A stretch of 64,000 nucleotides of DNA, taken from Oligoflexus sp. (lineage in GTDB: Bacteria; Bdellovibrionota_B; Oligoflexia; Oligoflexales; Oligoflexaceae). The stretch covers positions 47,078 to 111,077 of the forward strand of contig JACMOC010000071.1 in NCBI GenBank assembly GCA_014378195.1, in the 5' to 3' direction. A program made the position numbers and the translations under genes. Each line of letters opens with the position of its first letter. Positions within the stretch are counted from its first letter, which is position 1. Positions 1 through 64,000 of this stretch are shown piece by piece. Under the pieces are notes generated by a model. The model was not told where the DNA came from. It made no database searches and saw only the letters and a list, made by a program, of their open reading frames with translations.

Positions 1-161
1 TCGTTATGCTTTCCCGAAAGCCGAAAGGATTCAATACCTTAGCTTTTGGATGGTTAAGTCGACTCCCAAAATTGCAGAATTTCCTAAGTGGTCTTCAACT
101 ATTATCCGATAACCCTTTATCAAAGGTCGCCCCTCTGGGGTCCAAAGAAAAGGGTTCGTCT

Positions 162-1415
162 ATGGCTCTATTTACGTTAAGAAATATCACGATAGTGTTG
201 GCAATAGCGGCGTCAACCGCCTGTAAACCGCGCCCTACTCGCCCCGTGTCTCAGACGGATATCTTCTCAGCAGGAGACAGTACGCCTACTACTGCGGACA
301 CTACGCCGGCCGTCGAGCAGGAAGCCCCAACAGTCTATCTCTCTAAATGGATGCATTGTGATGCGATGACGGTCGACGTTGCGAAAGGCCGCCGGGAAAC
401 ACTTTACTTTGTCGATGCCGATACCGTCGTAACAGTGGCGAAACAAACACCCGATGCAACCTGCCTCAGCGAATTCACGGATGACCAACTCACGGCGATG
501 TTCAATACGCTCTACGGAACGGCTGCAGCAACTACAGGTGCCGAAGAGAAAGCCGCGTATTTCACCTATATCAAACGCGGCATCATCTCTAATGGTATCT
601 ATGCGCCAGCAACGGGTTCGACCACTACGGGCACGATGGACACAGACACCGATACTTCGGGCTACATCTATGTCAGCTACAAAATCGAAAATACGAAGTT
701 GAGTCTCACGACGGCCTGCGATAGCAGTGATATCGGCGTCGACGTAAACTGCAAGGCCGTAACTGGGGATTCCGAAGCCACACGTACGACGGACTTCACT
801 ATTTCCAAGGTTTACACCAAGGTTGTGGATGCTGTGGTCGCACCTGCGCCTACCACAGCTCCCATTGTTATGACAATGCCAACACCGGCCGCCACACCAG
901 CTGCCAATGCCATCGTCGGTGCAGTGTTCTCGCAATGTGTCCCAATCACGGGCGACGCCAATATCAAAGCTGTTTCGGAGAACTATACTTTCGTTGATGG
1001 CACAGTGATCAACAACACCACAAAAGTTTTTCCTGATGGAGCGTGTGCTGTGGCGTTCACTGACGCGCAGATGCTTGCACTCTATAAAGCATCGAATCCA
1101 AGTGCAACGGCTGCTACCGTTGCTCCACCTGAATTCGTTACGGTTACCAAATCCGGGTATGTTCTAGCAGGAACTTATGTTATTACGAGTTCGACCGCCG
1201 CTGTCACAGCTGCGGGAACTATCGACCTTGCAACGGATGCGCCGAGCGAAAAAACGTACCGCAGCTTCAAAATCGAAAATACGACCAAATTCTCACTTAC
1301 CGATGGCTGTTCTTCGAGCGACGTTAAAACCAAAACATGCCCGGTTCTCACGGGCGCTACGGCCGCGACGCGCACAACGGACTTCACAACGGCCGAAGTT
1401 CTCACCAAAAAATAA
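162..1415 (+). CDS. putative lipoprotein with two tandem homologous domains
   Basis: ORF 6..1415; internal ATG at 162 gives signal peptide and lipobox-like MALFTLRNITIVLAIAASTAC. Two halves share C..(Y)FVD/T..V...DA.C...FTD.Q...Y, (Y/F)KIENT.(F)SLT..C.SSD and TG...ATRTTDFT. Confidence 0.75.
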   Translation: MALFTLRNITIVLAIAASTACKPRPTRPVSQTDIFSAGDSTPTTADTTPAVEQEAPTVYLSKWMHCDAMTVDVAKGRRETLYFVDADTVVTVAKQTPDATCLSEFTDDQLTAMFNTLYGTAAATTGAEEKAAYFTYIKRGIISNGIYAPATGSTTTGTMDTDTDTSGYIYVSYKIENTKLSLTTACDSSDIGVDVNCKAVTGDSEATRTTDFTISKVYTKVVDAVVAPAPTTAPIVMTMPTPAATPAANAIVGAVFSQCVPITGDANIKAVSENYTFVDGTVINNTTKVFPDGACAVAFTDAQMLALYKASNPSATAATVAPPEFVTVTKSGYVLAGTYVITSSTAAVTAAGTIDLATDAPSEKTYRSFKIENTTKFSLTDGCSSSDVKTKTCPVLTGATAATRTTDFTTAEVLTKK

Positions 1416-1433
1416 ACTTTGAGTTCTTAACAT

Positions 1434-1471
1434 AAAAAGCGGCGTCTTTCACAAGATGCCGCTTTTTTTGT
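1434..1471 (+). terminator. rho-independent terminator
   Basis: aaaaagcggcgtctt-tcac-aagatgccgcttttttt hairpin with T-run just after the stop at 1415. Confidence 0.8.
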
Positions 1472-1560
1472 CCCAAAAGCTGCCTTCAAATAATCCAGCC
1501 CTCCTTCCTCTGAATCTGCTAGAATTTTCGAATCCTATATCTAAAGACAAGGTTTGCGTA

Positions 1561-2873
1561 ATGCGTGCACGTGACATTCTTTGGCCACTCGCGATGGGTA
1601 TTATTGTTACAGGATCTCTCACTTCGTGCCGGACTACAGGCAAGGCCACCGGCTCAGCCAGTGACGAAGCTGATAGGGAGGTCATCCTCCGGGGAAACTC
1701 GCCCCAGGTCGCTCGCTTTGCCACCTGGCTTGACCAGTTGGACAAAACTATGAAAGGCTGCACGCCTAAGGACGCTGCGGAGCTCCTGGTCGCTGAAAAC
1801 GCCCGGGAAACGGCGTTCTCCATCCAGGCCCTTGGTCGCCTGTACAGTGACCAGGATCCACGCTTTGTCAGCCTCAGGCTGACTTATAAAAAACTCGAAG
1901 ATACAATTGGTGAATATGCAAAATGGGTCGACATGCTAAACCACGCAAATTCCGAACAGTCGGAGCAAGCGGTGAAGGACCGGCTTTCCTCTAAACGAGA
2001 CGCCGCGCGCACGGCGCTCGAAACTTTTCTCGTTTCTTCGAATTTGGTGCCGTCTGATCCGGATGCGGCTTCGTATAACCAAACATTCCGTAGCTTTTTA
2101 AATGGTTTTGTCTGGAAGGATGCATCGACCGATCGCGAGGATATGTTAAACGCGATCCGAAACGAACTGGAAGTCATCAAAACAACACCTTACGATTTTA
2201 GCCATCTCGAAGAAGGCAATGGTATCCACGATTTCCGCCACAAAGTGCGCTGGATCAATAGGGAAGTCCGCTCGCTGAACGGAATGATAGTTCTGAATCC
2301 CAACACCGCGCCCTGCTCGGTAACCGCCTATGCTGGTCTCATCAATGATCCGATTTCCAAAACCAAATATGCAGTGCTTCCGGGGGCCGTGACGGAGCCC
2401 AATCCCGCTTTCATTACGCCCTGTCTCTACATCGAGATGGCGAAAATCGTTGACGTCGTTGGTTTGATCAAAGGCATAATCGAAGTCGCCGCCAATATCG
2501 GAACCTCCGGCGAACCGCTTGATAGCGTTAAAGACACAGATAAGGTGGCTGTTCAAAAATCTTAAATGACTCGATAAACCTGCTTGCCAAAAAACTCGCG
2601 TCAGTTCCGGAAATTAAGACGCAAGTTCAGAAGCGAGCTCAGGAATTGATGTATCTTTACTGGAATGAAGCAAAGCTGGTGAATGAGATCAATCGTGATG
2701 CGGCGGTTGTAACATCATACCTCTTCGATTCCGAAAAATTCGTTTTCCCGAGCAAGGTCACAAGCCTGATAAACAATATTCAAAACCGTAAAATGCAGGG
2801 TAATTATCGCGATCCTTTCCCTTTGCCGATACCCGTGACCGTAGTTTACCCCATCAACGACCCACTCCCATAG
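1561..2873 (+). pseudogene. lipoprotein of unknown function, apparently frameshifted
   Basis: ATG 1561 gives MRARDILWPLAMGIIVTGSLTSCRTT. Frame 1 stops at 2565, but the alternate frame continues as KILNDSINLLAKKLASVPEIKTQVQKRAQELMYLYWNEAKLVNEINRD... to 2873. One extra A in the A5 tract 2555-2559 would join them. Confidence 0.6.
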
Positions 2874-2951
2874 GTCGGTCTCAGGTTATTAAGAAATAGA
2901 GCACGTTTGAACACTTAGCCTTTTTCAACCCCGTCGACTCAGGAGCTTTTT

Positions 2952-4619
2952 ATGCGAATGCAATACGGAGCGTTAATCGTTTTTTTAGGTGCTCTGAGCG
3001 CCTGCCGAACAACCAGCTCCTCCTCCGCATCCGGCGGTTTTAAGGGGACGATCGAACGATCGGACGCTATTCATGCGCGCATCGTAGGTTTGCTCGAGAA
3101 AAAGTATCCAACGTCCAAAGGCACAGTCTGGTCTATCGGCACGATGAATCTCGCGCCTGACTGGATCATTCAAAGCCCCGAAAATCTATGGGGACTCAGG
3201 GATAATGAGCTCGCTACTCAATATGATTGCGATGTTAAAGACGCGCGCTGTGACAAAACTTTTTTGCGTTACGCCTGCGCACAGGACAGCGATTGCACCA
3301 CACCTTCGACCCATTGTGGCGATATGGATGCGGCCGTAGCCCGACCGGGTGATGTGCCACCGAAAATGTGTCTTGCACCGGCGGACAATCTTCTCAATCG
3401 CTTTTACCGAGCGATGCTTCCCGCCGAAAGTGAGCTCGATATTGCCTCACTCTCTATCCCTACCGGCCGTTTTTATAAAGCCACAATCAATGCGTTGACC
3501 TTGATCAGTCAGAAAGAAAAAGTCCCAAAAGTTCGCCTCTTTTTCTCCGGCGCGGATGCAGGGAATCTCAACCCCTTACGGACACCGACGAAAATTCTCT
3601 CGCAAATTTACGATGATATCCGCGATAAACTGTATGCTCTTGGTGTCCCAGGGCTCGTCATCGATCGCCTGCACATGAACCTTGGGTATCTCAGCAATAA
3701 AAAAATCGATATCAGGGATCTTTTCACTGATTTCGGATCATTCGTCAGTTGGAATCATGCAAAAATCATTGCAGCCGATGGTCGCTACGCCCTCGTAGGC
3801 GGCCATAACATGTGGGATAACGACTACCTTCGACCAAATCATATTTTTGACATCAGTATGGAATACAGCGGACAAGCAGCTGTTGGTGCCCGCGATTTCC
3901 TGAACAAACTATGGAGCATCGACAAAATCGAATTTGCGTCTTTGCCAGCAAATGCTGGACGTTTCCCAAACTTCTATCGTGAGCCTACCGAAGCCGATAA
4001 AGGGACCATCAAATCCATAGGGATAGGACGCCTCGGTGTTTATGGTGAGAATCCTTCCGATGACGCGCTGAGCGAGCTCATCCGCTCTGCTCAGGAAAGC
4101 GTCCTTATTGATCAACAGGACCTTTATAACCAAAAGAAAGTTGATCTCTCGCTCACCTTTGTCATGGATGCAATCATCGATGTGGCGGCACGCAATGTGA
4201 AGGTTCAGATCATCCAATCCAACAAGTTTCCTGTGAATGGTTATGGCAACGTGTCTCCCAAAGATACCTACGCGGGCATATTGGATAAAGCTGTCAAAAC
4301 CTTCGTCAAAGAAGGCGCTGATAAACATCGTGCTGAGATGAGAGCCTGTGCGAATATCACTTATGTACCGTTCCGGTTCTCATCATCGATGCCGGATTGG
4401 GGCCCTAAACGCGGAACGATAGGGACCCACGCAAAATTCGTAATGGTCGATGAGGCTGCGTTTTACATCGGCTCTCACAACCTCTACAGAGCCAATCTTC
4501 AGGAGTACGGAAACATCATCGCCGATCCCACTGCGGCTAAACAATTGAAGGCAGCCTACTGGGACAAAATTTGGGCGCAGAGCGCTCACGAGATTATTCC
4601 CTGCCCCTACAGAAGCTGA
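2952..4619 (+). CDS. phospholipase D-family lipoprotein, two HKD motifs
   Basis: Lipobox-like LGALSACRTT; HAKIIAADGRYALVGGHN and HAKFVMVDEAAFYIGSHN both keep HxKx4D. Confidence 0.85.
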   Translation: MRMQYGALIVFLGALSACRTTSSSSASGGFKGTIERSDAIHARIVGLLEKKYPTSKGTVWSIGTMNLAPDWIIQSPENLWGLRDNELATQYDCDVKDARCDKTFLRYACAQDSDCTTPSTHCGDMDAAVARPGDVPPKMCLAPADNLLNRFYRAMLPAESELDIASLSIPTGRFYKATINALTLISQKEKVPKVRLFFSGADAGNLNPLRTPTKILSQIYDDIRDKLYALGVPGLVIDRLHMNLGYLSNKKIDIRDLFTDFGSFVSWNHAKIIAADGRYALVGGHNMWDNDYLRPNHIFDISMEYSGQAAVGARDFLNKLWSIDKIEFASLPANAGRFPNFYREPTEADKGTIKSIGIGRLGVYGENPSDDALSELIRSAQESVLIDQQDLYNQKKVDLSLTFVMDAIIDVAARNVKVQIIQSNKFPVNGYGNVSPKDTYAGILDKAVKTFVKEGADKHRAEMRACANITYVPFRFSSSMPDWGPKRGTIGTHAKFVMVDEAAFYIGSHNLYRANLQEYGNIIADPTAAKQLKAAYWDKIWAQSAHEIIPCPYRS

Positions 4620-4647
4620 GGTCTGACCAGGCTTTGATTGATACAAC

Positions 4648-4680
4648 GGCGCCTTTGCCTAAAAGGCGCCATTTTTCATT
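4648..4680 (+). terminator. rho-independent terminator
   Basis: ggcgccttt-gccta-aaaggcgcc followed by atttttcatt. Confidence 0.8.
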
Positions 4681-4924
4681 ATTGGTTTATTTAAAGGGAC
4701 GACAAAGGCTGTCCGGCCCTCGCTATTGACACTCAATATTATACATCGATTTCAATGACTTATAGATATTTTTTGATTCTAAAACCACCTGGCACTATCC
4801 ATACTCAAGTATTCCGGCGAAAAGTCGGAACAGGATTTAGCATGCAACTATTGAATTATTCCCTGTCTGCGAGGCAGGATATTTGGAGTTAACGAGAGGT
4901 CCAGAAACATTCAGGTACTCCTAA

Positions 4925-5590
4925 CCTTCATCGTATGTGAGCGAATACAACTGCATCCGAAAAGTTTCGATAGCCACCGGTGCTACCACAACCCTTGCCG
5001 GCAACGGAAGTACGGGCACCATCGATGCCATTGGCGGCGCCGCACGTTTTAATGCACCACGTGGCCTGGAGGCGGCAGGAACCAGCCTCTTTATAGGCGA
5101 TACGAACAACGGACTCATTCGTAAAATAGACCTCACTACGAACGCCGTCACGACCATCATAGGCGGTGGTCCTGGATTTCTTAACTACGTCCATTCTCGA
5201 CCCGGTCTACTCGCCAATCCCTTGGGCGTCTACAGCATGAACTATATAAGCGGCAAACTCTACTTTGGTGAATGGGATGGCTGGGGACCTTTCAAGTACA
5301 AATTGTGAATACCTGGATGCAACCGGGACCGATTCACGGTTCTGTAGTGTGGTAGCGTTAGCAGGCGACTCGCAGGGTTACCTTTATGTTTCCGACAACA
5401 ACATAGGCCTCATCCGTAAAGTCAAAGTAAGTACCGGCAAATCACACCGTTTGCAGGTGTTTTAAACCAACTGGCCGACGGTAACGCGGCAACTCTGAAC
5501 GCGGCAACCTTCTACAATATTATGCTGCGTTTTGTTCCTGGATACGGACTCCTGGTGTCGAATGGCGGCGGAATTAAAATAATTCACTGA
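4925..5590 (+). pseudogene. NHL-repeat beta-propeller protein remnant, 5' truncated with two frame changes
   Basis: Three frames read as one protein: YVSEYNCIRKVSIATGATTTLAGNG..GLIRKIDLTTNAVTTIIGG / GDLSSTNCEYLDATGTDSRFCSVVALAGDSQGYLYVSDNNIGLIRKVKVSTGK / ITPFAGVLNQLADGNAATLNAATFYNIMLRFVPGYGLLVSNGGGIKIIH*. Confidence 0.75.
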
Positions 5591-5607
5591 TTTTTGAACC
5601 TAAAAAA

Positions 5608-5639
5608 TGGCGTTTGCTGCGAAGCAAACGCCATTTTTA
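5608..5639. terminator. probable bidirectional terminator
   Basis: tggcgtttgc-tgcgaa-gcaaacgcca, perfect 10-bp stem flanked by A-run and T-run between the NHL remnant (+) and actF (-). Confidence 0.85.
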
Positions 5640-5657
5640 TTGAGATAAAATAAAATC

Positions 5658-6920
5658 TTAGTGACCTGGATTCAACGCATCCATCAACAAGGGATCGCCA
5701 ACCGGCAACATCGGGACTTTTTTCGCGAAGATAAGGAAAGTCGTGATGAACAAACCAAACACCATGAAAAAGCCGCCGACTTCAACGTATGGGATCTTCA
5801 TTTGGTCAGGCTTGATAACTTCAGGCATGACCAAAATCAGATTCGTGATCCATTGGGCCAGCAAGATGATACCGGCGATGGGAAGAGTCCAGCCAGCAGT
5901 CCATTTTGCACGCGCAGGAATCAAAGAATAAAGAGGGATGATAAAGCCCAAGAACAACACTGCGTAAATGCCCCATACCCATGGCGAGTGCAAACGCTCC
6001 ATGAAATACTCGGTTTCCTCCGGCATGTTACCGTACCAGTAAGTCAGTACGTGAGCGTAAGTAAGGTAAGCAAAAAACACCGTGAAACCGTGCATTAGTT
6101 TACCGATATCGTGGAACTGGAGACGTTTGAAATAACTGCCCACTACCGTTTCGCGAAGGGCAAACATTGCAATCAACGTCGCAGCCATAAGCGTTTGCAT
6201 CATAACAGCAAAAGACCAGCCACCCCAAAGGGTAGAGAGCCATTTCGGAGCAAGCGACATTGTCACATCAAATGCGAAGAATGTGAAAACCACTCCGAAA
6301 ATCGCCAGTGTAGGGCCGCTCCAGAAACGCGTCTTAACGCGATGCTCATCGGAGAAGGTTTCCCATTCGTCTTTTTTACCGTCCATCCACAAACGATCTC
6401 TTTTGATCGTTTGCGAGAGTTGATAACAAACGATTCCGCTCAGGATGAGAAGATAGAGAACAACGCGGCCGTAAAAGAAGTTTGGTACAAGCCAGGATCT
6501 TTTACCCCACATTTCGGCAACCAGCTCAGGATCTTTGATCCATTTATAAACGCTGCCCGCATCTCCAATGTTCATGGCAACACAAACGATCAAGATAAGG
6601 AAAATTACAGAGGCAACTGGAACAAACGCCCCAAATGCTTCCTGAATTCTGCGGATAGGACGGTGCCACGTAGCGCTGATAACATCAGTACAGGTACTGA
6701 GGATCATTCCACCGAGACCGAGACAGAAAAAGAAGAAGGTGTTGAAAATTACGGAGCCCCAGACGCGTGCACCTTCGTGAAACGCAAACCCAGCTCCCAG
6801 AGCAACCAGACCCAGGACGAAAAGGATGGCCGCAGCAGCCTGCAACTTCGGTGCCTGGATATAGAAGCTCTTTTTATCAAGAAGATTCAGATCGACAGTA
6901 TCGTGATGACTCGAACTCAT
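5658..6920 (-). CDS. actF: alternative complex III subunit ActF (NrfD-like quinone-interacting membrane protein)
   Basis: Multi-TM protein in last position of an actABCDEF-ordered operon. Confidence 0.85.
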   Translation of the reverse strand: MSSSHHDTVDLNLLDKKSFYIQAPKLQAAAAILFVLGLVALGAGFAFHEGARVWGSVIFNTFFFFCLGLGGMILSTCTDVISATWHRPIRRIQEAFGAFVPVASVIFLILIVCVAMNIGDAGSVYKWIKDPELVAEMWGKRSWLVPNFFYGRVVLYLLILSGIVCYQLSQTIKRDRLWMDGKKDEWETFSDEHRVKTRFWSGPTLAIFGVVFTFFAFDVTMSLAPKWLSTLWGGWSFAVMMQTLMAATLIAMFALRETVVGSYFKRLQFHDIGKLMHGFTVFFAYLTYAHVLTYWYGNMPEETEYFMERLHSPWVWGIYAVLFLGFIIPLYSLIPARAKWTAGWTLPIAGIILLAQWITNLILVMPEVIKPDQMKIPYVEVGGFFMVFGLFITTFLIFAKKVPMLPVGDPLLMDALNPGH

Positions 6921-6932
6921 TTTCGATTTCTC

Positions 6933-7517
6933 CTATCGCGCTTTCAAAGGTGGTTGAGAAGGATTGACGTGAATCCCTGAGGGCTCAGTCTTCGCTGTAC
7001 CATTCTGCAAACCACGGAGGTGAGCGATAATCCACCAACGTTCGTAGGGAGAAGTCGCATAAGCATACGCTGGCATTTGGTTGCCACCTTTGGAGATACG
7101 ATAGAAGAACCATCCGTCTTTCTTGGTTTTCAACTCTTCACGAGTGATATCAGGAACAGGAATCGGATAGGCGTCACCCAAAGTGCCTTTACCATGGCCA
7201 TCGTAGCCGTGACAAACCGCACAAAACGTATCGTAAAGATGTTTGCCGCGTTCTTTAACATCCGGATCCATTTGAGCGATGTCTTCGCCGAACGGATTTT
7301 TCAGTTCGACCTCAGCTTGCTCATAGGTTGCGGGATAAAGGATCGCATTGATAGCCACGCTGTGAGCGGGCGGATCAATAAAAGTCTCTTGGGCCTTCGT
7401 GGACGGACTGTCCGCCATATCCGGCATGTACTGCAACTTGGTCTTGTTTGGCCCGGATCTACAGGCACCCAGGACGCACAAGCCGCTAATAACAACTGCT
7501 TTCAGAATGTTCTTCAT
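6933..7517 (-). CDS. actE: alternative complex III monoheme cytochrome c ActE
   Basis: Lipoprotein signal LKAVVISGLCVLGAC; single CAVCH heme site; operon position. Confidence 0.85.
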   Translation of the reverse strand: MKNILKAVVISGLCVLGACRSGPNKTKLQYMPDMADSPSTKAQETFIDPPAHSVAINAILYPATYEQAEVELKNPFGEDIAQMDPDVKERGKHLYDTFCAVCHGYDGHGKGTLGDAYPIPVPDITREELKTKKDGWFFYRISKGGNQMPAYAYATSPYERWWIIAHLRGLQNGTAKTEPSGIHVNPSQPPLKAR

Positions 7518-7524
7518 AGGGCCC

Positions 7525-8043
7525 TCATGCCGATTCGATCTGACGTATTTCTTCCGCACCAAACTGCTTCAAGAGCGTAGCCTGCTCCCCATCCATCGCG
7601 ACGTTTGGCACAAAGATACCAAAACGGTCGTCGGTGAAACGAACATCGAGGATGCGTTGCTTAATGTTAGGTAAGCGACACATCACGAGCATTCCCAAGA
7701 TAGTCATGAGACCACCAAAAAGAATCGTCAGCTCGAAGCCCAGAATAACGTAAGAGGGAAGCGAATAGAGACCCGGGAGCTTTCCACCGACAACTTGAGG
7801 CCAGTCGTAGTCGACCCAAAGGCCGAGGCCAAAACCTGTCAATGTTCCGGTCAATGCGCCCGAGAGTGTAAACCATCGAACTTGACTCGGACTAGCGTCT
7901 AAAGCTTCTTCGATCTCATGATACGAAGTCGGGCTGAAAACTTCGTGATCTTTGAAGTCATTGCGCCCACGAATGGCGACCATTGCATCGGTCACTTGAT
8001 CTAAATATTTGTAGATAACGAGTATTCCACCAGGTCTTTTCAT
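7525..8043 (-). CDS. actD: alternative complex III subunit ActD (DUF3341-like)
   Basis: Two-TM protein between actC and actE; KRPGGILVIYKYLDQVTDAMVAIRG start. Confidence 0.85.
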   Translation of the reverse strand: MKRPGGILVIYKYLDQVTDAMVAIRGRNDFKDHEVFSPTSYHEIEEALDASPSQVRWFTLSGALTGTLTGFGLGLWVDYDWPQVVGGKLPGLYSLPSYVILGFELTILFGGLMTILGMLVMCRLPNIKQRILDVRFTDDRFGIFVPNVAMDGEQATLLKQFGAEEIRQIESA

Positions 8044-8054
8044 CTTGGCCCCCC

Positions 8055-9389
8055 TCAATGTTTCTTGCTAAGTGGTTTAGGCATAATCAGTTTCAATTCC
8101 GACATCGAAACGATCGGGAAGTACCGACAGAAGATGAGAAACCAGAACATGAACCAGCCGAAACTACCTAATGACAAAGCTATGTCGCCAAGAGTCGGTT
8201 GAAAGTGCCCCCAAGAGCCTGGAAGGAAGTCTTCCACAAGGGATGAAACGATGATGTTATAACGCTCGAACCACATACCTACATTGACAAGGATACAGAT
8301 GAACATCGACACGGGTATGTTGTTACGTATGCGTTTCGACCACCACATGAGTGGGAAGATACAGTTACAGAACGTCATAACCCAGAAGTAGAAGGCATAA
8401 CTGCCGACGGCACGTTTTTCGAACACGGCCCATTCGTAGATGTTACCCGAGTACCAAGCGACAAAGAACTCAACGGCATACGCGTAGAATACGATGCTGG
8501 ACGTAAGAAGGGTGAGCTTGATACAAGCTTCGAGATGTTCAGGACGAATAAATTCTTCCATGCGGAACATCTTACGAATAGGAACCAAAAGGGTGTAAAC
8601 CATCGCGCAACCAGACAAAATCGCTCCGGCAACGAAATAAGGCGGGAAAATCGTTGTGTGCCAACCCGGCTGAATCGACATTGCAAAGTCCCACGAAACG
8701 ATGGAGTGAACCGAAAGTACGAGGGGTGTAGCAAGAGCGGCCAGGAAACCATAACCCGCTTCGTAGTGGTGCCACTGTTTGGCGGTTCCGCGCCATCCGA
8801 AACAGAGGATACCGTAGATACCGCGGCGCAGACCCTTCACACGGTCACGAATCGAGGCCAAATCTGGAACCATCCCCATGTACCAGAACAAAAGAGAAAT
8901 GGTTAGGTAAGTGGAGATCGCGAATACGTCCCAGGCAAGAGGGGAACGATAATTGGCCCAAAGATTGTTGGTGTTCGGCAAAGGCATAATCCAATACGAA
9001 CCGAACCAAAAACGACCCATGTGAATCAGTGGAAACAGACCCGCGGTGATAACAGCGAAAACCGTCATCGCTTCCGCAGAACGATTCACGGTGTTACGCC
9101 ACTTCGCTCGGAATAGAAAGAGAATCGCTGAAATCAACGTTCCCGCGTGACCAATACCGACCCAAAAGACGAAGTCGGTAATGAGAACGCCCCAATACAC
9201 TGGGCTAGTCTTACCTGTGATACCGACACCGACTGCCATCTCCATGCCCCAGGTGAAGGCACCGATCAAAAGACAGACTATGGCTGCGCCCCAAGCTATG
9301 TAGTAGCTAGGATGGGGCTTTCCTAAGTTTGAAAGGATGCCATCGTTGACATCCGAAATCGTTCGATTCCACTTTATTTCGTCGCTCAT
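8055..9389 (-). CDS. actC: alternative complex III NrfD/PsrC-like membrane subunit ActC
   Basis: Multi-TM NrfD-like protein; likely start MSDEIKWNRTISDVND. Confidence 0.87.
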   Translation of the reverse strand: MSDEIKWNRTISDVNDGILSNLGKPHPSYYIAWGAAIVCLLIGAFTWGMEMAVGVGITGKTSPVYWGVLITDFVFWVGIGHAGTLISAILFLFRAKWRNTVNRSAEAMTVFAVITAGLFPLIHMGRFWFGSYWIMPLPNTNNLWANYRSPLAWDVFAISTYLTISLLFWYMGMVPDLASIRDRVKGLRRGIYGILCFGWRGTAKQWHHYEAGYGFLAALATPLVLSVHSIVSWDFAMSIQPGWHTTIFPPYFVAGAILSGCAMVYTLLVPIRKMFRMEEFIRPEHLEACIKLTLLTSSIVFYAYAVEFFVAWYSGNIYEWAVFEKRAVGSYAFYFWVMTFCNCIFPLMWWSKRIRNNIPVSMFICILVNVGMWFERYNIIVSSLVEDFLPGSWGHFQPTLGDIALSLGSFGWFMFWFLIFCRYFPIVSMSELKLIMPKPLSKKH

Positions 9390-9450
9390 CCAAATGCTCC
9401 GGTGTTCATCGTGAAGCGGGGCTAAGGTACCCCGCAACTGTCGTTATCAA

Positions 9451-12400
9451 TTATGGATGTTCGTGTCCTGCCGGTTGCTCGTTCGCAGCCAATCCTTCGG
9501 ATCCATCGTGACGAACTCGCATGAGGTAATTCACGTTAGGAAGGGTTTTTAGACCGTACTCTTGCTTCGTGGCATCGCCGTTAAGAAGCAGATAAGAGCG
9601 GTTATCGCGGCGGTTACGAGTGATGCGGCTGCTCGGATCTTTGAGGTTACCGAAAGTAATGGCATCCGTTGGACAAGCGGTTTGACATGCAGTTCGGATC
9701 TCGCCATCGACAATCGCACGACCTTGCTGTTTTGCATTGTGTTTCGCGTCATGAATACGTTGCACACAGAAGCTACATTTTTCCATGATACCGCGGGTAC
9801 GCACAGTAACATCGGGATTGAGAGCACGTGGATTGCGATCAATTGGGTTGTCGGTGACAACGTTCCACTTGTGAGTAAACCAGTTGAAGCGACGAACTTT
9901 GTAGGGGCACGCGTTACCGCAGTAACGAGTCCCGATGCAACGGTTGTAAGTCTGGACGTTCATGCCTTCCGGATCGTGAGTCGTTGCGAATACCGGACAA
10001 ACCGCTTCGCAAGGCGCATGATTACAGTGCTGACATGGAACAGGCTGGAACGCGACTTCTGGATTGTTCACTTCACCGCTGAAATAACGGTCGATACGAA
10101 TCCAGGTCATTTCACGGCCGATCAGGATCTGCTCGCGACCGACGTGTGGAATGTTGTTTTCAAGAGTACAGGCAACGTTACACGCACCGCATCCGTTACA
10201 ACGATCCAAGTCGAACGACATACCCCAACGATAGGTCTCGCTTGCTTTCCAGTCTGGGAAGAGCCACGAGGTTCCGCGCAGGTCGCCTGGTTTCGGTGAG
10301 TGCGACGGATATAAATCCGGAACATCATCGAGGTCTTTGAAATTGCGCATGCCTTTGGCCGCTTGTGTCAAAGTCAAAACCGGCATGATATCGCGACGGT
10401 TGGCAATATCGTTGTGTTTCTGCATCGCTGCAAGGCGGTAACGTTTACCGACTTTTTCAAGTGTAACCACTTGGCCCGAGGTCACAGGATCCTGCGTGAA
10501 GGAATCAACTTTTGCTTCCAAAAGAAGCAAGGGATCGATACCGACGCCATCGGAAATTTTGGAAATACCGTTGCGGTGCCCATTACCGCGACGAATCGCG
10601 ATTGTATCCGCGTGAAGGCCCGGCATTGGGTAACACGAAACTTCGACTGTTCCCGCTGGGCTCTTGATGCGAACGAGGTCGTTATATTTCAGACCGAGTT
10701 CACGGCATTTATTCGGGTTGATAGCAACCCATGTATCCCAGGCGATCGTCGTCAGGCCATCACCGGCTTCTTGGAGAATTGGACGGTCTGCACCCGTACC
10801 GTCGCCCAACTTGGGATCGAGGTAGGCAACAAGTTTGAGACCTTCGGAAACGGGAACCGGTTTGAAAGCGGCACTGACATCGGCAAGGCTGGTTGCGTTG
10901 TCACGTTTCGTCAGCTGCGAGACATAGAAGCCTTTGCGCTGAATCGCCATGAAGAAGGTATCGAAATCTTTAGTGATTCCAGACTGTTTGTAGAGGACTT
11001 GCCACTGCTTGCGGAGGTAGGCGCGATAGTCTTCGAAGCCCATAGGCTTGCCCATCGCTGCGGCTGTCCAAAGCAATACATCTTCAGCTTGTTGACTGTT
11101 TGTGATCGAGCGAACAGTTGGTTGCTGGATCGACCAGAAACCAGCGACGAGTTCTTCGTCACCCCAGCACTCAAGCGGGTTGTGTGTATTGACGATGTGC
11201 GAAGCAAAATCATCTGTTTCGCTTGGCATTGTATTCATTGAAACAACGTGTTTGATGCCCTTAATGATCGCTTCAACACCGAACGAGGCTGGCAATGTAA
11301 ACGTCGGGTTTACGTCGACAACGAAGAGGGTGTCGATCGTTGCCGCATCTTTCAGGAAGCGGGCGACATCGCCAGGACGCGCTGGGTTTTTGAACCAACC
11401 TTGGTCAAAAAACAAGAGATGATCCGTGTAAGCGCCGAGGAGAATGTTCGCCATGATCGCTGCAAGTTGAACGAGCGTTCCGTTTTGCGACGAAGCGCCT
11501 GACTCACCCGCGAGAAGAACCGCACCGCCTTTGACCGCTGAAACAGCAAGCTTTGCAACAGCATCATCAAGTTTGAGGCGAGATTTGGTGCTATCGATCA
11601 GAGCTTTTTGCGAAGCGATAACGGCACGAATACGGGATTTATCCGACTCGCTGCCTTTAGCGCCGCCTTGTCCAAGAAGGGCTTCAACAAAGGCCAAAAT
11701 CACACCAAGCTCGTCACCAGGAGCGATAGGGTAACGCTCCGAAGCTTTCGCACCGGTCTGTGTCATGCGGTTTTCAAAAGTAACAAAACGACCTTTTTGG
11801 CCATTGCGGAACGCAAAACCTGAGGTCCAGCTTTTTGTTTCGAAGATGCTGGCGATACCACAGTCCTGGAAATCTGTTCCCACACCGATGAGAAGCTTCG
11901 CGCGACGAAGGTCGGAACGAGGCAATCCATCAACGCCGAAGGCCATTTTATGGGCAGTCGCCATACTATTGAAGAGAGTGTTGCTCTCAAGAACATACAC
12001 GCCGTCGTCCGACTGGCCGATTTGCTTCAGAAAGTCTTTGTAGAATTGAACGGACGAGCCTGTGGTGCCTTTGATCAAAAAGCCGACTTTTTTCGACTCT
12101 TTCAAAACATCAGCAAGACTGGTGTGGACATCGTCCCAGCTCACATCGACGACTTTGTCGCCAAACCGAATCTGAGGTGTGGACCGGCGTTCCGGGTGGT
12201 AAAGAGCCTGAAGCTCAGACATCCCGAAAATACTTGCCGAGCCTTGGCTCAACGGATGCTCGGGATTCCCTTCGATAAAAACGGGCCGACCTTCGCGGGT
12301 CTTCACGACAACACCAACTCGGTCGATGGTCGTCGCAAAATATGTTGGAATACCAGGAATGGAATCCATAGGCTGCGTTACGTAAGGAACGGCGTGCTCA

Positions 12401-12669
12401 ACCGGACGACGCACACACGCTGCTGACGCGAGAATCGCACCGGCACCGAACAAACGCATCAAATCGCGGCGATCGACAGCCAGTTTCTTTTCGCCACTCG
12501 AATCTTCTTGCGAAGTTTCTTCAGCGAGATCCGGCATGGCCTCTTCTATATTGACAAAAAACGGACCCGGCACAAACTCTTTGGCCGGTTTTTCGAAAGG
12601 CTGATCATGCGCGACAAAGACTTCACGTTTGTCTTCCAGGCCACGAAGATCGCTATCGAGACTCGTCAT
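9451..12669 (-). CDS. actB: alternative complex III ActB: molybdopterin oxidoreductase-like domain fused to 4Fe-4S ferredoxin-like domain
   Basis: Tat-like DRRDLMRLFGAGAILASAAC; cysteine clusters CNGCGACNVAC, CQHCNHAPCEAVCP, CIGTRYCGNACP, CSFCVQRI..CQTACPTDA. Confidence 0.9.
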   Translation of the reverse strand: MTSLDSDLRGLEDKREVFVAHDQPFEKPAKEFVPGPFFVNIEEAMPDLAEETSQEDSSGEKKLAVDRRDLMRLFGAGAILASAACVRRPVEHAVPYVTQPMDSIPGIPTYFATTIDRVGVVVKTREGRPVFIEGNPEHPLSQGSASIFGMSELQALYHPERRSTPQIRFGDKVVDVSWDDVHTSLADVLKESKKVGFLIKGTTGSSVQFYKDFLKQIGQSDDGVYVLESNTLFNSMATAHKMAFGVDGLPRSDLRRAKLLIGVGTDFQDCGIASIFETKSWTSGFAFRNGQKGRFVTFENRMTQTGAKASERYPIAPGDELGVILAFVEALLGQGGAKGSESDKSRIRAVIASQKALIDSTKSRLKLDDAVAKLAVSAVKGGAVLLAGESGASSQNGTLVQLAAIMANILLGAYTDHLLFFDQGWFKNPARPGDVARFLKDAATIDTLFVVDVNPTFTLPASFGVEAIIKGIKHVVSMNTMPSETDDFASHIVNTHNPLECWGDEELVAGFWSIQQPTVRSITNSQQAEDVLLWTAAAMGKPMGFEDYRAYLRKQWQVLYKQSGITKDFDTFFMAIQRKGFYVSQLTKRDNATSLADVSAAFKPVPVSEGLKLVAYLDPKLGDGTGADRPILQEAGDGLTTIAWDTWVAINPNKCRELGLKYNDLVRIKSPAGTVEVSCYPMPGLHADTIAIRRGNGHRNGISKISDGVGIDPLLLLEAKVDSFTQDPVTSGQVVTLEKVGKRYRLAAMQKHNDIANRRDIMPVLTLTQAAKGMRNFKDLDDVPDLYPSHSPKPGDLRGTSWLFPDWKASETYRWGMSFDLDRCNGCGACNVACTLENNIPHVGREQILIGREMTWIRIDRYFSGEVNNPEVAFQPVPCQHCNHAPCEAVCPVFATTHDPEGMNVQTYNRCIGTRYCGNACPYKVRRFNWFTHKWNVVTDNPIDRNPRALNPDVTVRTRGIMEKCSFCVQRIHDAKHNAKQQGRAIVDGEIRTACQTACPTDAITFGNLKDPSSRITRNRRDNRSYLLLNGDATKQEYGLKTLPNVNYLMRVRHDGSEGLAANEQPAGHEHP

Positions 12670-12728
12670 CTACCTACTCCCTATAACAACGAGGCTGTTG
12701 CAGCCCCTCGTCTTTTCCCGATGGTTGA

Positions 12729-13283
12729 TTAATAGTGGCAAGTTACGCATTCAATGGGGGCTTTGTTTGCCATGTGGCATTCGATACACCAGCCCATCTG
12801 GAGCGACTTAGCCTGCTGAACCGTACCCATTTTTTCAACCTCGCCATGGCATTCAGCACAGGCTACGCCTTTCTGAACATGGGGTCGGTGAGAGAAGCGT
12901 ACGAAATCCGGCATGTCGTGAACCTTAGTCCACTGCATCGGCTCATTGGCTTTCCACTTGGCGGTAATGAACTTGATCGGGTCCTTTTCCGTTCGCACAT
13001 ACTGGTGACAACCCAAGCAAGTATTCAACGGAGGAATACCAGCAACGGCTGAACGGCGCGCAGAAGAGTGACAGTACTGGCAAGGAATGCCGCGGGCTGC
13101 ATGTTTATCATGCGGAAAATCAATGGGTTGCTCTGGATGATAACCGGCATCGTCGACGGTATCCCCCGGTGTCCACCAGTTGGTCCAGAACTTGTGACCT
13201 CGACCGCAGCCGGTAGTGGCTAGCAGCGAAGCGAGCACAATCATTTTTGCTAGGTGTGAAAACGACATACGCACAGTAGCCAA
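12729..13283 (-). CDS. actA: alternative complex III pentaheme cytochrome c ActA
   Basis: Five CxxCH motifs: CQYCH, CLGCH, CAECH, CIECH, CVTCH; first gene of the operon. Confidence 0.88.
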   Translation of the reverse strand: MATVRMSFSHLAKMIVLASLLATTGCGRGHKFWTNWWTPGDTVDDAGYHPEQPIDFPHDKHAARGIPCQYCHSSARRSAVAGIPPLNTCLGCHQYVRTEKDPIKFITAKWKANEPMQWTKVHDMPDFVRFSHRPHVQKGVACAECHGEVEKMGTVQQAKSLQMGWCIECHMANKAPIECVTCHY

Positions 13284-13843
13284 CGATAGCCTCCTTAAAC
13301 GGATAGAACAAATCTTACTAAATGCAATGCTTTGGGTCGACGTTACGGGTGATCCGGAATCCGAACCGTCTACTCTATAGAAACCGAGTCCATCTTTGAA
13401 ATAGGTCGTTTCCTAAAGAAGAAAAATCTTGCATGGAATTAAACGTTAGTGCACGAAAAGCGAATTTCAAATGACGGCCTTAGTTATCATATTTTCCCCA
13501 TAGCGCCAATCAATTTATTGGCGTTATCGGGCCATAAAAGCAGGCAAAAATAGTGCTCACCTCGATCCTTGTTTGCTGACTTCGACCCTGATACAAAGAC
13601 GCACCAAAAAGACTTTGCCAGCTTGATCTCATTTATCGAAATTCGTCTCAAAAGCGGGGCTACGTGAACAGAGCCTCGATTTTAATGGAAAACTTCACCT
13701 AGTACCAAGTAGAAACCGATTGATTCGCAACGATCTTCTGCGACAATCACCAGAAATGTGTCTGAGCTCCATTCAGCGCATCAGACAAAACGTCTTAGCG
13801 ACCCGACCATACCGAAGCTCTTCAGAAATAAGAGGTAGCAAAT

Positions 13844-15871
13844 ATGCATTTCGAACTCGCCAGCGATTTTTCTCCGCAAGGGGATCAACCCACGGCCATT
13901 GCCACCATTAGAAAAACGTTTGCTGACGGTCAGAAACACAGCGTACTCATGGGCGTAACAGGTTCGGGTAAGACGTTTACGATGGCTAACGTAATCAAAG
14001 AGATGGGGCTCCCCACTTTAGTCGTCGCCCCCAACAAAACACTCGCCGCTCAGCTCTTTACAGAGCTACGCGAATTTTTCCCTCAGAACGCCGTCGGTTT
14101 CTTCATAAGTTATTATGACTACTATCAGCCCGAGGCGTACATTCCAAGTTCGGATACCTTCATCGCAAAAGACGCCATGATCAACGACGACATAGATAAA
14201 ATGCGTCACGCCGCTACCCAAACACTCTTCGAACGAAAAGACGTCATCATCGTCGCAAGCGTGAGTTGCATCTACGGCCTGGGATCACCCGATAGCTATG
14301 CCAATCTTGTCGTGAACCTAAAAACCGGTGAAGAGATCGAACGCAATAAATTTCTACGCAGTCTCATCGACATTCAATACTCACGAAACGATACCGCTTT
14401 GCAACGAGGAACGTTTCGCGTGCGTGGGGACGTCGTCGATATCCTCCCCTCACATCAAAAAGATCAAGGCATCCGCGTCGAGTTCTTCGGAGACGAGATA
14501 GAGACTATCTCGCTCTTCGATGTTTTAACAGGTAAGAAACTCAAACAATTTGATTCGATATCAATCTATCCTAACTCCCATTACGTTACCGAGCGTGGCG
14601 ACATGAAGGCCATTATCCGTGAAATCCTTACGGACCTTGGGATACGGCTTCGCGAACTGCAGGCCGAAGGCAAGTTAGTCGAGTATCAAAGGCTTGAACA
14701 GCGAACCATGCATGACGTCGAATTATTGGAAGAAATTGGATTCTGCCCCGGAATTGAGAACTATTCTCGTTATTTGACGGGATCCATTCCGGGCCAGCCG
14801 CCCCCGACTCTGCTCGATTATTTTCCAGATAAATTTCTGACTATCATCGATGAGAGCCACATCACAGTTCCTCAGATCGGTGCCATGTATCGTGGCGACC
14901 GCGCGCGGAAAGAGACTCTCGTGAATTTCGGTTTTCGTCTGCCCGCCGCTCTCGACAACCGCCCGCTGAAGTTTGACGAATTTCTGGAACGCACTGATCT
15001 TCTGCTTCACGTCTCTGCAACACCGGGAAAGTACGAAGTGGAACAAGCGGGTGGCCATTACGCAGAACAGATTATCCGCCCGACTGGCCTCATCGACCCG
15101 CAGATAGAAATCAGACCCACTACTCATCAGGTCGATGACCTCCTGAGCGAGATACGATTGGGCGTCACGGGTGGCTATCGTATCCTGATCACGACCTTAA
15201 CAAAGCGAATGGCCGAGGATCTCAGTTCTTATTACAAGGATCTCGGCATCAAAGTTCGCTACCTTCATTCCGACATTGAATCTCTGGAGCGAAGCGAGAT
15301 ACTGCGTGACTTACGCAAAGGGGTTATCGATGTTTTGATAGGCATCAACCTTTTGCGAGAAGGCCTGGATTTGCCTGAAGTCGCCCTGGTCGCCATCATG
15401 GATGCCGATAAGGAAGGCTTCCTGCGCTCTCGATCCTCTCTCATTCAAACTGTAGGTCGTGCTGCACGTAACGTCAATGGTCGCGTTATCTTCTATGCGG
15501 ACAGGATCACTGATTCGATGAAGGCCTGCATGGACGAGACGGATCGACGACGTACGATACAATTAGCCTATAATGCAGAGCATGGGATAACACCCCTTAC
15601 CATTAACAAAGCTATGCAGCCCGGCTTACGGGAAATATACGGTTTGAGTTCCGACGACGGGCACAAACCGAATGCATTAATTGAGGACCTGCTCAGCGAG
15701 CACGACATAAAAAGTATCGCGCAGCTCGAGAAACTCGTCAAAAAGAAAAGCAAGGAAATGCAGAAATATGCCGCCGAACTCGACTTTGAGAAGGCCGCTG
15801 AAGTACGCGACGTGATCGCCGCTTTGAAAGATACAATGCTGGCGTTCATGGATCAGACTGGAGCCGAATGA
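13844..15871 (+). CDS. uvrB: excinuclease ABC subunit UvrB
   Basis: [14 protein letters not shown] Walker [41 protein letters not shown]-terminal UVR motif. Confidence 0.97.
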
Positions 15872-17715
15872 GCACCTTAGCGGAAAAATTGAAACAATTG
15901 CCTCAGGATGCCGGCGTCTACTTGATGAAGGACAAAAAAGGCACCATTATCTATGTCGGCAAAGCCAAAAACCTGAAAAACCGTGTTTCCAGTTATTTTC
16001 AGAGTTCAAACCAGCACACGTATAAAACCCGGACGCTCGTCTCGGAAATTTGCGACTTCGATCTCATGCTTGTGCAGAACGAGGTGGAGGCCCTGCTGCT
16101 CGAAAGGACTTTGATCCGGCATCATATGCCGCGCTTCAATATCCTTTTACGTGATGACAAGGAATACCCGTTCCTTCGCATCTGTTATGAAGATCCCTGG
16201 CCGCGCATTGTCAAGGTCCGCAAAAGAAAGGATGACAGCGCGCATTACATCGGCCCCTTCAGCAGTTCGTCGCGACTCAATGTCCTCCTTCGTCAGGTTT
16301 ACAAGATTTTCCCGTTGATTCGGTGTTCCGCGCACGAATTTAAAACAGCGAAAAGACCCTGCAACTATTACCACATGAAGATGTGTCTCGGTCCGTGCAC
16401 CCTGCCGGTCGACCGGAAGTACTATATCAGCCTGCTTAAAGATGCAGCGTCGCTCCTGGAGGGCAATGTGTCGAAACTTAGACGCGAACTCGAACAGAAG
16501 ATGAAGGCCGCGGCCAAAGGCGAGAATTACGAGCTCGCCGCTCAGTTGCGTGATCAGATCCAAGCGATCGACCACATCAGCCAGCAGCAGGTCGCGATAC
16601 TCGATTCCACTGTGGATGCCGATATCATAGGGGTGACGAGCGCCGGTGATAAACGCTCATTTAACGTCACCATGGTGCGCAATCGGACTATGCTCGGCGG
16701 TGATCATTTTATCGTCGAAAGTTCGGCGGGATTGCCCGCCGAGGAAATGACCTGGTTTATCCTGCAGTATTACACCAATAAACAGGTACCCGCTCTTGTC
16801 CTTCTGCGTGATACAACCGATCTCGACACCGAACTTGCCTCGGTCATCTGTCAGCAACAGGATACGTCGGCTGTTATTCGCCAGATCAAAAAAGGGGAAG
16901 AGGCCGACCTTCTTGATATCTCTGAGCGTAATGCCATGCATCAACTCGAAGCCCAGGAGAACCAGAAAAATCAGCAGCAATTGGGCCTGCAGCTACTCCA
17001 GGAAACGCTTGAGCTTCCAAGATGGCCCGAGCGCATCGAATGCATCGATATCTCCAACTTGCAAGGCACCGCTATCGTCGCGTCCGACGTGTGTTTTGTG
17101 AATGGAAAACCGGCTAAAGAATTTTATCGGCGTTATGAAGTCAAAACCGTGGTCGGCGCGCCGGACGATTTTGCAAGCATGCAGGAGATCGTCAAACGTC
17201 GTATCGAACGTGCGTTACGGGACGATGATTTGCCTGACTTATTGATTATTGATGGGGGCCGTCCTCAGGTGAGAGCAGTCATGGAAGTTGTTGATACTTA
17301 TCCCGATTTGAACCTACCGATCGTTGGCCTTGCCAAAAGTCGACTCGACAAAGGACGACGTGACGACAGACGATCCGTGGAAGCATCGAAGGAACGATTG
17401 GTTTTGCCACATCAGGAAGAACCGATAGAACTTGTCGAGGGCGGACACGTCTTTCGGCTCGTGACCCGCATTCGGGACGAAGCTCACCGATTTGCAATTA
17501 CGTATCACAGGAAAAAGCGGCAAGGCATTTCGCATGCATCTGTTTTGGATGAGGTGACAGGCATCGGACCGGCTTTGAAAAAGCGACTTTTGATCGAATT
17601 TGGGACCATTCAAGGCATCGCGGATGCAAGCTTGGAACGCCTCATGAGCATTAAAGGCGTAAGCGAAAAAACAGCCTTGAATCTTCATACAACGCTGCGG
17701 GCAAAAGATACTTAG
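15868..17715 (+). CDS. uvrC: excinuclease ABC subunit UvrC
   Basis: GIY-YIG N-terminus ([25 protein letters not shown]), UVR motif, RNase H-like domain ([10 protein letters not shown]), C-terminal HhH. Confidence 0.97.
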
Positions 17716-17723
17716 ACGAAGGG

Positions 17724-18794
17724 CTACTGGACTTTTGGAATACTGATTTTGCCAAAAACCCAATGTTGGGCCGCGTCCGCCGGGTCACAGGCAACGAGGG
17801 TTAGCTGTGCATAATTATCGGCGACTTGAAGGGGATTGGTTTCGTGCAGGCACTTTTCAGTGCCCGCAGCTTTGATCTGCTCGCCACTTACCGCCCAGGT
17901 CTGAACGGTGGGGCTATCGCAACTCACGATCTTGGCTTTCCCATCACTGCCTGCAGGAAACGTAAAGGCCAGGCAATCGCCCGTCGTGTTAACCATCTTT
18001 TTATCGCTGGTAAACGTCCAATCGGCATCAGCGGATTTATCCGCACACTGAATCGTATAAATATCATCTTTGTAGAAGGAATAACGCGAAATGCAGCGAT
18101 ACCGTTCGGTCGCGGGGACCGTCCGTGTGGTGCGGATATAATGGTACTCAGAAACGTAGGGGAAACCTCCAGCACTTGCGATAGGGTCTTTTACAAGCGT
18201 ATCGATTCCGGCATGAACCGAGCTCACGCTAAACTTCATAGCCTTGACGGCAGCGGAAACCTCAGCCTTGTTAGCCCCACTAAAAACAAATCGACGATGC
18301 CAGAGGGAATAGGATGACAGATCCGAACTGCTGGCTATTTTAAGGGGTTCATTGCCTTTTACCAGCCAGGTATTAGTATACCCATCTTTTGTTATATCAA
18401 TTTTCAAACCCGACTTCGGATCCATCAGACCGCAGATGACTTTCGCTTGTGTGTCCGCCACCTCTTCATTGAAACAGACCAACTTTGCCGTTTTGATCGC
18501 AAGAGTGGGCGTGGCTCCAAGCGCACCGGGGTCGGTCGTAATAACTGGAAGTGATGAAGCTGCGGGTGTCATGACCGGAGTGGGCGTCATGATCGGGGAA
18601 GGCGACACGACTGGAACGGGTTCAGTTGCAGGGTTTACTTCGATGTTTTGTGACGAGACAGACGAATCGGGCGCAACCGAAGACGTGTGACTTTTGAGAT
18701 CGGGGGCCACCGCATTATTCACTGCACAACCCGTGCCGGCGCATAGGGCCAGCAGGCTGGTGCACAGAAAATAGTTAAGTTGCCTTGACGCCAT
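17724..18794 (-). CDS. lipoprotein with C-terminal ricin B-lectin-like region
   Basis: LLALCAGTGCAVN lipobox; Pro/Thr linker; C-terminal ADWTF..GDCLAF..VQTWAV..EKCL..AQHWVFG pattern; homologous to 18810..19745 and 23375..24355. Confidence 0.7.
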   Translation of the reverse strand: MASRQLNYFLCTSLLALCAGTGCAVNNAVAPDLKSHTSSVAPDSSVSSQNIEVNPATEPVPVVSPSPIMTPTPVMTPAASSLPVITTDPGALGATPTLAIKTAKLVCFNEEVADTQAKVICGLMDPKSGLKIDITKDGYTNTWLVKGNEPLKIASSSDLSSYSLWHRRFVFSGANKAEVSAAVKAMKFSVSSVHAGIDTLVKDPIASAGGFPYVSEYHYIRTTRTVPATERYRCISRYSFYKDDIYTIQCADKSADADWTFTSDKKMVNTTGDCLAFTFPAGSDGKAKIVSCDSPTVQTWAVSGEQIKAAGTEKCLHETNPLQVADNYAQLTLVACDPADAAQHWVFGKISIPKVQ

Positions 18795-18809
18795 GTCCCG
18801 AGCTCCCGA

Positions 18810-19745
18810 TTATTTGCTTCTTCCGACTATCCAATGCTGACCTATAGCCGCAGTATTGCAGGTCATAAGCGACAAAGTCCCAAATAAAGACGTTGCGTCG
18901 CCGGTATCCGCAAGACACTTCCCTGCGGCCACCGCTTTCACCTGCTCGTTAACGATCGTGAAAACAGGGGCTGTCGAGCAGTCCTGGAGATAGGCTGTGC
19001 CGAGATCATTGAACGTCAGACAGAGTCCAAGTGAGTTCATTATTTTATTATCGAGAGTAAAGACCCAGGCCTGTGCTACAGGGTTTGGATTGCAACTGTA
19101 CGTCTGAGCAATCGTGGGATCGACGGTGGATCGGTCGAGACAGCGATAGGCGCCCGGACCGAGAAGCACACCACTGCGCAGATAGTTCCACGGCGGAATC
19201 TTTGCAGCGGCTGCCGGTGAATTAGGAACTTCCGAAGCGACCGGATTGATCGCGAATTTCTCTCCCATTTGCGTTCCGGCCAGGGAGAATTTCACTGCGT
19301 GCATGTTGGCCTTTAGCTCGGCCGATGACGTTGCTTTAAGCGTATAACGAACATGATACAGTGCGTTTGCATTGAGGATCTGCTGAGTCACGACCAAAGG
19401 CGTCGAGTTCTCGATCGACCAATCCGCGACGATGTTCCGGGACGGAAGGTCGATCCGGCTCGCATCGCTCGTATTGATGAGTCCGCACACTATGGTACCT
19501 GCATCGTCGGTGATGGCATCATCCAGACACGTGAGCAGGGCTCCGGTGATCGCGCTTGGGATTGCGACTGTATCGTTTGCGGAGGGTTGCTGCACGACGG
19601 TCGTAGGACTTGCAGTTTCCGCGGCCACTGGTACGGATTTTTCTTTGACAGACCCACCCAAGTTTGAACTCCCATTGCAGCCGCTGACCAGAGCAATGGC
19701 TATCAATGAGGCAAAACCTTTGGCGATGTAAGGTCTGTTATTCAT
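18810..19745 (-). CDS. lipoprotein with C-terminal ricin B-lectin-like region (paralog)
   Basis: AIALVSGCNG lipobox; AITGALLTCLDDAITDDAGTIVCGLIN...; YRCLDRS..QAWVFTLDNKIMNSLGLCLTF...GKCLAD..GQHWIVG. Confidence 0.7.
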   Translation of the reverse strand: MNNRPYIAKGFASLIAIALVSGCNGSSNLGGSVKEKSVPVAAETASPTTVVQQPSANDTVAIPSAITGALLTCLDDAITDDAGTIVCGLINTSDASRIDLPSRNIVADWSIENSTPLVVTQQILNANALYHVRYTLKATSSAELKANMHAVKFSLAGTQMGEKFAINPVASEVPNSPAAAAKIPPWNYLRSGVLLGPGAYRCLDRSTVDPTIAQTYSCNPNPVAQAWVFTLDNKIMNSLGLCLTFNDLGTAYLQDCSTAPVFTIVNEQVKAVAAGKCLADTGDATSLFGTLSLMTCNTAAIGQHWIVGRSK

Positions 19746-20034
19746 AAGGAATCCTGCGTCTGACTAAGTGATTTCACATATTGGTATTCCGAGTACTTCC
19801 TTCTTATCGGTTGGGCTGTGACGAAGATTTAGAAGTATTTCAATTTTTCTCTCTTAATGTAATAATATCATCATATTATAGCTTCGACTATGCTTGACAT
19901 TTGTGAGGTCAGGATCAGGTCTTGGTTCAAGAAAACCTCTTTCGGGCCGTGAAGGCCCAGGAATAAAGACGAGGCTTGACTTAAGTCAGGCCTATCGTTA
20001 CTTTGGGCCCTCTTTAGCTAAAAAAGGCCCCTCA

Positions 20035-21015
20035 ATGGCACGCATGAATTTCAAACTCTACAGCCCCGAAGTCATGGCCCGTCACGCAGAAATGCTCGGC
20101 AATCGTGTGAAAAAAAACTTCAAAACGCTCAGCCGCACATTTTTCAAAGATAACGTGGAAGCGTTTCGTCTCTATAATCTCGATATTCCGGAAATTCGCG
20201 CCGTCGTCGACTGGTATGCAGGGCATGTTGTCCTTGGCGAATACGTTCGGGAACAAACAGATGACGAAAGTTACCTCAATCAACTCTCGGCCAGTGTAGC
20301 GAATGCACTGTCGATCCCCCTCGAAAATGTTCACGTCCGTCGGCGGACGACACGTCCCGTTGAAGGCGATCGTTACGGACGCCTGGCTCGTACCAATGAA
20401 CGCATAGAAGTTGCCGAAGGCGATCTGAAGTTCCTCGTCAATCTCGATGATTACCTGGATACGGGACTCTTCTCCGACCACCGCGTTACGCGCGGAATTA
20501 TCCGTGATCTCGTTAAAGGCAAACGATTCCTCAATCTTTTTGCCTACACCGGATCTTTCAGTGTTTATGCCGCCAAAGGCGGAGCTAAGGCGATCACGAC
20601 AGTCGACATGTCCCGCCGTTACATTGATTGGGCCAAGGATAATATGGAACTCAACGGTCTGCAGACGGCTTGTCTCCAGGACTGGAGCTCTACCGAAGTC
20701 CGCGAGTATCTGGATCGTGCATCGATCATGGGGAATAAATGGGATGTTATCTTCCTCGATCCCCCCTCGTATTCAACGCGCGAAGGCATGGAGCCCTTTG
20801 ATATACTTTACGACCACAGAAGCCTGATTGAAAGTACACTCGCCGTCCTCGAGCGCGGTGGCGTCCTCTATTTCTCGACGAATCATCAGCGTTTCGAACC
20901 CGACCTTGAAGGTCTGCTGGGAGCGGTCTGTACGGAAGTCACTGCACTCACTCTCCCCATTGATTACACAGGCCGAACACCGCATCGCCTTTTCCAACTT
21001 GTAAAAAACAAATAA
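20035..21015 (+). CDS. class I SAM-dependent RNA methyltransferase, RlmK-like, stand-alone
   Basis: LNLFAYTGSFSVYAAKGGAKAITTVDMSRRYIDWAKDNMELNG; DVIFLDPPSYSTR; no THUMP domain upstream. Confidence 0.8.
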   Translation: MARMNFKLYSPEVMARHAEMLGNRVKKNFKTLSRTFFKDNVEAFRLYNLDIPEIRAVVDWYAGHVVLGEYVREQTDDESYLNQLSASVANALSIPLENVHVRRRTTRPVEGDRYGRLARTNERIEVAEGDLKFLVNLDDYLDTGLFSDHRVTRGIIRDLVKGKRFLNLFAYTGSFSVYAAKGGAKAITTVDMSRRYIDWAKDNMELNGLQTACLQDWSSTEVREYLDRASIMGNKWDVIFLDPPSYSTREGMEPFDILYDHRSLIESTLAVLERGGVLYFSTNHQRFEPDLEGLLGAVCTEVTALTLPIDYTGRTPHRLFQLVKNK

Positions 21016-21157
21016 TCCCCTTCAAATACAGCATATAAGGCGAATGAAAATTCGCTCACGCTGTGATTACTCCGTAATTCCCTGCTCTAATTTCTGAAAG
21101 CTAAAGCCTCACGGAACAGATTCCCAAGCCGAACTCGTGCGTTTGAGCTAGGCACCG

Positions 21158-21337
21158 GAGGCTTATAGATTAGACCTTGGTATCAACGATTACGAAATCC
21201 CCTCAGGTCATAAACTGACTCTGGTCGTCGATACTAAAGATCCCCTCTATACATCGCCGAAGGGTGGAAGCTACGATCTCAATATTCTGGGTGGAGAAGA
21301 CTATCCCCTTGAACTCGAACTCCCTTACGCCGATTAA
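21158..21337 (+). pseudogene. C-terminal remnant resembling CocE/NonD (X-Pro dipeptidyl-peptidase) hydrolase C-terminal domain
   Basis: Not in the ORF track. Reads EAYRLDLGINDYEIPSGHKLTLVVDTKDPLYTSPKGGSYDLNILGGEDYPLELELPYAD* with in-frame stop just upstream at 21149. Confidence 0.4.
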
Positions 21338-23259
21338 TGAGTCGAAGCCGCTATCTCAGGTGATGAGGTGGCGGCTTTTTTAAAAACGATAGTGTAAGAT
21401 CCCAGGCAGTTCTGCAAATTCTTCTGCAAAGATTTGAACTCCTGCGAAGCAAATTCCTCAGCCCCAATTCCGTACACTTTATTCGTTACGCGTTGAACGA
21501 TGGTGATCGCCCCCTTCAGGGCCTCAATACTGCGTTCACCGTCGATCCATTGCGACTTGAACTGGCAAGGCTTTACGGCGCTTCCGATCAGCTCTGCATC
21601 TTTGATGGATCGGACCAGTTCGTAGGATTCGGGTGTACCGAGATAATACCCCGACATACGATCCTTAGTATCGAGTCTGCCAAGGCTTTCATTCGCGGGC
21701 GCAAGATTAAAGGCGAGTCCGGCAGTTGTCTCCTCAAGTTTATAGGCGGATGTGTATCGCATCTCAAACACGAGATCATTGACGATGCGCGAACGGAGAT
21801 CAAAGGGCTCGATCTCGCTTGAAAGTATTTCCGCGCTATCGGTAGCCCTTGCTAACAAAGTCTCGGCGATCTGCCTTTTGCTATCGGAAAGTTCCCAAGC
21901 CGTCAACCGTTCCGCTAGAAATCCTTTATAGACGAGCTGCATCTTTGTTTTGACCTGATCAGTGTTTGGGTCAAAAGCATAACTCACCGTCCTGAACGAC
22001 TGAGAATCCTCAGGCCGCATGTCCGTAGTTGTTTCAAGCCGAGAATGAGCCCCGTCCAGGACCAGAGCCGGCCGCCCTGCAATATCAGCCCGAATTGCCT
22101 GAGCGCGACTCGCCGCATTGGTCGGATCGATCCATCTTACGTGACCTTGCTCGTCTTCCGCGCGAACGATGGCGTGATTGAACATGCCCGTGCCAGGCAA
22201 AAGCATGGGTTTGGGTTTGTCATAACCACGATTCACCAAGGCCACGTTGGTTTTATAACCCATTCGGCGAAGCGAGGCAGCCGTAACGATCGCCATATCT
22301 TTGCAATCGCCGAATTGAGACGTGCGTATTGTTTGGAGGGGACGCGGGATATAGGAACCTTTACGCGTGCGCCAATCGCCGTGATAACGGACGATTTCTG
22401 CCAGGCCGGCCGTGAAAGCGTTACTGCGGTCGACAAAACTGGTTTTTAATTTGGATTCGTCAGCAACTCGCGCGAAGGCCTCGGGCAGTGGTTTGCTCAT
22501 TTCGACTTCATAATCCCTGGTAAAAGCCTTGCCGACATCAGCCCAGTTTTCGGTCGATGAAATTGCGACTTGAGGAAACGGCGATTTTTTGTACCAACCA
22601 TCGTGTTTCTCGTTCACAGGCTGGAAGTAGACCGGCCTGAGGAGCTTGATATCGACGATATCAAGATCGCCTTTTTTATGATGTTCCACGGCAAGATAAT
22701 GGTCAGGATCATCGATCGTTATAGTCAAAGGAATTTTTGAGACGATATGGGTCTTCGAGGGCGGCAATGTCGGAGAGCCTACTCCATAATAGATATTTTC
22801 GGAAAACTGGCCAGTGATTGGAACGGTGTGATGCTCCCACGTTACTTTATAATGAAGCACAGAACCGACGTTCACAGAGGGAAAGGCTATCGATAAGTTA
22901 TGAGTTTTGTCAAAACCGACATCTTTAGCTTTTTCCGGTTTATCTTCGATTTGATCTTTCGGAACCTTTTGGGTTTTGCCCTGAAAGATCGTCTCAGCCA
23001 CCACCGAAGTTACGCGCGATCGTCCAGAGTTATAACGCATGGGCACAGTTCCGTAAGCCGAACGCGCGCCATCTTTTTTGATATCGATGTTGACGTCGAA
23101 TGTATATTTGTAAGTGCCGTCTTTGTTAATTTCAAAATTCTGGTCGATTTGAGTGATTGCGGACGCTTCGTCCAGGCTTTCCCAGCGCGCTTCCGCCTGG
23201 GTCGAGAGGAGGACTATAAAAAAAATAGGGGCAAGCGCTCTTACAAAGGGTTTTGTCAT
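21334..23259 (-). CDS. secreted DUF3857/transglutaminase-like protein
   Basis: Signal peptide MTKPFVRALAPIFFIVLLSTQAEA; DUF3857-like N-terminus; transglutaminase-like FGDCKDMAIVTAASLRRMGY and FNHAIVR. Confidence 0.8.
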   Translation of the reverse strand: MTKPFVRALAPIFFIVLLSTQAEARWESLDEASAITQIDQNFEINKDGTYKYTFDVNIDIKKDGARSAYGTVPMRYNSGRSRVTSVVAETIFQGKTQKVPKDQIEDKPEKAKDVGFDKTHNLSIAFPSVNVGSVLHYKVTWEHHTVPITGQFSENIYYGVGSPTLPPSKTHIVSKIPLTITIDDPDHYLAVEHHKKGDLDIVDIKLLRPVYFQPVNEKHDGWYKKSPFPQVAISSTENWADVGKAFTRDYEVEMSKPLPEAFARVADESKLKTSFVDRSNAFTAGLAEIVRYHGDWRTRKGSYIPRPLQTIRTSQFGDCKDMAIVTAASLRRMGYKTNVALVNRGYDKPKPMLLPGTGMFNHAIVRAEDEQGHVRWIDPTNAASRAQAIRADIAGRPALVLDGAHSRLETTTDMRPEDSQSFRTVSYAFDPNTDQVKTKMQLVYKGFLAERLTAWELSDSKRQIAETLLARATDSAEILSSEIEPFDLRSRIVNDLVFEMRYTSAYKLEETTAGLAFNLAPANESLGRLDTKDRMSGYYLGTPESYELVRSIKDAELIGSAVKPCQFKSQWIDGERSIEALKGAITIVQRVTNKVYGIGAEEFASQEFKSLQKNLQNCLGSYTIVFKKAATSSPEIAASTH

Positions 23260-23374
23260 CAAACCGTCCCATACAGAAATGTGATTCTGACGAGAATAAT
23301 ACCTCATGTGTGAAGAAAAACTAAGTCCTTGTCCAGATGCACGGACTTGATTTTACGGTAACCCTCTTCCGGCT

Positions 23375-24355
23375 TTAATAGCTGCCGATCGCAAACTTCT
23401 GCGCGGCACTGCTTCCATCACAGGGTGCGAGGACAAGAACACTAACTTGATCCCCGCTTGAAGCTATATCCGTCGTATTTTCGGCCAAGCAGTTGTTTGT
23501 ACCGACCTGCCGAATTTGTGGGCCTGTCACGGTCCATGTGGGGACGGTCGGGTCGGAACAGTCGACGGGCAATCCTGAGGCCGTGGGTGAGTTCCCGCTG
23601 ATGCCCATCGTCAGACAGCGCCCGAGGGCATGCGCAATTTTATTATCCGGCGTCACAAACCAATCCTGAGCTAAGGAGCGTGTATTGCAGAGATATGTTT
23701 GGACTAAATAAGAAGACTTTTGCCAAGAAAAATTATCCATGCAACGAAATGTGCCGTCAGTGCGAGCCCGGGAATTGCGGATGAAATTAAAGTTTCGCAC
23801 TGGCGCGGTTTGATCACGACTGATAGGAGCTGCCGCTATTTTACGGCCGCTTCCCGCTTCAACAGCATTGAAGCTGAACTTCGTGTTCTCGATATTGGCA
23901 TCGAGGTCCGCTGTCGATTTCGCAGTGATCGTAAAACGAACGTGATACTTACTATAAGAGGAGAGTGGCTCTTGTGCGACTGTCAGGGCATCGGCCTGAG
24001 TTGATTCAAAACGAAAACTGGAATAGGTCTTGGTGAGATCGACTTTTATAAACGATGTACTATCGAGCATGCCACAGATGACAGTCTGTTTCTCATTGAT
24101 TTTTTCGTCCTGAAAGCAAGTCAGCAAAACGCCTGTGATCGCCGAAGGAATACTCAATGTATCGGTTGTAGTTTTCGCTTCTGTCGGTCCCTGAGCCGGA
24201 GTTGGCTCGGTAGCAGCCGCTTGATCCGCTGCGTTTTTTTCTTTCACTATCCCGCTCATGCCTGATTTTGAACAACTGAAGGTCGCACAAGAAAGCGCGA
24301 TGATCGCTGTGACGCCGAGACTTCTTGAAACCAAGTGTTGCGAGCGTTTCCACAT
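23375..24355 (-). CDS. lipoprotein with C-terminal ricin B-lectin-like region (paralog)
   Basis: ALSCATFSCSKSG lipobox; AITGVLLTCFQDEKINEKQTVICGMLDS; C-terminal AQDWFVTPDNKIAHALGRCLTM..PTWTVTGPQIRQVGTNNCLAE. Confidence 0.7.
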   Translation of the reverse strand: MWKRSQHLVSRSLGVTAIIALSCATFSCSKSGMSGIVKEKNAADQAAATEPTPAQGPTEAKTTTDTLSIPSAITGVLLTCFQDEKINEKQTVICGMLDSTSFIKVDLTKTYSSFRFESTQADALTVAQEPLSSYSKYHVRFTITAKSTADLDANIENTKFSFNAVEAGSGRKIAAAPISRDQTAPVRNFNFIRNSRARTDGTFRCMDNFSWQKSSYLVQTYLCNTRSLAQDWFVTPDNKIAHALGRCLTMGISGNSPTASGLPVDCSDPTVPTWTVTGPQIRQVGTNNCLAENTTDIASSGDQVSVLVLAPCDGSSAAQKFAIGSY

Positions 24356-24596
24356 AATCGTTTCCTTCAATGTCTAAAAGAGCCGTCCGTAGAGGCCTTA
24401 TCGGCAAACGATCGTCCAAAGTTGAGGCCTTTTTGAACTTTGCTCAACTTTTATGAATTCCTCTCATAAAGACAGGGACATAAAAATACCCATTTAGTTT
24501 TCGTAAAGCAGAATTCGTCAATGGTTGGCTGGCCAAGTCTAACTTTTTCCCTGTTTGCTGCGGTACAACGAGATGACCAAAAAGGGAGATCCAAAC

Positions 24597-25040
24597 ATGA
24601 AAAATTTTCTAACACTTATATTCAGCGGCCTGCTTACTCACACAGCATTTGCTACGACCATCGCACCGGTTGACGTCGGAATGTGTACACGAGACTTCAA
24701 CCCCTGGGGTCATTCCTCCATGTGTTCGTGCCCCCATGCCACCCGTTACGATCTCCGCATTGGGCGTTGTGTTCAAGGCGCTCCTGTTGAAGCCAATCAA
24801 CTGGGCGTGATTTCTAAAGAACTTGCAATTGGCGGCGAAACAAGCGGAGCTGTCCTCAATACCGACGAAGGCCAAAAATTTGAATTGATCTTGAGCCGTC
24901 AAGCCAGCGCGCAACTGGAAGATCCACAAAACCTTGGCCAAAAATACCAGATTTCGGGCGAAATTCTCGAAGTTGAAGGTCTCGAAACAGCGACACGTCC
25001 GACTATTATCGTTGACGCTCTTGTTCCTGTGGCTCAGTAA
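24597..25040 (+). CDS. small secreted Cys-containing protein
   Basis: Signal peptide MKNFLTLIFSGLLTHTAFA; CTRDFNPWGHSSMCSCPHATRYDLRIGRC. Confidence 0.65.
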   Translation: MKNFLTLIFSGLLTHTAFATTIAPVDVGMCTRDFNPWGHSSMCSCPHATRYDLRIGRCVQGAPVEANQLGVISKELAIGGETSGAVLNTDEGQKFELILSRQASAQLEDPQNLGQKYQISGEILEVEGLETATRPTIIVDALVPVAQ

Positions 25041-25097
25041 GTATCGAAAGTCTTTTTCTTCTGGTTGACTGAAATAATATCCACATTCTGATAAATA

Positions 25098-25127
25098 GCG
25101 AGCTTACCTAGCTCGCCATTTTTTTGT
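25098..25127 (+). terminator. rho-independent terminator
   Basis: gcgagct-tacct-agctcgc followed by cattttttt. Confidence 0.75.
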
Positions 25128-25283
25128 TCCTAAGGACTAAAAGCTTGATTTCTCTCACAAAAATCAATCCATAGACCTAATCACAACCTCCAACTTAGTT
25201 GTAGCCATCGGGGGCGAAGGATACGTCAACGGCTAGAACAAGGAAGTGTAAGAGAGAAAAAGGATGGCAAAGGCCATAAACTG

Positions 25284-25323
25284 AAAAAGCTGCTGACATT
25301 GGCGAAAGCCGAATGTTAGCAGC
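25284..25323 (-). terminator. terminator for the aminotransferase gene
   Basis: gctgctgacattggc-gaaa-gccgaatgttagcagc hairpin; on the minus strand it is followed by tttttcagttt, just past the stop at 25348. Confidence 0.75.
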
Positions 25324-25347
25324 CCTATTCAATAGACCAACCGAAGA

Positions 25348-26832
25348 TTATTTGTAGATTGGACCGCGTTTGAGAGCTTCACGGGTTTTGCTCATAACAA
25401 GATCAATTTCAGCCGAAGTAATGCGGAAATGAGGCGTAAAACGAAGAGCGTTTTTACCGCCATGAATCACACCGATCCCGTTATGTCGCAGCCACATCTC
25501 AACGCCATCGAATCCGACAACTTTATAACCGGTAGGATTGAGATGAAGGGCACACAGAAGACCAGTTCCTGTGACATCTGTTACGACATCAGGAAATTCT
25601 TTCTGAAGGCCACGGAATTTCTCCAAAAACTCTCTGCCACGCTCCCGAATGTTTTGACGAAGTTCGGGCGTTACCATGTCAAGTACCGCACACGCGACAT
25701 CAAGGGCGCGGGGGTTGGTCGTCATCGTATTGCCGTAAAGACCGGTTTCATAAAGCAACGAAGCTTTATCGTCGAGAGCCAGAATGGAAAGTGGGTACTG
25801 CCCCGCGTTGACAGCCTTGGAAAAGGTTTCCATATCAGGCGCTTCCGCCGATTGAAATCCTGGATAATCACAGATACTCAAAACGCCCTGAGTCCGAAGA
25901 CCCGCCTGAATAGAATCCATCATGAGCAAAGCGCCATGGGCACGCGTTAAACGGCGCGCCTCATCATAAAACGCGCGTTCCACAGCAACGCCGGGATTGC
26001 CTTCGCCCATCACCGGTTCCATCAACATCATCTCAAAAAAGATATTGTTTTTATCGGCATCGGCAAACGCTTTACGAAGCGATTCGATCTTGTTGATTTC
26101 GACGGTCTGAAGATGAATGTTGCGGAAGGACGCGAGTTTTTCATAACTCTTTGCCGACGAATCCGAAGCCATCGCCGGACGCTCCGTACGGCCGTGGAAA
26201 CTCCCTTTCAGCGAAAGCATCATGATCGTGCGACCATGATAACGCGCACCTGGATCAGTGAGTTTTTTGGCGTTGGAATCCGCTATACGCGCTGCGACCG
26301 TGACTGATTCCGAACCGCTGTTGAGGCAAAGGAATTTATTGTAAATCCCTGTACGGTTGGGACGACTGTGGCCGATTTCTTTTTTGAGTTTATCGGTGAG
26401 GCGCTTTTGGCTGAAGTTGGCCGTCATGATATTGGCCATAACGTGCTGACGAGCCATGACATCGATGATTTTCTGGGGGCCGTGACCGAAACCCAGCATT
26501 CCGTAACCACCCGAATCATGCAGCACCGCACCATTCAGAGTGATGACCCAGGGTCCTTGCGCGTGGACCGCGATATAGGGATTGACCGAACTTGCTTCGT
26601 AGAAGTTCACGAAATCACTTTGGATAAACTTGACCAGCTCAAGTTCAGGCAAAAGAATCTTGTCGCCAAATTCCTGCTCGAGTTGCAAAAACGTATCATA
26701 AGCGGCATCGACTGCTTCAACCAAGTCACGATCGTGTTTGGCAAAGGTTTCCAGCGTCGTATCGTCTAAGCCTTTGGTCACAGGCGTTCCGGTACGGCGG
26801 CGCAATTCGTGCAGTTTTTTGATCAGCTCCAT
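25348..26832 (-). CDS. class III PLP-dependent aminotransferase
   Basis: FLCLNSGSESVTVAARIAD, GSFHGRTERP, MMDSIQAG, PDMETFSKAVNAGQYPLS (candidate PLP Lys). Confidence 0.85.
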   Translation of the reverse strand: MELIKKLHELRRRTGTPVTKGLDDTTLETFAKHDRDLVEAVDAAYDTFLQLEQEFGDKILLPELELVKFIQSDFVNFYEASSVNPYIAVHAQGPWVITLNGAVLHDSGGYGMLGFGHGPQKIIDVMARQHVMANIMTANFSQKRLTDKLKKEIGHSRPNRTGIYNKFLCLNSGSESVTVAARIADSNAKKLTDPGARYHGRTIMMLSLKGSFHGRTERPAMASDSSAKSYEKLASFRNIHLQTVEINKIESLRKAFADADKNNIFFEMMLMEPVMGEGNPGVAVERAFYDEARRLTRAHGALLMMDSIQAGLRTQGVLSICDYPGFQSAEAPDMETFSKAVNAGQYPLSILALDDKASLLYETGLYGNTMTTNPRALDVACAVLDMVTPELRQNIRERGREFLEKFRGLQKEFPDVVTDVTGTGLLCALHLNPTGYKVVGFDGVEMWLRHNGIGVIHGGKNALRFTPHFRITSAEIDLVMSKTREALKRGPIYK

Positions 26833-26866
26833 AATTCTTACCCTCTTCGATTATTCATTCGAAACT

Positions 26867-28066
26867 TTAACTCAAGGCAAACGAGAGTGCTGCTTCCAGC
26901 GACCAACGTGTTTCGCGAAACCACTCCAGCTCCGAGAGAAACAAACGCCTCTCGGCATCCAGCCTCATGAGACCTCGTTCTAACGCTTCTTTGATGAGCG
27001 GCCGGGGCTCAAAACGATAACCGCTCTTGGCCTCGATCTCCGGAAGAGAAATTCCTTTCCAGGTTCGGAGGCCCGAACTCACCGTCTCCATGATCCAGGC
27101 TTCCCCATCGCGGTCCGCATCGATCTCGTTGTACTTCCGCGTAATGATACCCTGAAGTGTCGAGGAAGACTCCGGAACGAATGTTCGCCAGTTCCCATTT
27201 TGCTGCCACCTTAATCCATAGGGACCCAACTCTTCAAGGTAACTATGCGCTCCTGCTCCTAAAGCTAAATAAGAGCCGCCGTACCAATAAAGACCATTAT
27301 GACGTGCTTCACGATCCGGTAAGGCCCAGTTGGAAACCTCCTCATGAATGTACCCTGATTTTTCCAAGATTTTACAGGCAGTTTCATAAAAGCCGTAAAG
27401 ACGATCATCATCGATTGCAGTCATCTTGCCTCGCGCAAGGCGTCGTGCAAACGGGGTGCTGCCTTCAAACGTCAGGTTATAAAGACTGGCGTGGGTCGCA
27501 CCGCTTTTCACCAAGGTCTTAAGGTCCTCGATCCAATCAGCGTCGGTTTGTCCTGGCCAACCGTAAATAAGGTCGACATTGCAATTGGGAATGCGCTCCC
27601 TCACCACATCGATGGCTTTGAGCGCCTGCTCGGTCGTATGCTCTCGCGTGAGCGCTTTCAGACCAGCGGTATGGAAGGACTGCACGCCGAGAGAGATGCG
27701 GTTGATGCCCGCATCCGCCCAGATTGCGACGCTTTCCCGAGTTATGTGCTCGGGGTTTGCTTCCAAAGTGATTTCGGCTGTGGGCGACGTCACAGCCAGT
27801 ATTTTTTGCATGATCGGACGGAGTTCGTGCGTGACGAGACTGGGCGTCCCGCCTCCCCAGAAAACAGAATAAAACGCAGGCTTGGATTCGTTCCCAGTCC
27901 CTGGAATCTCTTTCCACACGTTGAGATAATCATCGAGCAGTGATTCGAGCGAAAGGAGATAGAATGTTTTCTGCTCTTCGGTATAAAGAGCTGACTTCAC
28001 GAAGTCGCAGTAGTGGCAAATTCGCGAGCAGAAGGGCAAATGAAGATAAAGCCCGATAGGATGCAA
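26867..28066 (-). CDS. hemW: HemW-like radical SAM protein
   Basis: IGLYLHLPFCSRICHYCDF (Cx3Cx2C), VFWGGGTPSL, EANPEH, GVQSF. Confidence 0.87.
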   Translation of the reverse strand: MHPIGLYLHLPFCSRICHYCDFVKSALYTEEQKTFYLLSLESLLDDYLNVWKEIPGTGNESKPAFYSVFWGGGTPSLVTHELRPIMQKILAVTSPTAEITLEANPEHITRESVAIWADAGINRISLGVQSFHTAGLKALTREHTTEQALKAIDVVRERIPNCNVDLIYGWPGQTDADWIEDLKTLVKSGATHASLYNLTFEGSTPFARRLARGKMTAIDDDRLYGFYETACKILEKSGYIHEEVSNWALPDREARHNGLYWYGGSYLALGAGAHSYLEELGPYGLRWQQNGNWRTFVPESSSTLQGIITRKYNEIDADRDGEAWIMETVSSGLRTWKGISLPEIEAKSGYRFEPRPLIKEALERGLMRLDAERRLFLSELEWFRETRWSLEAALSFALS

Positions 28067-28078
28067 ACCAACGCCTTT

Positions 28079-28600
28079 CTACAATTCAGGTGAAGCGGGC
28101 ATCGGAGGCGATTCCGCTGTGAACCGAACGACTTCGGCGCGTTTCACCACCCGCGTATCGAAGATATAATCGTGCAGGGTGCGTTTGTCTTTGTTGAAAG
28201 CCGCCATGAGATAGCCGATTCCAAGGGACAGGAGGCTCACGTTTTTGCCGATCACATCACGGAAGAATCCACGCCAGAAACTAATATGCTCACCCGTCTG
28301 ATGATCAACGACTTCAAGCGAAAAGGCTTTTTTGCCCAGGGTTGCGCCTTTTTTCGCATAAAATCCGCCGGAGTAAACACCGAGAATGACGAAATAAATA
28401 ACGTAGGCGCGACTATCGTAGGTAAGAAACTCGACGGATGGATCCTGCGTATGCCTGAGGGCCGCGACAAGCTGCATGATGATCGATAACACGATCGAAT
28501 CCACCAGGAGAGCGAGCGAACGGATCCAAAAGCCAGCCGGTATAAAAACTTCTTTCGCTTTTACGCTCACTAACTCTGACTCTTCAAGCATCCGATCCAT
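28079..28600 (-). CDS. RDD family membrane protein
   Basis: AGFWIRSLALLVDSIVLSIIMQLV; GKKAFSLEVVDHQTGEHISFWRGFFRDV. Confidence 0.8.
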   Translation of the reverse strand: MDRMLEESELVSVKAKEVFIPAGFWIRSLALLVDSIVLSIIMQLVAALRHTQDPSVEFLTYDSRAYVIYFVILGVYSGGFYAKKGATLGKKAFSLEVVDHQTGEHISFWRGFFRDVIGKNVSLLSLGIGYLMAAFNKDKRTLHDYIFDTRVVKRAEVVRFTAESPPMPASPEL

Positions 28601-28614
28601 CCTTGGGTAGTGGT

Positions 28615-29232
28615 TTAGGGCACCGAAGGCCACCGCTTCAGGGCATCGCTCAACTCCACAAGAGGGAGTCCGACGACGTTGGAATACGATCCTTGTATGG
28701 AGCGCACCAAAAACCCTCCGATGCCTTGAATTCCATAAGATCCGGCTTTGTCCATTGGCTCTTTGGTCTGGACATAATAGCTGATTTCAGCTGGCGAAAG
28801 CTGTTTAAAAAACACCAAGGTCTCCACCGCAAAACTTTCGCGGTGGACCTTGCCGTCACCGGCATCGCCAACCAGCGATACAGCCGTGATCACCTGATGC
28901 GAACGTCCCGACATCTGAGTAAGCATGCAAACAGCATCGTCAGTGTCGAGAGGCTTTTCTAAAACCTGGCCATCAAGAAGACCAATCGTATCAGCCCCGA
29001 TAGCGATCACCGGAGCCCGCGTGTCGGAGCGCGAAGAATAAACCGCCTCGGCTTTTTCCATCGAATTTCGTTTTGCATAATCCACACCGCTTTCACCAGG
29101 ACGGTGTTTTTCTTCGGTGTGGGGCGAAACGATCGCGAAAGGAAGACCGAGATAACTGAGCAGTTCCTTGCGGCGCGGAGAGGTGCTCGCAAGGATCAGG
29201 CTCAACGGAAAATTCTCAAGAGCGCTTGGCAT
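28615..29232 (-). CDS. maf: Maf family nucleotide pyrophosphatase
   Basis: LILASTSPRRKELLSYLGLPFAIVSP; AIGADTIGLLDGQVLEKP; GSYGIQGIGGFLVRSIQGSYSNVVGLPL. Confidence 0.92.
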   Translation of the reverse strand: MPSALENFPLSLILASTSPRRKELLSYLGLPFAIVSPHTEEKHRPGESGVDYAKRNSMEKAEAVYSSRSDTRAPVIAIGADTIGLLDGQVLEKPLDTDDAVCMLTQMSGRSHQVITAVSLVGDAGDGKVHRESFAVETLVFFKQLSPAEISYYVQTKEPMDKAGSYGIQGIGGFLVRSIQGSYSNVVGLPLVELSDALKRWPSVP

Positions 29233-29875
29233 ATTGCTCCCATTTCTTTTTGATCGCACTACGTGATAACACACCTTCCCGGATCATGCCCCAGCTTCCG
29301 TCTTCTTCGAGACGGATGACTGTTGAGGGTGTGAATGTCTTTTCAAGCTGAGATTCAACCTGGCGAGGCGTGAGTTTCGGCAAAAAGACGTTGGGTTTGT
29401 CTTTCAAAAAGGCCAGAGCCGAGTTCCAATCATTCGCGCTGGGTTCGCCCGATACGTTCACGCTCGAACTTGGAAACGGCGAATTCAAACGAACGAGCAG
29501 CTGATGCATCCAAACGGTATCGCCTGTCCACTCGGGCATGCGCAGGCCGCATGTTCCGTCAGCAGCGATCAAAGACTTCGGACATTTGGTCGAAGCCTTC
29601 CATACAACGCTCAGAGCCGATGGCCACAAGCTTCTCAGGATCTCTTCCCAAGCTCCGGGAAGAGTTTGCCAGCAACGAGCCGCAACCTCATAACTCGAAA
29701 TGAGCGAGATGGGGCTTTTGCCGGCGCTGCGTGCCTTGAGAGCAATAAAGTTTTGCTCTGCGAGGGGCAGATGAGGATTGAAACTCAGACCCGGGACAGT
29801 ATCTGTCGGATGCAAGCATACTTTTCCAGACAACCATGCTTGAGCATATTCCTCAATCGATACCATAGTTTTCAA
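29216..29875 (-). CDS. Sua5/YciO/YrdC-type L-threonylcarbamoyladenylate synthase
   Basis: LHPTDTVPGLSFNP; KARSAGKSPISLI; SSSVNVSGEPSANDW. Confidence 0.87.
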   Translation of the reverse strand: MKTMVSIEEYAQAWLSGKVCLHPTDTVPGLSFNPHLPLAEQNFIALKARSAGKSPISLISSYEVAARCWQTLPGAWEEILRSLWPSALSVVWKASTKCPKSLIAADGTCGLRMPEWTGDTVWMHQLLVRLNSPFPSSSVNVSGEPSANDWNSALAFLKDKPNVFLPKLTPRQVESQLEKTFTPSTVIRLEEDGSWGMIREGVLSRSAIKKKWEQYAKRS

Positions 29876-30372
29876 CCTTCAAAAATAACACGGTTTTTGC
29901 TGTCGCTCTCGAGGACTTGTGTCGTTTGAGCCTTGCGATAGCGAATGAGTTCGTCACTAAGAATCTTATCATTGGTGGCAATGATCTGAATCGCGAAGAG
30001 TGCGCCGTTGGTAAATCCGGCTTTGCCGAGAGTCATAGTCGCCACGGGGATACCCGCTGGCATTTGACTCATCGAAAGAAGGGCATCAAGACCGGCCGTC
30101 GCGGCATTTGCCACCGGCACGGCGAGCACAGGAAGATTCGTCTGCGCGGCCACCACACCGGCAAGATGGGCGGACATACCTGCAACGCAGATAATAACTT
30201 TGCCGCCTTGTTTTTCAAAAGCTGAGACGAGTCCTTCCACGAAGGCAGGCGAGCGATGAGCCGAGGCGATTCTGAGGTCATAGGACACCTTGAATTCGCG
30301 CAGGATCTCTTGACCTTTTTCCGTGATGATGAGATCGCTGTGGCTGCCTAAAAGAATAAGTACGTCACTCAT
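29872..30372 (-). CDS. purE: PurE, phosphoribosylaminoimidazole carboxylase/mutase
   Basis: VLILLGSHSD, ASAHRSP, CVAGMSAHLAGVVAA, LLSMSQMPAGIPVATMTLG. Confidence 0.9.
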   Translation of the reverse strand: MSDVLILLGSHSDLIITEKGQEILREFKVSYDLRIASAHRSPAFVEGLVSAFEKQGGKVIICVAGMSAHLAGVVAAQTNLPVLAVPVANAATAGLDALLSMSQMPAGIPVATMTLGKAGFTNGALFAIQIIATNDKILSDELIRYRKAQTTQVLESDSKNRVIFEG

Positions 30373-30396
30373 AAGTTTCCTCATCGAAAGAAGGGT

Positions 30397-31698
30397 TCAC
30401 GATTCAAGGCCTGCACCGATGTCGGTGCGGAACTGAACGCCTGTCCAGTCTTTCGTCAAGCCATCGATGTATGTATAGGACTTTGCCCGTGCTGCCGAGA
30501 ACGTCGCCGCATGACTCACCACAGTGATCATACGTCCTTTTCCGGTAACGAGCTCATCTCTTTCGGATCGAACAGCTGCTGCAAAAACGCACAACGAAGT
30601 ATCCCTATTCGCGAAAGTCTCGCGCGGCACCACATAACGGCCCGTAGGGGTGTCGCCATAAGGATAACAGGACGACGCCAAAACCACGCAAACCGTAGCG
30701 CCTGTATTTTGGTCGGCTTCATTGACGAACTGAGGATCATCCGGCAAAAGCCCAAGCTTCATAGCTATCAACTGAGTCCAATCGCGGCGGTCGTGGAGCA
30801 CGAGGACCTCCGCTTCAGGATCACCGAGTCGCGCGTTGAATTCAACGACGGCAAATCCATCGTCGTTCCACATCAGACCCACGTAGAGGCAACCCGTATA
30901 TTTCAGGCCGCGTTTCGAAAGTTCGGCCGTAAGTGGATGCACAACGGCTTTCATCACGCGGTCGCCCGCATCAAGCGGCAACCATGGAACAGGCGTGTAA
31001 CATCCCATTCCGCCCGTGTTAGGGCCGACGTCGCCGTCCTGCAATCGTTTATGATCGACGGCAAAACCAAGGGGGGTCGGAGCGCCTTCGCCCATAAATA
31101 CGAAGAAGGAACATTCTCGCCCCTTGAGAACCTCTTCAATCACCACGGTTTCAGCGGCCTTTGCCATTCCCGAATAATAAAGTCTTTTACAGGCATCATC
31201 GATACTTTGTTCATCAAAACAAACAAAAACACCTTTGCCCGACGCCAGGCCGCTGGCTTTAATCACTGCCCCGCCGGTTCGCTGCAGACATTCGACTGCT
31301 TTTTTGCGGCACTCGGTTTCGCCTTTCACCACAAAAAAAGCCGCTGTTGGTATTCCAGCGGCGGCCATGACTTCTTTGGAAAAGGCTTTGGAGCTCTCGA
31401 GGCGTGCTGCGGCCTGCTCGGGCCCGAAACATGGCAACGAAAGGAGTTTGCAAGCATCCGCAAAACCATCTTCGAGCGGTTGCTCGGGTCCTACGACAAC
31501 GAAGTCGATGCCTTGGTTTTTGGCAAAGCGGGCAAGATCTTCCCAGCGCGCATCGTTACCGATATCCAGGCGTTTGCCATGGGCGAGGAGAGTCGGTGAG
31601 CCCGGCCACAACCATAACTCATCTGTGATAGAGGACTGGCGAATTTTCCAGGCGAGGGCATGTTCGCGAGCGCCTGAGCCAATAAGCAAGATCTTCAT
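30397..31698 (-). CDS. purD: phosphoribosylamine-glycine ligase
   Basis: MKILLIGSGAREHALAWKI; VVGPEQPL; GPNTGGMGCYTP; EFNARLGDPE. Confidence 0.96.
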   Translation of the reverse strand: MKILLIGSGAREHALAWKIRQSSITDELWLWPGSPTLLAHGKRLDIGNDARWEDLARFAKNQGIDFVVVGPEQPLEDGFADACKLLSLPCFGPEQAAARLESSKAFSKEVMAAAGIPTAAFFVVKGETECRKKAVECLQRTGGAVIKASGLASGKGVFVCFDEQSIDDACKRLYYSGMAKAAETVVIEEVLKGRECSFFVFMGEGAPTPLGFAVDHKRLQDGDVGPNTGGMGCYTPVPWLPLDAGDRVMKAVVHPLTAELSKRGLKYTGCLYVGLMWNDDGFAVVEFNARLGDPEAEVLVLHDRRDWTQLIAMKLGLLPDDPQFVNEADQNTGATVCVVLASSCYPYGDTPTGRYVVPRETFANRDTSLCVFAAAVRSERDELVTGKGRMITVVSHAATFSAARAKSYTYIDGLTKDWTGVQFRTDIGAGLES

Positions 31699-31875
31699 GG
31701 ATTCAGTTCCTCTTCGGTAGGTTGCGCACTTGCTCCCACCTTTTAACGAGCGCCCTCGACCCTGTCAACACTCACGGGATGGCGCGGCTTGATGGTATAC
31801 TGTTAAGACGGAGCTTTTGTTCATGCAATGCACGGCCACCCATGCTCGCCACAGAGAGGGTATCTCCTGAATATT

Positions 31876-32823
31876 ATGAAAAAATCAGCCTCCGATTTCT
31901 GGGACAACAAACGGTTTGCCTTCCTTTCGGCAGCTGCGAGTCGTTTTCCGGAAGAAAATATGGTTCGAATGGAGCGTCGTGGTTGGTTCCCGGGGCTACA
32001 CACTCATAGCGTCGAACAATGCCTGAAGGCTTTAAATAACGGCAGTTGCTCTATCATTGTCGTACACGACACACCTGAGGTGCCCGCGAGCTTTCTCCTG
32101 AGGGCCCAGCTGGTGGATCCGGTCGGTATTATCACACCGACGCTCGTCGCGATCGATGAAGCCCATGCGGGTGAGGCAGCCGTGCTCAAAGACTTCGGCA
32201 ATCCCGATCTTGTGAGCAATATCAGCAACCCATCCGAATTTACCGACAGTTTCGAATGGATGCTGAGACGTTGGTCAACGGGCAATCTGCGTAAACTTCT
32301 CTTTGCCCGTTCTGTCTATATTGGCAAAGACTTCAAAAAAGCCGCTCAAATGCTGACGGCGCTTCGCAGCGAAGTCGATGTTCAGCATTTAGTGACTCCC
32401 TGTATCGCCCAGCTCCTTATGAAGCAAGGCCAGTTCAAGTCGGTCGAGAGTTATCTTTTGCAGGCGCTTAAAGTCCATCCCAGAAATATCGGTCTGATCG
32501 CCAATCTTTCAGAGCTTTATCTCCGCTCAGCCATGCCAGGAACGGCTTTAAAGGTTTTAGAAGCCGCTCGAAAAAATCATGGCGGGCTTAGGCCTCTTTA
32601 TCCGGACCAGATTCAGGCGCACCTGATGCTGGGCCAAGTCGAACAGGCCATTCCTCTCCTCGAGGCGCTGGTTCGGGACAACTACAGAGGCCGTGATGCG
32701 GGGGTGTTTCTCGCTCGGTGCCTGATGGCGGAAGGGTTTACCGAACGTCTGGAACGAACGACTGAACTGCTCCAGATCAATCAAACCGAATTCAAAAACG
32801 CCTGGAATAAACTCGCCGGCTAA
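31876..32823 (+). CDS. TPR protein with N-terminal receiver-like region
   Basis: N-terminal alpha/beta receiver-like region (SIIVVHDTPE...VGIITPTLVAIDEAHAGEAAVLKDFGN); C-terminal TPR-like helices. Confidence 0.6.
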   Translation: MKKSASDFWDNKRFAFLSAAASRFPEENMVRMERRGWFPGLHTHSVEQCLKALNNGSCSIIVVHDTPEVPASFLLRAQLVDPVGIITPTLVAIDEAHAGEAAVLKDFGNPDLVSNISNPSEFTDSFEWMLRRWSTGNLRKLLFARSVYIGKDFKKAAQMLTALRSEVDVQHLVTPCIAQLLMKQGQFKSVESYLLQALKVHPRNIGLIANLSELYLRSAMPGTALKVLEAARKNHGGLRPLYPDQIQAHLMLGQVEQAIPLLEALVRDNYRGRDAGVFLARCLMAEGFTERLERTTELLQINQTEFKNAWNKLAG

Positions 32824-32850
32824 ATTTTTCTATCACTTTGCGAGATCCGT

Positions 32851-33819
32851 ATGGAAAGCCAAAGATTCTTAGCTTTTTGGGGGTTGAAGACTCTGCCGGG
32901 AAACGGGCAGATCGATCTTGATCAACTCTATTGGCAGGAACATACCCAAAGCCTCGTCTCCCGTCTTTTGCTGGCTCTGCAGAAAACGGGCAATATATCG
33001 GTGATTGTCGCACCTGCCGGTCACGGGAAGTCCACGCTTGCACGCTGGCTCTACCACCGCATCGATAGCGAAACACACGATGCCGCGATCATCTCGCTGA
33101 TGAAGCAGGAACACAACGCCGGCTGGCTTCTGCCGCGCCTCGCTCATTATCTGGGGCTGCCCGATAGCGTCCGCGACTCGCGCGCTATCCTTCAAAACCT
33201 GAGTTCGGTTCATGGCAAAATCCTGACGATCATCATCGATAATGCTCATTATTTGAGCGATGCCGAAGCTTTTGACGAAATCGCCTCGCTCTGTCAGATT
33301 CAGGCCCTCGCCGACTGCAGGATCAACTTTGTCCTGCTCGGCAACCCGAAGCTTGGTCAGAGCATTGAGAATAACCGCGACCTCCAGCATCGATTAGGCC
33401 TTTTGAGCGAATTGCAGCCGTTCAGTCGGCTCGACCTGCAGACCTATCTTTCCCAACGCATGCAGGACATAGGCATTTCGCGGCGCATACTGGTCCCTGA
33501 ATCACTTGCCCTTATTGCGCAACAGGGTTCGATGACCTTTGCCGGCATAAATGCTTTATTGGAAGCTTGCCTTTTTGAGGCCTTCCTGAAAGAACAAAAA
33601 ACCATTAGCACTGAGATCGTGTACGCAGCTTTTGAGAACACAGGTTTACGCCCGCAAAATGTGAATCGCCCTCAGGACCGCGATTCTGAGCCGATCAAGG
33701 CTACCAAGGTTCAACAAAAGAAACGCACAAGTTCCGCGGCGCCGAAGGCTGTGAATAGTTCGGGAGATCTGAATTCTCTCTTCTACAAATCAAGCCAGGA
33801 TCCCGAAGGCGAAGACTAA
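32851..33819 (+). CDS. ExeA/GspA-like AAA ATPase with divergent Walker motifs
   Basis: FWGLKTLPG N-terminus; VIVAPAGHGKSTLARWLYHRI (first P-loop Gly is Ala); TIIIDNAHYL Walker B. Confidence 0.75.
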   Translation: MESQRFLAFWGLKTLPGNGQIDLDQLYWQEHTQSLVSRLLLALQKTGNISVIVAPAGHGKSTLARWLYHRIDSETHDAAIISLMKQEHNAGWLLPRLAHYLGLPDSVRDSRAILQNLSSVHGKILTIIIDNAHYLSDAEAFDEIASLCQIQALADCRINFVLLGNPKLGQSIENNRDLQHRLGLLSELQPFSRLDLQTYLSQRMQDIGISRRILVPESLALIAQQGSMTFAGINALLEACLFEAFLKEQKTISTEIVYAAFENTGLRPQNVNRPQDRDSEPIKATKVQQKKRTSSAAPKAVNSSGDLNSLFYKSSQDPEGED

Positions 33820-33822
33820 ACT

Positions 33823-36800
33823 GTGATTCAAGCACTCAAAAAGCTATTCATATTTTTCTGTATCCTCCTCGTCACAGGGTACGTCGGGAACCTATTGCTC
33901 GATAATCCCTACATGCATGGGGTGCTCCGCAATGCGATCAACGACCAGCTGCGGACGTATACCCACCTCAACGTTAAGTTTGAGGCCGTCGGTGCCAAGT
34001 TCTTGCCCCCTGGTCTTGAGGTTTACGGGGTCGAGATTAACGACACGAATAATACCGAGCTCCTGCGCGCCTCACACATCAAGGCCGACGTGTCGCTAAG
34101 GGCCCTGCTTTTCAGTCGGAAACAGCTCTTTAACATCGAGATAAACGAACCCCGGGTGAGTCTGCCGCTCCCGCCCCTGGCCGAACTCCTCCGCCTGGAA
34201 AAATTCCCTGATCTGTTGAAAGATACCGGTCCTCCGGTGTGGCCGCCCAAACAGGCCCTACCCTTTTATCGCCTGGCTATTACCAATGGTCAGGTTTCTT
34301 TGCGCCTTAAGGACAATTCCAAAGATCTACTCAGCCTCGTCACAACGGGTCTCGACCTCGAGATCATCTATCAGACCTGGAATCAATTTCAGGTGGATTT
34401 GACGTCTCAAACCACGAATTTAGCGCTCGATGGCAAAAACATTCTGGCCGATGCGAAGATTCAACTCGATATGAACAAAGTCACTGACGGCTTACGCAGT
34501 GACGTGTTCCGCATCGATTCCAAGGAAATAACTTCGACCGGACAGCTTCGTGTCGGCTTTGAGCTCTCGCCGCCCGCCCGGACCGGCCGCGTTTTAAAGG
34601 GCTTGAACATAAGGCTCGATAACCGCGTGAGTCGCGCTGACTTCGCGATTCTCGGCCGTTACCTTGGGACCGATAACACTGATGGCGAAGCCGCGGCAAA
34701 GGTCGACCTTCAGCTTCAGATTCCCTTTGATGACCGCAAAATCACCTGGGATCTTGATGGGGAGGGTCAAGCCAAAGCAGCGCGCATCGCTGGTTTCAAG
34801 CTCCACGAATCCAAAGCTGATTTTACCGTCCGCAACGAAGGCATGAGTTTCGAAAAAATTTCGGTAATCAAAGACGGCAAAGAGCGCGCCAAAGGCAAAG
34901 GCTTCCTCAGCTTTCAAAAAGATTCCAAGATCGTGTTTGAAGTGCAGCCCCAGGATCTTCCTATGAAGGATTTGATGGGTATGCTCCAGGTCGACAACTT
35001 CGAAGCCTTTGAGGCCAAACTCGCCCCGACTCAACTTGAGATTACGGGGCAGATGCAGCCTTTCCATCTCGATATTACCGGACCGGTGATCTTCGACGAA
35101 CTCACCTTTCCTTTCGTCAAATCGCTCGGCCCCAAGTTTCCGCAGGCTCCTCATTGCGAATTAAAAGCCGAGATGAGCGTCACCGAAAAAGTCTTCACGA
35201 TCCATAAAGGCGATGGTTATTGCCAAGCAAGCGAAGCCTCTGTGGCCCTGCGCTCCCCTCTTGATATCAAGGGCAAAATCACCTATTCGCAGAAGGACGG
35301 AATGGATCTGACGATCGAATCGGACGAACTGAATGGAGGTCTGCTTGATCATTTCATCAAACTTCCAACCACAGGCACGATAGAAACCTCGATTCGCATT
35401 GCCGGTCCCTACAATAAGTTGATCATCGGTGGGGAGGCCAGCGCACCCTCACTTAATATCTCAGGTTTTGATTTTCACAATATCGATAGCGATTTCAGCC
35501 TGCCTATAGCTAAAAATAGCATTGATATCAAACACTTGACTGCGCAACTGGGAATGAACGGAATTCTTGCCATCAACGGTTTTTCCATGGGCCTCACGCC
35601 TGATCTGCCCTTTCGAATGGATGTCACAGCAAAGCAGGTGCCATCTCATTTTATCAGCGAAGGCTTAAGCAAAACTCTCGGGCATGCCTCGCTGCGCCTC
35701 GGCATCGATTCTTTCAGAGGTCATCTGGCCGGCAAACTCCTTATGCCCCTCCATTACGAAGGCGAGGCGCAGGTCATTCTGCGCGATATCGGTTATGAGG
35801 ATGAGCAGCTCCTTACCGAAGCGCGCGTCAATTTTCTCGGCACCAAAAGCGGTCAGTCGCTCCGTGAGGGGACCGTTCGTCTCGATCGGCTCAACGCGCA
35901 TTTCAGTTATGACAGCAGCTATGAGAAAGCCACCCGTCCTGCCCCTCTGCCGGGCTTTCTGCAGGGCCTTGGCATCGATGATAAGACTCAGCTTAGATTC
36001 AGCTTTCATACGATCAATGACAGCCAGGATCATTTTCGCGTCAACAAAATCGATGAGTCAGAAAATCAACTGGCGTCTCTCCCCTACGCCGGCAAATTTT
36101 TTAGAGAGCAAAAGATTGGCGGTGTCATAGAACTTAATACCGATCTAGAGGGCCCGGCGGGTCGTCTTCAGGGTAAAATCGATGGCGCGCTACAGAGGCC
36201 GTTTTTATTTAATATGCCCGTTTCTGCTTTTTCATTTTCGGGCTTTTTAGATGGCACCAAACTCCAGTTGCCTGAGTTTCGCCACGCAGGCAACTCGATG
36301 GTAGGGCGGCTCAATATTGATTTTGGCAAACCTGAATTGCCTTATGACTGGTATATCTATCTCAAACAATTTGATGCACGGGCTGTCCTCGGCAAATTTT
36401 TTGCGGACGATCCGCGAAACTACGCGTATCTCACCGCCGAATCCACGATGAAGGGCCAGCTCAAGAACTTTTGGAAGTCCAAAGGGGAATTGGTCTTCAT
36501 CGATCTGAAAAGCAAACTCAACAGAAACCTCGGTAGCCGGACCACGGCCATGGAACTCAACAGCAGCCAAACCGTTCGTATCGATATTTCACCGGAAAAA
36601 TGGTCCTTTGAAGACAACAAACCACTCAAACTCCATGGCGACTTTTTTGAGCTTCAGATCTCGGCCGGCAACAATCGGCTCCCCGACAACCTCGATCTGC
36701 GCATGCAGGGCTCAATACGGCTCGACATACTCAAGAGCTTTACTAACCTTGCGGAAACCGCACGCGGTGAGCTGGTCCTGGACGGGTATTTGCGCGGGAG

Positions 36801-38085
36801 CATAAAAAACCCCGAGTTCTCGATGCGGATACAGGAACGCAAACTCGATCCCTTCAACCTGAAGGAATGGTCACCCGTGGCCCTTGGCCTCGTCAACTAC
36901 GGGCCTGCATTGAGCGCTGTGAGTATGGATATCGAAGTCAAGCAAGACCGGCTCGAAGTCCATAGATTCCGTGCTAATAAAGGCCGCGAGGGTACGATTG
37001 AGATCACGGGCGAACTTCTTTTCGATCAAAAAAGCAAAGATATGTCGCACCTCTTGATCAACCTCGATCGCATTGAATTCAACCGTCTCCAAATCCCGGT
37101 GCTGAAGACGGCAGACGCTGTGGTGAGTGGAGATTTGACTTTGAGTGGGAACGAATTTCCATTCAACTTGAGCGGCAATCTCAAAATCGATCGTTTCCAA
37201 TCGATCGGTAGTTTTGATTTGCGTAAGGAGATCGTCTCCTCCCTTTACGAAACCAAGCTCTTTAATAACATTAAGGGCTCCGGCCCGGTCACACCCCTGC
37301 TCAAGCTCGACGTCGCAGTTCAGGCTGACCATTCCATTCAGGTCAAAAACAAAACGATCGAAGCGCGCCTGTCCGCTAATTTACGGGTCAAAGGCACCGA
37401 TCTGCAGCCGCTTTTGCTGGGACAGATCATCGCCGACAGCGGGACCTTTAACTATCGACGGACTTTTAAGATCACCCAAGCCGTCGTGAGTTTTGACGAA
37501 CCTGTGTCGCCTCCCAACCCACGACTGGATATCGTGGGAGAAACCATCATCAATCCTTACAAAGTCAACGTTCAGGTAACGGGAGACCTTGCAGCCCCCA
37601 AAGTCACCCTGGTCTCGGATCCGCCGACGCGTGACGATGGAACGGCTATTACCAGCCTCGATATAGTCCTTTTGATTACGACCGGGAAACTCTCCGAGAC
37701 GGCCAACAAAACTGCGGCTGAGAAGGCCTCCGTCAATGAGATCTTCAGTTCCATACTCGTGTTTGCGGAAGAGCCGATCGAAAAACTTTTTGACCTAAGC
37801 GGCCAAACAGTGGTGCGCGAGGTTTACATAGATTCCTACCTATCCGAGGTTCAGCAGCGGCCGATCACTCGGCTTAACGTACCTTTCAACCTTTTCAATC
37901 AAGCCAATGCCGTGGTTCAGGTCGATGATGAGTCAAATACCAAGATTTCGTTTGAGTATCCCCTCCATGAAGGGATAACCTTGACGGGCAGTCTTGATCA
38001 CAAGGCCAACAACCGAACCAATGTGGAAAGCAACGTGCCGCAAGATACCGGCATCGATTTGAAGTTCCGCTTTGGATTTGACTAA
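33823..38085 (+). CDS. TamB-like (DUF490) intermembrane protein
   Basis: 1420 aa, GTG start, N-terminal TM helix, long beta-rich body, C-terminal RLDIVGETIINPYKVNVQVTGDLAAPKVTLVSDPP..DIVLLITTG. Confidence 0.83.
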   Translation: MIQALKKLFIFFCILLVTGYVGNLLLDNPYMHGVLRNAINDQLRTYTHLNVKFEAVGAKFLPPGLEVYGVEINDTNNTELLRASHIKADVSLRALLFSRKQLFNIEINEPRVSLPLPPLAELLRLEKFPDLLKDTGPPVWPPKQALPFYRLAITNGQVSLRLKDNSKDLLSLVTTGLDLEIIYQTWNQFQVDLTSQTTNLALDGKNILADAKIQLDMNKVTDGLRSDVFRIDSKEITSTGQLRVGFELSPPARTGRVLKGLNIRLDNRVSRADFAILGRYLGTDNTDGEAAAKVDLQLQIPFDDRKITWDLDGEGQAKAARIAGFKLHESKADFTVRNEGMSFEKISVIKDGKERAKGKGFLSFQKDSKIVFEVQPQDLPMKDLMGMLQVDNFEAFEAKLAPTQLEITGQMQPFHLDITGPVIFDELTFPFVKSLGPKFPQAPHCELKAEMSVTEKVFTIHKGDGYCQASEASVALRSPLDIKGKITYSQKDGMDLTIESDELNGGLLDHFIKLPTTGTIETSIRIAGPYNKLIIGGEASAPSLNISGFDFHNIDSDFSLPIAKNSIDIKHLTAQLGMNGILAINGFSMGLTPDLPFRMDVTAKQVPSHFISEGLSKTLGHASLRLGIDSFRGHLAGKLLMPLHYEGEAQVILRDIGYEDEQLLTEARVNFLGTKSGQSLREGTVRLDRLNAHFSYDSSYEKATRPAPLPGFLQGLGIDDKTQLRFSFHTINDSQDHFRVNKIDESENQLASLPYAGKFFREQKIGGVIELNTDLEGPAGRLQGKIDGALQRPFLFNMPVSAFSFSGFLDGTKLQLPEFRHAGNSMVGRLNIDFGKPELPYDWYIYLKQFDARAVLGKFFADDPRNYAYLTAESTMKGQLKNFWKSKGELVFIDLKSKLNRNLGSRTTAMELNSSQTVRIDISPEKWSFEDNKPLKLHGDFFELQISAGNNRLPDNLDLRMQGSIRLDILKSFTNLAETARGELVLDGYLRGSIKNPEFSMRIQERKLDPFNLKEWSPVALGLVNYGPALSAVSMDIEVKQDRLEVHRFRANKGREGTIEITGELLFDQKSKDMSHLLINLDRIEFNRLQIPVLKTADAVVSGDLTLSGNEFPFNLSGNLKIDRFQSIGSFDLRKEIVSSLYETKLFNNIKGSGPVTPLLKLDVAVQADHSIQVKNKTIEARLSANLRVKGTDLQPLLLGQIIADSGTFNYRRTFKITQAVVSFDEPVSPPNPRLDIVGETIINPYKVNVQVTGDLAAPKVTLVSDPPTRDDGTAITSLDIVLLITTGKLSETANKTAAEKASVNEIFSSILVFAEEPIEKLFDLSGQTVVREVYIDSYLSEVQQRPITRLNVPFNLFNQANAVVQVDDESNTKISFEYPLHEGITLTGSLDHKANNRTNVESNVPQDTGIDLKFRFGFD

Positions 38086-38091
38086 CTCTGG

Positions 38092-41013
38092 ATGGCATGC
38101 ATGGTTTCGTCGGTTCTCCCCCTTGCCCAGAAGCGATTGGGATGGGTGATGCTTGCGCTTTGTCTCTCGTCGACGGCAATGGCTCGCGGCTGGGAACTGC
38201 GCACGAATTCAGACACGCTCAAAATTTACGCCGCCGACGTGAAGACCACGGTGCCTGATATTAAAACAGGTGCCGATCTTGAAAACCTGCTCAATCGTTT
38301 TACCGAGGCCAATTCCCTGGCCTACCTCAATGCCTATCTTGAAAATAATACCGTGATACTGGAAGCCGAGGTTGCGCCGATCATCCGCTCGATCGTAGTG
38401 AAGACCCTCACTCGGTCCATTCGTTTTGATATCGAGAGCAAACTTGGCAAATATCTGGCCCAGACTGATTCCGAAGAATTACGAAGGCAGATCATCGAAG
38501 AAATCCTCGCCGACCTTCGATCAAAAAGTTTCTATCAAGCCCGGGTGCAGTTCGAATCCGCCCCAGGCGGATCAGGCGTGAATTATGCGCTGATCGTTGA
38601 CGAAGGTATTCCCTGCAAAGTGGCCCGTGTTGACTCCAATTTTTCCCTGCCGCCCCTTATCAATAATCCGTTTCGAGTCGGTATGGAATGTAACATAAGT
38701 GAGATTCGCAACCGCCTCACCGACCTGGAAAGAGAACTCGTTTCAGCGGGTTACAACCTTCAGCGCATCCAAACGCCCGCACTTATTTACGATGACAAAT
38801 CCAATACCGCGCGCCTTCGCTTTGAAGGCAGCCTCGGCAAAAAAGTTCGTTACAGAATAGTCTCGCCTGTGAAAGCGCCAGGCATGTTGTCATCAATGTT
38901 TGGCGATAGCCTCAATACGCTGGATGCAAGTATCACTGATCCTGACGCCATGGCGTCGGAGCTCACGCGCAAATACCAGTCCCAGGGTTATGACGATGTC
39001 GATGTCGGTCGTCCCAGGTTACATAACCTGGATCCGGAAACGATCGAATACGAATTCACTATAAATCCCGGCCCGGAATATCGCATTGTCGATGTGCAGT
39101 ACGAAGGCCTCATATCGATGACGCCCGAGGAGGCAAGCGACGCCATCGACATGAAAACAAGTGTCGGCGCTGCCCCTGTCTTTTCCCAGGAGCTCGTTAT
39201 CGCGGCACGCGATCGTTTGATCAGTCTTTATCAACGCAAGGGCTACTGGGATGTCGGCGTGTTTGAACCACGCATTATCAAAAACCCGGGGAACGGCGAA
39301 GTAAAGCTGGTTTTTGTCGTGCGTGAAGGCAAAAAAAGAACCTTTGATCGCCTCGTCATCACCGGCAATCAAGCGGTCCCAACCGAAGCGATCCAAGATC
39401 TGATCACATTGGAATCAGGCGATAGTCTCGATCGCCAAAAGCTTGTGACCTTCGAAAAACAATTGCGATCCCTTTATCGACAGAAGGGCTATCTGCACCT
39501 TCTGATCGCTGTGGATCTCGAACAGAATAGGGCCTTGAGAGATGTCGAAACACGCGTCGTGGTGCGCATTACAGAAGGCAAAAAAAGCCGTTTTGGCGAA
39601 GTTTTTGTTAAGGGTTTGATCAAGACGGACCAAAGGGTCGTCCAGAGGGAGATGCGATTCAAAGCAGGCGATGACTTCAACCCAGACGTGGTGGAAGAGA
39701 GCCGTATCGCGCTTGCTGATCTTGGGCTTTTCAGCTCGATCAGTATGGTTCCTGTCGAAACCTCAGGAGCGAATTCGGTCATTTCCTACTCGATTCTGGT
39801 CCGCGAAGCCCGGTCCGGAACCGTGAGTTTTGGTCCGGGGTGGAGCCGTGAGGAAGGGCTGCGTTTCTCCCTTGAAAGCTCCTACAATAACATCGACGGA
39901 ATGGGCCGGAAGGTCTTCTCCAAGGGCACCCTGAACGAAGAAAGGGATCAAACGGCACTCGCCGGCAAATCCCTTCTCGGACGTTATGCGGGCGTTGGAT
40001 ATTTTGAACCATGGCTTTTTGATAAACCTGTCGACGGGACCTTGGCGTTCAACTATAAAGCCGCCGCACTCAACAATCTCTGGGAGATCAGCCGCTCGGC
40101 CGAAGCGACCTTGAGTCACCGCGTGAGACAGCTCCGTCCTAAAACGCGCATCGAAGGATTTACACGTTATAAAGAGGCCCGCGAAGAAGCGGAAGGCTCC
40201 GTTAAGGATGCGACGCTTATCGACTCCGGGAATTTGCAGGTTCGGGAATTCGGCGTGCGGCAGATCACCGACGGCCGCAACAGTCTTGCCTGGCCGACAC
40301 GCGGTTATCGCGTGACGACCGATCTTAGCTCGGCAAACTTCGTGTTTGGCGGAAGCGTGAAGTACATTCGTTGGGGACTTGGCTATAACGTCTATCACGA
40401 GCTTATGAGCAACCTGGTTTTAGCGGCCGGCATCAACTATACAACCTATGAAAACGTCAAAAGACTCGACAGCAGCAACGTCCTGCCAAGCACAGAGCGC
40501 TTGCTGGCAGGTGGACCGGAAACCAACCGCGGTTTTAAAGAAAACACCCTCGGGCCAGCGTTTGTTGCAAGCAATGGCTCCCAACTTTATGATGGCGGTT
40601 CAAGACGCTCAGCGCATAAGCTCGAATTGCGCTATCAGGTCATCCCCGAGACCATGGCACTCACGACTTTTATCGACAGCAGCAACAGCTCGTTTTCGCG
40701 CAACGAGGAAAAAGAGATTACCAAGGAACACGCCGCTGTTGATGGCGTGACCAAACCCCTTTTTGGCGACAACGAGCCTTATCCTCTGGAAGCGATCTTC
40801 ACTCATCCAAGCTATATGTGGACGAAGAACTACGTTTCGTATGGACTGGCCGGCAACTACCTAACGCCTCTGGGTTCGGTCAACCTGTCTTTCGGCTGGC
40901 CGTGGAAACGCTGTCTAAACAATGCCGAAAGCTGCCTCTATCCCCGCGGTAACAGCAATTACCGCAAAATTCAAGGCGCCGTTGTCAGCTTGAATATTGG
41001 CGCGAACTTCTAG
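38092..41013 (+). CDS. TamA/BamA (Omp85)-family outer-membrane protein with multiple POTRA domains
   Basis: Successive POTRA-like repeats (YEGL..MTPEEASDAI; ITGNQAVPTEAIQDLI; VKGLIKTDQRVVQREM) and C-terminal barrel (PLGSVNLSFGWP). Confidence 0.85.
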   Translation: MACMVSSVLPLAQKRLGWVMLALCLSSTAMARGWELRTNSDTLKIYAADVKTTVPDIKTGADLENLLNRFTEANSLAYLNAYLENNTVILEAEVAPIIRSIVVKTLTRSIRFDIESKLGKYLAQTDSEELRRQIIEEILADLRSKSFYQARVQFESAPGGSGVNYALIVDEGIPCKVARVDSNFSLPPLINNPFRVGMECNISEIRNRLTDLERELVSAGYNLQRIQTPALIYDDKSNTARLRFEGSLGKKVRYRIVSPVKAPGMLSSMFGDSLNTLDASITDPDAMASELTRKYQSQGYDDVDVGRPRLHNLDPETIEYEFTINPGPEYRIVDVQYEGLISMTPEEASDAIDMKTSVGAAPVFSQELVIAARDRLISLYQRKGYWDVGVFEPRIIKNPGNGEVKLVFVVREGKKRTFDRLVITGNQAVPTEAIQDLITLESGDSLDRQKLVTFEKQLRSLYRQKGYLHLLIAVDLEQNRALRDVETRVVVRITEGKKSRFGEVFVKGLIKTDQRVVQREMRFKAGDDFNPDVVEESRIALADLGLFSSISMVPVETSGANSVISYSILVREARSGTVSFGPGWSREEGLRFSLESSYNNIDGMGRKVFSKGTLNEERDQTALAGKSLLGRYAGVGYFEPWLFDKPVDGTLAFNYKAAALNNLWEISRSAEATLSHRVRQLRPKTRIEGFTRYKEAREEAEGSVKDATLIDSGNLQVREFGVRQITDGRNSLAWPTRGYRVTTDLSSANFVFGGSVKYIRWGLGYNVYHELMSNLVLAAGINYTTYENVKRLDSSNVLPSTERLLAGGPETNRGFKENTLGPAFVASNGSQLYDGGSRRSAHKLELRYQVIPETMALTTFIDSSNSSFSRNEEKEITKEHAAVDGVTKPLFGDNEPYPLEAIFTHPSYMWTKNYVSYGLAGNYLTPLGSVNLSFGWPWKRCLNNAESCLYPRGNSNYRKIQGAVVSLNIGANF

Positions 41014-41264
41014 GCCCACGACGCACCGCCCCCATCGGCAGCCACCCCGCTCCGTCCCCCAGCATTCCGATTTGTTTGTATGTATGTGTCGACAGTAGAG
41101 CAACTCCGCTGCGGCGCGCAAGACTTAAGATCATTCCAAGAACTCATCGAAACCGCTTAGTTTTCAGCAGTTTCTCAGACTGTTTGCGGCTTAGCGGGTT
41201 CTGCGCGCCGAGATCGACCCTTATCTTTTTTGATCTTGTTGTAACTCAGAGTTAATCACGCTGA

Positions 41265-42242
41265 TCATTCCCAGGATTTGGAATCCCAGCTCATAACGGA
41301 GGCACTTGTCCCACCTTCACTCGCACGAAGTGCCAACCAAAGATTATTCTCTTTATCAACAAAAAGGCCTTGGGCATTCGCCAACTCCTTCGGCAAACGT
41401 AGACCCGGTTTGGCCGCAAGGCTTGCACAACTATGACCTTCGAGGCGTTTCACCGTCTGCTGCGAGCCGAAAAGGACAATCAAGGACTGCGAATGATGGT
41501 CGAGCGTTATACTCGTGACATTTTGAGACTCCGCAGCGCTTAGACCTTTGACGGCACAAACGCGTTGTACCTGACAGACACGAAAGCTTGTTATATCGCA
41601 TTTAAGGGTCATCAAGGGATGCGGCCCCCCGCGGAGCCACACCACGTATTGGCTGCCATCGTGATCTTTCCAGATCTTGGGAATCTCGGTAATGCCAGCC
41701 AGGAGATCAGGATTGCGTTTTTCTTTGGCGAGAGCTTTGGTCATCTTCGTCTTAAGAGCCTGAGTCTCCGCCCGGGTCGGTTCGCCGCGTGCATCGCGAG
41801 GCGGTCGAGCAGTATCGAGTATTATATCGCCCGGCATAATCCAGGCTTTGAGAACATCGTTCCAAATAAGGAGCTGCTGATTTTTGCTATCCAGAAATGC
41901 CCAGAGCGGGGCAACGTGAAGAACCGACCTAATTCTTCGCTGTTTATCCTTGGGCTCAAAATTGATGCGTTCACTGCCCTCGTAAGGATTATGCAAAGTC
42001 CCGAAAGCGAGATCCTGCTCTTTGGCGTCAGGATTATAGTGGGACTTCATATAGAAAGCGCTTTCCCCCGGGAAGCTCAAGACTGTCTTGTCTTCGCGAA
42101 ACACCCCATAAATAGCGTTTTCCAAAGTGATTTGAAAATGTTTAAGAGCTTTAAAATCCAGCTCTTTTTCGGATGCTTTGGCGAAAGGCTCAAGTCCGCA
42201 AAGCGCCGTGCATGAGAAAACAAGGGGTATCAGGGCTTTCAT
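41265..42242 (-). CDS. secreted protein of unknown function
   Basis: Signal peptide MKALIPLVFSCTALCGLEPFAKA; no confident domain. Confidence 0.6.
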   Translation of the reverse strand: MKALIPLVFSCTALCGLEPFAKASEKELDFKALKHFQITLENAIYGVFREDKTVLSFPGESAFYMKSHYNPDAKEQDLAFGTLHNPYEGSERINFEPKDKQRRIRSVLHVAPLWAFLDSKNQQLLIWNDVLKAWIMPGDIILDTARPPRDARGEPTRAETQALKTKMTKALAKEKRNPDLLAGITEIPKIWKDHDGSQYVVWLRGGPHPLMTLKCDITSFRVCQVQRVCAVKGLSAAESQNVTSITLDHHSQSLIVLFGSQQTVKRLEGHSCASLAAKPGLRLPKELANAQGLFVDKENNLWLALRASEGGTSASVMSWDSKSWE

Positions 42243-42337
42243 TCTCATCGCATAGTTTCCTCTGAGGGGCCCGTTCTCGGACGCATTTCATGATAGAATG
42301 AGGAGGATTGCCTTGTACACAGGAGCATCGATTTCCT

Positions 42338-44845
42338 ATGCCAGAATCCCAAGCGATACTCGATTACCTCAACAATCAGCACTCTCAAGAACGCTTAAAA
42401 ATACTTGGCGGATTGCGTGCGAAAGAGGAATGGTTTCCCATATCACTCGCTTCGGACCTCCTTCGTCTGAAGCTGCACCATGAAGAGCACATCGCAATTC
42501 TGCATGCCACGCAGAGCAAACAGCGTCTTGTGTTTGAAGATTATATCACGAGTCAAATCGGAAACTGGGATCAGAACGTGGCGGCTGCCGCGCTTTGGGA
42601 ATGGGCTTTGCGCAGCGACTGCATCATGTGGCATCGCACGCTCCCGCTTTGCACCTCTCCGCTTTCCACCCAGCGGATTCGTTATACCCTCGCCGACCTC
42701 GCCTGGTATGGTGGCGGATATTCCTTGCTCCACTATCTGGTTAATACAGAAGGCATGGAAGAGATGTCTGTCGCGTATCACGCGATGTTATGCTTTCGCG
42801 CTTTACAATTTGATATCCGCTCGGAACGTTTGATAAAGCTGGCGAAAGATGCTTATACCCACGATGCCGCACATGCGTCCATCGCGCCCGAAAAAACGAT
42901 GCCGTATTATCTCGCCTACCTTTATCGTTATGAAGGCGCCTGGCTCAAAGAGCAAAGCTCGCACCACGGACTCTCCTCGATCTGGGCCCAATTTGCCAAG
43001 AGCCTGATCGATGGCAAAGGTGTTGAAAAAGAACTTAAAGCGTTCATGGCCCTCAGCGGATCCGACTTCAAGAAAGCAGACCAAAAAGCGTTTTTACGCC
43101 ATTGGCCGAGCCTCTGGGATCGTCACCACATCACGCTCGATCAGCTGACTTTTGCTTTCAAAACTCTGGCGGAACATCCCTGGCCGGAAGCGGCTCACTG
43201 GGAATTTATCGCGGGCGTCCCCCAAAAAGTCCTGATGATGACGCTCCAGCATATCGATGACCCGAAAGCCTTTATTTTAGCGCTTAATCTCGGCGGAAGT
43301 TTCCTCGACTTCGACCAGCAGACGGTTTGCGTCGACAGACTTCGTACGGTTTTGCAAGGGGCGTCCGATCCTTCGCAACTTCTCAACACGGTTTTGCCAC
43401 GGTATTCCGCCCTGCTAAATACTTCAGGCAATTCAAGCACCTTCTCAAAGATCTTCCAGGAGCGTCAGGTCATGATCAAGGCTTTCCGCAACGCGGAGAG
43501 CACAGAGATCCAAGGCCTTGGCATCTGGGAAAAAGATTTCACGCCGGAGGAGACCAATCGCCAGAATTTCTTTGCGATGGCATACAACGGCAAAAAAGGC
43601 GAAGCCGCAAAAGGCGCGGATTTCTGGGCTGCTTTGACGAATGCATGGCTCACGCCCACGCCCGAAAAAATCGATAGCCTGGCGCAGCTTGCGCGTCAGG
43701 AGCCGCAGATGTTCCATCTTTGTTTTATCGATACCTTGGGACGTTTCAAAGGAGCCGACAACGCAGCCCTCAAACTCCTCGACTATATCCGCAGCAAGGA
43801 AGAACCCGTATTGCGCAGCATTGTCTATGCATTACAAGGCATTAGCACCGTTCGGGCCTCCCAGGAACTGGTCGCGTTTTTAACGAGGCCCAATATCAAC
43901 GCGATGCTCCAGCTCGAGATCGCACAGCTCCTTAAGGAGCGCGATGTCAGTCATCTTCAAGCTGAATTGCGCTCTGCTCTGAACGACCTTCATTATCGAT
44001 CGATGACCGACAGCCTCCATATCGGGCTGCATGATGCGATCACGAGTCTGTTGATCATCGATGACGCTGGCAAAGGCCCCATAGCCGGATCAGCCCCCAG
44101 CGGCGATGGAGGATCCACGCCGACTACAGCTGATCTCGACAGCATACTGGAACACAAGATCAAGCGTTACGGCGAACTCTCCAGCGAAGTCAAACGCGCG
44201 CTCCGCACCGCTCAATTTTTCCATATCCAAGTTGAAAAGGTGCACAATCGCCTCGAAACGATCGACCTTTCGCCAACGATCGACATGCAATATAAAGCGC
44301 TTGAGATCTGCTTTCGGGAGAAGTTTGAAGACGCGGCTGGCGAGCTGATTCGAAAGGGCCTTTTGCAGCGCAAACTCGATATCATCGGCTATGCCCGGCC
44401 TATTCCTCAGGCCATGGATGATTTCGAAATGTACATCGAGAATTTGTCGATCGTGAATACAATACCTTTCTTTAGTCGCTTTAAACTGCGTAAAATGCTA
44501 CGCGCAATTTGCCAGTATCGCCCTGGAAAAAGATTCACTTTGGATGGCCTTAAAGCTTTTGCGCTGTTCTTTATTTGTTTTTCGCGCAAAGATTGTCGAT
44601 TCGGATTGGGCGATATGTTCCCCATCCGCACGATGACGACCGACGAACTTTTGCATTACTGTAAAGAATTGCACATCTTCCAGGACTTCCGAAACCGCGC
44701 CGCGCATGAGGGATTCCATCCAGACGCCAGCAACAACCTCGACAGCATCTGGCAAAGCACAGCGACCATTATCGAAGGCATGTTTCTGATCGCAGACGGT
44801 CTTGAGCACGCCGAGGGATTCAAAATACTGCTTAAAAGTAGCTAG
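42338..44845 (+). CDS. HEAT-like repeat protein with C-terminal HEPN-like motif
   Basis: Helical repeat N-terminus; C-terminus LHIFQDFRNRAAHEGFHPD with RNxxxH. Confidence 0.6.
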   Translation: MPESQAILDYLNNQHSQERLKILGGLRAKEEWFPISLASDLLRLKLHHEEHIAILHATQSKQRLVFEDYITSQIGNWDQNVAAAALWEWALRSDCIMWHRTLPLCTSPLSTQRIRYTLADLAWYGGGYSLLHYLVNTEGMEEMSVAYHAMLCFRALQFDIRSERLIKLAKDAYTHDAAHASIAPEKTMPYYLAYLYRYEGAWLKEQSSHHGLSSIWAQFAKSLIDGKGVEKELKAFMALSGSDFKKADQKAFLRHWPSLWDRHHITLDQLTFAFKTLAEHPWPEAAHWEFIAGVPQKVLMMTLQHIDDPKAFILALNLGGSFLDFDQQTVCVDRLRTVLQGASDPSQLLNTVLPRYSALLNTSGNSSTFSKIFQERQVMIKAFRNAESTEIQGLGIWEKDFTPEETNRQNFFAMAYNGKKGEAAKGADFWAALTNAWLTPTPEKIDSLAQLARQEPQMFHLCFIDTLGRFKGADNAALKLLDYIRSKEEPVLRSIVYALQGISTVRASQELVAFLTRPNINAMLQLEIAQLLKERDVSHLQAELRSALNDLHYRSMTDSLHIGLHDAITSLLIIDDAGKGPIAGSAPSGDGGSTPTTADLDSILEHKIKRYGELSSEVKRALRTAQFFHIQVEKVHNRLETIDLSPTIDMQYKALEICFREKFEDAAGELIRKGLLQRKLDIIGYARPIPQAMDDFEMYIENLSIVNTIPFFSRFKLRKMLRAICQYRPGKRFTLDGLKAFALFFICFSRKDCRFGLGDMFPIRTMTTDELLHYCKELHIFQDFRNRAAHEGFHPDASNNLDSIWQSTATIIEGMFLIADGLEHAEGFKILLKSS

Positions 44846-44899
44846 AAACGCCAACGTCTCGTCTAGCCTTAAGCGCCAACGTTCAAGGATATCCTCTCT

Positions 44900-45868
44900 A
44901 TGTCTCCGCAGCCGACCATACTTTTTGTTCTCGACACCCCCAAGGACGAGACGGCACTTCGTGGCGCCTTTGAATCCTTCTACTCTTTGCAGTTCTGCCA
45001 TGATCCCGACCAGACGCTCGATTTCATCGCGCGCTCCAAACCCGCGGTTGTGGTCCTGAGTTTTCAAACCGACCTCATCAGCCCTCTCGCTGTCGCGCAC
45101 GTGCTGCGCGGTGATCCCGTGAGCCCCTACATAGGCCTGATCTATATTTCGCAGCAGGACGGCAATGAATGGCTCGATCGCGCGATCATGGCTGGCGTTG
45201 ATGTATGCCTGCCCGAAGGCCGCACGTTGCTTCAGACCAAAACCGCACTGGAAAGCGTTTTGCGCCTCCGGCAGGCGAAAGAGGAAGTCGCGGCGATCAA
45301 CGCGAAGTTTCACACGGCCTACCAGAGGTTTAAAAGCCTCTCGGCCGTCGATGAGGGCAATGGTCTGGGCAACTTTCATTTCCTGACCAATCAACTTCGT
45401 CTCGAGTTCAAACGCGCGCAGCGTTACCAGAAAAACCTGGTTCTCCTTTTGGTAAGAGTCGACAGTCTAAGCGAAATACAAAACCTCGACCCGGCTCAGG
45501 ACAAACTTCTGAATGCAGTTGCTCAAACGATTTGTCGCTCCGTCCGTTTTGAGATAGACACGGCAGGTCGTGCTCGAGGAGCAGAGTTCATCGTCATACT
45601 CCCTGAGACCGATATTGACGGGGCTATTTCCGTCGCGGAACGTCTTCGCGAAAAAGTCGCGACTCTCTACGTCAACGAAGGCATGGAGCAATTGGCAACG
45701 TCGGTTGGGTTGGCCCATTTCTGCGGAACACGCAGCAATTTCCAGACCTTTGAAGAATTTTTAGACACTGCGACGCTTGCCGTTCAGTGCGCTCAACATC
45801 ATGGGGGCGATCAATACTGGGCCCTCGATACATCCTCAGAAGATCTGCACGAAGAACGCATCGCTTAA
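44900..45868 (+). CDS. degenerate receiver plus degenerate GGDEF-like protein
   Basis: TILFVLDTPKDE N-terminal REC-like fold lacking an obvious phospho-Asp; GGDEF-like C-terminus with signature RGAEF. Confidence 0.7.
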   Translation: MSPQPTILFVLDTPKDETALRGAFESFYSLQFCHDPDQTLDFIARSKPAVVVLSFQTDLISPLAVAHVLRGDPVSPYIGLIYISQQDGNEWLDRAIMAGVDVCLPEGRTLLQTKTALESVLRLRQAKEEVAAINAKFHTAYQRFKSLSAVDEGNGLGNFHFLTNQLRLEFKRAQRYQKNLVLLLVRVDSLSEIQNLDPAQDKLLNAVAQTICRSVRFEIDTAGRARGAEFIVILPETDIDGAISVAERLREKVATLYVNEGMEQLATSVGLAHFCGTRSNFQTFEEFLDTATLAVQCAQHHGGDQYWALDTSSEDLHEERIA

Positions 45869-46034
45869 TCCCATTTGACACCCGTTGGATGGATAAAATC
45901 AGTGTATTCTTCGCTGATTTTAACTTCGTGCTGGCCTTCTCAGGGCTACCGGCTCGTCAGTTGTCGACTCGGCGTAAAAGTGTTATCCATCGTAAGTATT
46001 TTAGAGGGATCTACACGCATTTGAAGGAATCATC

Positions 46035-46763
46035 ATGGAAAAGAAAGTTGCCCTGGTAACGGGTGCCTCACGAGGCATTGGCAAAGCGATCGCCCAATCG
46101 TTTGGTCAGAAGGGTTATCTCGTTGCTATTCATTTTCGCTCGCAGGAAGCAGAAGCCCAGGCACTCGCTCAGACCATCGAAGGCTCGAAGGTTTTTCAAG
46201 CCGACCTTGGTAATGAGGATTCTTGCACGCAACTCGTCAAACAAGTGAAAGAAGCGTTTGGCCGTATCGATGTTTTGGTCAACAACGCCGGCATGAGCAT
46301 CGATCAGCTCATCACTTTTGCGAAACCCGCTGACTTCGACCAGGTCCTCAACGTCAATCTTAAGTCTGTATTTAACCTTACCAAAGCCGTATCGCGCGTA
46401 ATGATCAAACAAAAAGGTGGCTCTATCGTCAACCTTACCTCTGTCGTCGGTCACACAGGAAACGGCGGCCAAAGCATGTATGCAGCGTCCAAGGGCGCAA
46501 TTACCGCGTTCACCAAGAGCATCGCGGTTGATCTTGCTTCGTTCGGCATTCGGGCGAATTGCGTGGCACCTGGTTTTATCAAAACGGATATGACCGATAG
46601 TCTCACCGACGAAGTCAAAGAGGGAATTTCCGCAAAAATCCCGCTTAAACGCCTTGGAACCACTGAAGAAGTCGCACATTGCGTCGCCTTTCTTGCCTCC
46701 TCCGAAGCGTCTTACATCACGGGCACAACCCTTCATGTCAACGGCGGCATGTACACGACGTGA
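46035..46763 (+). CDS. fabG: 3-oxoacyl-ACP reductase
   Basis: ALVTGASRGIGKAIAQSFGQKGY; VNNAGMS; YAASKGA; YITGTTLHVNGGMY. Confidence 0.92.
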   Translation: MEKKVALVTGASRGIGKAIAQSFGQKGYLVAIHFRSQEAEAQALAQTIEGSKVFQADLGNEDSCTQLVKQVKEAFGRIDVLVNNAGMSIDQLITFAKPADFDQVLNVNLKSVFNLTKAVSRVMIKQKGGSIVNLTSVVGHTGNGGQSMYAASKGAITAFTKSIAVDLASFGIRANCVAPGFIKTDMTDSLTDEVKEGISAKIPLKRLGTTEEVAHCVAFLASSEASYITGTTLHVNGGMYTT

Positions 46764-46775
46764 AAGGCTTTGCCA

Positions 46776-47783
46776 ATGAAAAGCACTTATCTCCATGCGA
46801 TGGGTCATTTCCACCCAGAAACTGTCGTTCCGAATTCGTTTTTTGATACGCTCGACATCGGCTCCGAAGAGAGCTGGATAGAAGACCGCACAGGGATTCG
46901 ATCACGCCGTAGCGTTCTCGCGATAGAAGACATCGCCGACCTCAGGTGGGGTCGCAAAACTTTGCAGCAGCTTCGCCAGGAAGGTCGCGTGTTGAGCATC
47001 GCCGATTTTGCGACCGAAGCCTGGAAGTGTTTGATCACACGTTATCCCGATCTCGATCCCAAAACGATCGACACTTTGATCTGTGGAACGTCCATTCCAG
47101 ACTTCGATATCCCAGCAAACGCTTGTACAATCGCTGCGAAACTCGGCTGGAGTTGTTTGTCCTTTGATGCAAACTCAGCCTGTAGCTCCTTCGTGCTCGA
47201 TCTGCATGTTGCACGTCAAATGATCTCAACAGGTGCCCAAAAAACCATGGCCATCTTCAATCCCGAGCGTTATTCGCTCCGCATGGATTATACAGACCGC
47301 AATTCGTGCATACTTTTTGGGGACGGGTGCTCAGCCGCGATCCTGTCGTCCGAACATCGCCCGGGGTCGCTTCGCGTTGTCGACACCCTTCTTTATTCCG
47401 ATCCTTCAGGGTGTGACCTTGTCAAAGTCCCCGAGGGCCAGTGCTTTTCCCAAAACGGCAAAGCGGTTCAGAAGTTTGCGATCACACGAACGATCGAAGT
47501 GACCGAACAAATCCTTGCAAGAAATGATCTGTCGCCCAAAAACGTCAAGTATTTTACGGGTCATCAGGCGAATCTCCGCATGATCACCTCTGCTGCCGAT
47601 CGCCTCGGCATAGCCACGGATCACCATTTGCACAATGTTGCCGAGCTTGGTAATCAAGGGGCTGCGGGAGCGCCTTCGGTACTCTCAATGAATTGGGATC
47701 GGTTTGAAAAAGGTGATCTCATCGTCCTGGCAGTCGTCGGGAGTGGTTTGACCTGGGGCGCAACTATTCTGGAGAAGACCTAA
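46776..47783 (+). CDS. 3-oxoacyl-ACP synthase III-like (KAS III)
   Basis: Candidate triad: NSACSSF (Cys), TGHQANLRM (His), ELGNQGAAGAPS (Asn). Confidence 0.87.
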   Translation: MKSTYLHAMGHFHPETVVPNSFFDTLDIGSEESWIEDRTGIRSRRSVLAIEDIADLRWGRKTLQQLRQEGRVLSIADFATEAWKCLITRYPDLDPKTIDTLICGTSIPDFDIPANACTIAAKLGWSCLSFDANSACSSFVLDLHVARQMISTGAQKTMAIFNPERYSLRMDYTDRNSCILFGDGCSAAILSSEHRPGSLRVVDTLLYSDPSGCDLVKVPEGQCFSQNGKAVQKFAITRTIEVTEQILARNDLSPKNVKYFTGHQANLRMITSAADRLGIATDHHLHNVAELGNQGAAGAPSVLSMNWDRFEKGDLIVLAVVGSGLTWGATILEKT

Positions 47784-47837
47784 GAATTGCGAGGTCTCGA
47801 TCAGGCTGGATGCCATCTCATAATGTAAGGATGTTCT

Positions 47838-48629
47838 ATGAAGTTTGTCTATGCGTCTATCATTGCCTCGACTCTCCTTGCGATCGCCTGCACAACAACG
47901 CCGGAGACCAATCGCACGCAGCTCAATCTCGTGGGTGATGCTCAGATGAATGCGACAGGCGAACAAGCTTACAAAGAGATCCTAGCCAAATCCAAGGTCT
48001 CGCAGAATGCCCCTTTGAATAGCGAAATCGTAGCGATCGGACGACGTATCGCCTCGGCGACGAATGTGAACTACGAATGGGAATTCTCGGTCATCAGTGA
48101 GGACCAGGTGAATGCGTTTTGTTTGCCTGGGGGCAAGGTCGCCGTTTACACCGCCTTGATTCCGGTCGCCAAAACCAACGCGGGCCTCGCAGCTGTTTTA
48201 GGCCATGAAGTGGCTCACGCCGTCCTTCGCCACTCGGCGGAACGGTTGAGCCAGCAGTTGGTCCTCTCGGGCGCCGCCTCCCTTGCTACAATCACCTTTA
48301 GCAACTCACGTTATAAAGAAGCGATTGCTGCCGCTATGGGCGTCGGGGCCACCTATGGCTTCACGCTCCCCTTTAGTCGTTATCACGAAGCTGAGGCCGA
48401 TCGTGTGGGGCTTGAGTATATGGCGAAAGCTGGCTACGATCCGCGCGAAGCCATCACGCTCTGGGAACGCATGGGCCAGCTAAGCGATGGTCGACCACCC
48501 GAAATCCTATCCACCCATCCAGACCCTTCAAATCGCGCCAAAGACCTGAGCAAACATATGGATAAAGCGATGGCTCTGTGGAATTCTTCGGTCAAACAAC
48601 CGACTATCCTTCTTTTAAAGCCGTTCTAG
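47838..48629 (+). CDS. M48-family metallopeptidase lipoprotein
   Basis: STLLAIACTTTPE lipobox; VLGHEVAHAVLRHSAERLSQQ HExxH; EAEADRVGLEYMAKAGYDP. Confidence 0.88.
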   Translation: MKFVYASIIASTLLAIACTTTPETNRTQLNLVGDAQMNATGEQAYKEILAKSKVSQNAPLNSEIVAIGRRIASATNVNYEWEFSVISEDQVNAFCLPGGKVAVYTALIPVAKTNAGLAAVLGHEVAHAVLRHSAERLSQQLVLSGAASLATITFSNSRYKEAIAAAMGVGATYGFTLPFSRYHEAEADRVGLEYMAKAGYDPREAITLWERMGQLSDGRPPEILSTHPDPSNRAKDLSKHMDKAMALWNSSVKQPTILLLKPF

Positions 48630-48702
48630 AAACTCTAATCAAACCTATCCACTAAGGCGTTTGATCAAGCGAAGCCCGAACAGCTGGGCTTCTACTCCCT
48701 CT

Positions 48703-49838
48703 TCAAGCGAGCCATCTATCCAGAAGGCTTAAATCTTTCGACCCATGTTCACAAGTTAAGGAACGAAGTAGCGTCACGTGAGCGCTACTTAAGGATAGGA
48801 TTGATTTGGACGCAAAAAGGGGCCTGTATCCATCAGCAAAAAGCTTTTTAATCGCCTCGCGATGGCCCGCGTAAAATTTCCAGACATGCTTCGTATCCAC
48901 AAAGATATTTTTCTGCATCATAACTTGCGCAGAGAAGGTGAGCTGGTAAACTTTTGGACTCTCCGAGTATCGAAGACCCCTTCGGGCAATGGCTAAGGCA
49001 GCTTTCTTGTGTGATGAAATTCTTAAACCTTGAAACTTATGCGCGCCGATAAGGCTCGTATAAGCCGGGTTAATGGGTATGATTTCGATGCCTGCCTTTC
49101 GGCAGCGAGAAGCTAAGGGCTTTGCGTATCCCCATGTAGGCAAAGCTTGAAAGCATGGACCGCAGTGGGTTCCCAGCTTCCCTTAGGCTGGCCTTTTTTT
49201 GGCTAAAGTCTAAATCCTCGATCACAAGCGGCTTATGTCTCTCTTCGCAGCGCTTAGCAATGATCGCCGCCATGTCGCCTATCAGTGCCTCGACTTGATT
49301 GCTTGATTTTCCTTTGAAGTCAAAAGGAATAAGGTCGGCTTGAATAAAGTTCCCGAAGCGATCCACTTCGGTGAACGCAAGGTGATCACTATTGATGTCA
49401 AGGCCTATCGCTCCATTCTCGCGGCTCGTGAAGATCTCTGGAGCTGAGATAGCGAAAGAGACCTGGATATAATAGAATTTTTTGAGGCTGTTAGGATTAA
49501 AACGCCTTAGGAGGCGATAGGAAACGGGACGCTTTGATTTTCTCGTCTTCTTCGCTTCTGGTCCCGGCTTTGACAGAGCATCTAAAAACTCGCCGCGTAA
49601 AAACTCAGGGAATTCGACATTCGGAATTTCCAAGGTCGAGCCATACGCCTCAAAGGATTTATGATTTGGCAGTCGAATTTTAAAGGTCTTTTTCTGAGGA
49701 TCGTACTGAAAGTTCTGATTTCCTAAAGTCTCGTCAGAGGAACCTAGGTAGAAGGCCTGGGAGGATCTTTTGAGTCGATAGATTTCCTTCCACTCTTATC
49801 GTTCTCGATACTTCATCCTCTCCTGATTTTCTTTTCAT
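48703..49838 (-). pseudogene. IS607-type tnpB pseudogene (internal deletion plus frameshift), zinc-finger-less TnpB-related subtype
   Basis: N-terminus MKRKSGEDEVSRTIRVEGNLSTQK from ATG at 49838-49836; abrupt jump to SSQAFYLGSSDETLGNQNFQYDPQKK..; GAIGLDINSDHLAFTEVDRFGN; PLVIEDLDFSQKKASL; 1-nt shift to KALASRCRKAGIEIIPINPAYTSLIGAHKF..SSHKKAALAIARRGL. Confidence 0.8.
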
Positions 49839-50451
49839 GATGCGGCTCTGAGGCGGATTTGAGGCGGATTTGATGAGATATTCGGCCATATAGGCGAGCT
49901 GAGAAGACGGTCATAAGTTCGATAACATCGCGAGCTAGTTCTTCTTCAAAGCTCGGCTTATCCTTTTCTTCAAGGACAATGACTTTCACATGAAAATGCT
50001 CACAGAGGTCGAATACCAACTCTGACCCGAAGCGAAGCAGGCGATCTTTATGATTTAAGACGAGATGAGTCACGCGTCTTGAAAAGATCAAACGGAGCAG
50101 TTTTTTAAAGCCTGGTTTTTTATAGTTTAGGCCAGAGCCAAGATCTTCGATGCATTCAAAGGATTGAAAGTGATCTTCGCAGTAGAGCTTGAGCTTTTCC
50201 GACTGAGTGTGAAAATCTTTCTTTTGATCGTGGCTTGAAACCCTCGCATAAGCTAGGGCATGGACCGGGCGGAGACATGGACTGAGGCCAAAGCGCTCTT
50301 CAAGCGTAGCGAGCTTATAGCGCCTATGCTGGCCTTTGGTACGAAAGTCGGGAGTTAGGTAGCCTTCAACTTCCCAACGACTCAGTGTCGTCACTGAAAC
50401 TCCTAGAAGACTCGCTGTTTGCCCGATCGATAAATGCATAAATTCATTCAT
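49813..50451 (-). CDS. IS607-family serine recombinase TnpA with N-terminal MerR-like HTH
   Basis: LSIGQTASLLGVSVTTLSRWEVEGYLTPDFRTKGQHRRY; YARVSSHDQKKDFHTQ; HLVLNHKDRLLRFGSELVFDLCE. Confidence 0.9.
   Translation of the reverse strand: MNEFMHLSIGQTASLLGVSVTTLSRWEVEGYLTPDFRTKGQHRRYKLATLEERFGLSPCLRPVHALAYARVSSHDQKKDFHTQSEKLKLYCEDHFQSFECIEDLGSGLNYKKPGFKKLLRLIFSRRVTHLVLNHKDRLLRFGSELVFDLCEHFHVKVIVLEEKDKPSFEEELARDVIELMTVFSARLYGRISHQIRLKSASEPHHEKKIRRG
49850..49871. repeat. 11-bp perfect tandem duplication gaggcggattt x2 in the 3' end of tnpA
   Basis: 49850-49860 and 49861-49871 are identical. Confidence 0.95.
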
Positions 50452-50734
50452 GAATATGCGTTTATACCATACTAAAGTACTAGTCTATAAATAGTAGTCA
50501 TGGATAGGTTTGTCAAGAAATTTTCTTTACTGCGCGAGCCCCACGAGCGGACGTCTTTGAGCGTACTTTCCCCCAAAACATCCATAGGGATGGGCGCTGC
50601 GCATTCCCGTGATTCCGACCGGGCAATCAGTGGTCGGTTTGGGCGAGAATACGCAAGCCCGAAGTCCTCACAAGATGTCCTTTGCATCGAACTCCGGATT
50701 TCCTTTAAAAATCATCTTCTTTAAAGGAGATTTT

Positions 50735-51592
50735 ATGATTTTAAATAGATGGCCGCGTATTTTTTCACTTATTTCCCTCTTAACTCTGGCAGGAGCCTGT
50801 GGCGGAAGTCCTTCTCCTTCCACCCCTCAGATTATTGGCGGCAAACGATCTTTGGCTGCACCTTATTTTGTCTCTTTACACTACGCAGGATCCGAGCAGC
50901 CTTTTTGTGGCGGGAGTCTGATCGAAAAGGATCTGGTTATCACCGCAGCTCACTGCGTTGTTTCGCTTGCGCATCCGGTCGAAGTCTGGCTGGCCATGAA
51001 GGATTTGGATAACAAACCACAATCCACAGCCGTAGAGGCTATTGATATCCATCCACTCTATACTCCAGATGGAGTTCACAATGATCTGGCCCTTCTGCAT
51101 CTCGGCCCCGTGGCGCCGCATTCGGGACGACGAATCAAACCCATAGAAATAGCAGCGGAATCACCTCATGCAGCTGATAAAGCCATTCCTCTCAAGGTGA
51201 TAGGATTTGGTCAAACGGCACGCAATGAGGCTATTTTTCCTGCACATTTGATGAGTGTCGAAGTGGATCCTATTCCAGGATCAACGTGTGACACATTAGG
51301 AGGACCCTATGATTTTGTTCGCGCCGATCAGATATGTGCAGGTGATCTCGCCAAGGGCAAACGCGACGCCTGTTACGGCGACTCAGGCGGGCCTCTTGTA
51401 ACTGCCGATAAGGTCCCGCAGCTTTTTGGAATCGTCAGCTGGGGCGTCGGCTGTGGAGTCGCGGGCAAGCCTGGGGTTTATACCCGCGTGAGTTCGTTCG
51501 TGAAGTGGATAAACGAACACAAAAAACCCTCTATCTCCGCACCGCATGCGGCTTTGCCTTCACTGCTGTACGAGGACGATTTTTTTCCTTGA
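50735..51592 (+). CDS. trypsin-like (S1) serine protease lipoprotein
   Basis: SLLTLAGACGGSPSP lipobox; IIGGKRSLAAPYFVSL; ITAAHC; NDLALLHL; DACYGDSGGPLV; IVSWGVGCG. Confidence 0.93.
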   Translation: MILNRWPRIFSLISLLTLAGACGGSPSPSTPQIIGGKRSLAAPYFVSLHYAGSEQPFCGGSLIEKDLVITAAHCVVSLAHPVEVWLAMKDLDNKPQSTAVEAIDIHPLYTPDGVHNDLALLHLGPVAPHSGRRIKPIEIAAESPHAADKAIPLKVIGFGQTARNEAIFPAHLMSVEVDPIPGSTCDTLGGPYDFVRADQICAGDLAKGKRDACYGDSGGPLVTADKVPQLFGIVSWGVGCGVAGKPGVYTRVSSFVKWINEHKKPSISAPHAALPSLLYEDDFFP

Positions 51593-51650
51593 ACGTTAAC
51601 AAGGCGCCCGTCTTACGACAGAGCGCCTTGATAGCCTTTAAATGAAGATC

Positions 51651-53090
51651 TTAGCGATCCTTGCGATTCGTCGACCACATCGGAGCCGCGAGATCAAAAA
51701 AGCCTTTGACGTCGAGCTTATGCTGGTTGCTGCCGTCGCGGTTCATGATCCAAAGATTGCCCTGGCCTTTGCCATTGCCGTCGCCGATGCGATTGGATTG
51801 AAATGCAATCAACTGACCGTTCGGCGAAAAGCTCGGGCTTTCGTTGTCGCCTGTTTTAAGGGTAAGACGCTCCAGCTGGCTGCCGTCTGGATTCATCATA
51901 AATACGTCCCAACGGTTGATGTCTTTGTCATAACCCGCAAAGACGATTTTATCCGATTCAGGCGACCAGTTAGGAGTCGCATTATACCAGCCCGCATAAG
52001 TCAGGCGTTTATCGCTCGTGACCTTCGGAGCATCGCCTTTTTCAAGGTTGGCCACGAAGATATGAGGATTACCGAAACGTCCAGAAACGAAAGCGATTTG
52101 TTTGCCGTTAGGGGAGAACTTGGGATCGACATCAAGGCCCGCACCCTCGATCAAGAGGCGTTTGCCTATCCCTTGGGGGTTGGTCATGAAGATATCGGTG
52201 TCATCGCCGCGCGAACTTGTATAGGCGATCCATTTACCATCCGCCGAGAAGTTTGCGCCGCTGTCGAGGCCAAGGTTATTGGTTAAACGTCGTTTGATGC
52301 GGGTCTGGGTATCGTAAATGAAGAGCTCGGGATTTTTGAATTCGTAGGATGTGAAGGCGATATAACGGCCATCAGGACTCCACGAAGGGGAAAGGTGAGG
52401 GTATTCGCCTTCGGTGATTTGAATAACGTTAGATCCATCAAAATCACTGATGAAAATCTGTTTTTGAACGCCCTTGGTTTTGCGTGCGACAAAAACAAGG
52501 CGCGAATTAAAGATACCGGACTTGCCTGTATAGGCTTCGAGCAGGTAATCAGCGTACTGACGTATCGTCGCTTTGTAGTCAGTGATGCGGGTGAACTGCT
52601 TGGCAAGAATCTCTTTACCGCGGCTCACATCGATCGTTTTAAACGAAAGAACGAGGCCTTTGCCTGGCTCTTCGCTCAGCGCACCAACTGTCAGGGCTTC
52701 AACACCCAAGGCTCGCCATTGGACATATTCTTCGCCCGTAAGGCCTTTGGAATCACCGACCCAAGCCGTCGACTCCTTAGTTTTGCGTGACTTCGTGAAT
52801 TGATCCCAGGCCCCGGCGTAGGCACCATCGGCAAGGGGAGCAAAAAAGCCCGAGAATACCAGGAGGCGCGAGAGTTCTTGCGAACCTTCCTCCACCAACT
52901 TTTTGCCCTGCGCATCGTTGATAGTTCCGACCGACTGAATGCTCGGCGTGGCGATGACGAGCTTGCGGAAAGCAGGGCTATCGATACTGATAAGCATTGG
53001 CCCGCCGGCTTCAGCCGCGAAGGCCGAAGGGGTCGAGAAAGCTGATAGATTCATGACGAGACTGACGATCAAAAAGATATAACGCTTCAC
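51651..53090 (-). CDS. tolB: Tol-Pal system beta-propeller protein TolB
   Basis: Repeated (P)SWSPDGRYIAFTS / FSPNGKQIAFVS motifs; downstream of tolQ/tolR/TolA-like. Confidence 0.9.
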   Translation of the reverse strand: MKRYIFLIVSLVMNLSAFSTPSAFAAEAGGPMLISIDSPAFRKLVIATPSIQSVGTINDAQGKKLVEEGSQELSRLLVFSGFFAPLADGAYAGAWDQFTKSRKTKESTAWVGDSKGLTGEEYVQWRALGVEALTVGALSEEPGKGLVLSFKTIDVSRGKEILAKQFTRITDYKATIRQYADYLLEAYTGKSGIFNSRLVFVARKTKGVQKQIFISDFDGSNVIQITEGEYPHLSPSWSPDGRYIAFTSYEFKNPELFIYDTQTRIKRRLTNNLGLDSGANFSADGKWIAYTSSRGDDTDIFMTNPQGIGKRLLIEGAGLDVDPKFSPNGKQIAFVSGRFGNPHIFVANLEKGDAPKVTSDKRLTYAGWYNATPNWSPESDKIVFAGYDKDINRWDVFMMNPDGSQLERLTLKTGDNESPSFSPNGQLIAFQSNRIGDGNGKGQGNLWIMNRDGSNQHKLDVKGFFDLAAPMWSTNRKDR

Positions 53091-53104
53091 TAAGCTGAAC
53101 CTCC

Positions 53105-53965
53105 TTAAGGTTTACACTCGACTAATATCGTTTCGCCGGCGAGATCAGCGGGCGGCGGATTGAACGGCGAAGATTTGTTGACCGCACGCACGCAGTAATC
53201 ATCAAACACCGAGTCTCCCGATTCCTGTTTGATCTCAGCCTGCATCAATTGTCCTGTTGCCCCAATCGTGATGGCGAGGATTGCGCGCGCATCGCTCTTT
53301 TGCAATTGATAGGTCGTTGGCAAGGCATAGTTACGGCGAATGACACCTGTGAGATAGCCACGATATTTATTCTGTTCGGAAAGTCCGGCTATGCCACCGG
53401 GTGAGGATACGGCCCCGGGTGTTTTAAGCGCATCACGAATCTGCGCCAACTCCGAATTGTCTTCGGCGGTAAGTTTTCTATTATTCGGTTTGGTTTTGTC
53501 TTTAAGACGTTCGCGAACCAGACGTTCAAGAGCTTCGGATTTTTTGAGTTTCGTCGTGATATCGGGCTTAGTGATTTCCTGGCCGTCTTTCACGGCATCA
53601 GGAATCTTTTTGCCGACGTCTTTGATCGGCTCTTTGGTCGGCTCGAGGCCTTCTTCTTCCTTGGCTTTTTCCTCGACTTTGAAAGTCTTGGTCAACTGGG
53701 GAAGCTGATTGTCCGGAACCAAAACTTCCTTGGCGATCTCAGCCTTGGGGATAACGGTTTTTGGTGCCGATCCCAACTCTGCTTCCGTTAAAAGCTCGGT
53801 ATCCATCGCGTACTCTTCGACGAGAGGCGGCGGCACTCTGAAAATCTTGAGGAAACTCAACGCAAAAATGAGAAGATGGACGCCAGCCGTGACACCGATG
53901 ATGATGTAGAGCGAACGGAATTCGTTGCTTGTTTCATTGGAAACCGCGTTATTCAAGGTGTCCAT
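53105..53965 (-). CDS. TolA/TonB-like periplasmic linker protein
   Basis: N-terminal TM helix, charged/Pro-rich middle, TonB-like C-terminus (YALPTTYQLQKSDARAILAITIGATGQLMQAEIKQESGDSVFDDYCVRAVNKSSPFNPPP). Confidence 0.83.
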   Translation of the reverse strand: MDTLNNAVSNETSNEFRSLYIIIGVTAGVHLLIFALSFLKIFRVPPPLVEEYAMDTELLTEAELGSAPKTVIPKAEIAKEVLVPDNQLPQLTKTFKVEEKAKEEEGLEPTKEPIKDVGKKIPDAVKDGQEITKPDITTKLKKSEALERLVRERLKDKTKPNNRKLTAEDNSELAQIRDALKTPGAVSSPGGIAGLSEQNKYRGYLTGVIRRNYALPTTYQLQKSDARAILAITIGATGQLMQAEIKQESGDSVFDDYCVRAVNKSSPFNPPPADLAGETILVECKP

Positions 53966-53968
53966 ACC

Positions 53969-54406
53969 TCAATTCTTCCGAGCCGGAACTTTGGCTTCGG
54001 TAAGCATGCTGATCTTCGTGACGCCGGCCATACGAGCCGCGCTCATGGCATTCACAACCTTCTCGTAGACGACCGATTTATCGGCGCGTATGTAGATCTC
54101 TTTTTTATCGCGGTTCTGATAAATTTCGGCGAGCCGGATCTCAAGCGCATCGCTTGGAATACCGATCTTCTCGAGGAAATAATCGCCTTTTTGCGAGATC
54201 GAAAGAACCACGCGGTTCTCCGACACGGCCGAGCTACGCGCCTTGCTGCTTGGCAGATTCACGTTGATACCGCCGATTGACAAGGGCGCAGTCACCATAA
54301 AAATGATGAGAAGAACGAGCATGACATCGACAAGAGGCACGATATTGATGTCAGCCATCTGCCCCGAATCGTCTTCATGATCTTCGTGCGAAGTCTTGAA
54401 CTCCAT
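53969..54406 (-). CDS. tolR: ExbD/TolR family protein
   Basis: MADINIVPLVDVMLVLLIIFMVTAPL; YIRADKSVVYEKVV. Confidence 0.92.
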   Translation of the reverse strand: MEFKTSHEDHEDDSGQMADINIVPLVDVMLVLLIIFMVTAPLSIGGINVNLPSSKARSSAVSENRVVLSISQKGDYFLEKIGIPSDALEIRLAEIYQNRDKKEIYIRADKSVVYEKVVNAMSAARMAGVTKISMLTEAKVPARKN

Positions 54407-54415
54407 GACTATTCC

Positions 54416-55297
54416 TCAAATCGGTGCTTGGTTGGAACCGGTTGACTTGCGATCACTCACGAGATAACGACCGACTATATTGAGGAAATCCATCGTGAAT
54501 CCATCGAGCGAACCGACGAGGTTTCGGATACGGGCATTGGCGGTGTTAAAGGCGATAACCGCTGGAATCGCGGCTGCAAGGCCAAAAGCCGTCGCAATGA
54601 GGGCTTCCGAGATACCGGGAGCAACCGCAGCAAGACTTGCGCTGCCGCTTCGCGCGATGCCTTCGAAGGAACTCATGATACCCCAGACGGTTCCAAACAG
54701 ACCGACGAACGGTGCGGCGGAAGCGATAGTGGCGAGGACCGGAAGCAAGGTTTCGAGTTTTTTACGTTCGATACGTTTGGCTTTAACGAGCGAACGATTG
54801 ATGTTTTCCATCGCGGCGCTGATCGCCAGGGTGGAGTTCGGCAAGCTTTCTTTGAGCTGGCTGCCCCGAACGAGTTCGGCATAACCAGTCCGAAAAACTT
54901 CCTTTGCAGGGCTTGGTGCATAGTCACCGAGGCGGCTGTTGAGATCGTTCAAAGAACGACTGTCCCAGAAACTCTTGATGAACACATCGCTGCTCCTGAT
55001 GCTCTTGCGGAGAACGATGATCTTCCAGATCATGATCGCCCAGCTGAGCACAGACGAAACGACAAGGATCGCCAGGACCGAAAAGACCACGATGCCGGCA
55101 TGCCATGCTCTCGAAAAAATCGAAGGCGAATTGATATCCTCGACCTGCACGCTAGTCTCAGATGACGCAGCTGGAACTTCGCTACCCGCTTTGACAGTTT
55201 CTTGAGCCATACAGATCGGACTTAAACCCCACGAAAACGTGAGCATGATTAAGCCAAGAAGAGATACTACGAGCCAATTATGAGCCTTGGTCACCAT
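54416..55297 (-). CDS. tolQ: MotA/TolQ/ExbB proton-channel family protein
   Basis: [61 protein letters not shown]; start codon uncertain. Confidence 0.9.
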
Positions 55298-55483
55298 GGG
55301 ACTAGGAACTCCCTGCATGTTAAAAAAACGATTCTTCATATACTACTACCCACTGGGGGCACTGTCACCCTAAACGGTCCCATTGCTATCACGTTACGTG
55401 TCGTTCGCCAATATTTCTCGCCAATGATTAGGAATTGGTCTAAGAATGAGCCGTTGATCAAGGATCAAAACAAGGGGTTTCTC

Positions 55484-56560
55484 ATGCTCAATCTAGCCGA
55501 ATTAGCATCTGGAAAAGTTCGTTATGACTACACGCGTGACGAAATCCAAGCGATCTATGATCTGCCTATAACACGTCTGATCTTTCTGGCTCAAAGCGTT
55601 CATCATAAATACTTCAAACCGGATGAGATTCAGATGAGCACTCTGCTCTCGATCAAAACCGGGGGTTGCAAAGAAAACTGCGCCTATTGTCCACAGAGTG
55701 CGCATTACTCGACCGGTGTGGATGCCCAGGGGCTCCTGAGCGTATCCACTATAGTCGAAGCCGCGAAAGCCGCCAAGGCCAATGGTTCGAGTCGCTTCTG
55801 CATGGGTGCGGCATGGCGAAGCCCACCGAAAAAAAGCAAACAGTTTGATCAAGTCCTGGAAGCGGTCACGGCGGTCCGGGCCCTCGGCCTTGAGGTCTGT
55901 ACGACCCTTGGAATGCTTGACGACGACCAGGCCCTTGCGCTTAAAGAGGCCGGCGTACACGCCTACAATCACAACCTCGACACCTCTCCGGAATATTACA
56001 AAGACATCATTTCGACTCGCGTTTATCAGGATCGTCTCGACACCTTGAAATCAGTTCGCAAAGCAGGAATGACAGTCTGCTGCGGTGGTATCGTCGGTAT
56101 GGGCGAAGAAAAAGTCGATCGGATCGGTCTCCTCGAACAGCTCAACCAACTAGCGCCCCACCCCGAGTCGGTGCCTATCAACCTCCTCGTTAAAGTCGAG
56201 GGTACGCCTTTGCAAAACGAAGAAGCGATAGACATTTTTGAAATGGTCCGGACTATCGCGACGGCCTGTATCATCATGCCTGAGAGTCGCATCCGCTTGT
56301 CAGCGGGACGCACGCAGATGAGCGACGAAGCTCAGGCGCTCTGTTTTTTAGCCGGAGCGAGCTCGATCTTTACGGGTGATAAACTCCTTACCACCCCTAA
56401 CCCTGGTGATGACGCGGATCACAGGCTCTTCCAAAAACTTGGACTCAAACCCCTTCCTGCCTCTGAAACCGGGACCGAATTTTACGAAAATGAAATCGTA
56501 AAACCAAAAGTAAAGTCATCTTCTTACCAAGCGGATCTCACGTATGAAGCGACTCTCTAA
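55484..56560 (+). CDS. bioB: biotin synthase
   Basis: [56 protein letters not shown]. Confidence 0.95.
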
Positions 56561-56569
56561 GGGGACGAT

Positions 56570-57733
56570 ATGAGTGGCTTCGATATTTTTCGGAACTTGG
56601 CGGAAGACAGACTCAGCAGTATCACGGCGCAAGGTCGCCTGAGAACACTGCGAACCCTTCCTCACCCTGAATTCCATCCCTCCGAGCCACCGTCCGTGAT
56701 TGATCTCACGCATAACGATTATCTTGGATTTCGCTATGATGCTGCCTTTCAATCACGAGCCCTTGAGGCCGCTCGACAGTGGCCTATGGGCGCGGGTGCC
56801 AGTCGGCTCCTTGGCGGGGAACATCGGATCTATGAGGATCTTGAAACAGCGTTCTCACTTTGGAAAGGTGCAGAGGCGAGTCTTTATTTTGCCTCAGGTT
56901 ATGCTGCGAACGAAACTTTGATGAGCGTGCTGGCTCTCTGTGATGCGGAGTTTTTTTCCGACAGCCTCAATCATGCGAGCCTCATCGATGGGATGCGTCT
57001 CGCACGCATCAGGCCCGAATTCAAACACATCTTTCGTCATAATGATCTGGAAGATCTCGAACGAAAGCTTGAAAGATCAACACAGACAGCGAAGGTTGTC
57101 ATCACCGAAAGCCTCTTTAGTATGGATGGCGACGAAGCGCCACTTAAAGCTTTAGAAGCTCTCTGCCAGAGATACCAAACACTCCTCGTCGTCGACGAAG
57201 CCCATGCACTTGGAGTTTACGGGCCCGATGGGTCGGGGCTTATATCCGCGCATAAACTCAACCCCGATACTGTCATCTCCATTAATCCATGTGGCAAAGC
57301 CATGGCAGCAGGCGGAGCTTTGATTTCCGGTCCCAGTTGGCTCCGCCGTCTCCTCATCAATACAGGACGCGGATTTATTTATTCAACAGGCGCATCGCCA
57401 TGGGTAGCTGCAGGCCTTCTAGCTAATTTACAAACCATAAAAGAAGCCCAGGCGCGCAGGGCGCATTTGCATGCGCTTTCAAAACGTGTTCGCCGTGCTC
57501 TCCAAGAATTGGGATATGACACTGGAATGAGTTCCACTCATATTATCCCCATCATAGTCGGCAGCGAGGACCGTAGTCTTCAGCTTGAACGTGCTCTTGC
57601 TGACCGCGATATACGTGCACGCGCAATCAGGCCACCGACCGTTCCCGAGAGACTGTGCCGTCTCAGACTTTCTTTGCACGCGGCTCTCTCGGACGTTGAA
57701 CCGTTGCTTTCAGCCCTAAAGGATATTTCGTGA
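56570..57733 (+). CDS. bioF: 8-amino-7-oxononanoate synthase-like
   Basis: LTHNDYLGFRYD; GAGASRLLGGEHRIYEDLE; VDEAHALGVYGPDGSG; TVISINPCGKAMAAGGALISG. Confidence 0.88.
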   Translation: MSGFDIFRNLAEDRLSSITAQGRLRTLRTLPHPEFHPSEPPSVIDLTHNDYLGFRYDAAFQSRALEAARQWPMGAGASRLLGGEHRIYEDLETAFSLWKGAEASLYFASGYAANETLMSVLALCDAEFFSDSLNHASLIDGMRLARIRPEFKHIFRHNDLEDLERKLERSTQTAKVVITESLFSMDGDEAPLKALEALCQRYQTLLVVDEAHALGVYGPDGSGLISAHKLNPDTVISINPCGKAMAAGGALISGPSWLRRLLINTGRGFIYSTGASPWVAAGLLANLQTIKEAQARRAHLHALSKRVRRALQELGYDTGMSSTHIIPIIVGSEDRSLQLERALADRDIRARAIRPPTVPERLCRLRLSLHAALSDVEPLLSALKDIS

Positions 57734-59703
57734 ATTGCTCGTTTTCACAGGTTTTCGTGACCGCGACCGGTACCGATGTCGGCAAAACATTCATTGCATC
57801 ACTGCTCCTAAGAGCAAATAAGGACTGGTCTTATTGGAAGCCAGTCCAGACCGGTGGCTCCGCTGTCGACCAAATCGCCCTTCACGAAATCGCGCCGCTT
57901 GCCCGTGTGAGTTCCCTCGATAAGTTCGAGTATGACCTCGCGGCTTCGCCCGATCAGGCTGCCATTGCCGAATTTGCCTTAGCGCCAACAGTGAAAGAAC
58001 TTGTTCGAATCTCCGAAGGCCAGAAAAATCTCGTGATTGAAGGCGCTGGTGGACTGATGGTGCCTCTGAACGAAGACAACGAGACTTGGCTTGATTTCCT
58101 TCATGCCACGCGTATGCCCGTTATTCTTGTCGCGACTAGTGGATTAGGCACATTGAATCACACCTTGCTCAGCATCGAAGCTCTGCAGAGTCGATCCATT
58201 CCTATCCTTGCTCTCGTTCTCAACGGACCGGAGCATCGCGGAAACCAGCGCAGTCTCGCGCGGTTTCATCCGAGACTGCCCCTCATCATCGTTCCGCAGC
58301 TTGGTTCTGATACCGCATTAAGCGAATTGGACCGCCTCGGCGAAGTACTCTGGAAACAAATGGGTCAATGGCGTAATGAATCCCAGCGCTCGGAATCCTG
58401 GCTTCGAAAAGACCAGGATTTTGTGTGGCATCCGTATACGCAGCATAAATCAGCGCCGAGCCCCATTCCTATCGTAGCCGCCCGCGGCAGTTACCTTTAT
58501 ACCGATCGTGATGAACGCCTTCTTGATGCCAGCGCCTCCTGGTGGACCTGCTCGATCGGTCATGGCCATCCACGAGTCGCCGCTGCAATTCGAGCCCAAC
58601 AGTCCAAACTCGATCATTGCGGCTTTGGCAATGCCACCCATCAACCGGGATCCGAACTCGCCGCGCGGCTAATCGCGTTGGCCGGACCCCCCTTTACGAA
58701 AGTGTTTTATTCCGACAACGGGTCATGTGCTGTTGAAGTCGCCTTAAAAATGGCTTCGCAAACATGGACCAACCGCGGCGAACCCCAAAAGACGAAGTTT
58801 CTCTATTTTGAAGGCGCCTATCATGGCGATACGTTCGGAGCTATGTCCGTCGCGGAAAGTGGCGGCTTTCATAAAGCGTTTGCGCCTTACGTATTTAAGG
58901 GCATAGAAGCTCCCCTCGTGACATCGCACCCGTCCCGCCTCTCGGAAGGAAGCCGCGAACTCGATGCCGGCAGAGAGCGTCTCAAGAGGATCTTCGAAGA
59001 GCACGCTCACGAACTCGCAGGCGCTATTATCGAGCCGTGGGTCCAGGGCGCGGCGGGCATGATTTTCCAAGACATTGATTGGCTCCGTTATCTCGCCAAA
59101 CTCTGCACGCAGCACAAAGTCTTTCTCATACTCGACGAAGTTTTCACGGGCCTCGGTCGCATTGGCGATAGTTTTGCCTTCAAAAGAGCTGGAATCACAG
59201 CCGATATCCTGTGCCTGGCCAAAGGCCTCACCGGCGGGAACCTTCCGCTCGCTGCAACGCTCTGCACGGACGAGATATTTGAAGCGTTTCTTGATGACGA
59301 CCGATCCAAAGCCTTGCTCCATGGCCATACCTTCACTGCCAATCCCATCGCCTGTGCAGCGGCGCTCACTAGTCTTGACCTCTATCGCGAACTTGATCTG
59401 GTAGGCCGGGCTCGTTCCATAGAGACTCAGTTCAATCTCTGGATAGACGCAGAAAAGACCGCACTTGAACTCATCTCGCCCCGCGCGATAGGGGCTATTC
59501 TGGCTTTTGAATTGGGCGCCGGAGATTATTTTCATTCCGCTGCTTACCGTATACCGGAACTGGGACGCAAACACGGCCTGTTGCTCCGAACGCTCGGCAG
59601 TACCGTTTATTTTGTACCACCTCTGGTTATTTCCGACGAGGAGCTTGGTGAAGGATTGGACAGCCTTAAACGAACCCTTAAAGAGTACCGTGCAAATCAT
59701 TGA
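57730..59703 (+). CDS. bifunctional BioD-BioA fusion (dethiobiotin synthetase / DAPA aminotransferase)
   Basis: N-terminal VFVTATGTDVGKTFIASLLL..YWKPVQTGG, VIEGAGGLMVPL; C-terminal DFVWHPYTQHK, SASWWTCSIGHGHP, LAKGLTGGNLPLAATL, GHTFTANPIACAAA in one ORF. Confidence 0.92.
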   Translation: MNCSFSQVFVTATGTDVGKTFIASLLLRANKDWSYWKPVQTGGSAVDQIALHEIAPLARVSSLDKFEYDLAASPDQAAIAEFALAPTVKELVRISEGQKNLVIEGAGGLMVPLNEDNETWLDFLHATRMPVILVATSGLGTLNHTLLSIEALQSRSIPILALVLNGPEHRGNQRSLARFHPRLPLIIVPQLGSDTALSELDRLGEVLWKQMGQWRNESQRSESWLRKDQDFVWHPYTQHKSAPSPIPIVAARGSYLYTDRDERLLDASASWWTCSIGHGHPRVAAAIRAQQSKLDHCGFGNATHQPGSELAARLIALAGPPFTKVFYSDNGSCAVEVALKMASQTWTNRGEPQKTKFLYFEGAYHGDTFGAMSVAESGGFHKAFAPYVFKGIEAPLVTSHPSRLSEGSRELDAGRERLKRIFEEHAHELAGAIIEPWVQGAAGMIFQDIDWLRYLAKLCTQHKVFLILDEVFTGLGRIGDSFAFKRAGITADILCLAKGLTGGNLPLAATLCTDEIFEAFLDDDRSKALLHGHTFTANPIACAAALTSLDLYRELDLVGRARSIETQFNLWIDAEKTALELISPRAIGAILAFELGAGDYFHSAAYRIPELGRKHGLLLRTLGSTVYFVPPLVISDEELGEGLDSLKRTLKEYRANH

Positions 59704-59735
59704 AGGGCGACACGCGTTAGTCAGATTCTCATAAC

Positions 59736-59773
59736 AAAAACCCCGGCCCACTTAACAGTGACCAGGGTTTTTC
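59736..59773 (-). terminator. terminator between convergent bioDA and lipoprotein gene
   Basis: aaaaaccccgg ... ccagggttttt inverted repeat in the convergent intergenic region. Confidence 0.6.
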
Positions 59774-59793
59774 ATCGAGCGAAACCGAAGAAC

Positions 59794-60498
59794 TTAGTGT
59801 TGAACGATATGAGTCAGTTCTTTAGTGGTGATAGTCGTTGTCAGGTTGTTATTCCAACGCGAGTTCGAACCGTAGCTGACAGTCTGGATGGATTTTGCTT
59901 CCACGTTGCTGCCGTCTTTCAAAGTCCATGTTTCCGAGCTGCGGAAGTTGTTCATGCCGCGTGTACCGACTTTAAAGCTCGTGTAGTCAACAGTAGAACG
60001 ACCTGCACCGATCGTGATGTCCTGTGATCCGATTTGTGATGTGAAATAAGCCGTCTGAGGTGTGTTCAAGAGATTTTTTGTTTGAGCACAGGTGTTGAGG
60101 AAAGCGGATTTTGTTGTTGTTTCAGTAGTGACGACTGGAGACATTCCATCACGGGTGATGGTGTGTGTTGCCGAAACATAGGAATCGTTTGAGATTGTAT
60201 AGACATAAACATCGTTGAAGTATGTCGAGCTCATGATCTGGCCATTTGCGTCGCTCACTACTTCCGAACCGTGGAAATCGAGTTCGAGACCATTTCTGTA
60301 GCTTGAAACATGACGTGTCCAAGCGTCCGAACAGTTGTCGACATAACCAGCAACAGAGTTTGTAAGGAAAGTATCGGTGAGTCGCGCTGAATTGATAGCA
60401 GCAGGACCGTGGTTGTTGTCAGAACTTCCACAACCGACAAGTGTAACGGAGAGCAAAGAAGCAGAAAGAACGATTTTAAGACTCGAAATAACGTTCAT
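59794..60498 (-). CDS. lipoprotein, tandem paralog 1
   Basis: LLSVTLVGCGSSDNN lipobox; aligns with 60655..61455 (CSDAWTRHVSSYRNGL / CEASWTHYVATHPVGL). Confidence 0.7.
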   Translation of the reverse strand: MNVISSLKIVLSASLLSVTLVGCGSSDNNHGPAAINSARLTDTFLTNSVAGYVDNCSDAWTRHVSSYRNGLELDFHGSEVVSDANGQIMSSTYFNDVYVYTISNDSYVSATHTITRDGMSPVVTTETTTKSAFLNTCAQTKNLLNTPQTAYFTSQIGSQDITIGAGRSTVDYTSFKVGTRGMNNFRSSETWTLKDGSNVEAKSIQTVSYGSNSRWNNNLTTTITTKELTHIVQH

Positions 60499-60594
60499 AG
60501 GAATATCCCTTCGGAACAAAGTGACGTATTAATGTGTTGACAGGCCGACTTCTAAAGCACTCTGTCAATTTGGTCAAGTCATTTCGAACAGAAA

Positions 60595-60631
60595 AATAAA
60601 GCCCAAGAAATCTTATTGATTTCTTGGGCTT
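60595..60631 (-). terminator. rho-independent terminator between the paralogs
   Basis: Perfect 14-bp inverted repeat aagcccaagaaatc-ttatt-gatttcttgggctt; minus strand followed by tatttttc. Confidence 0.85.
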
Positions 60632-60654
60632 GTATTCACGAAATTTGAATCAAA

Positions 60655-61455
60655 TCAAGGACGGAACAGTTTAACGAGTTCAGTTGTGATCGTTCCCGTC
60701 ATGGATGCTCCACTGACATCCGTCGCTGTATCCAAGACTGATTTTACAAGGATACTGCTGCCATCTTGTAGAGACCACGATTGAAAATTGCTCTGACCAG
60801 TCGAAAGGTTGGTCGCCTGACCGCGCACATAATCTGTAGTGAATGTTCCTGCGGTCACAGTAACTGACTGTGTGGATCGCTCCAGGACCTGCACGGAAAT
60901 ATCAGCCGGAACACCCGTAATTGGTCCTGAAATAGAACCGCTTAAACGGGAACATCCCGAAACAAACTCATCCTTGCCCAGCTCAGTCGTTGTTACGATC
61001 TGACGGCGAAGACCTTCGACGTTTACGGTTCGGTTCGAGACAACATGTGTTGAATTTGATTCCGTGATGTTTTCTTCATAACTCGACACCGACGATTGCA
61101 AAACTGCGCCTGCACTGTCTTTGGTTGTTTGCGTAGTTTTGTAACCCATCACAAGTCCAACTGGATGGGTTGCAACATAATGAGTCCAAGACGCTTCACA
61201 ATCGGCCGGAGCGGGCGCAGGACTCGTTGGTGCTCCACTATTTGAGCCGACTGGTGTCGCAGTCGCTGAGCCATCAGTCGAACCCGTGACAGCCGTACCC
61301 GTTGTCCCTGGTGTCCCGTTGGTTGTGGGTACTGTTGTTGTAGGGGCTGGCGCAGGCGTCGAGGATTTGCTCGAACTTCCGCAACCGACTAAAGCCGTCG
61401 CGCCTGAAACGCTTAAGCTGAACAGCATGGCAGAAGTCCATGGTCTAATCTTCAT
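60655..61455 (-). CDS. lipoprotein, tandem paralog 2, with Thr/Pro-rich linker
   Basis: GATALVGCGSSSKSS lipobox; low-complexity linker; C-terminus homologous to 59794..60498. Confidence 0.7.
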   Translation of the reverse strand: MKIRPWTSAMLFSLSVSGATALVGCGSSSKSSTPAPAPTTTVPTTNGTPGTTGTAVTGSTDGSATATPVGSNSGAPTSPAPAPADCEASWTHYVATHPVGLVMGYKTTQTTKDSAGAVLQSSVSSYEENITESNSTHVVSNRTVNVEGLRRQIVTTTELGKDEFVSGCSRLSGSISGPITGVPADISVQVLERSTQSVTVTAGTFTTDYVRGQATNLSTGQSNFQSWSLQDGSSILVKSVLDTATDVSGASMTGTITTELVKLFRP

Positions 61456-61690
61456 ACATTATCCTCCTAGGCACTTTTGTGCGTCGTTATATCTCTTGTC
61501 CTCGCTATTCCTTAACTCGTTTTAAAGAGCATGACTAGAACAATCGTCAGATTTTAGGCCGGTTTTACAGTACTGTAAGCGCGTGGCGACAGCTTTCGCG
61601 AATCATCTATGACAAAAAAATAGCCGTATGATAAGTCCGGGGCTCCTATTAAGATAACGCCTGTTCCAGCCCGTCGGAAAGGAGCCAGCC

Positions 61691-62971
61691 ATGCGAAAAG
61701 CCCATAGTCTTTATCATAAGTTGATTGAGCCCTTTCAGCCTTCATTTGCCGAAGGTTATTCCACTGAGGCCGAAAAAAGCAATCTTCTCATCCGCATCCG
61801 CTGGATACTCATCGCGATGCAGCTCCTCGTGATCGCCCCGGCGTTGATGTTCGAATATTTGCTCAGGCCCAATCTTTGGCCTTATCTTGGAGTGGTTGCG
61901 AGCCTACTGGTCTTCAATCTTGCGGCCAAACGGTTTCTCCAAACGCATCCTCTATCGTTATCCATCCAGCTCTCTGTCGATCTCATCGCGCTTTGCACCC
62001 TTCTGATACTGACGGCTGGTTGTCACAACCCTTTTTCTTCGCTGCTTTTTATCAGTGCTATCCTCGGTCCCATGTTTTTAGCCAGACCCTGGGCCGTGGC
62101 CTACCTCGTTGAAGCTGCGATTGGCCTCGTCATTGTCTGTTATTATACCGAGCCCCTGCTTTTGAACGCCCATGGTGAGGTCGTATCATCCGGCGTGACT
62201 ATCACCGCTAAAATCATCGTGCTTTTCAGTCTCGGCTGCCTCACTCTTTGGCTCAAAGCTTGTCTCGACAGATCGCAGAGCCGCTACGAAACACTTTATA
62301 AACAGAGGCAACGCCTTAATAGCTTCCGTGCCGTCGGCATAGTGTCCGCTCAACTTTCGCACGAACTCTCGACGCCTCTGAACACTCTGAAAATAATGAT
62401 GGATCGCATGAAACGCGACGAGCGCCTAAAGGCCAGCCACGACCTGCTTATAGCCGAGGCCGCCCTCGCCCAATGCGAAAGTACGATTCGTGATCTGTTT
62501 GACTGCAGCGTCGATGCCGGATCTTTGTCGTTTAAAGAGACGAATCTCGGCAATTTCATAAGGTCGGTCTGTGATAACTGGGCCCTCGATTTCCCGGGGG
62601 TGCAACTGGCGTTTGGAATCGATCCCAAAGCTGACGGTTTGAATTACCAGATTCCAGCCACGCCTTTTGCCCAAGCTGTGCTCGACATCCTCGACAATGC
62701 AAAAGAAGCCTCCGAAACCGATCACGTCGCGATCACCGTCGATATCGAGGTCCAAACGGATGCGATCCTGATTTCTTTTTCGGATCGGGGCCGCGGCCTG
62801 GATAAATCGATACTCAACCGCATCGGCGAACCTTTCGTCTCAACCAAATCCACAGGCACCGGACTCGGCGTTTACAATGCTTCGACTCTGCTTGAAGCGC
62901 TCGGCGGAAGCCTTGGTTTGGCTGATCGCATGGGTGGAGGGACACAAGTGTCGATGGTGCTGCCGCGATGA
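61691..62971 (+). CDS. RegB/PrrB-like sensor histidine kinase
   Basis: Multi-TM N-terminus with LTAGCHNPFSS (RegB GGxxNPF-like); H-box AQLSHELSTPLNTLKI; GTGLGVYNAS ATP-binding motif. Confidence 0.8.
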   Translation: MRKAHSLYHKLIEPFQPSFAEGYSTEAEKSNLLIRIRWILIAMQLLVIAPALMFEYLLRPNLWPYLGVVASLLVFNLAAKRFLQTHPLSLSIQLSVDLIALCTLLILTAGCHNPFSSLLFISAILGPMFLARPWAVAYLVEAAIGLVIVCYYTEPLLLNAHGEVVSSGVTITAKIIVLFSLGCLTLWLKACLDRSQSRYETLYKQRQRLNSFRAVGIVSAQLSHELSTPLNTLKIMMDRMKRDERLKASHDLLIAEAALAQCESTIRDLFDCSVDAGSLSFKETNLGNFIRSVCDNWALDFPGVQLAFGIDPKADGLNYQIPATPFAQAVLDILDNAKEASETDHVAITVDIEVQTDAILISFSDRGRGLDKSILNRIGEPFVSTKSTGTGLGVYNASTLLEALGGSLGLADRMGGGTQVSMVLPR

Positions 62972-63477
62972 AAAACCTCCTGGTGATAGAAGACGACGTC
63001 ATGTTTCGCGAAGCGATCAGGCGGGAATTTGAAGACAGAAATTATGCCGTGACGGCAAGCGCCACCCTCAAAGAGTTAAGGGCGCTTCACAGCATTCAGC
63101 CAAACTTTGCTATTGTCGACCTCAAACTCAAAGGCGAGAGCGGACTCGATGCTGTAGCTCACATCAAAAAAGAATATCCCGACTGTCAGACGATCGTACT
63201 CACGGGTTATGGGAGTATCGCCACGGCTGTCCAGGCTGTAAAGCTCGGGGCTTCGAATTATATATCCAAACCCGCATCAATCGATGATATCGAAAAAGCC
63301 CTGACCGGTGTTTATACTCCGGCCGAACCCGTAAATCCCCATAATCTTTATCGCCATGAAAGGGAGTACATCGAAAAGGTCATTCAGGACTTTGACGGTA
63401 ATATTTCCATGGCGGCGAAGGCCCTCGGCATCCACCGCCAGAGCCTGCAGCGCAAACTCCGCAAGTTCATCTCTTAA
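62968..63477 (+). CDS. RegA/PrrA-like response regulator with C-terminal Fis-type HTH
   Basis: LLVIEDDVMFREAI; FAIVDLKLKGESGLD; VLTGYGSIATAVQAVKLGASNYISKPA; GNISMAAKALGIHRQSLQRKLRK. Confidence 0.87.
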   Translation: MKNLLVIEDDVMFREAIRREFEDRNYAVTASATLKELRALHSIQPNFAIVDLKLKGESGLDAVAHIKKEYPDCQTIVLTGYGSIATAVQAVKLGASNYISKPASIDDIEKALTGVYTPAEPVNPHNLYRHEREYIEKVIQDFDGNISMAAKALGIHRQSLQRKLRKFIS

Positions 63478-64000
63478 ACAGAACCTCATTGGCCGTAATG
63501 AGGCCTTCGAATCGTCAAGAAATGCCCTCAAGATTTTCCCAAATTGTGCAATCTAAAGGTTTTTACATCGTTTTTGACATTTCCTAGTGGGATCAGTACA
63601 GACTCCACTTTCATAATCACGCAGGATCAAAAAGCGTCAGATTCTAGACATTAAAGTGAAGCTTAAGGACGAGGTGAGACCGCGATAATAGTAATATCCC
63701 TTTGCCCTGGACCATAGATCCAGAACACCCAGGTGAAAAACCTCAAGGTCAGTGAGAGCTTTGAAGTGCGCGAGAAAAAACCGGCCTCTATCGCCGCGTC
63801 ATGTTCAAGAAAGTCTCCTATAAAGCTATAAAAGACTATCTCGCCCTATACAGTGAGTCTTGGAGGAAACTTATGCTCGGCTTCATGCTGAAGGGTTCTC
63901 AGTACAGCTTCCTCCGATTATTTCCCTATTCACGAATGCCAGCTCCAGTCGAGGGAAATCCCTTCGTGTCGCAAGCTAGCCGGTGCCATTACCTGACGCA

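Follow-up and report, generated by a model that had tools for sequence, protein, structure and literature searches.

A bioD-bioA gene fusion in a bacterial biotin operon, and the likeness of its relatives to the plant BIO3-BIO1 enzyme

In a stretch of 64,000 nucleotides from Oligoflexus sp. (here referred to as the window), the third gene of a biotin operon, bioDA, very probably encodes a working bifunctional enzyme that originated by in-frame fusion of adjoining bioD and bioA genes in a bioB-bioF-bioD-bioA operon, its activity being predicted from the sequence. ORF reading of the window gives 657 codons without an internal stop at 57730-59703 on the plus strand. The operon and the parts of the fused gene are as follows.

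55484 to 56560, plus strand: bioB, biotin synthase (radical SAM; TIGR00433, 386 bits vs a cut-off of 225)
56570 to 57733, plus strand: bioF, 8-amino-7-oxononanoate (KAPA) synthase (TIGR00858 as best match, and position)
57730 to 59703, plus strand: bioDA, fused dethiobiotin synthetase and DAPA aminotransferase of 657 aa, GTG start
57748 to 58344, plus strand: BioD domain, about residues 7-205 (TIGR00347; P-loop GTDVGKT with K19 and T20; K37, D47, and E104)
58345 to 58404, plus strand: BioD-BioA junction of about 20 residues, about residues 205-225 (AlphaFold2 model)
58405 to 59700, plus strand: BioA domain, about residues 226-657 (TIGR00508; PLP lysine K498)
59737 to 59773, no strand assigned: inverted repeat AAAAACCC...GGGTTTTT (read from sequence)

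An earlier note on this DNA had described a single ORF with a complete BioD and a complete BioA in a bioB-bioF-bioDA operon. The unbroken frame, the matches of both halves to their profiles, and the upstream bioB and bioF on the same strand bear out this description, and the junction that it placed at 58360-58420 is close to the one we found at about 58342-58404.

The three genes follow one another tightly in the order bioB-bioF-bioDA on one strand. As read from the sequence, the likely bioB start is the ATG at 55484, with an AAGGGG-type ribosome site just 5' of it, and the TGA stop of bioF and the GTG start of bioDA share a 4-nt overlap. bioF scored 343 bits against TIGR00858, which is under the cut-off of 426, and its slot between bioB and bioDA is kept across the class. 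The inverted repeat is a possible two-way terminator closing the operon. We found no match to the published BirA box consensus within the window and no Rfam RNA, including riboswitches, at the bio operon. bioDA is the sole BioD or BioA gene detected in the assembly (85 contigs); with the assembly 82% complete, another, stand-alone bioD or bioA could still lie elsewhere. Divergent from bioB, genes for TolQ, TolR, a TolA-like protein, and TolB occupy 51651-55339 on the minus strand, and two other genomes of the family (G005 and G006) have frames of similar size in the same places. On the other side of the operon, two adjoining genes at 59794-61455 on the minus strand encode small putative lipoproteins (241 and 266 aa) that resemble each other and match no Pfam family, and 61691-63477 on the plus strand encodes a membrane sensor kinase and a response regulator with a Fis-type helix-turn-helix in a layout resembling RegB/RegA (PrrB/PrrA).

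Both halves of the protein passed curated cut-offs. The BioD half scored 104.7 bits against TIGR00347 (cut-off 83.3), with Pfam AAA_26 over residues 7-191, and the BioA half scored 483 bits against TIGR00508 (cut-off 405) over residues 232-650. Thus, the domains match the families of the separate BioA (Escherichia coli and Mycobacterium tuberculosis) and BioD enzymes, yet they are fused. In the alignments, BioD residues K19, T20, K37, D47, and E104 are invariant across the 13 fusions of the window type (type 1), and W52, W53, Y144, D147, D245, R253, K274, R391, and Y398 of E. coli BioA correspond to W271, W272, Y364, D367, D469, R477, K498, R620, and Y627 of BioDA. The catalytic residues of the BioA domain match those of both E. 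coli and Arabidopsis; for all of these BioA and BioD residues, we take the functional roles to be those generally known for the E. coli enzymes. The AlphaFold2 model of BioDA has a pLDDT of 84 and a pTM of 0.73, and the junction in it extends the C-terminal helix of BioD, with pLDDT in this region falling below 50 only at residues 215-221.

The bioDA frame is unbroken in all four other members of the genus and both other members of the family (G001-G006), down to 46% identity. Although the window comes from a draft assembly, in which two genes might be merged by a sequencing or assembly error, the recurrence of the identical frame in these six independent genomes, as well as in other families of the order, makes such an artifact extremely improbable. 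With the catalytic residues of both domains also kept, we rule out both an assembly error and a pseudogene. Relative to the nearest relatives, dS is saturated, and dN is 0.15-0.18 in each domain and higher in the 26-codon junction, a pattern consistent with purifying selection on both domains. We considered a conserved internal start for free BioA and rejected it because the in-frame ATG at codon 211 is absent from the two nearest relatives. We leave room for some free BioA made in the window organism by internal initiation (the codon 211 ATG; also the 4-nt overlap with bioF).

In the proposed pathway, the C-terminal, PLP-dependent BioA domain would aminate KAPA, giving DAPA, whose ureido ring the N-terminal BioD domain would close with ATP and CO2 to yield dethiobiotin, and BioB would then turn dethiobiotin into biotin. 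Class III aminotransferases work as dimers; therefore, the protein is likely to assemble as a dimer of BioA domains with two BioD domains attached. In a fused chain, the two activities would be produced co-translationally and in a 1:1 ratio, and DAPA might pass between them over a short distance. By analogy with the plant enzyme, for which Cobessi et al. reportedly presented evidence in 2012, channeling of DAPA is plausible in BioDA. For the preceding steps, the absence of bioC that the earlier note had reported for the window extends to the whole assembly, in which, as in 16 relatives, we found no canonical BioC at or above the NCBIfam cut-off. PMC6593275 describes genomes that have bioF, bioA, bioD, and bioB yet lack any known pimeloyl route.

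Next to the window protein we set the bifunctional BIO3-BIO1 enzyme of Arabidopsis (PDB 4A0F, 4A0G, 4A0H, and 4A0R), to which the earlier note had likened it. The two share a chain in which BioD precedes BioA, two consecutive reactions, and the catalytic residues, and the whole Arabidopsis chain is the top structural match of the BioDA model (TMq 0.77 vs 0.58 for BioA alone), an arrangement of domains that the model may have taken over from the Arabidopsis structure in its training data. Thus, the likeness holds for layout and domain order. It does not extend further, as the window protein is nearer to ordinary bacterial BioA: its BioA domain scored 285 bits to E. coli BioA vs 174 bits to plant BIO3-BIO1 (4a0f), with 29.5% identity to Arabidopsis in this domain. 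We defined plant-type insertions as 44 alignment columns filled in at least eight of nine plant-type rows and in no more than 25% of the remaining rows; every insertion block shown is a gap in the window protein. Judged by these features, the window protein is not of the plant-type BIO3-BIO1 subfamily, and it also differs from the plant and fungal enzymes in being encoded in a bacterial operon.

To place the fusion within its phylum, we used a BioD search of 58 genomes, all of one class. BioD was present in 30 of these, and BioDA is fused in 21 of the 30: 13 genomes have the fusion in the fashion of the window, and 8 genomes of family f12, in a sister order, have fused frames of another kind; the remaining 9 have separate genes. 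One genome in which BioA reaches the contig end (G014) was excluded from the fused/separate tally. The 13 fusions are distributed over families f1 (7, including the window), f3 (2), f4 (2), f6 (1), and f11 (1). Where the genes are separate in the class, they mostly stand in the order bioB-bioF-bioD-bioA and the bioD and bioA frames overlap, so that a lost stop or a frameshift would suffice for fusion. Within genus g20, bioDA is fused in G029 (L080:7193-9157) and split into bioD and bioA in its relative G040 (L091). The G029 fusion (family f11) groups with split G040, and forcing it together with the type 1 fusions was rejected (p 2e-8), which rules out one origin for all fusions of the phylum. 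The G029 fusion is thus recent and independent and could show how fusion happens.

The fused protein of the sister order (e.g., L068:5585-7792, minus strand) is collinear with Arabidopsis BIO3-BIO1 (545 bits, E = 1.7e-162); separate bacterial BioA proteins in PDB scored at most 138.5 bits against it. It contains the plant-type insertions and is 41-44% identical to Arabidopsis in the BioA domain. The frames comprise 723-967 aa in the eight genomes of family f12 (L065-L072; L068:5585-10064 in G049), and in seven of the eight the gene lies, without introns, inside a bioB-bioF-bioDA operon. Given this location in a bacterial bioB-bioF operon, the gene is bacterial and not contamination. The genomes carrying it have a GC content of 27-60%, several sister-order members being at 27-31%. 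The AlphaFold2 model of the protein (pLDDT 69) was too poor for use. The sister-order form thus has gene order, domain order, and class in common with the window, and it differs in its collinearity with Arabidopsis, in the insertions, and in the long branch that divides it from the window type. A plant-type profile found no holder outside family f12 in two possibly overlapping samples (383 and 385 genomes).

How are these forms related? The trees, in which Arabidopsis is the sole eukaryotic sequence, favor without proving one fusion event from which the window, sister-order, and eukaryotic forms all descend. One version of this history, which we regard as a real possibility while stopping short of calling it probable, is that fusion occurred once in the ancestor of the phylum and gave rise to the window type and to the plant type of the sister order, from which eukaryotic BIO3-BIO1 derived via gene transfer. 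In its favor, the type 1 fusions and the plant type form a single clade in the BioA tree (96/89, or 95/93 once the window protein is added), the joined BioD and BioA tree likewise unites the window and plant types (95/88), and in both trees Arabidopsis is placed adjacent to or within the sister-order sequences (97/70 and 87/65, respectively). The confinement of the plant type to family f12 in the sampled genomes and its position in a bacterial operon point the same way. However, the plant-type stem is long (1.2-1.75), and the AU tests rejected neither a placement of the plant type elsewhere (p 0.21-0.23) nor a bacterial plant-type clade apart from Arabidopsis (p 0.32). Moreover, the BioD tree alone gives no signal on the grouping, and support for the window and sister-order operons together in the bioB and bioF tree is 46/3. 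Taken as a whole, the scenario that the window retains a little-changed form and the sister order a changed form of one phylum-ancestral fusion, and that plant BIO3-BIO1 was acquired from that lineage, together with other eukaryotic ones if these have the same origin, is a tentative one and somewhat doubtful.

Alternatively, the plant-type fusion of the sister order may have come from a eukaryote, displacing the local bioD and bioA on arrival, and would then be unrelated to the fusion in the window. The collinearity with BIO3-BIO1 and the insertions absent from other BioA proteins fit such a transfer, as does the patchy distribution in family f12, where 8 of 14 genomes have the plant type, G054 has unrelated split genes, and no BioD was seen in 5. 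On the other hand, the gene sits in a bacterial operon in seven of eight genomes, has no introns, and occurs over a wide range of GC content, and the most distant bacterial pairs are 37-41% identical, a divergence as deep as that to Arabidopsis. We therefore consider transfer from a eukaryote unlikely. No relative of plant-type BioDA was found in viral contigs, and a contig scan with the window protein as the single query gave distant aminotransferases only. Two IMG/VR contigs listed as viral (L133 and L134) have overlapping bioD and bioA in separate frames and are possibly host DNA.

Beyond the phylum, we analyzed a sample of 383 genomes using a BioA match threshold of E <= 1e-105. Full-length, stop-free fusions were present in 5 of 122 BioA-bearing genomes (G322, G341, G204, G262, and G120). 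G114 and G105, in which BioA lies in open frames of 827-885 aa with no further Pfam domain, were not scored as fusions. In the phylum of G120 and G262, 21 of 24 genomes are fused (1 of the 21 matches begins at profile position 48), and the small phylum of G322 has at least two fused genomes. Among the matches listed for the phylum of G204 and G341, the fusion occurs only in their family (f160), and among the 34 matches listed at E <= 1e-140 for 400 relatives of G109, from another large group, there were no fusions. Bacterial BioDA fusion thus occurs in at least four phyla and is rare overall but recurrent, being fixed in some groups. The statement in the earlier note that the genes are usually separate in bacteria stands for the sampled genomes outside the phylum; the fusion is nevertheless commoner than assumed there and the rule in two groups. 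The note had also held that presence in many bacterial phyla would make the fusion common; this applies in part, given at least four phyla and rarity elsewhere.

The fusions of the other phyla have the domain order and single frame of the window gene, while their BioA halves fall in a clade distinct from that of the window type; one joint event gave p 0.18. Their origin or origins are separate and may lie in one or several events. With G029 independent of type 1 and the other-phyla fusions in another BioA clade, no fewer than three fusions must have occurred independently. Such repeated fusion in several phyla argues that the adjacency of the BioA and BioD steps is repeatedly useful or easily reached, because split relatives have overlapping bioD and bioA in the same order. 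In L117, L118, and L119 (G322, G341, and G204), with rows assigned by alignment column order, several sequences seem to have a residue other than tryptophan at E. coli W52 and other than tyrosine at Y398, possibly reflecting a different amino donor or substrate pocket.

In the literature we searched, mainly openly accessible papers, we found no description of a bacterial BioDA fusion; automatic database annotations may well exist. A BioD-BioA fusion has been listed for an oomycete (PMC2705460). The published statement that the enzymes are fused in plants and fungi and separate in bacteria (PMC9309667, 2022; PMC10829540, 2024) does not hold for at least four bacterial phyla. Bacterial bioDA genes would provide easily expressed model enzymes for probing DAPA channeling, and with a plant-type gene present in the sister order, it becomes possible to test where the eukaryotic enzyme came from.
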